Positions 1 to 33,047 of a stretch of DNA of 33,047 bases are shown piece by piece; positions within the stretch are counted from its first letter, which is position 1; each line of letters begins with the position of its first letter. This stretch comes from Mycolicibacterium chubuense (GTDB lineage Bacteria; Actinomycetota; Actinomycetes; Mycobacteriales; Mycobacteriaceae). Under the pieces are notes generated by a model, which made no database searches, was not told the DNA's origin, and saw only the letters and a program-made list of their open reading frames with translations. Position numbers and translations under genes: made by a program. The stretch lies in contig NZ_JYNX01000058.1 of the NCBI RefSeq assembly GCF_001044255.1, forward strand, positions 24,155-57,201, in the 5' to 3' direction.

Positions 1-324
1 ACGAACACCTCGTTGGCCTCGACCGGAGAGAACCAGGATCACGGTCGCGACGGTGAACAGCAGGTTGCCGACGGCCAGCACCAGACCCGACGTGCGGATC
101 GCCGGGCGCGACGCGAGCACCAGCACCGCGAGGCTGAAGACGACGAAGAACGCACCCGTCGCGTACTCGAACGTTGCCGTGGTGCCGGACAGCTCGGCCA
201 CCCGGGGCGCGAAGATCAGCAGTCCGATGCCGGTCAGCCCGCTGAGCACCGCGTCGGCGCGCATCGCGAAGCGGAGCAGGGAGTCGGTGGAGGTGTTCAG
301 GCGGGAATTGAGTGCAGCGGTCAT
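1..324 (-). CDS. Small integral membrane protein, partial (C-terminus outside window)
   Basis: The reading frame starts at an ATG at 324 and runs open through the window edge, giving 108 visible residues beginning MTAALNSRLN. A good ribosome site (AAAGGA) lies seven bases upstream of the ATG. The visible part has hydrophobic stretches at roughly residues 25-40, 53-70 and 80-98, so it should be a multi-pass membrane protein. It resembles the next gene (423-836): both begin MTA and share a conserved LLR-x-A-x-RADA stretch near residues 16-26, followed by a similar pattern of membrane segments. I do not recognise the family and assign no function. The two paralogues point the same way and are about 100 bases apart, suggesting a tandem duplication. 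Confidence 0.7.
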   Translation of the reverse strand, partial: MTAALNSRLNTSTDSLLRFAMRADAVLSGLTGIGLLIFAPRVAELSGTTATFEYATGAFFVVFSLAVLVLASRPAIRTSGLVLAVGNLLFTVATVILVLSGRGQRGVR

Positions 325-365
325 GACGATTCCTTTCTGGTAGGGACATTTCGATTCGACCGGTG

Positions 366-405
366 CCGGAGTCGACGCCGTGACCTCTCCCGACGGCGAC
401 TCCGG
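366..405. repeat. Hairpin between two paralogous membrane-protein genes
   Basis: CCGGAGTCG at 366-374 pairs perfectly with CGACTCCGG at 397-405. Allowing a three-base bulge, the stem extends by a further CCGT/ACGG, with a loop of about 11 bases. No U-tract follows on either strand, so it is not a canonical intrinsic terminator. It could act as an attenuator or RNA-stability element between the genes at 423-836 and 1-324. Function is inference. Confidence 0.4.
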
Positions 406-422
406 ACCGGCTCATGCGGGGG

Positions 423-836
423 TCACGCCAACCGGCGCACCCCGAGGTACTGCAGCCAGGACAGCCCGACGGTGGCCGCAATGAATGCCAGCGCGGCGGC
501 GACGCCGGCGTGGGTCAGCGGCAGCGCGCCGCTCACCAGCACGACGGCCACGGTGGCGGTGAAGACGACGTTCCCGGCGAGTACCGCGACGCCGACCCGG
601 CGGATGCCGGCCAGCCGCGCCGCGCTGAAGAGCGCCGCGCCGTACGCGACGAGCGCGGCTCCGCCGAGCCAGGCGGCTGTGGCGGTGAGCCCGAACAGGC
701 GGCCCAACGGGTCTGCGGCCATCGCGACGAACAGGCCGAGGCCCGCGCACATCGTCGCGTCGGCGCGCAGCGCGACGCGCAGCAATTGGTCCTGCGACGG
801 GGTGACCCCGGCGGGGCGGTGGGTGACGGCGGTCAT
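423..836 (-). CDS. Small integral membrane protein, paralogue of the gene at 1-324
   Basis: This is a 137-residue protein with four predicted membrane segments, at approximately residues 25-45, 50-70, 80-100 and 108-128. I chose the ATG at 836 (MTAVTH) over a GTG at 875 because the paralogue at 1-324 also begins MTA and the two align from there; no strong ribosome site decides it. The shared LLRVALRADA-like stretch near residue 20 links the two proteins. The family and function are unknown to me. It lies 78 bases downstream of the 449-residue membrane protein on the same strand and may belong to the same operon. The intergenic stretch holds a near-perfect direct repeat of GTTGGCAG on the minus strand (around 885-905). 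Confidence 0.7.
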   Translation of the reverse strand: MTAVTHRPAGVTPSQDQLLRVALRADATMCAGLGLFVAMAADPLGRLFGLTATAAWLGGAALVAYGAALFSAARLAGIRRVGVAVLAGNVVFTATVAVVLVSGALPLTHAGVAAALAFIAATVGLSWLQYLGVRRLA

Positions 837-914
837 GTCACTCACGGTTCGCAGATTCCGCTGCCACATCGACACCGGTTACTGCCAACTGCTGCCAACC
901 GCAGGTCAGCGGGG

Positions 915-2264
915 TCAGCGCACGGCGACGAGGCTGCTCTTGAGGTCGGTGGCGATGACGCGCGCGGCGGCGTTCTGCCAGTTGTGCAGCGAACGTTGCG
1001 GCACCTCGGTGACCAGCCACTGCCACGCCTGGCGCGCCACCGGGTCCAGGCCGGCGGCGGTGGCGTTCTGGGCGTAGGCCCGCACACCCACGACGTACGG
1101 GAAGTACAGCGCGTTGTAGTGGCGCCACTGTTCGGTGGTGCCGAAGTCGGCGCCGTCGCGGGGCTTGAGGGCGGCGATCCGCTCGGCGAGCAGCGCGCGC
1201 AGTTCGTTGGCCCGCTCGAGCGGCTGATCGGGGGCGCCGCGGCGAGCCAACCGGTCGTCGATGATCGGCAGGGCCGTCAGCGGGCTGGCGACCAGCTTGG
1301 ACAGATCCGAGTAATGCCCGAGGGCGCGGCGGGTGACCCGTACGAACGTCTCCTCGTCCATCCCGTCCAGCGGGCCCGACGCCCGCAGCGGCAGGGCAGC
1401 CTCGGTGCTGCGTAGCGCGGCCCGTTCGGCCCGCAGATCCGGCGAGCGGGAGAACGCCAGCCGGTCGAGCAGCCCGGCCAGCGGGTCGGCCAGCACGTTG
1501 ACTGCGATCGCCACGGCCAGGCTGGTGAACAGCAGCACCGCGAGCGTGGTGGTCTGCCCGGAGACGGCCAGCCCGATCAGCACCTGCCCGCCGAACAGCG
1601 CCGCCACCACCGTCGTCCCGATGAACGAGCGCAGCATGGCGTTGCGCAGCGCCTGACCTTCGTCGAACGCGTCCCCGATCGCGACCGCAACGCCGAGCAG
1701 CACGACGTCGAAGCCGGTGGACGCCAACGCCAGCCAGCTCGGGACCAGGCCGAGCGGGATGACCAGGATCGCGTTGCCGAGCGCGAAGAACAGCGTGGCC
1801 ACCACGACGAAGCCGACGACCGGGCGGGGCTGGTTGCGGCGCACGATCGCGTACACCATGGCGCCCAGCGCGGGTACCGACACCGCGGCGAACAGCACCC
1901 AGTGGCCGAGCCGCAGCGGACCCTCCACACCGCCGGCCATCGCGGCGCCGCTGAACGCGACGATCGCGGCGGCGCCGACCAACGCCGCCTCGCCGGCCCG
2001 GCTGCGCCACGAGTCGCGCCGCCGCGACAACTCCAGCAGCACCGCGAACCAGGCGATGCCGGGCACCGCCATCAAGTAGACCTCGACGCGACCGAGCGCG
2101 TCGACGCCGCCGGTGGTCCGGATGGCGTCGAGCGCCACCACCGCGGCGAAGCTGGTCAGCCCGACGGCGGCGAGCACAAGTACGGGCTTGCGCGGGTCAC
2201 GGGCCAGCAGGTAGAGCCCCAGCCACCAGCTCAGTGCGAACACCAGAGCGGACAGGCCGATCAC
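915..2264 (-). CDS. Multi-pass membrane protein of unknown function, 449 aa
   Basis: The GTG start at 2264 is supported by AGAGGA eight bases upstream, which overlaps the stop codon of the prenyl synthase gene at 2277. The N-terminal 250 or so residues contain about seven to eight hydrophobic helices (starting at residues 3, 28, 62, 92, 120, 152, 178 and 220). The C-terminal 200 residues are soluble and charged, with motifs such as TRRALGHYSDL and EQWRHYNALYFPYVVGVRAY, and end in a helical segment. The layout resembles sensor proteins with a 7TM N-terminal region, but I see no kinase, GGDEF or other output domain. The gap to the upstream synthase is 12 bases, so the two are probably cotranscribed, which hints at a membrane or cell-envelope lipid role. 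No function can be assigned. Confidence 0.8.
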   Translation of the reverse strand: MIGLSALVFALSWWLGLYLLARDPRKPVLVLAAVGLTSFAAVVALDAIRTTGGVDALGRVEVYLMAVPGIAWFAVLLELSRRRDSWRSRAGEAALVGAAAIVAFSGAAMAGGVEGPLRLGHWVLFAAVSVPALGAMVYAIVRRNQPRPVVGFVVVATLFFALGNAILVIPLGLVPSWLALASTGFDVVLLGVAVAIGDAFDEGQALRNAMLRSFIGTTVVAALFGGQVLIGLAVSGQTTTLAVLLFTSLAVAIAVNVLADPLAGLLDRLAFSRSPDLRAERAALRSTEAALPLRASGPLDGMDEETFVRVTRRALGHYSDLSKLVASPLTALPIIDDRLARRGAPDQPLERANELRALLAERIAALKPRDGADFGTTEQWRHYNALYFPYVVGVRAYAQNATAAGLDPVARQAWQWLVTEVPQRSLHNWQNAAARVIATDLKSSLVAVR

Positions 2265-2276
2265 GACCGGTGTCCT

Positions 2277-3068
2277 CTACAGCCCGTAACGCCGGTGTCG
2301 GGCGCTGTAGTCGCGCAGGGCCCGCAGGAAGTCGACCCGCCGGAACTCCGGCCAGTACGCCTCGGTGAACCACATCTCCGAATACGCGCTCTGCCAGAGC
2401 AGGAAGCCCGAGAGCCGCTGCTCGCCGGAGGTGCGGATCACCAGATCGGGATCGGGCTGGCCGGAGGTGTACAGGTTCTCCGAGATGGCCTCGGCGGTCA
2501 CCGCTTCGATCAGCTGATCGCCGGTGGCGCCGTTGGCCAGCTCCTTGGACAGCAGCGCGCGCACCGCGTCGACGATCTCCTGGCGGCCGCCGTAGCCGAC
2601 GGCGACGTTGACGTGGAACGTGCCGCCGTTGCCGTCGGTGGACTGCACGGCCTCGCGGAGCCGCCGGGCCGGCTCCTCGCCGATCAGCTCGAGGTCGCCG
2701 ACCGTGCGCACGCTCCACTGGTTGGCCGGCGCGCAGATCTCCTCGACGACGTCGGTGATGATCTCGATCAGCGACGCCAACTCGTCTGGGTCGCGCTGCA
2801 GGTTCTCGGTGGACAGCAGGTACACCGTCGCCATCTCGATGCCGGCGTCGGCGCACCAGCGCAGCATCTCGGCGATCTTGTGGGCGCCGGCGCGATAGCC
2901 GTAGGCGACGTCGTCGTGACCGAGTTCACGCGCCCAGCGGCGGTTCCCGTCGCACAGCACGGCGATATGCCGGGGAAGCTCGGATTTCTGCCGGGAGAGC
3001 CCCTGACGCAGCCGCATCTCGTAGAGCCGGTAGGCCGGTTCCTTGAGCCGCCGCGGAATGAGGTCCAC
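2277..3068 (-). CDS. Short-chain Z-isoprenyl diphosphate synthase (UppS/cis-prenyltransferase family)
   Basis: The product is a 263-residue cis-prenyltransferase very close to M. tuberculosis Rv1086, which makes Z,E-farnesyl diphosphate used in decaprenyl phosphate synthesis for cell-wall assembly. The signature [13 protein letters not shown] places the catalytic Asp at residue 40. Other family blocks are [40 protein letters not shown], and [21 protein letters not shown] with the terminal substrate-binding RTSGE. I chose the GTG at 3068 because it matches the family N-terminus ([14 protein letters not shown]); upstream Met codons add about 70 unrelated residues. A -10-like TAGTCT sits eight bases before the GTG, so the transcript may have almost no leader. 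It is divergent from the hemolysin III gene and leads an operon with the 449-residue membrane protein. Confidence 0.95.
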
Positions 3069-3123
3069 GAGGATCCAGACTACTGTGGCCCACGGAAACC
3101 CCAAGCCGGTCAGCGGAGGTGAC

Positions 3124-3855
3124 ATGCCCACGTCTGTCGATCCTCGGAACACGGAAGACGAATCGCGGGGAGCCGAGGACCTGCCCGAGGCGGTCGCCGA
3201 CGGCGTCACCCAATTCCTGGGCAAGCCGCGGCTGCGGGGGTGGATCCATGTGTACTCCGCGGCGGCGGCGGTGATTTGCGGCGCCACGCTGGTGGCGGTG
3301 TCGTGGTCGCTGCAGTCGACGCGCGCGGGCGTCGCGACGCTGATCTACACGCTGACCATCGTCGCGATGTTCACCGTCAGCGCCGTCTACCACCGGGTGA
3401 ACTGGACATCGCCCACCGCGCGCAAGTGGATGAAGCGCGCCGACCACTCGATCATCTTCATCTTCATCGCCGGCAGCTACACGCCGTTCGCGGTGCTCGC
3501 CCTGCCGGAACGCAGCGGCGAGGTGCTGCTGTGGATCGTCTGGGGCGGCGCGCTGGCCGGGGTACTGCTCAAGATGTTCTGGCCGTCGGCGCCGCGGTGG
3601 GTCGGGACGCCGCTCTACATCCTGCTGGGGTGGGTCGCGGCGTGGTTCATCGGACCGATCATGCAGGGCGCAGGTGTGGCAGCGGTGGTGCTGCTGATCG
3701 TCGGCGGCGCGCTGTACAGCATCGGTGGGGTGCTGTACGCGCTGAAGTGGCCGAACCCGTGGCCGACGACGTTCGGCCACCACGAGTTCTTCCACGCATG
3801 CACGGCCGTCGCGGCGATCTGCCACTACATCGCGATGTGGTTCGCCGTCTTCTGA
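3124..3855 (+). CDS. Hemolysin III / adiponectin-receptor-like (PAQR, YqfA/TrhA) membrane protein
   Basis: This is a 243-residue protein matching the hemolysin III family (M. tuberculosis Rv1085c). After a hydrophilic N-terminus of about 40 residues there are seven membrane helices. Family motifs include SAVYHRVNW and [20 protein letters not shown] in the first half and [15 protein letters not shown] near the C-terminus; their His and Asp residues form the putative metal site of PAQR proteins. The ATG at 3124 has an excellent ribosome site (GGAGGTGAC directly upstream). An ATG at 3043 is rejected because it would overlap the divergent synthase start. The molecular activity of bacterial members is not firmly known; hydrolase and membrane-homeostasis roles have been proposed. 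Confidence 0.9.
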
Positions 3856-3875
3856 CCTGACCTGCTCCCCCCTGT

Positions 3876-4036
3876 GCGCGTGCGTGCGTGTCTGCAGGCA
3901 ACACGCCGCGCAATCCCACGAGTTTCCGCACGCTCGTGAAACGCCCGCGGGCGAGGGCGTGCCGCGCCGACAGCGCGAACGTGCGCAGACTTCGCGATTC
4001 CTGCGGCGTGTCGGCCGCAGACACGCACGCTCGCGC
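3876..4036. repeat. Long imperfect palindrome between convergent genes
   Basis: The outer arms GCGCGTGCGTGCGTGTCTGC (3876-3895) and GCAGACACGCACGCTCGCGC (4017-4036) are complementary at 19 of 20 positions. The complementarity continues inward with small gaps (for example ACACGCCGC against GCGGCGTGT, and CCGCACG against CGTGCGC), so about 70 bases of each half can pair around a GC-rich centre. The element fills nearly the whole 198-base gap between hemolysin III and the KSI-like gene, which converge. It could be a bidirectional transcription barrier or a dispersed intergenic repeat of MITE or REP type. No open frame of note lies inside. Confidence 0.65.
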
Positions 4037-4053
4037 TTAGGGATGTGACGGGG

Positions 4054-4425
4054 TTACAGCGGCGTGATGTTCTCCGGGCCCCAGTAGGCCTTCATCGACG
4101 TGATCTTGCCGTCGCCGTCGAACGTCATGACCTCGATCGGCTCGATGCGCATCGCGCCGCCCACCGTGATCGCGAACACGAACGCGGCCTCGTGCCCGCC
4201 CGCCCGGAACGTCAGCAGCTCGGTGGTGATCTCGTGATCGCCTTCCATGCCCTTGTAGAAGCCGGCGATGGCGTGCCGCCCGATGTGCACCTCGCCGCCG
4301 CCGACCGGATCCTCCAGCGTGGCGTCCTCGGTGTAGAGCGCGGCGACCTCGTCGGCGGTGCCGCCGGCGACCGTGTCGAGGTAGCGCTGGACGAAACCTT
4401 GCAAGACGTCGGGCTCGAAGCTCAT
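4054..4425 (-). CDS. Ketosteroid isomerase-like (SnoaL/NTF2-fold) protein
   Basis: The 123-residue product aligns over its whole length with bacterial steroid delta5-3-ketosteroid isomerase. It has VQRYLDTVAGG with Tyr15 at the catalytic Tyr position, ATLEDPVG with Asp39 at the catalytic base position, the central EAAFVFA strand, and IEPIEVMTFDGDGKITSMKAYWG at the C-terminus. The third classical residue, Asp99 of the Comamonas enzyme, is replaced by Glu98. It probably isomerises a 3-keto-delta5 steroid or related compound, but the NTF2 fold is versatile. The start could be the ATG at 4425 or a GTG at 4434; I prefer the ATG. It begins 10 bases after the stop of the DUF255 gene and ends the mca operon, an unexpected partner for thiol genes. 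Confidence 0.8.
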   Translation of the reverse strand: MSFEPDVLQGFVQRYLDTVAGGTADEVAALYTEDATLEDPVGGGEVHIGRHAIAGFYKGMEGDHEITTELLTFRAGGHEAAFVFAITVGGAMRIEPIEVMTFDGDGKITSMKAYWGPENITPL

Positions 4426-4435
4426 GAGCGGCACG

Positions 4436-6193
4436 CTACACGGACGGCCTCAGGGCGGCAGCGAGATCCGCGGCGGTGCCAACGGGCAGGTCGCACACCC
4501 GTCCGCGGCACACGTAGGCGGCGTCGGCGTAGCGCAGCGCGCGCTCGGCGGGGGCCAGATGCGCGGCCAGCTGCAATGCTTCGGCGATCGACGACGCCCC
4601 CGAGGGCGTGGCGCCGTCGAGCGGATCGGCGGGCCGCAGCAGCAACTGCTCGGCGTCGTCGGCGACGTCGTACCAGCGCCCGGGATGTTCCGGGTCGGCG
4701 AAATGGTCGAGCGCGACGTCGAGCAGGTCACCCGCCGCGGCCAGCCATCTGTCCTCTCCGGTCAGCTGATGGAGGGTGAGCAATCCGGTGGCCAGCGCCG
4801 CGTGGTCGTCGAGGATCGCGGCGCTCTCGCCCACCACTCCGCCGAGGCTGGCCCGCCGCAGCCGGCCGTCCCGGACGTTCAGGGCCAGCAGCGCTTCCGC
4901 GCAACCCGTTGCCGCGTCGACCAATTCGGCATCCCCGAGGGCGACGCCGGCTTCGCACAGCGCGGTGATCGCGAGCCCGTTCCAGGCGGTGACGATCTTG
5001 TCGTCGCGGCCCGGTTGCGGACGCGTCGAGCGCGCGGCGCGCAGAACCGTGCGAACCCTCTCGTACCGGGCGGCGTCGTCCGGGTCCGCCCGCAGCTGCA
5101 GCACCGACGCGCCACCCTCGAACGTGCCGGCGTCGCTCACGCCGAAAAGCTCCGCAGCCCAACGCCCTTCGTTCTCGCCGAGCGACTCGCGCAACTGGGC
5201 CGGGCTCCACACGTACGTCAGGCCCTCCTGGCCCGCCGCGTCAGCATCCAGCGACGAGACGAACATGCCGTCGCGGCGCAGCTCATCGAGCAGGAACCGA
5301 GCGGTCTCATGAGAGACTCTGCGCGCCAGCGCATTCGGCGACAACCGCGACCAGTGCGCGTAGACCCGCAGCAGCTGGGCGTTGTCGTACAGCATCTTCT
5401 CGAAATGCGGGACCACCCATGCGGCGTCCACACTGTAGCGGGCGAAGCCGCCGGCGAGCTGGTCGTAGAGACCGCCGCGCGCCATCGCCTCGCAGGCGCG
5501 GGCCGCCGTCGCCAACGGGGCCGCCGCACCGGTCCGTTCGTGGTGCCGCACCAACGCCTCCAGCAGCGCCGACGGCGGGAACTTCGGCGCGGTCCCGAAG
5601 CCGCCGTGCACGGTGTCCTCGTCGGCCAGCACCGCCTCGACCGCCGCGTCGCACAGCCCGGCCGTCACCTCCGGCCCGCCGCCCGGCAGGCCGGAGGCCA
5701 TCGCGCGCAGTTCACCGGCGATGTGGTCCGACGTCTGCTCGACCTCGGCGCGCCGGGTCCGCCACGTCTCCTCGACGGCCGAAAGCAGTTGCAAGAAGGT
5801 CGCTTTCGGGTAGTACGTGCCGCAGAAGAAGGGCCTGCCGTCCGGGGTCAGGAAGCACGTCATCGGCCAGCCGCCCTGCCCGGTCAGCGCGACCGTCGCG
5901 TTCATGTAGACGGCGTCGAGGTCGGGCCGCTCCTCACGGTCGACCTTGACGGGAACGAAATGCGCGTTGGCCAGCGCGGCCACCTCCAGGTCGGCGAACG
6001 ACTCGTGGGCCATCACATGGCACCAGTGGCAGGCGGCGTATCCGATGGACAGCAGGATGGGGACGTCGCGGTCGGCGGCCTCGGCGAGCGCCGCGGGCGT
6101 CCACTGCTGCCAGTGCACCGGGTTGTCGGCGTGCTGGCGCAGATAGGGGCTGGTCGACGCCCCGAGGGTGTTACGTCCCGGAGCCGGGCTCAC
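4436..6193 (-). CDS. Thioredoxin-domain protein, DUF255 / YyaL (SPATA20-like) family
   Basis: The 585-residue protein corresponds to M. tuberculosis Rv1084. The N-terminal DUF255 thioredoxin-like domain starts NTLGASTSPYLRQHADNPVHW and carries the CxxC pair in GYAACHWCHVM (Cys55 and Cys58), then VKVDREERPDLDAVYM and GQGGWPMTCFLTPDGRPF. The C-terminal 400 residues form an alpha/alpha toroid resembling N-acylglucosamine 2-epimerase folds (HFEKMLYDNAQLL, DKIVTAWNGLAITAL). It may be a thiol-disulfide protein acting on sugars or thiol conjugates, but no activity is established for the family. It is shorter than the roughly 670 residues I recall for the M. tuberculosis protein. The GTG start at 6193 overlaps the preceding membrane-protein gene by 23 bases, indicating translational coupling in the mca operon. 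Confidence 0.92.
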   Translation of the reverse strand: MSPAPGRNTLGASTSPYLRQHADNPVHWQQWTPAALAEAADRDVPILLSIGYAACHWCHVMAHESFADLEVAALANAHFVPVKVDREERPDLDAVYMNATVALTGQGGWPMTCFLTPDGRPFFCGTYYPKATFLQLLSAVEETWRTRRAEVEQTSDHIAGELRAMASGLPGGGPEVTAGLCDAAVEAVLADEDTVHGGFGTAPKFPPSALLEALVRHHERTGAAAPLATAARACEAMARGGLYDQLAGGFARYSVDAAWVVPHFEKMLYDNAQLLRVYAHWSRLSPNALARRVSHETARFLLDELRRDGMFVSSLDADAAGQEGLTYVWSPAQLRESLGENEGRWAAELFGVSDAGTFEGGASVLQLRADPDDAARYERVRTVLRAARSTRPQPGRDDKIVTAWNGLAITALCEAGVALGDAELVDAATGCAEALLALNVRDGRLRRASLGGVVGESAAILDDHAALATGLLTLHQLTGEDRWLAAAGDLLDVALDHFADPEHPGRWYDVADDAEQLLLRPADPLDGATPSGASSIAEALQLAAHLAPAERALRYADAAYVCRGRVCDLPVGTAADLAAALRPSV

Positions 6194-6428
6194 GGGCCGC
6201 CCCCGGGTCGGCCGGGTTGTCGGTGGCGAGATCGGGGTCGGCGTCCTGCTCGTCGAACGACTTCGGCAGCTTCTTGAGGTGCCGGTTCATCGACCACACC
6301 AGCAGGAAGACGCCGATCAGCAGCAGCACGATCACGATGAGCCCGAACGGGCTGGCCTTACCGAAATCGGGTCCGGTCTGCTGGGGCCCGTCCTGGGCCA
6401 GCACCTGGGTCGCGAGCAGTGTCAGCAT
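6171..6428 (-). CDS. Small single-pass membrane protein (Rv1083-like)
   Basis: This 85-residue protein has a weakly hydrophobic N-terminus (MLTLLATQVLAQ), one strong membrane helix (FGLIVIVLLLIGVFLLVWSM, residues about 28-47), and an acidic hydrophilic tail ending in EPGSGT. The ATG at 6428 lies four bases after the mca stop codon, and the 3' end overlaps the DUF255 start by 23 bases, so all three genes should be cotranslated. Its place between mca and the thioredoxin-like gene matches M. tuberculosis Rv1083. Function is unknown. A membrane anchor or assembly partner for its neighbours is a guess from position only. Confidence 0.85.
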   Translation of the reverse strand: MLTLLATQVLAQDGPQQTGPDFGKASPFGLIVIVLLLIGVFLLVWSMNRHLKKLPKSFDEQDADPDLATDNPADPGAAREPGSGT

Positions 6429-6432
6429 CGGC

Positions 6433-7305
6433 TCATTCTCGTCCCTCGATCCCGGTGAACAGATCGGTCTCGGGCAGCCGCACCGGGACGCGGGACCGGG
6501 CGAGTTCGTACTCCTCGGTCGGCCACAGCCGTTGCTGCCACTCCATCGGCGTGGTGAAGAAGAAACTCTTCGGGTCGATCTGCGTGGCGTGGGCCAGCAG
6601 CGCCTCGTCGCGCTGGGTGAAGTACTTGGAGCACTCGATGCGGGTGGTGACGCGCTTGGCGAGCAGATCCTCCTCGGGATCCCAGTTCTCCAGCCACTTC
6701 GCGAACGGGCCTTCCTGGCCGTGCTTGGTGAACTCGTCCTGCAGCACCTGCATGCGCTGCCGCAGGAACCCGTGGTTGTAGTACAGCTTGTGGGTGCTCC
6801 ACGGCTCGCCGGCATCCGGGTACAGCAGGTGATCGGCGGCGGCCTCATAGGCCGCGACCGACACCTGGTGGCAGCGGATGTGGTCGGGGTGCGGGTAGCC
6901 GCCGTTCTCGTCGTAGGTGGTCATCACGTGCGGCTTGAAGTCCCGGATGACCCGGACCAACGCCTCGGTGGGCACCTCGAGCGGTTCGAGCGCGAAGCAG
7001 CCCTCCGGCAGCGGCGGCAGGGGGTCACCCTCGGGCAGCCCGGAGTCGACGAAGCCCAGCCATTGGTGCTCGACGCCGAGGATCGCTGCTGCCTTGGCCA
7101 TCTCCTCGCGACGGATCTCGGCCATCCGGCCGTGCACCTCCGGCAGATCCATCGCGGGGTTGAGGATGTCGCCGCGCTCCCCGCCCGTCAGCGTCACGAC
7201 CAGCACCCGCACGCCCTCGTCGACGTACCGCGCCATCGTCGCGGCGCCCTTGCTGGACTCGTCGTCGGGGTGCGCGTGTACGGCCATCAACCGCAGTTCG
7301 CTCAA
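6433..7305 (-). CDS. mca: Mycothiol S-conjugate amidase
   Basis: Mca is a zinc-dependent amidase that cleaves mycothiol S-conjugates of electrophiles and antibiotics, giving a mercapturic acid for export and glucosaminyl inositol for mycothiol re-synthesis. The 290-residue protein has the LmbE/PIG-L zinc signature AHPDDESS at residues 11-18 and [14 protein letters not shown] near residues 137-150 with the third metal His. It also has [13 protein letters not shown] and the Mca-type tail [29 protein letters not shown], which distinguishes it from MshB. I chose the TTG at 7305 ([10 protein letters not shown]) because it matches the M. tuberculosis N-terminus and has AGAGGA seven bases upstream. 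The Met at 7356 would add 17 unrelated residues. It heads a four-gene operon and is divergent from the DUF4307 gene. Confidence 0.96.
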
Positions 7306-7350
7306 CCTGGTTCCTCTTAGCTGCTCACCTGCATGGACTCTCACGATCAG

Positions 7351-7378
7351 GTTCAACAGAACCCACGGGTTCTATAGT
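7351..7378 (+). promoter_or_regulatory. Putative operator and -10 box between mca and the DUF4307 gene
   Basis: A perfect inverted repeat, AGAACCC-AC-GGGTTCT (7358-7373), overlaps a second one, GTTC-AACA-GAAC (7351-7362). Immediately downstream, TATAGT (7373-7378) is a good mycobacterial -10 hexamer for the plus-strand gene, whose ATG is at 7412. The palindromes would lie over the -35 region, the usual place for a repressor or activator. The bound factor is not identifiable, and the half-site spacing does not fit KstR. Confidence 0.4.
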
Positions 7379-7411
7379 TCCAGTCCTAGTACACCTATCC
7401 GAACGACGGGC

Positions 7412-7849
7412 ATGCAAAACGAGATGATCGATCGTCCCGCCGCGCGCTACGGCACCCAGGGACCCAGCCGACCCAAGCGCCGCCTGATCGTCATCGCCGC
7501 GACGGTCCTCGTGGTGGCCCTGGGCGTGGCGATCGCGGCCGTCGCGTTCACCCGCCTGGGCTCCGCGGACGTCAAGGGCGAACTGGGCGGCTACCGGGTC
7601 GTCGACCCCGGCACGGTCGAGGTGACCGTCAGCGTCACCCGCGACGACCCGTCGGCGCCCGTCGTCTGCATCGTGCGGGCCCGGTCCTACGACGGCGACG
7701 AGGTCGGCCGCCGGGAACTGCTGGTGGCCCCGTCCCCGGCCAAGACGGTGCAGGTCAAGACGGTCGTCAAGACGAGCGCGCCTGCCGTCGTCGGCGACGT
7801 CTACGGCTGCGGCAGCGATGTGCCGGAGTACCTGGTCGGACCGTCCTGA
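7412..7849 (+). CDS. DUF4307 family single-pass membrane protein (Rv1081c-like)
   Basis: This is a 145-residue protein. A basic N-terminus (about 30 residues) is followed by one membrane helix (LIVIAATVLVVALGVAIAAVAF, residues about 29-50), then a beta-rich extracytoplasmic domain with two Cys residues (VVCIVRA and VYGCGSD) that could form a disulfide. Typical DUF4307 features are the YRVVDPGTVEVTVSVTRDDP segment and the RARSYDGDEVGR segment. The start may be the ATG at 7412 or the one at 7424 (MIDRP). The gene sits between mca (divergent) and greA, the same slot as M. tuberculosis Rv1081c. Function is unknown. Confidence 0.88.
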   Translation: MQNEMIDRPAARYGTQGPSRPKRRLIVIAATVLVVALGVAIAAVAFTRLGSADVKGELGGYRVVDPGTVEVTVSVTRDDPSAPVVCIVRARSYDGDEVGRRELLVAPSPAKTVQVKTVVKTSAPAVVGDVYGCGSDVPEYLVGPS

Positions 7850-7908
7850 ACGGTCCCGCAACCAACTGCGGACTGCGAAAACGTGAAAACCGGGTATCCC
7901 CCCGGTGC

Positions 7909-7948
7909 TATCATGGACCGATACACGGTTCCTGCTGGGGCCGTGTAT
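7909..7948 (+). promoter_or_regulatory. Putative greA promoter and 5' leader hairpin
   Basis: TATCAT at 7909-7914 is a plausible -10 hexamer, which would place transcription start near 7921. From exactly there, ATACACGG (7921-7928) and CCGTGTAT (7941-7948) form a perfect eight-base stem with a 12-base loop. The leader to the greA start at 8077 would then be about 156 bases with a hairpin at its 5' end. I see no clear -35 box. The remaining leader shows no recognisable riboswitch. Regulatory function is inference. Confidence 0.3.
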
Positions 7949-8076
7949 TGCTGCATTTGAGAGCCGATCGACCGGCGACGGATGCGGCGATACACGTACG
8001 ACAGCCCCGGCGCCGTGAACCGGAGAACTTTTCACGCACACAGCGATGAAAGCGACGACGACAGGAGCGCGCCGAC

Positions 8077-8571
8077 ATGACCGATACCCAGGTCACCTGG
8101 CTGACCGAAGAGGCCTTCGACAGGTTGAAGGCCGAACTGGACCAGTTGATCGCGAATCGTCCCGTCATCGCCGCCGAGATCAACGACCGGCGCGAAGAGG
8201 GCGACCTCCGCGAGAACGGCGGCTACCACGCCGCCCGCGAGGAGCAGGGCCAGCAGGAGGCCCGCATCCGCCAGCTGCAGGAACTGCTCAACAACGCCAA
8301 GGTCGGCGAGGCCCCCAAGCAGTCCGGCGTCGCCCTGCCGGGCTCGGTGGTCAAGGTCTACTACGACGACGACGAGGGCGACACCGAGACGTTCCTGATC
8401 GCCACCCGGCAGGAGGGCGTCAGCGACGGCAAGCTCGAGGTCTACTCGCCGAACTCCCCGCTGGGCGGCGCGCTGATCGACGCCAAGGTCGGCGAGACCC
8501 GCACTTACACGGTGCCCAACGGCAATACGGTCAAGGTGACGCTGGTCTCCGCGGAGCCGTATCACGGCTGA
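8077..8571 (+). CDS. greA: Transcription elongation factor GreA
   Basis: GreA binds the secondary channel of RNA polymerase and stimulates cleavage of backtracked RNA so that arrested complexes can resume. The 164-residue length is typical. The N-terminal coiled coil (residues about 8-80) carries the family signature [27 protein letters not shown], whose acidic tip Asp and Glu coordinate the catalytic magnesium. The C-terminal FKBP-like domain contains [36 protein letters not shown]. The ATG at 8077 is preceded by an AGGAG ribosome site. The GPP34 gene follows six bases after the stop codon, suggesting a shared transcript. Confidence 0.98.
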
Positions 8572-8576
8572 CCGCC

Positions 8577-9248
8577 GTGGCGCAGATCGCCGAGGACCTG
8601 TTGTTGCTTCTGCTGGACAACGGGTCCGCACAGCCCGGGCTGGACAATCCGCGGCGTGGCCACGTGCTGGCCGCCGCGACCCTGCTCGACATCGCGTACT
8701 CCTGCCGGGTGCGCCCGTCGGTCGACGGTGAACCCGTCCCGCCGGGCCGCCTGGTGGCGCTCGACGCCGCGGGGCCGTCCGATCCTGTCATCGCACCCGC
8801 GCTGGACTACCTGCGTGCCACCCCGCGCCGGCCGGCCGACGCGATCAAGGTCCTGGCCCGGCGCACCGAGGGCCGCCTCCTCGAACACCTCGAGCGGATG
8901 GGTCAGCTTCGCCGGGTCAGCTTGCCGAGCAAAGGTTTTCGTCGGCGCGAGGCTTTTCCGCTGACCGACCGACGCCGGGCCGGGCCGGCCCGTGACGCGG
9001 TTCTGGCGGCACTGTTCGACCGCAGGCCGCCCGCTGCACAGGCAGCGGCGATCATCACGGTGCTGCACGCCGCCGACGGGCTCGGTGCGCTGCTCAGCCT
9101 CAACGACCGGGGCTGGCGCTGGGTGCACGCCCGTGCCGGGGAGATCGCCAGCGGCAGCTGGGTCGACGAGTCCCCGACGGGCATGGCCGAGGTGAACCTG
9201 GCGGTCACCGCGTCCGCGGTGCGCCAGGCGCTCGCGCAGCTGTCTTAG
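8577..9248 (+). CDS. GPP34 (GOLPH3/VPS74-like) family protein
   Basis: The 223-residue product has the GPP34 pattern. It opens with IAEDLLLLLLDNGSAQPG and continues with RGHVLAAATLLDIAYSCRV. Further family blocks are LDYLRATPRRPADAIKVLARR, LLEHLERMGQLRRVS with a downstream FPLTD-RR segment, and a C-terminal AAIITVLHAADGLGALL helix. In eukaryotes GOLPH3 binds phosphatidylinositol-4-phosphate on Golgi membranes; actinobacterial members are numerous but their role is unknown. The GTG at 8577 is chosen because the conserved domain begins two residues later and the greA stop is at 8571; no clear ribosome site is visible. Its stop codon overlaps that of convergent metB by three bases. Confidence 0.85.
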   Translation: MAQIAEDLLLLLLDNGSAQPGLDNPRRGHVLAAATLLDIAYSCRVRPSVDGEPVPPGRLVALDAAGPSDPVIAPALDYLRATPRRPADAIKVLARRTEGRLLEHLERMGQLRRVSLPSKGFRRREAFPLTDRRRAGPARDAVLAALFDRRPPAAQAAAIITVLHAADGLGALLSLNDRGWRWVHARAGEIASGSWVDESPTGMAEVNLAVTASAVRQALAQLS

Positions 9249-10417
9249 GACAGGGCCTGCTCGACGTCGCCGAGCAGATCGGCGACGTCCTCGATCCCGA
9301 CCGACAGACGCACCAGATCGTCGGGCACCTCCAGCTGGGATCCGGCGGTCGAGGCGTGCGTCATCGCGCCGGGGTACTCGATCAGGGACTCCACCCCGCC
9401 GAGCGATTCGGCGAGGATGAAGATCTCGGTGCGGGCGCAGAAGTCGCGCGCGGCCTGCGGGCCACCCTTCAACCGGAGCGACACCATCCCGCCGAAGCCA
9501 CTCATCTGCTTGGCGGCGACGTCGTGGTGGGGGTGGCCCGGCAGGCCCGGGTAGAGAACGGTCTCGACGGCGGGATGCCCGTCGAGGAACTCCGCGACGG
9601 CCGCGGCGTTCTCGCTGTGCCGCTGCATCCGCAACGGCAGGGTCTTCAGGCCTCGGATGGTCAGGTAGGCGTCGAACGGACCCGGCACGGCGCCGGCGCC
9701 GTTCTGCAGGAAGGCGAACGCCTCGTCGAGCGCCTCGTCGTTGGTGAGCAGCGCGCCGCCCACGACGTCGGAGTGCCCGCCGATGTACTTGGTGGTCGAG
9801 TGCAGCACGATGTCGGCGCCCAGCGTCAGCGGCTGCTGCAGCGCCGGCGAGGCGAAGGTGTTGTCGACGAGCACCTTGGCCTTCTTTTCCGCGGCCAGCG
9901 CCGCGATCGCGGCGATGTCCGCGATCGACAGCAGCGGATTGGTGGGCGTCTCCACCCAAATCAGCTTGGTGCGGTCGGTGATCGCCGCCCGCACCAGGTC
10001 CAGGTCGCCCAGCGCGACCGCGGTGTAGCTGATGCCCCACAGCGAGAACACCTTGTCGATCAACCGAAATGTGCCGCCGTAGGCGTCGTCGGGAATGACG
10101 ATGTGGTCACCGGGTCGCAGCACCGCCCGCAGCACGCAGTCGGTGGCGGCCATGCCCGAGCTGAACGCCCGCCCGTAGGACGCCGACTCCATGGCGGCCA
10201 GCGCGGCCTCGAGCGCCGAGCGGGTCGGATTGCCGGTACGCGCGTACTCGAAGCCGCCGCGCAGCCCGCCGACGCCGTCCTGGGCGAACGTGGAGCTGGC
10301 GTAGATCGGAGGGTTGACCACTCCGGTCGCCGGGTCAGGCCGGTATCCGGCGTGAATGGCCTTGGTGGCGGGGCCGAGGGCGCGGAAATGGTCGGCTGCG
10401 CTGCGCTGCTCGCTCAT
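9245..10417 (-). CDS. metB: Cystathionine gamma-synthase
   Basis: MetB is a PLP enzyme that joins O-acetyl- or O-succinyl-homoserine with cysteine to form cystathionine; close relatives act as cystathionine gamma-lyases or O-acylhomoserine sulfhydrylases. The 390-residue protein shows the Cys/Met metabolism PLP fold: YARTGNPTRSALE, FSSGMAATD for phosphate binding, WVETPTNPLL, VDNTFASPALQQP, and HSTTKYIGGHSDVVGG with the PLP Lys at residue 210. The ATG at 10417 is close to a -10-like TACCCT (minus strand, 10426-10431), eight bases before the start, so the leader is very short. It is divergent from the acyl-CoA dehydrogenase gene with only 32 bases between. M. tuberculosis Rv1079 is the equivalent by position. 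Confidence 0.95.
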   Translation of the reverse strand: MSEQRSAADHFRALGPATKAIHAGYRPDPATGVVNPPIYASSTFAQDGVGGLRGGFEYARTGNPTRSALEAALAAMESASYGRAFSSGMAATDCVLRAVLRPGDHIVIPDDAYGGTFRLIDKVFSLWGISYTAVALGDLDLVRAAITDRTKLIWVETPTNPLLSIADIAAIAALAAEKKAKVLVDNTFASPALQQPLTLGADIVLHSTTKYIGGHSDVVGGALLTNDEALDEAFAFLQNGAGAVPGPFDAYLTIRGLKTLPLRMQRHSENAAAVAEFLDGHPAVETVLYPGLPGHPHHDVAAKQMSGFGGMVSLRLKGGPQAARDFCARTEIFILAESLGGVESLIEYPGAMTHASTAGSQLEVPDDLVRLSVGIEDVADLLGDVEQALS

Positions 10418-10449
10418 GGTGGCCCAGGGTAGCGGTGTAGAACTTATCC
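10418..10449. promoter_or_regulatory. Compressed divergent promoter region metB / acyl-CoA dehydrogenase
   Basis: Only 32 bases separate the two divergent start codons. TACCCT on the minus strand (10426-10431) lies eight bases before the metB ATG, and TAGAAC on the plus strand (10438-10443) lies six bases before the ATG at 10450. Neither start has a ribosome site. Each promoter's -35 region must lie inside the opposite coding sequence. Leaderless or near-leaderless transcription in both directions is the simplest reading. Confidence 0.35.
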
Positions 10450-11628
10450 ATGTCCACCGAAGGCGTCACCTCGATCGAAAGCCTGTTGGACCTCGACTCG
10501 CTGCTGAGTGCCGAGGACATCGACCTGCGCACGATGGTGCGCCAGTTCGGTGAGCAACGGCTGCGCCCGCACATCGCCGAATGGTTCGAGACCGGCCAAG
10601 TGCCGGTTCGCGACCTCGCCGTCGAGATCGGCAAGCTGGGTCTGCTCGGCATGCACCTGACCGGATACGGCTGCAGCGGGTCGAGCGCGACGGCCTACGG
10701 CCTGGTGTGCCAGGAGCTCGAGGCCGTGGACAGCGGGCTGCGCAGCCTCGTCTCGGTGCAGGGTTCGCTGGCGATGTTCGCCATCCACCACTGGGGCAGC
10801 GAGGAGCAGCGCGAGCAGTGGCTGCCCGGGATGGCCGCCGGTGAGCTGATCGGCTGCTTCGGGCTGACCGAACCCGACTTCGGCTCCAACCCGGGCGGGA
10901 TGCGCACCACCGCGCGGCGCGACGGGTCGGACTGGATCCTCAACGGGTCGAAGATGTGGATCACCAACGCCTCGGTGGCCGACGTCGCGATCGTGTGGGC
11001 CCGCGCCGACGACGGCGTGCTCGGCTTCGCGGTGCCGACGTCGACCCCAGGATTCAGCGCCCGCGAGATGACGCACAAGATGTCGCTGCGGGCGTCGGTC
11101 ACCTCCGAGTTCAGCCTCGACGACGTGCGGGTGCCCGAGGACGCGAGACTGCCGGGCGCCCGGGGACTGTCGGGTCCGTTGAGCTGTCTGTCCGAGGCAC
11201 GCTTCGGCATCGTGTTCGGCGCTGTCGGGGCTGCGCGGGACTGCCTCGAGTCGGCCCTCGACTACGTCGGCAGCCGGCAGGTCTTCGACAAGACGCTGGC
11301 CGGGTATCAGTTGACGCAGGCCAAGATCGCCGACATGGCCGTGGAACTGGGCAAGGCGCAGCTGCTGGCGCTGCACCTGGGCCGCCTCAAGGACGAGGGC
11401 CGCATCCGGCCCGAGCAGGTCAGCGTCGGCAAGCTGAACAACGTCCGCGAAGCCATCAAGATCGCGCGACAGTGCCGAACCTTGTTGGGCGCCAACGGAA
11501 TCACGCTGGAGTATCCAGTGATCCGGCACGCCAACAACCTGGAGTCGGTGCTCACCTACGAGGGCACCTCGGAGGTGCACCAGCTGGTCATCGGTCAGGC
11601 GTTGACCGGCGTCAGCGCGTTCCGCTGA
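10450..11628 (+). CDS. Acyl-CoA dehydrogenase, glutaryl-CoA dehydrogenase-like
   Basis: This is a 392-residue FAD acyl-CoA dehydrogenase whose motifs match glutaryl-CoA dehydrogenase (oxidation and decarboxylation of glutaryl-CoA to crotonyl-CoA in lysine and tryptophan breakdown). Diagnostic stretches are QELEAVDSGLRSLVSVQGS, containing the substrate-binding Arg of GCDH, GCFGLTEPDFGSNPGGM, and LNGSKMWITNASVADVAIVWAR. Near the C-terminus are ARQCRTLLGANGITLEYPVIRHANNLESV and LTYEGTSEVHQLVIG with the catalytic Glu at about residue 371. The length equals that of GCDH. No partner gene such as an electron-transfer flavoprotein or a glutaryl-CoA pathway gene is adjacent. The start has no ribosome site and may be leaderless. 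Confidence 0.88.
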   Translation: MSTEGVTSIESLLDLDSLLSAEDIDLRTMVRQFGEQRLRPHIAEWFETGQVPVRDLAVEIGKLGLLGMHLTGYGCSGSSATAYGLVCQELEAVDSGLRSLVSVQGSLAMFAIHHWGSEEQREQWLPGMAAGELIGCFGLTEPDFGSNPGGMRTTARRDGSDWILNGSKMWITNASVADVAIVWARADDGVLGFAVPTSTPGFSAREMTHKMSLRASVTSEFSLDDVRVPEDARLPGARGLSGPLSCLSEARFGIVFGAVGAARDCLESALDYVGSRQVFDKTLAGYQLTQAKIADMAVELGKAQLLALHLGRLKDEGRIRPEQVSVGKLNNVREAIKIARQCRTLLGANGITLEYPVIRHANNLESVLTYEGTSEVHQLVIGQALTGVSAFR

Positions 11629-11646
11629 CGCCGGCCCCGGCCCGCT

Positions 11647-12363
11647 CTAGTAGTGGTGGGTCGGCGGCTGCGAGTGCTGACCCTGCGGGGCCAACGGCAC
11701 ACAGACCGTCGTCATGATCTTGTCGGCGAGCGTCTGCCGCTTGGCGTCCCACAGCGGGAACAGGTAGCCGATGTAGCAGATGATCGCGTCGACGAGGTGG
11801 GCGAGCTGGCGCACGATCGACAACCCGAAACCGATGGGCTGCCAGGTCTTCTCGCTGACCACCTTGAACTTCATCACCGACTTGCCGATGCTCGAGCCCG
11901 TGGTGCCCTGGCGGTAGCCGTAGTTCCACACGACGTAGACCAGCGACAGCACCGAGGCCAGGAAGGTGGCCAGCGACCCCACGACGGAGTAGCTCGAGGT
12001 GCAGGAGTAGCCGCCGTTGATGGTCGTGCAGTTGTTGTCTCCGGTGGCGATCGCGATGCCCTGCCCGATGCCGGCCAGGATGAACACCGGGATGTTGTCG
12101 ATGAACCATGCGGCCACCCGCGAGATCCACGGTGTGTAGCTCTCTTTCGGCAGCACCTGTGCGGGGGCCGACGGCGGGTAGCCGCCCTGCTGCGGCGGCG
12201 GGAAGCCGCCCGGCGGGTAATTGCCTTGCGGGGGCGGCGGATATCCGCCCGGAGGCGGTGGCGGGGTGTAGCCGCCCTGCGGGGTCGGCTGGCCCGGCGG
12301 CGGGTAGCCACCCGGCGGGGGGTAGCCACCCGGTGGCGGGTAACCGCCTGGAGTGTCTGTCAT
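11647..12363 (-). CDS. pra: Proline-rich antigen homologue, RDD-family membrane protein
   Basis: The 238-residue product matches the mycobacterial proline-rich antigen (Rv1078, Pra). Residues 1-70 are a low-complexity tail built of PPGGYP-type repeats. An RDD domain follows, with YTPWISRVAAWFIDNIPVFIL, a second membrane segment about residues 125-150, and GYRQGTTGSSIGKSVMKFKVV, a core motif of the family. The last membrane segment lies near residues 185-205 and is followed by LFPLWDAKRQTLADKIM. RDD proteins are membrane proteins of largely unknown activity, some linked to ion transport. The ATG has a clear GAGGAGGGAG ribosome site. It lies 18 bases after a paralogue on the same strand and converges on the acyl-CoA dehydrogenase. 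Confidence 0.93.
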   Translation of the reverse strand: MTDTPGGYPPPGGYPPPGGYPPPGQPTPQGGYTPPPPPGGYPPPPQGNYPPGGFPPPQQGGYPPSAPAQVLPKESYTPWISRVAAWFIDNIPVFILAGIGQGIAIATGDNNCTTINGGYSCTSSYSVVGSLATFLASVLSLVYVVWNYGYRQGTTGSSIGKSVMKFKVVSEKTWQPIGFGLSIVRQLAHLVDAIICYIGYLFPLWDAKRQTLADKIMTTVCVPLAPQGQHSQPPTHHY

Positions 12364-12381
12364 CGAATCTCCCTCCTCGAA

Positions 12382-13014
12382 TCAGATCGGCAACGCAACG
12401 TGGTTCAGGACTTTGTCGACGAGCGTCTGACGCTTCTCGTCCCACAGCGGGAACAGCACGGCGATCAACCAGACGATGCCGACGCAGAGCCCCGCGATGA
12501 CCCAGTAGATGATCTCGCGAACGAAGGACATGCCGAAACCGACCGGCTGCCCGGTCTTTTCGCTCACGATCTTGAACTTCATGACGCCCTTGCCGATGCT
12601 CGACCCCGTGGTCCCCTGCCGGTAGCCGAGGTTCCAGACCCAGTAGGCCAGGGCGAGGATCGCGGTGACGGCGATCGCGATCTGACCCGTGGTCGAGGCA
12701 CCGCTGGCGCAGAACTCGCCGAGGTCGTACTCCGAAGTGTCGGTGACGCAGGCGGTCTCTTGTGTGCCGAGCAGGATGCCCACACCGATGCCCTGGAGGA
12801 TCAGTAACGGGATGACGTCGATCACCCACGCCAGCACTCTGCTGAGCCATGGGGTGTAGGCCGACTTCGGTAGCCCCGCCGCCGGGCCCGCGGGCGCCGC
12901 GGGGTAACCCATCATCCCCTGCGGTGGATAGCCTCCGGCTGACGGCGGTGGCGGCGGATACCCGCCCGGTGGTGGTGGCGGCGGAGGGCTCGCAGGGGGT
13001 GGTTGATCGGTCAT
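12382..13014 (-). CDS. RDD-family proline-rich membrane protein, tandem paralogue of pra
   Basis: The 210-residue protein has the same plan as its downstream neighbour. A Pro/Gly-rich N-terminus (about 45 residues) precedes YTPWLSRVLAWVIDVIPLLIL. Two Cys-containing extracytoplasmic stretches and a second helix follow, then the near-identical core GYRQGTTGSSIGKGVMKFKIV. The C-terminal helix precedes LFPLWDEKRQTLVDKVLNHV. The strong match to pra shows a tandem duplication, with the N-terminal repeats diverging most. I recall only one copy (Rv1078) in M. tuberculosis, so the duplication may be lineage-specific or one copy may have been lost. The pair is probably one operon with its promoter in 13015-13067. 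Function is unknown. Confidence 0.88.
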   Translation of the reverse strand: MTDQPPPASPPPPPPPGGYPPPPPSAGGYPPQGMMGYPAAPAGPAAGLPKSAYTPWLSRVLAWVIDVIPLLILQGIGVGILLGTQETACVTDTSEYDLGEFCASGASTTGQIAIAVTAILALAYWVWNLGYRQGTTGSSIGKGVMKFKIVSEKTGQPVGFGMSFVREIIYWVIAGLCVGIVWLIAVLFPLWDEKRQTLVDKVLNHVALPI

Positions 13015-13067
13015 GATGCCTTCCAGTCAGTTGCTTAGCTGGGACAAGCGAGAACACCATACCTGAG

Positions 13068-13090
13068 AAAAGCCTGCGAGCAGGGGTTTT
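13068..13090 (-). terminator. Probable intrinsic terminator of cbs
   Basis: On the minus strand, CCTGC-TC-GCAGG is followed by CTTTT and preceded by AAAACC, so the A and T runs can extend the stem. It lies 67 bases beyond the cbs stop codon and before the pra paralogue on the same strand. The stem is short and the loop only two bases, so confidence is moderate. Confidence 0.45.
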
Positions 13091-13156
13091 ACGGTCTGCT
13101 CCGCGTGGGGGGCAGCGCGGTTCACGGCGTTTGCCAGCCGTCGGGGACAGCGTCGA

Positions 13157-14551
13157 TCAGCGGCGCGAGCTGGTGTCCGACAGGTAGCCCAGCAGATCGT
13201 GGCGGGTCAGCACGCCGACCGGCTTGCCCTCCTCCACCACCATCACCGCGTCGCACTCCCGCAGTGTCTTGGCCGCGGTGCTGACCAGTTCGCCGGCGCC
13301 GATCAGCGGCAGCGCGGGGCTCATGTGCTGGGAGACCGCGTCGGCGAGCTTCGCGCGTCCCTCGAACACCGCGGAGAGCAGCTCGCGTTCGGAGACGCTG
13401 CCGGCGACCTCCCCGGCCATCACCGGTGGTTCGGCCCCGACGACCGGCATCTGCGACACCCCGTACTCGCGCAGGATGCCGATCGCGTCGCGCACGGTTT
13501 CCGACGGATGCGTGTGCACCAGGTCGGGCAGCGCGCCCGACTTGCCGCGCAGCACGTCTCCGACCGTGGACTCGGCGACCGATCCGTCGAGCCGGCTGCG
13601 CAGGAATCCATAGGACGACATCCAGCCGTCGTTGAAGATCTTCGACAGGTATCCGCGTCCGCCGTCGGGCAGCAGCACGACGACGAGCGCGTCAGGGCCC
13701 TCCCGTTCGGCGACCTGGATCGCCGCGTGGGCGGCCATCCCGCACGATCCGCCGACCAGAAGCGCCTCTTCGCGGGCCAGCCGCCGCGTCATGTCGAACG
13801 AGTCGGCGTCGGAGACCGCGATGATCTCGTCGGGCACCGACGGGTCGTAGGCCGACGGCCAGAAGTCCTCGCCGACGCCCTCCACGAGGTAGGGGCGCCC
13901 GGTGCCGCCGGAGTACACGGACCCTTCCGGGTCGACGCCGATGACCTTGACCCGGCCGCCGGAGACCTCCTTGAGGTAGCGGCCGGCGCCGGTGATCGTC
14001 CCGCCGGTGCCGACGCCCGCGACGAAGTGGGTGATCTTGCCGTCGGTGTCGGCCCAGATCTCCGGGCCGGTTGTCTCGTAGTGGCTCTCCGGGCCCATCG
14101 GGTTCGAGTACTGGTCGGGCTTCCAGGCGCCCTCGATCTCGGTGACCAGCCGGTTGGACACGCTGTAGTAGCTGTCCGGGTCATCGGGTGCGACGGCGGT
14201 GGGGCACACCACGACGTCGGCGCCGTAGGCGCGCAGCACGTTCTGCTTGTCCTCGCTGACCTTGTCCGGGCACACGAAGATGCACCGGTAGCCGCGCTGC
14301 TGGGCCACCAGCGCCAGCCCCACGCCGGTGTTGCCCGACGTCGGTTCGACGATGGTGCCGCCGGGCTTGAGCTCGCCGCTGGCCTCGGCGGCGTCGATCA
14401 TCTTGATCGCGATGCGGTCCTTGGAGCTGCCGCCGGGGTTGAGGTACTCGACTTTGGCGGCCACCGTGCCCGCCCCCTCGGGGACGACGGAGTTCAGCTG
14501 CACCAGAGGGGTGTTGCCGATGAGCTCACTGACGTGCCGGGCGATCCGCAT
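13157..14551 (-). CDS. cbs: Cystathionine beta-synthase
   Basis: Cbs condenses serine (or O-acetylserine) with homocysteine to cystathionine, the first step of reverse transsulfuration. The 464-residue length equals that of M. tuberculosis Rv1077. The PLP domain has NPGGSSKDRIA with Lys44, the TSGNTGVGLA phosphate loop at residues 71-80, VAGVGTGGTITGAGRYLKE, and GGSCGMAAH. The C-terminal third holds two CBS domains (LVHTHPSETVRDAIGILREYGVSQMPVV and about 395-460, ending EGKPVGVLTRHDLLGYL). The N-terminal heme motif of animal enzymes is absent. The ATG at 14551 is preceded by GACGAT ending six bases upstream, compatible with leaderless transcription. It lies 29 bases downstream of lipU on the same strand. 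Confidence 0.96.
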   Translation of the reverse strand: MRIARHVSELIGNTPLVQLNSVVPEGAGTVAAKVEYLNPGGSSKDRIAIKMIDAAEASGELKPGGTIVEPTSGNTGVGLALVAQQRGYRCIFVCPDKVSEDKQNVLRAYGADVVVCPTAVAPDDPDSYYSVSNRLVTEIEGAWKPDQYSNPMGPESHYETTGPEIWADTDGKITHFVAGVGTGGTITGAGRYLKEVSGGRVKVIGVDPEGSVYSGGTGRPYLVEGVGEDFWPSAYDPSVPDEIIAVSDADSFDMTRRLAREEALLVGGSCGMAAHAAIQVAEREGPDALVVVLLPDGGRGYLSKIFNDGWMSSYGFLRSRLDGSVAESTVGDVLRGKSGALPDLVHTHPSETVRDAIGILREYGVSQMPVVGAEPPVMAGEVAGSVSERELLSAVFEGRAKLADAVSQHMSPALPLIGAGELVSTAAKTLRECDAVMVVEEGKPVGVLTRHDLLGYLSDTSSRR

Positions 14552-14580
14552 GCGTCCATCGTCTCAGGCCCGGTGAACGA

Positions 14581-15651
14581 CTACCAGGTGGCCTCTCGGA
14601 TGTACTCGCCGATCTGCTTGATCGAGCGGCCGGCCTCCGGCACCGCGGGCGCACCGAGCTGGAAGACATGCATCTGACCGGGCCAGATGCGGACCTCTAC
14701 CGGAACGCCCGACGCGGCGAGCAGCCGGGCGGCCTTGCGCGCATCGCTGAGCAGAACCTCCGAGCCGGACACGTGGATGAGCGTGCGCGGCAATCCGGGT
14801 TCGATGTGGTCGAGCGGCTCGAAGACCTCTTCGGGCTTGCCGTCGACGATGCGCTTGGACCCTGCCTGCTCGATCAGCTCGACCAGCGCGTGAAAAGCCT
14901 TGGGCGGGAACATGACATCGCTGCGGATGTTCGGGTGGTCGGCCCGCGCCTCGTTGTCGATCTCGAACAGCGGGGACATCGTGACGATCGCCGCGGGGGT
15001 CTCGGCGCCGTACCCCTCGACACCTTCGAACTGCAGGCGCTCGGCGAGGGACAGCGCCAGATAACCGCCGGCCGAATCACCGGCGAGCACGATCTGGTCC
15101 GGCTCGTAACCGGTCTCTCGCAGCCACCGGTAGGCGTCGAAGCAGTCGTCGAGGGCGGTGCCCACGGAGTGCTTGGGGATCATCCGGTAGTTCACGACGA
15201 GCACCGGCGCATCGGCGTAGCGGGACAGCGCGGTCACCAGCCGGCCGTGGGTGTTCACCCCGCACGTCAGGAATGCGCCGCCGTGCATGTAGAGAATCAC
15301 GCTGCGCTTGCCGTCGGCCGGCAGCACACCGGAGGCGCGGACCAGCTGCGCGGTGCAGTGCGGCAGGCCGATGGTCGCGCGCACGGTACCGGGCACCGGG
15401 CGGATGACCCGCGCCGCGAAGTCGACCAGACCCCACGGCCACGGCAACTTGGGGGCGTAGCTGCCCACGGAGAGGAACGGCTTGATCGTCGCCATCGCCG
15501 CCAGGCCCATCAGTCGGCCGGCGATGCTCGGCCCGTCCTCGACCACCTCGACGGGCGCACCGTCACTGACCGGGAAGCGGCGCGGTTTGTGCCCTCGACC
15601 TGGTCTGACACCGAGGTGTGCAGAACTGGGGATCTTGCTCGGTGCCGTCAT
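14581..15651 (-). CDS. lipU: Alpha/beta hydrolase of the hormone-sensitive lipase family (LipU)
   Basis: The 356-residue esterase or lipase has the HSL oxyanion motif HGGAF (around residue 123), the nucleophile in GDSAGGY (Ser about 193), an acid in VSGSEVLLSDA, and the catalytic His in WPGQMHVFQLG. It corresponds to M. tuberculosis LipU (Rv1076), which I recall as about 297 residues, so this copy appears to have a longer N-terminus. Two starts are possible. The ATG at 15651 has GGGAG eight bases upstream and is preferred over the GTG at 15660. The substrate is unknown; short- to medium-chain acyl esters are usual. It is divergent from the GDSL esterase across a comparatively AT-rich 193-base region. 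Confidence 0.9.
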   Translation of the reverse strand: MTAPSKIPSSAHLGVRPGRGHKPRRFPVSDGAPVEVVEDGPSIAGRLMGLAAMATIKPFLSVGSYAPKLPWPWGLVDFAARVIRPVPGTVRATIGLPHCTAQLVRASGVLPADGKRSVILYMHGGAFLTCGVNTHGRLVTALSRYADAPVLVVNYRMIPKHSVGTALDDCFDAYRWLRETGYEPDQIVLAGDSAGGYLALSLAERLQFEGVEGYGAETPAAIVTMSPLFEIDNEARADHPNIRSDVMFPPKAFHALVELIEQAGSKRIVDGKPEEVFEPLDHIEPGLPRTLIHVSGSEVLLSDARKAARLLAASGVPVEVRIWPGQMHVFQLGAPAVPEAGRSIKQIGEYIREATW

Positions 15652-15844
15652 CGCCACCACTCCCTACGCCGTTGTAGTCCCAGGACAAGCCAAGATACTC
15701 AGACAAGCTCGTAACTTAGCTTGGCATCTGTAACCATTATCACAATTGTCTAAACGTTATTGGTACCGGAGTTGATACCGCACCGTGACCGCCGATTACC
15801 TCTGCAACGCGCGAATCGGCCGAAATCGCACCTAAACTGACGAC
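15652..15844. promoter_or_regulatory. AT-rich divergent regulatory region lipU / GDSL esterase
   Basis: This gap is markedly richer in A and T than its surroundings. It contains short palindromes ACAATTGT, AACGTT and GGTACC within about 25 bases (around 15743-15766) and a direct repeat of GTAAC spaced 14 bases apart. TAAACT at 15833-15838 is a -10 hexamer ending six bases before the GTG at 15845, as in leaderless mycobacterial genes. No -35 box or known operator is recognisable for lipU. Confidence 0.4.
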
Positions 15845-16822
15845 GTGGGCATCAGCCACCGTGCTCCTCACGTCCGCACGCCGCGTCGGTCGACGGTAGC
15901 CCTGGCGGCCGTGGCAACCCTGGCGTCGACGGGCTCGTTCTACGTGGGCGCTCGCAATCTGCTGACCGGGCAGGCCGATCAGGCCCGCCGCGTCATCCCG
16001 AAGTCCTGGGACATCCCGCCGCGCGCCGACGGCGTCTACACCGGTGACGACGGCCCTCCGCAGCGCTGGCACCGCGGGGTGCCGTTCGACCTGCACCTGA
16101 TGATCTTCGGCGACTCCACGGCCACCGGCTACGGCTGCGCCACCGCCGACGAGGTGCCCGGCGTGCTGCTGGCCCGGGGGCTGGCCGAGGAGTCCGGGAA
16201 AAGCATCCGGTTGAGCACGAAGGCCATCGTCGGCGCGACGTCCAAGGGCCTGTCCGGTCAGATCGACGCGATGTTCGTCGCCGGTCCCCCGCCGGACGCC
16301 GCGGTGATCATGATCGGCGCCAACGACATCACCGCCCCCAACGGCATCGGCCCGTCGGCCCGCCGGCTGGGCCGTGCCGTGCGGCGGCTGCGCGGCAGCG
16401 GCGCGGTCGTCGTCGTCGGCACCTGCCCGGACTTCGGGGTGATCAAGGCGATCCCGCAGCCGCTGCGCTGGGTGGCCCGCAGCCGCGGACTGCGGCTGGC
16501 GCGGGTGCAGGCGGGCGCCGTGCGCGCGGCGGGCGGAGTCCCGGTGCCGTTCTCCGATCTGCTCGCGCCGCACTTCCAGCAGGCGCCCGAGGAGATGTTC
16601 TCCTCCGACATGTTCCATCCGTCGGCGGCGGGTTACGCGCTGGCGGCCAAGCAGTTGCTGCCCGCGCTGCGCGAGGCCCTCGGCGAATCGGCCGCCGGTG
16701 ATCCGGCGCTGGAGTCGCGTTCGGCGGAGGGCGCGTCGCTGCTGTCGCGGGTCGCCAACCTCAGCCGGCTGTGGCGCCGCTCGACCGGGGTGCCCGCGCC
16801 GATCGTGGTGGCTGCGAGCTAG
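15845..16822 (+). CDS. SGNH/GDSL-family esterase (Rv1075c-like)
   Basis: This is a 325-residue protein with an N-terminal basic stretch and a hydrophobic segment (VALAAVATLASTGSFYVGA, residues about 18-36) that would act as a signal anchor. The GDSL blocks are LMIFGDSTATGYG (nucleophile Ser91), GATSKGL, IMIGANDIT, and SSDMFHPSAAGY with Asp255 and His258. These sit at a constant offset of 11 from the triad I recall for M. tuberculosis Rv1075c, a cell-wall-associated esterase. The C-terminal 50 residues are low-complexity. The GTG start has no ribosome site but has TAAACT ending six bases upstream, so the message is probably leaderless. fadA3 follows 39 bases later on the same strand. Confidence 0.9.
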   Translation: MGISHRAPHVRTPRRSTVALAAVATLASTGSFYVGARNLLTGQADQARRVIPKSWDIPPRADGVYTGDDGPPQRWHRGVPFDLHLMIFGDSTATGYGCATADEVPGVLLARGLAEESGKSIRLSTKAIVGATSKGLSGQIDAMFVAGPPPDAAVIMIGANDITAPNGIGPSARRLGRAVRRLRGSGAVVVVGTCPDFGVIKAIPQPLRWVARSRGLRLARVQAGAVRAAGGVPVPFSDLLAPHFQQAPEEMFSSDMFHPSAAGYALAAKQLLPALREALGESAAGDPALESRSAEGASLLSRVANLSRLWRRSTGVPAPIVVAAS

Positions 16823-16861
16823 GTTCACAGCAGAGAACTCGCTGTCTACCGAGGAGTCGTC

Positions 16862-18079
16862 ATGCCCGAAGCCGTCATCGTCGCCACCGCCCGCTCCCCG
16901 ATCGGCCGGGCCAACAAGGGATCGCTGGTGTCCATGCGGCCCGACGATCTGGCCGCCCAGATGGTCAAGGCCGTGCTGGACAAGGTGCCGGCCCTGGACC
17001 CGCGCGACATCGACGACCTGATCATGGGCTGTGGCCAGCCCGGCGGTGAGGCCGGCTTCAACATCGGACGCACGGTGGCGGTGCAGCTGGGCTACGACTT
17101 CCTGCCCGGCACGACGGTGAACCGGTACTGCTCGTCGTCGCTGCAGACCACGCGCATGGCGTTCCACGCGATCAAGGCCGGCGAGGGCGACGCGTTCATC
17201 TCCGCCGGCGTCGAGACCGTGTCACGTTTCCTCAAGGGCACCTCCGACGGGTGGCCGGATTCGAAGAACCCGATCTACGCCGACGCCATGGCCCGCACCG
17301 AGCAGGCCGCCGCCGGGGCCAGCGAGTGGCACGACCCGCGCGAGGACGGCAACCTGCCGGACGTCTACATCGCGATGGGCCAGACCGCCGAGAACGTCGC
17401 CGCCTTCACCGGCATCAGCCGGGAGGACCAGGACCACTGGGGCGTGCGGTCGCAGAACCGTGCCGAAGAGGCCATCAAGAGCGGCTTCTTCGAGCGTGAG
17501 ATCGTGCCGGTGACGCTGCCCGACGGCACCGTCGTCACCACCGATGACGGCCCGCGCGCCGGCACCACCTACGAGGCCGTCAGCCAGCTCAAGCCCGTGT
17601 TCCGACCCAACGGCACGATCACCGCGGGCAACGCGTGCCCGCTCAACGACGGCGCGGCCGCCGTGGTGATCATGAGCGACACGAAGGCCAAGGAGCTGGG
17701 GCTGACACCGCTGGCGCGCATCGTGTCAACCGGGGTGTCCGGGCTGTCCCCGGAGATCATGGGCCTGGGCCCGATCGAGGCGGTCAAAAAGGCGCTGGCC
17801 AACGCGAAGATGTCGATCGGCGACATCGACCTCTACGAGATCAACGAGGCGTTCGCGGTCCAGGTGCTCGGCTCGGCGCGGGAGCTCGGGATGGACCTCG
17901 AGAAGCTCAACGTCTCGGGTGGGGCGATCGCGCTGGGGCACCCGTTCGGGATGACGGGCGCCCGCATCACCGCCACGCTGCTGAACAACCTCGCCACGCA
18001 CGACAAGACGTTCGGCATCGAGACGATGTGCGTCGGCGGCGGCCAGGGCATGGCGATGGTCGTGGAGCGCCTCTCCTAG
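16862..18079 (+). CDS. fadA3: Acetyl-CoA acetyltransferase / thiolase FadA3
   Basis: This is a 405-residue thiolase, the same length as M. tuberculosis FadA3 (Rv1074c). It cleaves 3-ketoacyl-CoA to acetyl-CoA plus a shortened acyl-CoA, or runs in reverse. The nucleophile is Cys90 in VNRYCSSSLQTT; EINEAFAVQ, GHPFGMTGAR (His360) and CVGGGQGMA (Cys390) complete the active site. The ATG has a GAGGAG ribosome site eight bases upstream. It ends 10 bases before the palindrome at 18089. The nearby echA8, echA9 and GCDH-like genes suggest a beta-oxidation context, although the DUF559 and Bax-inhibitor genes on the opposite strand separate it from echA9. Confidence 0.95.
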   Translation: MPEAVIVATARSPIGRANKGSLVSMRPDDLAAQMVKAVLDKVPALDPRDIDDLIMGCGQPGGEAGFNIGRTVAVQLGYDFLPGTTVNRYCSSSLQTTRMAFHAIKAGEGDAFISAGVETVSRFLKGTSDGWPDSKNPIYADAMARTEQAAAGASEWHDPREDGNLPDVYIAMGQTAENVAAFTGISREDQDHWGVRSQNRAEEAIKSGFFEREIVPVTLPDGTVVTTDDGPRAGTTYEAVSQLKPVFRPNGTITAGNACPLNDGAAAVVIMSDTKAKELGLTPLARIVSTGVSGLSPEIMGLGPIEAVKKALANAKMSIGDIDLYEINEAFAVQVLGSARELGMDLEKLNVSGGAIALGHPFGMTGARITATLLNNLATHDKTFGIETMCVGGGQGMAMVVERLS

Positions 18080-18088
18080 CTTGTGCGG

Positions 18089-18144
18089 CGAGACTGCGGG
18101 GAGATCGCCAGATCACGAGATTCCACGATCTCCCCGCAGTCTCG
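18089..18144. repeat. Perfect palindrome at the 3' boundary of the DUF559 gene
   Basis: CGAGACTGCGGGGAGATCG (18089-18107) and CGATCTCCCCGCAGTCTCG (18126-18144) are perfect 19-base inverted repeats around an 18-base loop. It starts 10 bases after the fadA3 stop. The right arm and part of the loop are the last codons and stop (18113) of the DUF559 gene. A closely related palindrome lies at 19021-19076 on the other side of that gene. It could terminate fadA3 transcription, but no U-tract follows, so a boundary repeat is the better description. Confidence 0.75.
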
Positions 18145-18982
18145 ATGCCCAGGCGCGCTCGATTCGCGCCCGGATGTCGGACTGTCGGTCCGCTTTGAGG
18201 ACGCGGATGACGAGCCACCCGAGGTCTCGGAGATCCTCGGAACGGCGGATGTCTCTGGCGTACTGCGCGTCGTCGGTGCGGTGATGTTCGCCGTCGTACT
18301 CGACGGCGATCATGACGCCCGGCCACCCCATGTCGAGGTAGTACCGCCGTCGGCCGTCGAGGCTGACGACGGGGATCTGCGTGTGAGGTCTCGGGTGGCC
18401 CGCACGGATGATCAGCAGGCGCAGCCATGTCTCCTTCGGCGACGCCGCACCCGCGTCGTAGAGGTCCAGAACCGTCCCGAGTTGCCTCAATCCACGAGCG
18501 CCGCGGTGCCGCCGAGCGCAGGCCATGACGTCGTCGGCACGGAGTCCCGTGGCATTGCCCAGGGCGTCGAGTCGCGCGACCGCGTCGTCGAGACGGCCCC
18601 GCCGAGCGAGGTCATATGCGGTCCGGGCAACGGTGGTCAGCCGTAGGCCGTGAAGGCTCGTGTACTCGTCTGGTCGCAGGCGGACGTCGGAGGTGATCAG
18701 GCCGGGCGGCCGACGCGCGTTCGACCAGACGAGCTCGATAGGGAGCGCGGGATCGACCCATCGCGCGCCGTGAAGGGCCGACGCGGTCAGTCCTGCGATG
18801 ATGCCTTCGCGATGGGACCAGAGCCACGCCGCCTTGGCGCGGTGCTCGAGAGTCAGCGATACCTCAGCCGGTGCGTATACATCCGGGTAGACCGCCTGAT
18901 AGGACGAGCGCAATTCGTGCTTCCTGACGAGACCTTGTGCGATCGCTTCACTGCCGACGAAGGGCCAACTGCGGGGTGTCAC
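18113..18982 (-). CDS. DUF559 (Vsr-like PD-(D/E)XK) domain protein with AbiEi-antitoxin-like N-terminus
   Basis: The 289-residue protein opens with VTPRSWPFVGSEAIAQGLVRKHELRSSYQAV, resembling the winged-helix N-terminus of AbiEi-type antitoxins. The middle has LTLEHRAKAAWLWS and LHGLRLTTVARTAYDLARRG. The C-terminal DUF559 nuclease-like core is LDMGWPGVMIAVEYDGEHHR (Asp217, Glu228, Asp230, His233) followed by LRDLGWLVIRVL. The D-x(10)-E-x-D spacing is that of Vsr-related endonuclease folds, so a DNA-cleaving role is plausible but untested. I chose the GTG at 18982 because the conserved start follows directly; the Met at 19126 would run through the upstream palindrome. The last codons lie inside the palindrome at 18089-18144. 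It occupies the slot of M. tuberculosis Rv1073, orthology unverified. Confidence 0.82.
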   Translation of the reverse strand: MTPRSWPFVGSEAIAQGLVRKHELRSSYQAVYPDVYAPAEVSLTLEHRAKAAWLWSHREGIIAGLTASALHGARWVDPALPIELVWSNARRPPGLITSDVRLRPDEYTSLHGLRLTTVARTAYDLARRGRLDDAVARLDALGNATGLRADDVMACARRHRGARGLRQLGTVLDLYDAGAASPKETWLRLLIIRAGHPRPHTQIPVVSLDGRRRYYLDMGWPGVMIAVEYDGEHHRTDDAQYARDIRRSEDLRDLGWLVIRVLKADRQSDIRARIERAWASRLRGDRGIS

Positions 18983-19020
18983 GCTGCCAACGTCGCACGC
19001 CTGAACGCCGGGGCCGTCGC

Positions 19021-19076
19021 CCAGACTGCGGGCAGATCGCAATCTGGGGATGAATCGCGATCTGTGAGCAGTCTGG
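19021..19076. repeat. Imperfect palindrome at the 5' boundary of the DUF559 gene
   Basis: CCAGACTGCGGGCAGATCGC (19021-19040) and GCGATCTGTGAGCAGTCTGG (19057-19076) are complementary at 17 of 20 positions around a 16-base loop. The arms share AGACTGCGGG-x-AGATCG with the palindrome at 18089-18144, and both elements are 56 bases long. It lies 38 bases upstream of the DUF559 start codon, so the two palindromes bracket the gene. Confidence 0.7.
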
Positions 19077-19093
19077 ACGCACACCAGCGCATG

Positions 19094-19124
19094 AAAAAGG
19101 GGCGCCCACCGCAGTGAGCGCCCC
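19094..19124 (-). terminator. Intrinsic terminator of the Bax-inhibitor-1 family gene
   Basis: On the minus strand GGGGCGC (19124-19118) pairs with GCGCCCC (19105-19099) and is followed directly by TTTTT (19098-19094). It begins 15 bases after the stop codon of the gene at 19140-19994. A stem of seven G-C pairs with a U-tract makes this a convincing rho-independent terminator, uncommon in mycobacteria. Confidence 0.75.
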
Positions 19125-19139
19125 AATTTCGAGCCGAGA

Positions 19140-19994
19140 CTAGTCGCTGTTGAAGTAGCTCAGCAGGCGCAGGATCTCGATGTAGAGCCAGACCAGGGTC
19201 ACGGTCAGGCCGAGCGCGATGCCCCAGGCCGCCTTCTCCGGCGCGCCGGCGCGGATCATCTGGTCCGCGGCATCGAAATCGAGCAGGAACGAGAACGCCG
19301 CGATGCCGATGCACACCAGCGAGAAGATGATCGCGATCGGGCCGCCGCTGCGCAGGCCGAGGCCGTCGCCGCCGCCGACGCCGAACAGCGCGAGCACGAG
19401 ATTGCCGAGCATCAGCACCAGAACGCCGATCATGGCCGCAACCATGAACCGGGTGAACTTCGGCGTGACGCGGATAGCGCCGGTCTTGTAGACGACGAGC
19501 ATGCCCGCGAACACGCCGATGGTGCCGAGCACCGCCTGGCTGATCAGCGCACCCGCGCTGATCCCCGACACCATCAGGTTCGCGACGACGAAGGAGAACG
19601 CGCCGAGGAACAGGCCCTCGAGCGCGGCGTAGGTCAGGACGACACCCGGGTTGTCCTGCTTACGGCCGAACGTCGCGATCAGAACGACCGCGAGGCCGCC
19701 GAAGGCGCCCACCAACGTGAAGGGCATCGCCAGCGCCACGTTCTGGGCGACCAGGAAGTAGGAGACGACGGCGACCGCGGACAGCACGGCCAACGTGATG
19801 CCGGTCTTCGTGACGACGTCATCGATCGTCAGCGGGCGCGAGACGCCGCGCTGCTGCTGATCGGGGTAGGCAGTGTAGGGATCGGCGTGTACCGCTTGCG
19901 CACCGTAGCCGGCGGCTCCGGTACCGAATTGCGCGTATCCGCCCTGCTGCCCCTTGGGCAGCGTGCGAAATACCGGGTTGCTGCTCTCGCGCAC
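19140..19994 (-). CDS. Bax inhibitor-1 / YccA family membrane protein
   Basis: The 284-residue protein has a hydrophilic N-terminus of about 80 residues (VRESSNPVFRTLPKGQQGGYAQFGTG, matching my memory of M. tuberculosis Rv1072) followed by seven membrane helices. Family features include the FAALEGLFLGAFS-like segment (YAALEGLFLGAFSFVVANL), the GVFAGMLVVYKTGAIRVTPKFTRFM stretch and the C-terminal SFLLDFDAADQMIRAGAPEKAAWGIALGLTVTLVWLYIEILRLL. Relatives such as BsYetJ act as pH-sensitive calcium leak channels. I chose the GTG at 19994 because it has AGGAAAGGAA upstream and matches the conserved start; a Met at 20039 is less likely. It is monocistronic and divergent from echA9. Confidence 0.9.
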   Translation of the reverse strand: MRESSNPVFRTLPKGQQGGYAQFGTGAAGYGAQAVHADPYTAYPDQQQRGVSRPLTIDDVVTKTGITLAVLSAVAVVSYFLVAQNVALAMPFTLVGAFGGLAVVLIATFGRKQDNPGVVLTYAALEGLFLGAFSFVVANLMVSGISAGALISQAVLGTIGVFAGMLVVYKTGAIRVTPKFTRFMVAAMIGVLVLMLGNLVLALFGVGGGDGLGLRSGGPIAIIFSLVCIGIAAFSFLLDFDAADQMIRAGAPEKAAWGIALGLTVTLVWLYIEILRLLSYFNSD

Positions 19995-20144
19995 CGTCGG
20001 TTCCTTTCCTGATGTCGTGTGTCGGCCTGTGCCGAACACTGGTTGAACGATCGGCGGGCCGGGACGGTTCCCGGTTCCGCAGAACAGTTCCCAGGCTCTT
20101 CACAGGAAACCTTACCCGGGCCCGCGCAATCCGGGGTGACGATC

Positions 20145-20150
20145 TAGATT
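20145..20150 (+). promoter_or_regulatory. -10 box of a probable leaderless echA9 transcript
   Basis: TAGATT fits the mycobacterial TANNNT consensus and ends exactly six bases before the GTG at 20157. This is the spacing expected when transcription starts at the first base of the start codon. No ribosome site is present. Confidence 0.6.
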
Positions 20151-20156
20151 GCTCCC

Positions 20157-21206
20157 GTGGAGGAAAACGAGGATGTCCTAGTAAGTGTGAGCAACGGCGT
20201 CGGCCACCTCACCCTCAACCGGCCCAAGGCCATCAACTCGCTGACCCACCTGATGGTCACCGCGATCTCGGCGGCGCTCAACGCGTGGCAGGACGACGAC
20301 GACATCCGTGCCGTCGTCGTGACCGGGGCGGGTGACCGGGGCCTGTGCGCCGGCGGCGACGTCGTCGCGATCTACCACTCGGCCAGGGCCGACGGCGCCG
20401 AGGCTCGCAGCTTCTGGCATGACGAATACCTGCTGAACTCCTTCATCGGCCGCTACCCGAAGCCGTACGTCGCGGTCATGAACGGCATCACGATGGGCGG
20501 CGGCGTCGGGATCAGTGCCCACGGCAGCGTCCGCGTGGTCACCGAGACCACCAAGATGGCGATGCCCGAAGTCGGCATCGGGTTCATCCCCGACGTCGGC
20601 GGCAACTTCATCCTGTCGCGGGCGCCCGGCCTGCTCGGCGTGCATGCGGCGCTGACGGGCGCCCCGTTCAGCGGCGCGGACGCCATCGCGATGGGCTTCG
20701 CCGATCACTTCGTCCCCCACGACGACCTGGAGGCGTTCCTCGGTGCCGTGGAGGCCGACGGGGTCGACCACGCGGTCGCCGCGTTCGCGCAGCAGCCGCC
20801 GCCGAGCACGCTGCTCGCCCAGCGCGACTGGATCGACGAGTGCTACTCCGGTGCGACCGTTGCCGACATCGTCGACGCACTACGCCGACGCGGGGAGGGA
20901 CCGGCCGACGAGGCCGCCGACCTCATCGCGTCCCGCTCTCCGCTGGCCCTGTCGGTCGCACTGGAGGCCGTGCGCCGGGCCGCGTCGCTGACCACACTGG
21001 AAGACGTGCTGCGCCAGGAGTTCCGAACCTCCTGCGCGGCGTTGCGTTCCCATGATCTGGTGGAGGGCATCCGGGCGCAGCTCATCGACAAGGACCGCAA
21101 CCCGCAATGGTCGCCGGCGTCTTTCGACGCCGTGACCGCCGCGGACGTCGACGCGTACTTCGCCTCCGCCGACCCCGATCTGACCTTCGACCAGGAGCAG
21201 CCATGA
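20157..21206 (+). CDS. echA9: Enoyl-CoA hydratase / 3-hydroxyisobutyryl-CoA hydrolase-like protein (EchA9)
   Basis: The 349-residue crotonase-fold protein resembles 3-hydroxyisobutyryl-CoA hydrolases more than true hydratases. It has the longer length, [20 protein letters not shown] in the oxyanion region, and [27 protein letters not shown]. Further matches are [25 protein letters not shown] and a C-terminal [33 protein letters not shown] block typical of HIBCH enzymes in valine breakdown. It corresponds to M. tuberculosis EchA9 (Rv1071c). The GTG start at 20157 appears leaderless. The stop codon overlaps the echA8 start (ATGA), so the two are translationally coupled. Confidence 0.92.
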
Positions 21207-21985
21207 CCGCAGAGAACTACGAGACCATCCTCGTCGCCCGCGACGGCCGGGTTGCCACGATCACGTTGAACCGGCCCAAGGCGCTCAACGCGCTCAACAG
21301 CCAGGTGATGACCGAAGTGACCACAGCCGCAGCCGAACTCGACGCCGACCCGGGCGTCGGCGCGATCATCGTCACCGGCAACGAGAAGGCGTTCGCGGCC
21401 GGGGCGGACATCAAGGAGATGGCGAACCTGTCGTTCGCCGACGTCTTCTCCTCCGACTTCTTCGCCGCCTGGGGCAGATTCGCGGCCACCCGCACCCCGA
21501 CCATCGCGGCGGTGGCCGGGTACGCGCTGGGCGGCGGCTGCGAGCTGGCGATGATGTGCGACATCCTGATCGCCGCCGACAGCGCCAAATTCGGCCAGCC
21601 CGAGATCAAGCTCGGTGTGCTGCCGGGGATGGGCGGCTCCCAGCGGTTGACGCGCGCGATCGGCAAGGCCAAGGCGATGGACCTGATCCTGACCGGCCGC
21701 AACATGGGTGCCGAGGAGGCCGAGCGCGCCGGGCTGGTGTCCCGCGTCGTCCCGGCCGACACCCTGCTCGAGGAGGCCCGTTCGGTCGCGCAGACGATCG
21801 CCGGCATGTCGCTGTCCGCGTCGCGGATGGCCAAGGAGGCGGTCAACCGCGCCTTCGAATCCACCCTTGCGGAGGGCCTGCTTTACGAGCGCCGGCTGTT
21901 CCACTCGGCGTTCGCCACCGACGACCAGACCGAGGGCATGGCCGCCTTCACCGAGAAGCGTTCGCCGAACTTCACGCACCGCTAA
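21203..21985 (+). CDS. echA8: Enoyl-CoA hydratase EchA8
   Basis: EchA8 hydrates 2-enoyl-CoA to 3-hydroxyacyl-CoA in beta-oxidation. The 260-residue product has the crotonase signatures [15 protein letters not shown] (oxyanion hole), [24 protein letters not shown] and [25 protein letters not shown]. These carry the two catalytic Glu residues of active hydratases (in GGGCELAM and GQPEIKLG). The C-terminal [18 protein letters not shown] is typical. The ATG at 21203 overlaps the echA9 stop by four bases and has CAGGAG upstream. Its TAA stop codon is part of the -10 hexamer of the next gene. Confidence 0.96.
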
Positions 21986-21988
21986 AGT
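21983..21988 (+). promoter_or_regulatory. -10 box overlapping the echA8 stop codon
   Basis: TAAAGT begins with the echA8 stop codon TAA and ends six bases before the GTG start at 21995. It fits TANNNT and the leaderless spacing seen for echA9, lpqV and the GDSL esterase. The downstream gene could therefore be transcribed independently as a leaderless message. Confidence 0.5.
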
Positions 21989-21994
21989 GCCCTG

Positions 21995-23686
21995 GTGACC
22001 GATACCGTTCCCGCGACCGAGGTGGAGGCGCCGGCGCCGGCGCCCCGCAAACCGTGGTGGGTCCGGCGCTACACGTTCACCGGCACCGCCGTGGGTCTGG
22101 TCCTGCTGTGGCTGTCGATGACGCCGTCGCTGCTGCCCCGCGGTCCGCTGTTCCAGGGCCTCGTCAGCGGCGGCGCGGGCGCGATCGGGTACGGCATCGG
22201 TGTGTTCGCGGTGTGGCTGGGGCGCTACATGGCGTCGAAGGACTCCAGCCCCCCGGCGCCGCGCTGGGCCTGGTTGGTGCTGCTGGTCGTCGGCGTCATC
22301 GGGCTGGTGCTGGCGATCATCTGGTTCCACGAGTGGCAGGACGACGTTCGCGATCTGATGGGCGTCCCGCGGCTGACGCTGGGCGATTACCCGCTGGCCG
22401 CGGCCATCTCGGTCGTCACGCTGTTCGTGTTCGTCGAAATCGGGCAGTTGATCGGCAGACTGGTGCGCTACCTCGTCCGTCAGCTCAATCGTGTTGCCCC
22501 GCCTCGGGTTTCGGCGGTCATCGTGGTGACGTTGTTGCTGGCGTTGACGATCGCGCTGCTCAACGGCGTGGTGGTGCGGTTCGCGATGAGCACCATCAAC
22601 AAGACGTTCGCGGCGGTCAACGACGAGACCGACCCCGACAACGCGCCGCCGGACACCGCGCTGCGCTCGGGTGGTCCCGAATCGCTGGTGAGTTGGGAGT
22701 CGCTGGGCCATCAGGGCCGCATCTTCATCTCCGGCGGCCCGTCGACCGACGAGCTCAGCGCGTTCAACGGCCGCCCGGCCACCGAGCCGATCCGCGCCTA
22801 CGCCGGCCTGAATTCCGCGGACGGCATCAAGGCCACCGCACAGTTGGCGGCGTTGGAGCTGCAGCGCACCGGCGGACTCGACCGGGCCGTGGTCGCGGTC
22901 GCGACGACCACCGGGACGGGGTGGATCAACGAGGCGGAGGCCTCGGCGCTGGAGTACATGTACAACGGCAACACCGCGATCGTGTCGATGCAGTACTCGT
23001 TCCTGCCCAGCTGGCTGTCCTTCCTCGTCGACAAGGAGAACGCCCGGCAGGCGGGGCAGGCCCTGTTCGAGGCGGTCGACGAGCTGATCCGGGAGATGCC
23101 TGAAGCCCGGCGACCCAAGCTGGTGGTGTTCGGGGAGAGCCTCGGCTCTTTCGGCGGTGAGGCGCCGTTCCTGGCGTTGAACAATCTGATCGCCCGCACC
23201 GACGGTGCGCTGTTCAGTGGGCCCACGTTCAACAACACGATCTGGACCGACCTGACGCACAACCGCGACCCCGGGTCTCCGGAATGGCTCCCTATCTACG
23301 ACAAGGGCGCCAACGTCCGCTTCGTGGCCGAGCCGAAGGACCTGCAGCGTCCGCACGATCCGTGGGAGCAGCCGCGTGCGGTGTACCTGCAGCACGCCTC
23401 GGATCCGATCGCGTGGTGGAACCCGGATCTGCTGTTCGCTCAACCGGATTGGCTTCGGGAACCGCGTGGTTACGACGTCTCCCCCGACATGGAGTGGATA
23501 CCGGTGGTGACGTTCCTGCAGGTGTCGGCCGACATGGCCGTCGCGGTCAACGTGCCCGACGGGCACGGCCACGTGTACGTGCGCAACGTGGCCGACGCCT
23601 GGGCGTCGATCCTGTTGCCGCCGGGGTGGTCTCAGGAGAAGACGGAGCGGTTGCGGCCGCTGCTGCGGTCCGACGAGAACAGCTAG
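21995..23686 (+). CDS. Membrane alpha/beta-hydrolase protein, DUF2319 type (Rv1069c-like)
   Basis: The 563-residue protein has four to five membrane helices in the first 180 residues (about 25-45, 60-80, 90-112, 125-150, 170-195). A large extracytoplasmic or cytoplasmic alpha/beta-hydrolase domain follows. The nucleophile elbow is FGESLGSFGGE (Ser near residue 384), preceded by MPEARRPKLVV. Other family blocks are VAVATTTGTGWINEAEASALEYMYNGNTAIVSMQYSF, GALFSGPTFNN, and YLQHASDPIAWW with a likely Asp. The GTG start is supported by the TAAAGT -10 element six bases upstream. Its stop codon overlaps that of the convergent rhodanese gene. The substrate is unknown; lipid esters are a reasonable guess. 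Confidence 0.88.
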   Translation: MTDTVPATEVEAPAPAPRKPWWVRRYTFTGTAVGLVLLWLSMTPSLLPRGPLFQGLVSGGAGAIGYGIGVFAVWLGRYMASKDSSPPAPRWAWLVLLVVGVIGLVLAIIWFHEWQDDVRDLMGVPRLTLGDYPLAAAISVVTLFVFVEIGQLIGRLVRYLVRQLNRVAPPRVSAVIVVTLLLALTIALLNGVVVRFAMSTINKTFAAVNDETDPDNAPPDTALRSGGPESLVSWESLGHQGRIFISGGPSTDELSAFNGRPATEPIRAYAGLNSADGIKATAQLAALELQRTGGLDRAVVAVATTTGTGWINEAEASALEYMYNGNTAIVSMQYSFLPSWLSFLVDKENARQAGQALFEAVDELIREMPEARRPKLVVFGESLGSFGGEAPFLALNNLIARTDGALFSGPTFNNTIWTDLTHNRDPGSPEWLPIYDKGANVRFVAEPKDLQRPHDPWEQPRAVYLQHASDPIAWWNPDLLFAQPDWLREPRGYDVSPDMEWIPVVTFLQVSADMAVAVNVPDGHGHVYVRNVADAWASILLPPGWSQEKTERLRPLLRSDENS

Positions 23687-24054
23687 TAGACCAGCACGCC
23701 TTTGAGTGCGTGGTAGCCGCCGATGACGTCGGTGGCGCGGTGCAGCCCGATCTCCTGCAGAGCCGCGGCCGCGAGGCTGGAGGTGTAGCCCTCCGAGCAG
23801 AGCACCACCCACTCGACGTCGTCGTCGACGGCCTCCGGCAGTCGGGCGTCGCTGGTGGGGTCGAGGCGCCACTCGAGCACGTTGCGCTCGACGATCAGCG
23901 CGGTGGGCACCTCCCCCTCGATCGCGCGCTGCGCGGCGGGACGGATGTCGACGAGGATCGCGCCGCGGCGCAGCGCGGCCGGGAGCTCGTCGGCGGACAA
24001 CCGGTTGATCTTCGTGCGTGCGTTCTCCAGAACCACGTCGATGCGGCTGCCCAT
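23683..24054 (-). CDS. Rhodanese-like domain protein (Rv1066-like)
   Basis: This 123-residue single-domain rhodanese transfers sulfane sulfur through a persulfide on its active Cys. Visible features are LSADELPAALRRGAILVDIRPAAQRAIEGEVPTAL (the substrate-loop region), RNVLEWRLDP, and the active-site loop VVLCSEGYTSSLAAAALQEIG with Cys86, so it should be active. The start ATG at 24054 is two bases after the cysteine dioxygenase stop codon, making a two-gene operon. Together they suggest oxidation of cysteine and handling of the sulfite or sulfane products. Its stop codon overlaps the convergent membrane hydrolase by four bases. Confidence 0.93.
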   Translation of the reverse strand: MGSRIDVVLENARTKINRLSADELPAALRRGAILVDIRPAAQRAIEGEVPTALIVERNVLEWRLDPTSDARLPEAVDDDVEWVVLCSEGYTSSLAAAALQEIGLHRATDVIGGYHALKGVLVY

Positions 24055-24056
24055 CT

Positions 24057-24569
24057 CTACTTCCCCTCCGGCTGGTCGGTCAACTCGGTTCGCTTGCGGC
24101 GCAACGTGTTGCGCTCGGAGACCTCGTAGTAGGACATCGCGGTCAGCGGCGGCGAGTAGGCGTGCACGCTCAAGGTGGGACCGGGTCCGATGACGCTGAT
24201 CGTGTCGCGGGCCCAGACCACATCATGCACCCAGCCGAGTGGGAACGCGGCCTGGTCCCCCGCCGCGAGCCGGCGGTGCCGCAGCTGCTCGCCGTCCCAT
24301 CGGGTCTCCTGCAGCGCACCCGACACCACCGTCAGCGCGCCGAGGGAGCCGCCGTGGTCGTGCAATTCGGTCGAGCGGTCGGGCACCCAGCTGATCAGCC
24401 ACACGTCGAGCTCGTCGTCGCCGTGCAGACGGGTGAACCAGCGTTCGGTGGTGGGTGTTCCGCCGGCCGGCAGTAGCCGGTCGTACCGCCCGCCCAGCAC
24501 GTCGGCGGCGTAGCGGTCGGTGGCGTGCAGCAGGTCGGCAGGGCGCAGCCGGGTAGGCGCGAGAACCAT
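24057..24569 (-). CDS. Cysteine dioxygenase type I (cupin), Rv1065-like
   Basis: This is a 170-residue cupin of the cysteine dioxygenase family, which oxidises cysteine to cysteine sulfinate with non-heme iron. The metal His residues are His70 and His72 in STELHDHGGSLGALTVVSGALQE and His115 in PLGWVHDVVW. SVHAYSPPLTAMSYYEV near the C-terminus matches the conserved Ser-His-Tyr region, including the Tyr that forms the Cys-Tyr cofactor in eukaryotes. The ATG at 24569 has GGAG seven bases upstream. It is separated by 43 bases from a tiny upstream frame with two consecutive Cys codons, suggesting cysteine-responsive control. The rhodanese follows in the same operon. Confidence 0.92.
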   Translation of the reverse strand: MVLAPTRLRPADLLHATDRYAADVLGGRYDRLLPAGGTPTTERWFTRLHGDDELDVWLISWVPDRSTELHDHGGSLGALTVVSGALQETRWDGEQLRHRRLAAGDQAAFPLGWVHDVVWARDTISVIGPGPTLSVHAYSPPLTAMSYYEVSERNTLRRKRTELTDQPEGK

Positions 24570-24612
24570 GGGGATACTCCAGGAAGGGACGAACGGGTGG
24601 GAGGGTTCGGCG

Positions 24613-24651
24613 TCAGGCCGGACAACACTCCAACGACGTCTCGTTCATCAC
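24613..24651 (-). CDS. Putative Cys-Cys leader peptide upstream of cysteine dioxygenase
   Basis: A GTG at 24651 directly followed in frame by an ATG at 24648 opens a 12-codon frame encoding (M)MNETSLECCPA and ending with TGA at 24613. The consecutive TGT codons lie at 24622-24627. AACACT (24658-24663, minus strand) has the A2 and T6 of the mycobacterial -10 box and ends six bases before the GTG, so the frame would be leaderless and translated from the first base. No ribosome site is present. It lies 43 bases upstream of cysteine dioxygenase. Leaderless short frames with consecutive Cys codons are known cysteine-responsive attenuators in mycobacteria; this one fits the class by position, size and target. 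Too short for statistical support on its own. Confidence 0.6.
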   Translation of the reverse strand: MMNETSLECCPA

Positions 24652-24751
24652 GTGGCCAGTGTTCCACAGAGTTTCGCCGTCCCGCCAGGGCCGGCAGATA
24701 ACCTCACGGTGAATCTGAATACCCGCAGTTCGGTGCCCGCGGCCGGTTGCC

Positions 24752-24757
24752 TACATT
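24752..24757 (+). promoter_or_regulatory. -10 box of a probable leaderless lpqV transcript
   Basis: TACATT ends exactly six bases before the ATG at 24764, matching TANNNT and the leaderless spacing. No ribosome site precedes the ATG. The opposing leader-peptide promoter lies about 90 bases away on the minus strand. Confidence 0.55.
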
Positions 24758-24763
24758 GGCGGC

Positions 24764-25204
24764 ATGCCCAGTCCAGTTGTCCGGGTCGCCGCTGTCGCCG
24801 TCGTGGGCGTGCTGGCCTGCGCCGGGTGTTCCTCGGCTCCCGAGCCCGCGGCACCGACGTCGTCCACGCCCGAGGCCTCGTCGTCGTCGGCGTCGCCGAC
24901 CCCTTCGCCGTCGCTGGCGCCCGACGCGGTCGCCGTCTCCCCGGGCGGCGTCACCACCAAGGTGGGCGCGCCCGCCGAGTCCACCGAGGACGACTACTTC
25001 CAGGCCTGCAGCGCCGCGCGGACGTGGATGGGCCAGCGCGGCGGTGACCCGAAGACGCAGATCGAGCCGTATCTGAAGATGCTGCAGAGCGCGCCGACGG
25101 TGGGTCCCGGCGACTTCGACAAGAAGTGGTCGGAGCTGTCGGCCGGGCAGCAGTCCGCGATGATCGTCGCGGTGGAGGCCGCCGCCGACGCGCTGTGCGG
25201 ATGA
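24764..25204 (+). CDS. lpqV: LpqV-like lipoprotein
   Basis: This is a 146-residue exported protein. The signal sequence MPSPVVRVAAVAVVGVLACAGC has a short basic start and a hydrophobic core. Two cysteines (19 and 22) are candidates for lipidation. The second, CAGC, is followed by a Ser/Ala/Pro-rich linker (residues 23-55) typical of mycobacterial lipoproteins, but the -3 position is Cys instead of the usual Leu or Val. The mature domain contains DDYFQACSAARTWMGQRGGDPKTQIEPYLKMLQ and a terminal VEAAADALCG, so two Cys could pair. By position it matches M. tuberculosis lpqV (Rv1064c). Function is unknown. Confidence 0.82.
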   Translation: MPSPVVRVAAVAVVGVLACAGCSSAPEPAAPTSSTPEASSSSASPTPSPSLAPDAVAVSPGGVTTKVGAPAESTEDDYFQACSAARTWMGQRGGDPKTQIEPYLKMLQSAPTVGPGDFDKKWSELSAGQQSAMIVAVEAAADALCG

Positions 25205-25208
25205 CGCG

Positions 25209-25577
25209 TCAGGCGTCGACGCCCCACACCAGGCAGAACGGGTGACCCGCGGGGTCGCGGAACACGCGGAAGTGGTCCTCCCCCTCGGCGTCGGTGACGC
25301 GCGTGCCACCCAGTCGGAGCACCTCACGCTCAGCGGCGTCGACGTCCTCGACGACGACGTCGAGGTGGATCTGCTGAGAGGCGTGGGCGTCGGGGAACCG
25401 GGGCGGCCGGTGCTGGGGTGAGAGCTGGAACGCCAGCCGGCGCCCCGACAGGTCGGTGACGACGACCCAGTCCGGTTCCTCCTCGGTGACGGCACCCCCC
25501 AGCACCTCGGCCCAGAACCCCGCCAGCCCCTGCGGGTCGGGGCAGTCGACGACGACAGAACGCAGTTGTCCGATCAT
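25209..25577 (-). CDS. VOC superfamily (glyoxalase/bleomycin-resistance-like) protein
   Basis: This 122-residue single VOC module starts with MIGQLRSVVVDCPDPQGLAGFWAEVLGG, the usual first beta-alpha-beta unit, and continues with PDWVVVTDLSGRRLAFQLSPQHRPPRFPD. The second unit is QIHLDVVVEDVDAAEREVLRLGGTRV, and the end DHFRVFRDPAGHPFCLVWG is a classic VOC C-terminal strand. Possible metal ligands are the His in QIHLDV and a Glu; no substrate can be inferred. The ATG at 25577 is used because the domain begins immediately. It converges on lpqV with only four bases between and is divergent from the patatin gene. Confidence 0.9.
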   Translation of the reverse strand: MIGQLRSVVVDCPDPQGLAGFWAEVLGGAVTEEEPDWVVVTDLSGRRLAFQLSPQHRPPRFPDAHASQQIHLDVVVEDVDAAEREVLRLGGTRVTDAEGEDHFRVFRDPAGHPFCLVWGVDA

Positions 25578-25628
25578 GGGTGACAGGGTTGCCCGTCCGC
25601 GCCGGATCTCACGCGCGAGAATGAGCGC

Positions 25629-26606
25629 ATGCGGGTCGCATTGGCTCTGGGCAGCGGGGGCGCGCGCGGGTACGCCCACATCGGCGTGATCAACGAACTC
25701 CACGAACGCGGCCACGAGATCGTCGGCATCGCCGGCTCGTCGATGGGCGCCCTGGTCGGCGGGTTGGAAGCGGCGGGCCGGCTCGACCAGTACACGTCCT
25801 GGGCGGGCTCGCTGACCCAGCGCGCGGTGCTGCGCCTGCTCGACCCGTCGATCACGTCGGCCGGGGTGCTGCGGGCGGAGAAGATCCTCGACGCCGTCCG
25901 CGAGATCCTCGGCGACGTCACCATCGAGGCGCTGCCGATCCCCTACACATCGGTGGCCACCGATCTGATCACGGGCAAGTCGGTGTGGATGCAACGAGGC
26001 CCGGTCGACGACGCCATCCGGGCGTCGATCGCGATCCCCGGCGTGATCACCCCGCACGTGCTCGACGGGCGACTGCTCGCCGACGGGGGCATCCTCGATC
26101 CGCTGCCGATGGCGCCCATCGCGGCGGTCGCGGCCGACGTCACCATCGCGGTCAGCCTCTCCGGGGAGGACCCGGAAACGCATCGCCGGCAGCAGGAATC
26201 GCGGCAGCCCACCGGGGACTGGCTCAACCGGATGTGGCGCAGTTCGTCGTCGCTGCTGGACACCAAGGCGGCCCGCTCCCTGCTCGATACCCCGACCGGG
26301 CGGGCAGTGCTGGGCCGGTTCGCGGTGGGCGACGACGAGCCCGTCACCGAACCGGCCGGGCACCTCGTGCCCAAACTGGGTGCGTTCGAGGTGATGAACC
26401 GGACCATCGACATCGCGCAGGCGGCACTGGCCCGCCACACGCTGGCGGCCTATCCGCCCGATCTGCTCGTCGAGGTGCCGCGCACGGTGTGCCGGAGCCT
26501 GGACTTCCATCGGGCCAACGAGGTGATCGACATCGGCCAGGAGCTCGCCAGCGTCGCACTCGACACCCTCGAGGCCAGGGTGTCCGAATCCGGTTCAGAC
26601 GCCTAG
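25629..26606 (+). CDS. Patatin-like phospholipase (Rv1063c-like)
   Basis: The 325-residue protein has the patatin catalytic dyad: an oxyanion loop in LALGSGGARGYAHIGVI, the nucleophile in GIAGSSMGALVGG (Ser38), and Asp152 in LLADGGILDPLP. This arrangement matches bacterial RssA-type patatins that hydrolyse acyl esters. The remainder, from about residue 180, is variable and includes a Ser-rich WRSSSSLLDTKAARS region. The ATG at 25629 has no ribosome site, but GAGAAT (A2 and T6 conserved) ends six bases upstream, suggesting a leaderless message. The 3' end overlaps a second, convergent patatin gene by 12 bases. Confidence 0.92.
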   Translation: MRVALALGSGGARGYAHIGVINELHERGHEIVGIAGSSMGALVGGLEAAGRLDQYTSWAGSLTQRAVLRLLDPSITSAGVLRAEKILDAVREILGDVTIEALPIPYTSVATDLITGKSVWMQRGPVDDAIRASIAIPGVITPHVLDGRLLADGGILDPLPMAPIAAVAADVTIAVSLSGEDPETHRRQQESRQPTGDWLNRMWRSSSSLLDTKAARSLLDTPTGRAVLGRFAVGDDEPVTEPAGHLVPKLGAFEVMNRTIDIAQAALARHTLAAYPPDLLVEVPRTVCRSLDFHRANEVIDIGQELASVALDTLEARVSESGSDA

Positions 26607-27461
26607 GAAGTCGGCGACCCGCCGGGCCTCCCGGCGGCCCTGTGCGCGGCCGGCATGCGCCGACGGTGCCCGGCAGGCCGGATCCAGCGGGTTGGGGCCG
26701 AATGCCTCGAGCGCGTCGGCGTCGGCGAACACCGCCAGCGTCGCCCCGGCGAACGCGGCGATCTCCTCGACGGTGGCGCTTCCCCACGGCGACGGGGTGT
26801 CCGTGCCGGACGGCACGAGGGCGATCGCGGTGTCGCAGTCGGTGACCGCGGACATGTTCACGGTGCTGCGCACGCCGCCGTCCATGTAGCGCCGGTCGCC
26901 GATGGTGACCGGCGGCCACGCTCCCGGCACCGCGCAGCTGGCGGCCACCGCGTCGACCAGCCCGACTCCCGATGCGCGGTCGAACACCACGAGTTCACCG
27001 GTAGCGATGTCGATTCCGGTGATGCGTAGGTCGCCGGCCGGCCAGTCGTGCGACGGTAGCCGGTGCTCGATCACCGCGCGGCGCACCGGTTCTGCGACGG
27101 TGTCGGTGGCCGCTGCCACGGCGCCGATCTTCTGCAGCTTCTGCTCGCGGGTGGCGCCGGGGGTCAGCATCGCGTCGAGGAAGAGTTCCGTGATGTTGTC
27201 GACCGACACCCCGGGGTGGATCTCGGCCGCGCCCGCCTCGTCGGACACCTGCCGGGCGAACAACTCCTCCAGCGGCAGACCGCTGCCCAGTTGCGCGGCG
27301 ACCGTCGACCCCGCCGAGGTGCCCAGCAGCACGTCGGAATCGAGCAGGGCGGATGCCGCAGCCGGCTCGACATCGGCGATACCCACCAGAATTCCCGTCT
27401 CCCAGGCGATTCCCGCCAGGCCGCCGCCGGCGAGCACGAGGGCGCGCTTGTCGGCCGTCAC
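26595..27461 (-). CDS. Patatin-like phospholipase (Rv1062-like)
   Basis: The 288-residue patatin differs clearly from its convergent neighbour. It has ALVLAGGGLAGIAWETGIL (oxyanion loop), VLLGTSAGSTVAAQ with nucleophile Ser49, and RRYMDGGVRSTVN with Asp194. The central DIATGELVVFDRASGVGLVDAVAASCAVPGAWPPV is typical of the family. I chose the GTG at 27461 because it overlaps the dienelactone hydrolase stop codon (GTGA) and the conserved domain begins within eight residues; a Met at 27581 adds 40 arginine-rich residues from another frame. It is the last gene of the operon glutamine amidotransferase - dienelactone hydrolase - patatin. Confidence 0.92.
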   Translation of the reverse strand: MTADKRALVLAGGGLAGIAWETGILVGIADVEPAAASALLDSDVLLGTSAGSTVAAQLGSGLPLEELFARQVSDEAGAAEIHPGVSVDNITELFLDAMLTPGATREQKLQKIGAVAAATDTVAEPVRRAVIEHRLPSHDWPAGDLRITGIDIATGELVVFDRASGVGLVDAVAASCAVPGAWPPVTIGDRRYMDGGVRSTVNMSAVTDCDTAIALVPSGTDTPSPWGSATVEEIAAFAGATLAVFADADALEAFGPNPLDPACRAPSAHAGRAQGRREARRVADFLGV

Positions 27462-28150
27462 GTCGCGAGGTGGGTGTCGAAGAAGGCGAACACGCGGCGG
27501 TAGGCGTCGTCGGTGGTGTCGGCGTCGTGACCGAACCCGACGATGCGCAGGAACGGTTGCCCGGGAAGCTCGTTGGCCCACGAGTGCCCGACGTCGGGGT
27601 AGACCTTGACGTCGTGCGGAACATCGTTGCGCTGCAACACGTTCTCCAGCCGGGGCCCGTTACCGATGTTGAGCACGTCCTTCCTGCCGTAGCTGGCGAC
27701 CACCGGACAGGTGCCGGCGTCGAGGAACCCGTAGTCGCGCATGATCGACGGGTAGAACGGCGCCGACACGTCGAAGCCCTGGGTGCCCATCACGAGGGCG
27801 AATCCGCCGCCCATGCAGAAGCCGGCGATCCCGACCTTGCCGATGCAGTCCTGGCGTTCGGCGAGCAGTGCGCGTGCGGCCTGCAGGTCGTCGACGGCCT
27901 CACCGCGGCGCTGCGCCAGCGCGCGCAGCACCGTCCTGACGCAGCGAACGTAACTGCCCCGCGAGTACAGGTCGGGCGCCAGCGCGAGGAAGCCGTGGTC
28001 GGCGAATCTCGCGGTGTTGCGCCGGATGTCGGCGGTCAGACCGAAGGCGTCGTGCACGACGACCACGCCCGGCCACGGACCCTGTCCCACCGGAACCGCG
28101 AGCGCGGCGGGGATCGGCCCCGCCGGCGTCGGCACCTCCACGTCTGTCAT
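27458..28150 (-). CDS. Dienelactone hydrolase family protein
   Basis: The 230-residue alpha/beta hydrolase has the DLH catalytic triad: Cys112 in GIAGFCMGGGFAL, Asp158 in SYGRKDVLN and His189 in YPDVGHSWANE. The N-terminal strand-loop PWPGVVVVHDAFGLTADIRRNTARFADHGFLALAPDLYSRG is characteristic. Such enzymes open dienelactones or related cyclic esters, though many homologues have other substrates. The ATG at 28150 has a GGGAAGGGATC ribosome site. It starts 14 bases after the glutamine amidotransferase stop and overlaps the patatin start by four bases. I recall no dienelactone hydrolase between Rv1061 and Rv1062 of M. tuberculosis, so it may be an insertion here or a loss there. Confidence 0.92.
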   Translation of the reverse strand: MTDVEVPTPAGPIPAALAVPVGQGPWPGVVVVHDAFGLTADIRRNTARFADHGFLALAPDLYSRGSYVRCVRTVLRALAQRRGEAVDDLQAARALLAERQDCIGKVGIAGFCMGGGFALVMGTQGFDVSAPFYPSIMRDYGFLDAGTCPVVASYGRKDVLNIGNGPRLENVLQRNDVPHDVKVYPDVGHSWANELPGQPFLRIVGFGHDADTTDDAYRRVFAFFDTHLAT

Positions 28151-28164
28151 CCTGATCCCTTCCC

Positions 28165-29025
28165 TCAGCCGGCGCTCTGGCTCGCCACCGCGACCGCGTT
28201 CAAGTCCGCCGCCGTCAGGCGGTGTGCCGGTGCTGCCACCACGCCGGTGGCGCAGGTGATGTCGAGGCCGGGTCCGACGTGGACGAGTTCGCCGTCGCAC
28301 AACGGGCGCCAGGCCGGGTCGTCATCCATCCGTTCGGTCGCGAACACCACCGACGGCGCATCGTCGAGGCGCGCGGCCCGGCTGCGAATCCTGCTGCTGC
28401 GCAACTCGAACGGTGCATGCCGTGCGGGCCGGCGACGGTCGAGGACGAACAGGTCGTGGGTGTCGGGATAGCGCAGCGCCCACATGTCGGTCGCGGTGCA
28501 CAGCAGGATGTTCAGCGCGTAGACGCCCACGTGGGCGGCGAGCCAGTTCAGGGCGTCGAGCAGGCCGGCGCCGACGTCGCCGCCGCGGATGCGCACCGAG
28601 GCGGTGATGAGCGCGAATACTCGTTCCGAATCGGTCTGTCCCGCAACAAGATCGATGACCTGCAGCTCGGCCAGCCGGGCGTCGAGCACATCGAGGTCCT
28701 CGACCACACCGTTGTGGGCGAAGAGCCGGCCATCCTGCAGGAACGGGTGGGTGTTGGCCGCGTCGGGGCCACCGGTGGAGGCGTAGCGCACGTGGGCGAG
28801 GACGGTCGTCGCCGTCACCTCACGGGCCTCCCGGGCGAACTCCGCGTCCTCCCAGGCGGCCAGGGGCTGCTTGTCGACCATCGGCCGGCCGGTCGCGTCG
28901 AAGTATCCGAGCCCGGTGCCGTCGGGGTTGCGCCGGCTCTGCTCGGCCAGGCTGTCGGGCGCATCGAGCAACCAGAACGTCGCCGGCACCGGGGTGCCGG
29001 CGTGCAACCCGAACAGTCGGCACAT
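28165..29025 (-). CDS. Class II glutamine amidotransferase (Rv1061-like)
   Basis: This is a 286-residue Ntn-hydrolase with Cys2 as nucleophile directly after the initiator Met (MCRLFGLHAG). Other class II features are SRRNPDGTGLGYFD, VLAHVRYASTGGPDAANTHPFLQDGRLFAHNGVVEDL, and TDSERVFALI. It resembles YafJ/EgtC-type stand-alone glutamine amidotransferases; EgtC acts on gamma-glutamyl compounds in ergothioneine synthesis, but no other egt genes are here, so a generic gamma-glutamyl hydrolase is the safe description. The ATG at 29025 is fixed by the need for Cys at position 2. It leads the operon with the dienelactone hydrolase and patatin. Confidence 0.92.
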   Translation of the reverse strand: MCRLFGLHAGTPVPATFWLLDAPDSLAEQSRRNPDGTGLGYFDATGRPMVDKQPLAAWEDAEFAREAREVTATTVLAHVRYASTGGPDAANTHPFLQDGRLFAHNGVVEDLDVLDARLAELQVIDLVAGQTDSERVFALITASVRIRGGDVGAGLLDALNWLAAHVGVYALNILLCTATDMWALRYPDTHDLFVLDRRRPARHAPFELRSSRIRSRAARLDDAPSVVFATERMDDDPAWRPLCDGELVHVGPGLDITCATGVVAAPAHRLTAADLNAVAVASQSAG

Positions 29026-29062
29026 CAGCGCGCGGCTCCGGGCATACCGCGATGGTAGTCAC

Positions 29063-30109
29063 CTACAGCCCGGGCGCCGCCCTGCCGCTGATCAGCGGGA
29101 GATCCAGGTAGGTGGCGATCCCCGGCGGCGCCGCACACACCGCCGGCACCGAGTTCACGCAGTGCGCGGCCGTACCGACCACGCCGTACTCCGGTCCTTC
29201 GCCGCCGACCTCGGACTGGAAGCCCGTCACCGACACGGTGAAATCGGGGTTGCCGCGCACCTCCATCTCGTAGCGCTGCCCCGCCGGGCCGAACGACCAC
29301 GCGGGGTCGAGATGCTCCTCCCCCATCAGCCAGTTGACCGTCACTCGCACCACCGGCTCACCGTCGACCAGCGCCTCCCAATGGAACTTCCGTCCGGCGA
29401 CCTGCCCCGGCTCGATCGGCCCCATCGGGGAGTCGATGGTGGCCGTGGCCACCGCGATCTCCTGGGTGGCCCGCACCCTGGGGTCGGCATGGAACCCGAG
29501 CTGGTCGACGCACATCCGGACGGCCTGGATGAACCCGGCGTCGAGCATCTTCTGCATCGGGCCCGTCAGGGCCTTGTCGGGCGTCTCACCGAACCCCATC
29601 ACGTGACGCAGCACGTCCGGCGCCTCGTAGGTGCGCAGATCGGAGAACTCCTCCGCGCGAACGAAGGTCACGCCCGTCGCCATCGCCGAGAGCATCAGCG
29701 GGAACTTCTCGCTGATGCCGCCCGGGGCGATGCCGGTGCCGTGCAGGGTCGCGTTGCCGGCCAGGGCCGCCTCCCGCAGCGGGGCGCCACTGCGCTCACT
29801 GGGATAGAGCCAGCCGACCGGGGTGACGACGTTCTTGCCGGACCGCAGCAGCGCGATGACCTCCTCGGGGTTCGCGATCAGCGGCGAGTAGACGACCGCG
29901 TCGGCGTCGAGGGCGAGGATCTCGTCGATGCTGTCGGTGGCGGTGACGCCGAGGGGTCCGGTGCCGATCAACTCACCGACGTCGCGGCCGGCTTTGGCCG
30001 CCGAATGCACCCAGCACCCGGCGAGTTCGAGCTCGGGGTGCTCGAGCACGCCCTTGATCGCGGCGACCCCGACGCCGCCGGTCGCCCACTGCACGACGCG
30101 CAGCGCCAT
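29063..30109 (-). CDS. NAD(P)-binding dehydrogenase, diaminopentanoate-dehydrogenase / dihydrodipicolinate-reductase-like (Rv1059-like)
   Basis: The 348-residue protein starts with a Rossmann fold ([33 protein letters not shown]) and continues [37 protein letters not shown]. It also has [19 protein letters not shown], which resembles the substrate region of the dihydrodipicolinate reductase-like family common in mycobacteria. The C-terminal half has [30 protein letters not shown]. The ATG at 30109 has GAGGAGGCGAC directly upstream. A KstR-type palindrome lies 30 bases upstream and is shared with a divergent thiolase, which suggests a role in sterol or acyl-CoA breakdown. The true substrate is unknown. 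Confidence 0.88.
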
Positions 30110-30139
30110 GTCGCCTCCTCGCGTTCGCTGGATCGAAAC

Positions 30140-30153
30140 TAGAACGTGTTCTA
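30140..30153. promoter_or_regulatory. KstR-type operator
   Basis: TAGAACGTGTTCTA is a perfect inverted repeat and matches TnnAACnnGTTnnA, the motif bound by the TetR-family repressor KstR that controls cholesterol catabolism genes in mycobacteria. It sits between two divergent genes, 30 bases from one start codon and 59 bases from the other, where a single repressor could control both. The match is direct; regulation by KstR is inference from the motif. Confidence 0.75.
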
Positions 30154-30212
30154 CCTTCAGGTGTACACCAGCGCACGGCGGGTCGGGCGCGATTGACGAA
30201 GGGATGGCAGAG

Positions 30213-31433
30213 ATGAACCGAGTGTTCGTCGTCGGCGTGGGAATGACGAAGTTCGAGAAGCCGGGCGGACGCGCAGCTCGCGGAGCGGACCATGAATCCG
30301 GCCGCGAGGGCTGGGACTACCCCGACATGGCGCGGGAGTCCGGCACCAAGGCGCTCGAGGACGCCGGGGTCACCTACACCGAGATCGAGCAGGGCTACGT
30401 CGGCTACTGCTCGGGGGACTCGACATCGGGCCAGCGAGCCCTCTACGAGTTGGGGATGACGGGGATCCCGATCGTCAACGTGAACAACAATTGCTCGACC
30501 GGATCCACCGCGCTGTATCTGGCCGCGCAATCGATTCGCGGCGGGCTCGCCGACTGCGTGCTGGCGCTGGGCTTCGAGAAGATGCAGCCCGGCTCGCTCG
30601 GGGGCGGTGCCGACGACCGGGAATCGCCGATGAAGCGACACATCCTGGCGCTCAACGAGATCGACACCATGCAGTTCCCGGTGGCGCCGTGGATGTTCGG
30701 CGCGGCCGGTCGCGAGCACATGCGCAGGTACGGCAGCACCGCCGAGCATTTCGCGAAGATCGGTTACAAGAACCACAAGCATTCGGTCAACAATCCGTAC
30801 GCCCAGTTCCAAGACGAGTACAGCCTCGACGACATCCTGGCGGCGAAGATGATCTCCGACCCGCTGACCAAGCTGCAGTGCTCGCCGACGTCGGACGGAT
30901 CGGCGGCCGTGGTGCTGGCCAGTGAGGACTACGTGGAGCGGCACGACCTGGCCGGCCGCGCGGTCGAGATCGTCGGGCAGGCGATGACCACCGACTTCGC
31001 GTCGACGTTCGACGGCAGCGCGGCCAACATCATCGGTTACGACATGAATGTGCAAGCGGCGCAGAAGGTCTACGAGCAGTCGGGGCTGGGCCCGCAGGAT
31101 TTCCAGGTGATCGAACTGCACGACTGCTTCTCGGCCAACGAGCTGCTGCTGTACGAGGCCCTCGGACTGTGCGGGCCCGGCGAGGCGCCCAAGCTGATCG
31201 ACGACGAGGACACCACCTACGGCGGACGCTGGGTGGTCAACCCGTCGGGCGGGCTGATCTCCAAGGGCCATCCGCTGGGTGCGACGGGGCTCGCGCAGTC
31301 CAGCGAGTTGACGTGGCAGTTGCGCGGTGACGCGGACAAGCGTCAGGTCGACGGCGTCACCGCCGCGCTGCAGCACAACATCGGACTGGGCGGAGCGGCG
31401 GTGGTGACGGCCTACCAGCGCGCCGAGCGCTAG
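30213..31433 (+). CDS. Thiolase-fold lipid-transfer protein / acetyl-CoA acetyltransferase (SCP-x/Ltp type)
   Basis: The 406-residue protein begins [18 protein letters not shown], the usual start of SCP-x-type thiolases. It has the Cys94 nucleophile in [14 protein letters not shown], a [20 protein letters not shown] block in place of the classical NEAF motif, and [20 protein letters not shown] with the catalytic His. The C-terminal [13 protein letters not shown] lacks the second Cys of ordinary thiolases, which places it with Ltp proteins that act in sterol side-chain breakdown. No fused SCP2 domain is present. I prefer the ATG at 30213 (GAAGGG upstream) to one at 30204. The upstream KstR-type operator supports a steroid-related role. 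Confidence 0.92.
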
Positions 31434-31531
31434 GGGTTTTCGCCGGGCACGGTGAACCCGCACGGCTCGCGAAACGTGTCACCTCCCGTAAGCGATATCA
31501 CCAGCAGGGGCCGGGGTGACGGAGGTAGACC

Positions 31532-31840
31532 ATGCGATGGGCATGGATGGCGGTGGCGGCGGCACTCGGGGTCGCGCTGAGCCCGGCGGGCCAGGCGGCC
31601 GCCGAGGACCAGAACCCGTTGATCGTGATCGAACAACTGCGCAGCGCGGGCTACACGGTCAACATCGACCGCGTCGGCAGCGCCCCGCTCGAGAACTGCA
31701 CGGTGCTGAGCGTGCGCAATCCGCAGCAGGTCACCCAACCGGTGCGCGTGGTGGACCGGCACGGCCGCTCGCGCGACGTCGACGTCATCGATGTGGTGGT
31801 GCACCAGTCGATCTCGGTCTCGCTGGACTGCTCGCACTGA
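31532..31840 (+). CDS. Small secreted protein of unknown function
   Basis: This 102-residue protein has a clear signal peptide (MRWAWMAVAAALGVALSPAGQAAAE, cleavage probably after an AxA near residue 24). The mature part is about 78 residues: DQNPLIVIEQLRSAGYTVNIDRVG, ENCTVLSVRNPQQVTQPVRVVDR, and ending ISVSLDCSH. It has two Cys that could form a disulfide. The ATG has an excellent GGAGG ribosome site seven bases upstream. I recognise the type from mycobacterial secreted small proteins but cannot name a function. The gene is monocistronic and ends in a strong bidirectional terminator shared with the symporter gene. Confidence 0.85.
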   Translation: MRWAWMAVAAALGVALSPAGQAAAEDQNPLIVIEQLRSAGYTVNIDRVGSAPLENCTVLSVRNPQQVTQPVRVVDRHGRSRDVDVIDVVVHQSISVSLDCSH

Positions 31841-31865
31841 GCCCGCGGCCGCTCACCCACGAAGA

Positions 31866-31900
31866 AAAGTCCCGGCCGGAGGGGATCCGGCCGGGACTTT
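31866..31900. terminator. Bidirectional intrinsic terminator
   Basis: AAAGTCCCGGCCGGA (31866-31880) and TCCGGCCGGGACTTT (31886-31900) form a perfect 15-base stem with a five-base loop. A/T runs lie at the base on both sides, so it can terminate the secreted-protein gene from the left and the symporter gene from the right. It starts 25 bases after the first stop and ends 10 bases before the second. Confidence 0.88.
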
Positions 31901-31910
31901 CCTGCGCGCT

Positions 31911-33047
31911 CTACACCGCGGCAGGGACCTTCTCCTGCTGCGGCTCCTGAACGCGCGAGCCGTGGTCGTCGTCGAGCATGGTCAGCTCGTCGAACGGATC
32001 CCGTCCGGCCAGCACCGCGGACACCTTGGCCTTGTCCACCGTGTGCGTCCACGACCCGACCAGCAGCGTGGCCACCGCGTTGCCCGAGAAGTTGGTGACC
32101 GCACGCGCCTCGGACATGAAGCGGTCGATGCCGACGATCAGTCCGACGCCGTCGAGCAGGTCCGGCCGGTGGGCCTGCAGACCGCCCGCCAGGGTCGCCA
32201 GGCCCGCACCGGTCACACCGGCCGCACCCTTCGAGGCGACGATCATGAACACCAGCAGGCCGATCTGCTCGGACAGCGACAGCGGGTCACCCAGCGCGCC
32301 GGCGATGAACAGCGAGGCCATGGTCAGGTAGATCGCGGTGCCGTCCAGGTTGAACGAGTAGCCGGTGGGCACGACCACGCCGACGGTCGAGCGGTCGACG
32401 CCGAGGTGCTCCATCTTGGCGATCAGCCGGGGCAGCGCCGATTCCGACGACGAGGTCGACACGATCAGGAGGTATTCGCGGGCCAGGTAGCGCACCAGCT
32501 TGAAGATCGACACCCCGGACACCACCCGCAGCAGCGCACCGAGCACACCGAAGACGAAGATCGCGCAGGTGATGTAGAAGCCGACCATCAGCGTCAGCAG
32601 CTGTCCCACCGCGGCCCAGCCGGTCTGCCCGACGACGTTGGCGATCGCCCCGAAGGCGCCGATCGGGGCCAGCCAGAGGATCATCACCAGCACCTTGAAC
32701 ACCAGCTTCTGCAGGTGCTCGACGCCGCGTAGGATCGGCTCACCGGCGCGGCCGAGGCCCTGAATCGCGAAGCCGACGAGCAGCGCGACGAACAGGGCCT
32801 GCAGCACGCTGCCTTCGGTCAGCGCGGAGAACAGCGACGTCGGGATGATGCCCTGCACGAAGTCCATCAGGCCGCCGGCCTCGTGCGCCTTGTCGGCCAG
32901 CTCCGCGCCCTTGCCCGCGGCGCTCTCGGACAGGTGCAGTCCCGTTCCCGGATGCAGCAGGTTGCCGACCACCAGGCCGATCGCCAGCGCGAATGTCGAC
33001 ATCACGAGGAAGTACACGAACGCCAGCCCGCCGACCTTGCCGACGGT
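31911..33047 (-). CDS. dctA: C4-dicarboxylate / cation symporter (DctA, DAACS family), partial N-terminus
   Basis: The open frame runs past the right edge, so about 378 residues are visible of a family usually 420-490 long. It shows the SLC1-like symporter fold: many hydrophobic helices, the Ser-rich motif IVSTSSSESALPRLI of the first re-entrant loop, PTGYSFNLDGTAIYLTMASLFIA (the sodium and substrate motif region), and the GLATLAGGLQAHRPDLLDGVGLIVGIDRFMSEARAVTNFSGNAVATLLV helix with Asp and Asn/Arg substrate contacts. It imports succinate, fumarate or malate. The C-terminal tail is short and Glu/Gln-rich. It ends 10 bases from the shared terminator. Confidence 0.95.
   Translation of the reverse strand, partial: TVGKVGGLAFVYFLVMSTFALAIGLVVGNLLHPGTGLHLSESAAGKGAELADKAHEAGGLMDFVQGIIPTSLFSALTEGSVLQALFVALLVGFAIQGLGRAGEPILRGVEHLQKLVFKVLVMILWLAPIGAFGAIANVVGQTGWAAVGQLLTLMVGFYITCAIFVFGVLGALLRVVSGVSIFKLVRYLAREYLLIVSTSSSESALPRLIAKMEHLGVDRSTVGVVVPTGYSFNLDGTAIYLTMASLFIAGALGDPLSLSEQIGLLVFMIVASKGAAGVTGAGLATLAGGLQAHRPDLLDGVGLIVGIDRFMSEARAVTNFSGNAVATLLVGSWTHTVDKAKVSAVLAGRDPFDELTMLDDDHGSRVQEPQQEKVPAAV

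Follow-up and report, generated by a model that had tools for sequence, protein, structure and literature searches.

The cysteine dioxygenase gene of Mycolicibacterium chubuense is preceded by a very short frame carrying two adjacent cysteine codons, and this leader is probably a translational attenuator through which a shortage of cysteine or tRNA-Cys would raise expression of the dioxygenase-rhodanese operon. Most likely it adds a member to the class of leaderless Cys-frame attenuators already known. The frame is conserved, its cysteine codons are rare ones, an extended -10 element stands in front of it, and it co-evolves with the spacer as a hairpin, which in most leaders of other genera masks the Shine-Dalgarno site (SD) and the start codon of the dioxygenase gene.

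Organization of the leader and the operon

The leader and the operon lie on the minus strand of the window, as the whole stretch of 33,047 nucleotides that was analysed is called here. The features are as follows, in window coordinates.

24764-25204, plus strand: lpqV, the divergent neighbour
24658..24666, minus strand: extended -10-like element TGG-AACACT; AACACT occupies 24663-24658 and the GTG follows six bases on
24613..24651, minus strand: short frame GTG...TGA of leaderless type, 12 codons, peptide VMNETSLECCPA; a Cys-Cys frame is found in 185/190 genus loci
24651-24649, minus strand: start codon GTG, followed by ATG (24648-24646), read from the sequence
24642..24649, minus strand: 5' arm of P0, GATGAACG; partner 24588-24595, probability about 0.93, class z -10.5
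24628..24631, minus strand: 5' arm of P1, GGAG, in the frame and adjoining the Cys codons on their 5' side; partner 24600-24603, probability about 0.97, class z -5.5
24622..24627, minus strand: tandem Cys codons TGT TGT, the putative sensor codons; TGT-TGT in 183/198 distinct leaders
24617..24620, minus strand: 5' arm of P2, CGGC, 3' of the Cys codons; partner 24608-24611, probability 0.94-0.97, class z -9.9
24615-24613, minus strand: stop codon TGA of the frame, read from the sequence
24608..24611, minus strand: 3' arm of P2, GCCG, from co-evolution and pairing probability; the stop codon of the frame lies inside the loop
24600..24603, minus strand: 3' arm of P1, CTCC, within a CCTCC at 24604-24600; its pairing with the SD instead has a probability of 0.002
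24588..24595, minus strand: 3' arm of P0, CGTTCGTC, 5' of the SD and complementary to GATGAACG
24577..24580, minus strand: SD of the dioxygenase gene, GGAG, read from the sequence
24057..24569, minus strand: cysteine dioxygenase gene, CDO_I (Pfam PF05995, E 1.4e-10)
23683..24054, minus strand: rhodanese-domain gene, second gene of the operon (Pfam PF00581, E 6.5e-9)

The initial annotation had described a cysteine dioxygenase-rhodanese operon behind a GTG-ATG frame of 12 codons with TGT TGT, a TGA stop and an AACACT six bases before the GTG. All of these elements are read on the minus strand, and Pfam assigns the two genes to CDO_I (24569-24057) and Rhodanese (24054-23683). All 25 PDB sequences matched by the dioxygenase are named cysteine dioxygenase or putative cysteine dioxygenase. 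The gene, whose orthologue we take to be Rv1065, was found in 136 of the 148 genomes drawn from the genus, and the closest named relative by this protein is Mycolicibacterium chlorophenolicum (99% identical). Rv1065 also occurs in the accessible part of an immunopeptidomics study.

The spacer between the stop of the frame and the dioxygenase start (24569) is 43 bases long. A generic -35/-10 promoter scan gave no match at the locus, and terminator-like sites number zero in 24400-24800. The intrinsic terminator and U run required for a classical transcription attenuator of the trp/ilv type are absent from the leader over the same interval. No Rfam family was matched at E up to 1 in the four loci searched (L001, L248, L255 and L259).

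Conservation of the Cys-Cys frame

The upstream regions compared within the genus comprise 80 named loci, 30 found by search, the locus of the window included, and 80 found by place. Many of these 190 regions represent one species twice; 158 are distinct. When no promoter condition is imposed, a short frame with two adjacent Cys codons is found upstream of the dioxygenase in 185 of the 190 loci and in 78 of the 80 named ones, so that conservation of the frame across mycobacteria, which the initial annotation had proposed as a check, is borne out. The five exceptions (L021, L106, L070, L101 and L176), read by eye, have TGT-CGC in two cases, TGT-CGT in one and TGT-TGA in one, and one has lost the stop. 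The last is L176, where the Cys-Cys frame seems, again by eye, to continue beyond the dioxygenase start. Under a strict definition, by which A[C/G]ACT stands a few bases 5' of ATG or GTG and a frame of at most 25 codons contains two adjacent Cys codons, the 33 kb window holds one such frame. Among the 80 named relatives this definition finds 74 loci on target and none elsewhere in 432,016 bases searched on both strands (74/80). The Cys-Cys frame before the dioxygenase is real and occurs far above chance.

For the analysis of codons and structure, 154 distinct mycobacterial leaders with an SD were kept, the entry condition being a stop at most 8 codons from the Cys pair. They start with GUG (124) or AUG (30) and end with UGA (85), UAG (35) or UAA (34), and both Cys codons are TGT in 140 of them. 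The pair is TGT-TGT in 183 of 198 distinct leaders, whereas TGT accounts for only 21 of the 173 Cys codons in the dioxygenase and the next frame at the 80 named loci. With TGT so rare in the genes of the operon, its retention in the leader needs a reason, which may be slow decoding, RNA pairing or both. The codon directly before the pair is GAG in 117 of the 154 leaders; several different codons follow the pair. A NANMNT hexamer lies 5-8 bases 5' of the start in 151 of the 154; TGN stands ahead of it in 140. Among 44 leaders from other genera, 30 are preceded by a promoter-like hexamer that likewise has TGN. Spacer lengths range from 26 to 57 nt in mycobacteria (38-48 nt in 119 of 148 leaders) and from 33 to 69 nt in the other genera.

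The hairpin in mycobacteria

RNAalifold applied to a MAFFT alignment of 148 leaders yielded no structure, and ribosum scoring only a weak one. The mycobacterial spacer aligns badly, and an alignment-free test was therefore used, in which the folds of frames with their own spacers are compared with those of swapped combinations. Over the 154 mycobacterial leaders the double-centred own-minus-swap energy is -3.57 kcal/mol (permutation sd 0.25), the own fold lying below the row mean in 126. Resolved by arm, the co-evolution amounts to z -10.5 for P0, -5.5 for P1 and -9.9 for P2. No such signal links the mycobacterial frame to the SD-AUG segment (z -0.2), and none links that segment to the first half of the spacer (z 0.1 for mycobacteria, -0.3 for other genera). 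Since the arms co-evolve and the pairings with SD-AUG do not, the mycobacterial hairpin is under selection but stops short of the SD. The gap from the end of the hairpin to the SD is 0-8 bases in 75 of the 154 leaders, and in no more than 16 does pairing of the SD with the frame exceed a probability of 0.5. A mostly free SD is predicted for mycobacteria, and for the window among them.

Two pairings had been proposed for the window from complementarity. The long-range one, between 24642-24649 and 24588-24595, is recovered with a probability of about 0.93 when no ribosome is present and belongs to the co-evolving P0 class; according to the folding model it is the base of the frame-spacer hairpin. 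The other, between CCTCC and the SD, did not hold up. The CUCC-GGAG helix has a probability of 0.002 with no ribosome, 0.144 with one at the first Cys codon (Cys1) and 0 with one at the stop; co-evolution between SD-AUG and the first half of the spacer is absent; and CTCC pairs instead with the GGAG inside the frame at about 0.97. Pairing of the SD with the spacer in the window climbs from 0.024 to 0.300 when a ribosome stands at Cys1.

The leader and its hairpin in other genera

From other genera of the same family, 59 upstream regions were taken (19 + 40 loci; L246, where the contig ends, was left out). A Cys-Cys frame with a readable SD is present in 44 of them, and in 36 of these 44 the peptide ends in QECCRG or RECCRG. 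The remaining 15, inspected by eye, include one MCCR and several frames with apparently a single Cys; in the rest none was seen. Apparent single-Cys frames, for example one ending in RRCRS, were seen by eye in L289, L291, L294, L284 and L300. In L295, L297 and L290 the leader frame has apparently only four codons, MCCR or MCCC, which would make a very small sensing frame if real. Outside the family, 12 loci of the same order were compared: L314 and L321 have a longer frame ending in DECCR or DECCP, and L316 and L317 a frame with QDCCRDC. The frame of L314 and L321 has 32 codons and stops about 100-111 bases 5' of the segment matched in a more distant dioxygenase. By eye, a frame resembling the rhodanese gene follows the dioxygenase in all 10 other-genus loci inspected.

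In the 44 other-genus leaders the hairpin is predicted to reach the ribosome site itself. The GGAG of the dioxygenase pairs with the codons just 5' of the Cys pair with a probability above 0.5 in 30 of the 44, and the dioxygenase start codon pairs with a CAU further upstream in the frame in 35. The swap test gave -2.23 kcal/mol (sd 0.32) with the spacer cut 5' of the SD, and folds 3.58 kcal/mol better than the swaps (sd 0.44) with the spacer cut 3' of the AUG; the own fold lay below the row mean in 21 and 28 of the 44 leaders, respectively. By arm, the co-evolution has z -5.7 for the frame with SD-AUG, -6.7 for P2, -2.4 for the P0-like arm and -0.2 for P1.

Base pairs were counted over 25 pairs in 35 of the 44 leaders, the other 9 being dropped because the core motif was absent or the spacer long. 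Of all cells 90.6% are paired, against 32.5-50.8% with slid partners, and there are 23 double-change cells against 9.1 in shuffles, none of the 500 shuffles reaching 23. In the same 35 leaders neither the pairs with double changes (5, against 4.6 in shuffles and 3 to 7 with slid partners) nor the pair types (23 against 24.1 in shuffles) exceed the controls. RNAalifold on 25 of the 35 leaders retained the AUG helix and the P2 hairpin and lost the SD helix. A change from U-A to C-G, with U to C in the frame, accompanies a GUG start of the dioxygenase gene in 7 of these 25.

A covariance model was built from 25 of the 35 alignable leaders, and 150 candidates were scored per genome. It matched 10 of 17 genomes, once each, and 9 of the matches lie just upstream of the dioxygenase gene; 6 of those 9 contain a leader used in building the model. 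The tenth match (G251, E 0.07) is on a contig other than that of the gene and was taken as noise. In six genomes of the genus the model gave one match, a weak one (G011, E 0.009), and the window scored E 1.2, within noise.

Computed effect of a ribosome on the dioxygenase start

The ribosome was represented by a 30-base footprint barred from pairing, and its effect was measured as the cost of opening positions -20 to +16 of the dioxygenase start. In the 44 other-genus leaders this cost is 18.6 kcal/mol for the bare RNA, 9.6 with Cys1 in the A site and 11.7 with the ribosome at the stop; opening is easier at Cys1 than in the bare RNA in 42 and harder in 1. In the 154 mycobacterial leaders the corresponding values are 13.8, 10.8 and 12.75 kcal/mol, opening being easier at Cys1 in 127 and harder in 7. 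The difference between Cys1 and bare in shuffled sequences is -0.57 and -0.70. When the leaders were thinned by likeness, opening was easier at Cys1 in 5 of 6 mycobacterial and 7 of 8 other leaders, a small sample. Without a ribosome, the other-genus site is much harder to open than its shuffles (18.6 vs 12.4). The same does not hold for the mycobacterial site (13.2 vs 12.8), which exceeds all six shuffles in 11 of 60 leaders. In the window, a ribosome at the second Cys codon gives almost no relief (12.5 vs 12.7).

When the ribosome was scanned along the frame, the site in the other genera was open over a wide range of positions, from five codons ahead of Cys1 to two beyond it, and closed again towards the stop. 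In mycobacteria the scan is flat when the region is taken from -15 and best at early codons when it is taken from -20, an optimum at the Cys codons being absent. For the SD-AUG segment alone, the 154 mycobacterial leaders give a mean change of +0.28 at Cys1; opening becomes harder (by more than 0.5) in 75 of them and easier in 30. The wider region was picked after this result, and the effect was therefore computed for five regions in a random draw of 90 of the 154 leaders. The change at Cys1 is -0.91 from -15, -2.25 from -18 and -3.08 from -20; for the core from -13 to +3 it is +0.07 (se 0.19), with opening harder in 36 of the 90 and easier in 16. The SD-AUG core of mycobacteria is rather free already in the bare fold, at 6.5 kcal/mol against 7.7 in shuffles. 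The footprint of the 30S subunit extends well upstream of the SD, and a helix upstream of the mycobacterial SD may hinder the subunit. In these computations, a fold that keeps the ribosome site closed until a ribosome stands at the Cys codons, as expected of the leaderless Cys-frame attenuators, is present in most other-genus leaders and, in mycobacteria, is seen only for the region extending upstream of the SD.

Leaders of the cysA2 type served as a positive control. Of 30 loci 28 were used; 15 proved usable, 12, of which 7 came from other genera, lacked a frame and 1 lacked an SD. Opening costs 16.5 in the bare RNA of the 15 leaders, 12.7 with a ribosome at Cys1 (12 of them opening more easily) and 11.7 with one at the stop. 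The computation thus reproduces the published sign when the stalled state is set against the bare RNA, but not when it is set against the stop.

Mechanism and alternatives

Transcription would start at or beside the GTG, and a 70S ribosome would initiate on the bare 5' end and translate the frame, where the two TGT codons would gauge charged tRNA-Cys. With no ribosome on the frame, or after it has terminated, frame and spacer would form one long hairpin, P0-P1-P2, masking the dioxygenase ribosome site or, in mycobacteria, abutting it. Pausing on the first Cys codon, a ribosome would cover the 5' arms, so that the hairpin would stay open and the dioxygenase could be translated. Because a ribosome at the Cys codons opens the computed hairpin (from 18.6 to 9.6 kcal/mol in the other genera), cysteine shortage should raise expression, the sign published for the leaderless Cys-frame attenuators; because the mycobacterial SD is mostly free, the sign of control is less certain in mycobacteria. 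The response to cysteine, and the same sign in the mycobacterial form, are presumed. Raising a cysteine-consuming enzyme when cysteine is low looks like a paradox, which counts against this explanation. So do, for mycobacteria, the position of the SD outside the hairpin, a bare site as open as in shuffles and the lack of an optimum at the Cys codons in the scan.

The reading of the initial annotation stands in part. Its cysteine-sensing leader agrees with the conserved frame and extended -10, with the retention of rare TGT codons and with a structure that co-evolves with the frame, and its long-range pairing is kept; its CCTCC-SD pairing and the inverse sign of control that it drew from it are not. 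That sign, in which ample cysteine lets the ribosome pass, the hairpin sequesters the C-rich spacer and the SD is free, while a stall at the Cys codons allows the spacer to mask the SD, suits the biochemistry of the enzyme, as cysteine would turn on its own degradation. It also accords with the rather free SD-AUG core of the bare mycobacterial fold and with the larger number of mycobacterial leaders in which SD-AUG is harder to open at Cys1 (75 against 30). Its positive evidence in mycobacteria is limited to the rise of SD-spacer pairing in the window. The geometry is the opposite in the other genera, where SD and start are mostly masked by codons of the frame and become accessible once a ribosome stands at the Cys codons; the first half of the spacer does not co-evolve with the SD-AUG region, the CUCC-GGAG helix stays improbable at Cys1 and vanishes at the stop, and the change of the core at Cys1 averages close to zero (slightly more for SD-AUG). 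We consider such control quite unlikely. A switch of sign within the family, with other genera ON at low cysteine and mycobacteria, whose SD is free and for which a stalled ribosome would be unhelpful or hindering, ON at ample cysteine, is unlikely as well.

Control of transcription or mRNA decay, with the Cys codons still the sensor and Rho loading on the C-rich spacer or the hairpin protecting the 5' end, would account for a strong hairpin near the putative 5' end beside a mostly free mycobacterial SD, and Rho has been suggested for mycobacterial cys leaders in the accessible text of an earlier study (PMC1262725). The absence of a terminator-like site in 24400-24800, the shortness of the spacer and the masking of SD and AUG in other genera, which points to translation, make this rather unlikely. 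The promoter-like stretch is itself conserved, and the region might be no more than a promoter, or might encode a small functional peptide, cysteine sensing playing no part; the frame, its Cys codons, the varied stops and the frame-spacer co-evolution would not be expected of a promoter, and the length and peptide of the frame vary, so this account is very unlikely. In E. coli tna, the leader peptide arrests the ribosome at the stop codon in a process involving Rho, and the operon is on at high amino acid. An arrest of this kind, the nascent peptide sensing free cysteine at the stop and the ribosome there altering the fold, would suit a catabolic operon, and tna, which PMC1262725 also names, resembles the present case in being the leader of an amino-acid-degrading operon. 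The Cys codons close to the stop and the recurring ends ECCRG, ECCRA and ECCRP fit it. Against it, the peptide is variable on either side of the Cys pair, and two of the frames read as no more than four codons, MCCR and MCCC. On average the site is opened less by a ribosome standing at the stop than by one at the Cys codons, and the evidence for peptide arrest known from tna has no counterpart in the dioxygenase leader; such an arrest is highly improbable here. Translational attenuation responding to shortage is retained as the best explanation.

Relation to known leaders

Canestrari and colleagues have reportedly described six leaderless Cys frames. The dioxygenase leader has adjacent conserved Cys codons (185/190 loci), in a run shorter than polycysteine, and lies upstream of an operon of cysteine and sulfur metabolism (CDO_I, Rhodanese). 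Judged by what citing papers say of the leaderless polycysteine leaders of M. smegmatis (the subject of Canestrari et al. 2020, doi 10.1111/mmi.14498), it resembles them in that a short frame with neighbouring Cys codons stands at a putative 5' end, a sulfur-metabolism operon lies downstream and a structure would close the ribosome site. It differs from them in having two Cys codons rather than a longer run, in the cysteine-consuming gene downstream, and in a hairpin to which the codons of the frame itself and a short spacer contribute the arms. The frames upstream of cysA2, Rv0485 and nirA (Shell et al. 2015, PMC4633059) are likewise leaderless, conserved, Cys-containing and placed before operons; the parts of that paper available name these three loci, unlike that of the dioxygenase, and the word dioxygenase occurs 0 times in the main text. 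In the M. chubuense genome itself, a long polycysteine frame of leaderless type, VSARVELVLTKRRAVDLCRVAGCCCCCSC, of the cysA2 type and ending in CCCCCSC, is present at another locus (G000:C66, L195:818), before a small gene and a two-domain rhodanese gene. The motif RR[A/T]V.LCR.AG recurs across the 16 cysA2-type loci in which a frame was found.

Candidate leader peptides of Mycobacterium cys operons published in 2005 (PMC1262725) are likewise encoded by short frames in which Cys codons form runs close to the stop; unlike the dioxygenase leader, they belong to a cys biosynthetic operon, a conserved hairpin was not found for them, and the accessible text does not mention the dioxygenase. The uORFC-8-2 motif of cysS in Rhodobacterales (PMC8632094, accessible part) similarly places a tandem pair of Cys codons within a stem, in a short frame upstream of the gene, but it differs in a U run consistent with an intrinsic terminator, in mostly UGC codons, in the tRNA synthetase gene that it precedes and in belonging to another phylum. 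Smith 2022 refers to six Cys-rich regulatory frames, the loci being unnamed in the text available. The dioxygenase is not mentioned in the accessible portions of that work, of a 2026 paper and of two reviews of the field. The literature searched, whose scope did not take in Canestrari 2020 and Barth 2021, contains no description of the dioxygenase leader, which does not imply that the leader is unpublished.

Implications

The leader has been kept throughout the genus and in most of the other-genus regions examined. VapC4, a toxin of M. tuberculosis that cuts tRNA-Cys, has been proposed, according to a review (PMC13091356), to mimic cysteine shortage through stalling at Cys codons. Under a signal of this type cysteine could be plentiful, which would ease the paradox noted above. 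If the leader is indeed wired as a sensor of shortage, either the dioxygenase-rhodanese pair would serve to salvage sulfur and not to dispose of cysteine, or the signal would be the charging of tRNA-Cys, not cysteine itself. The two registers of the hairpin, one with the SD masked and the other with the SD free, make the sign of control testable between two lineages.
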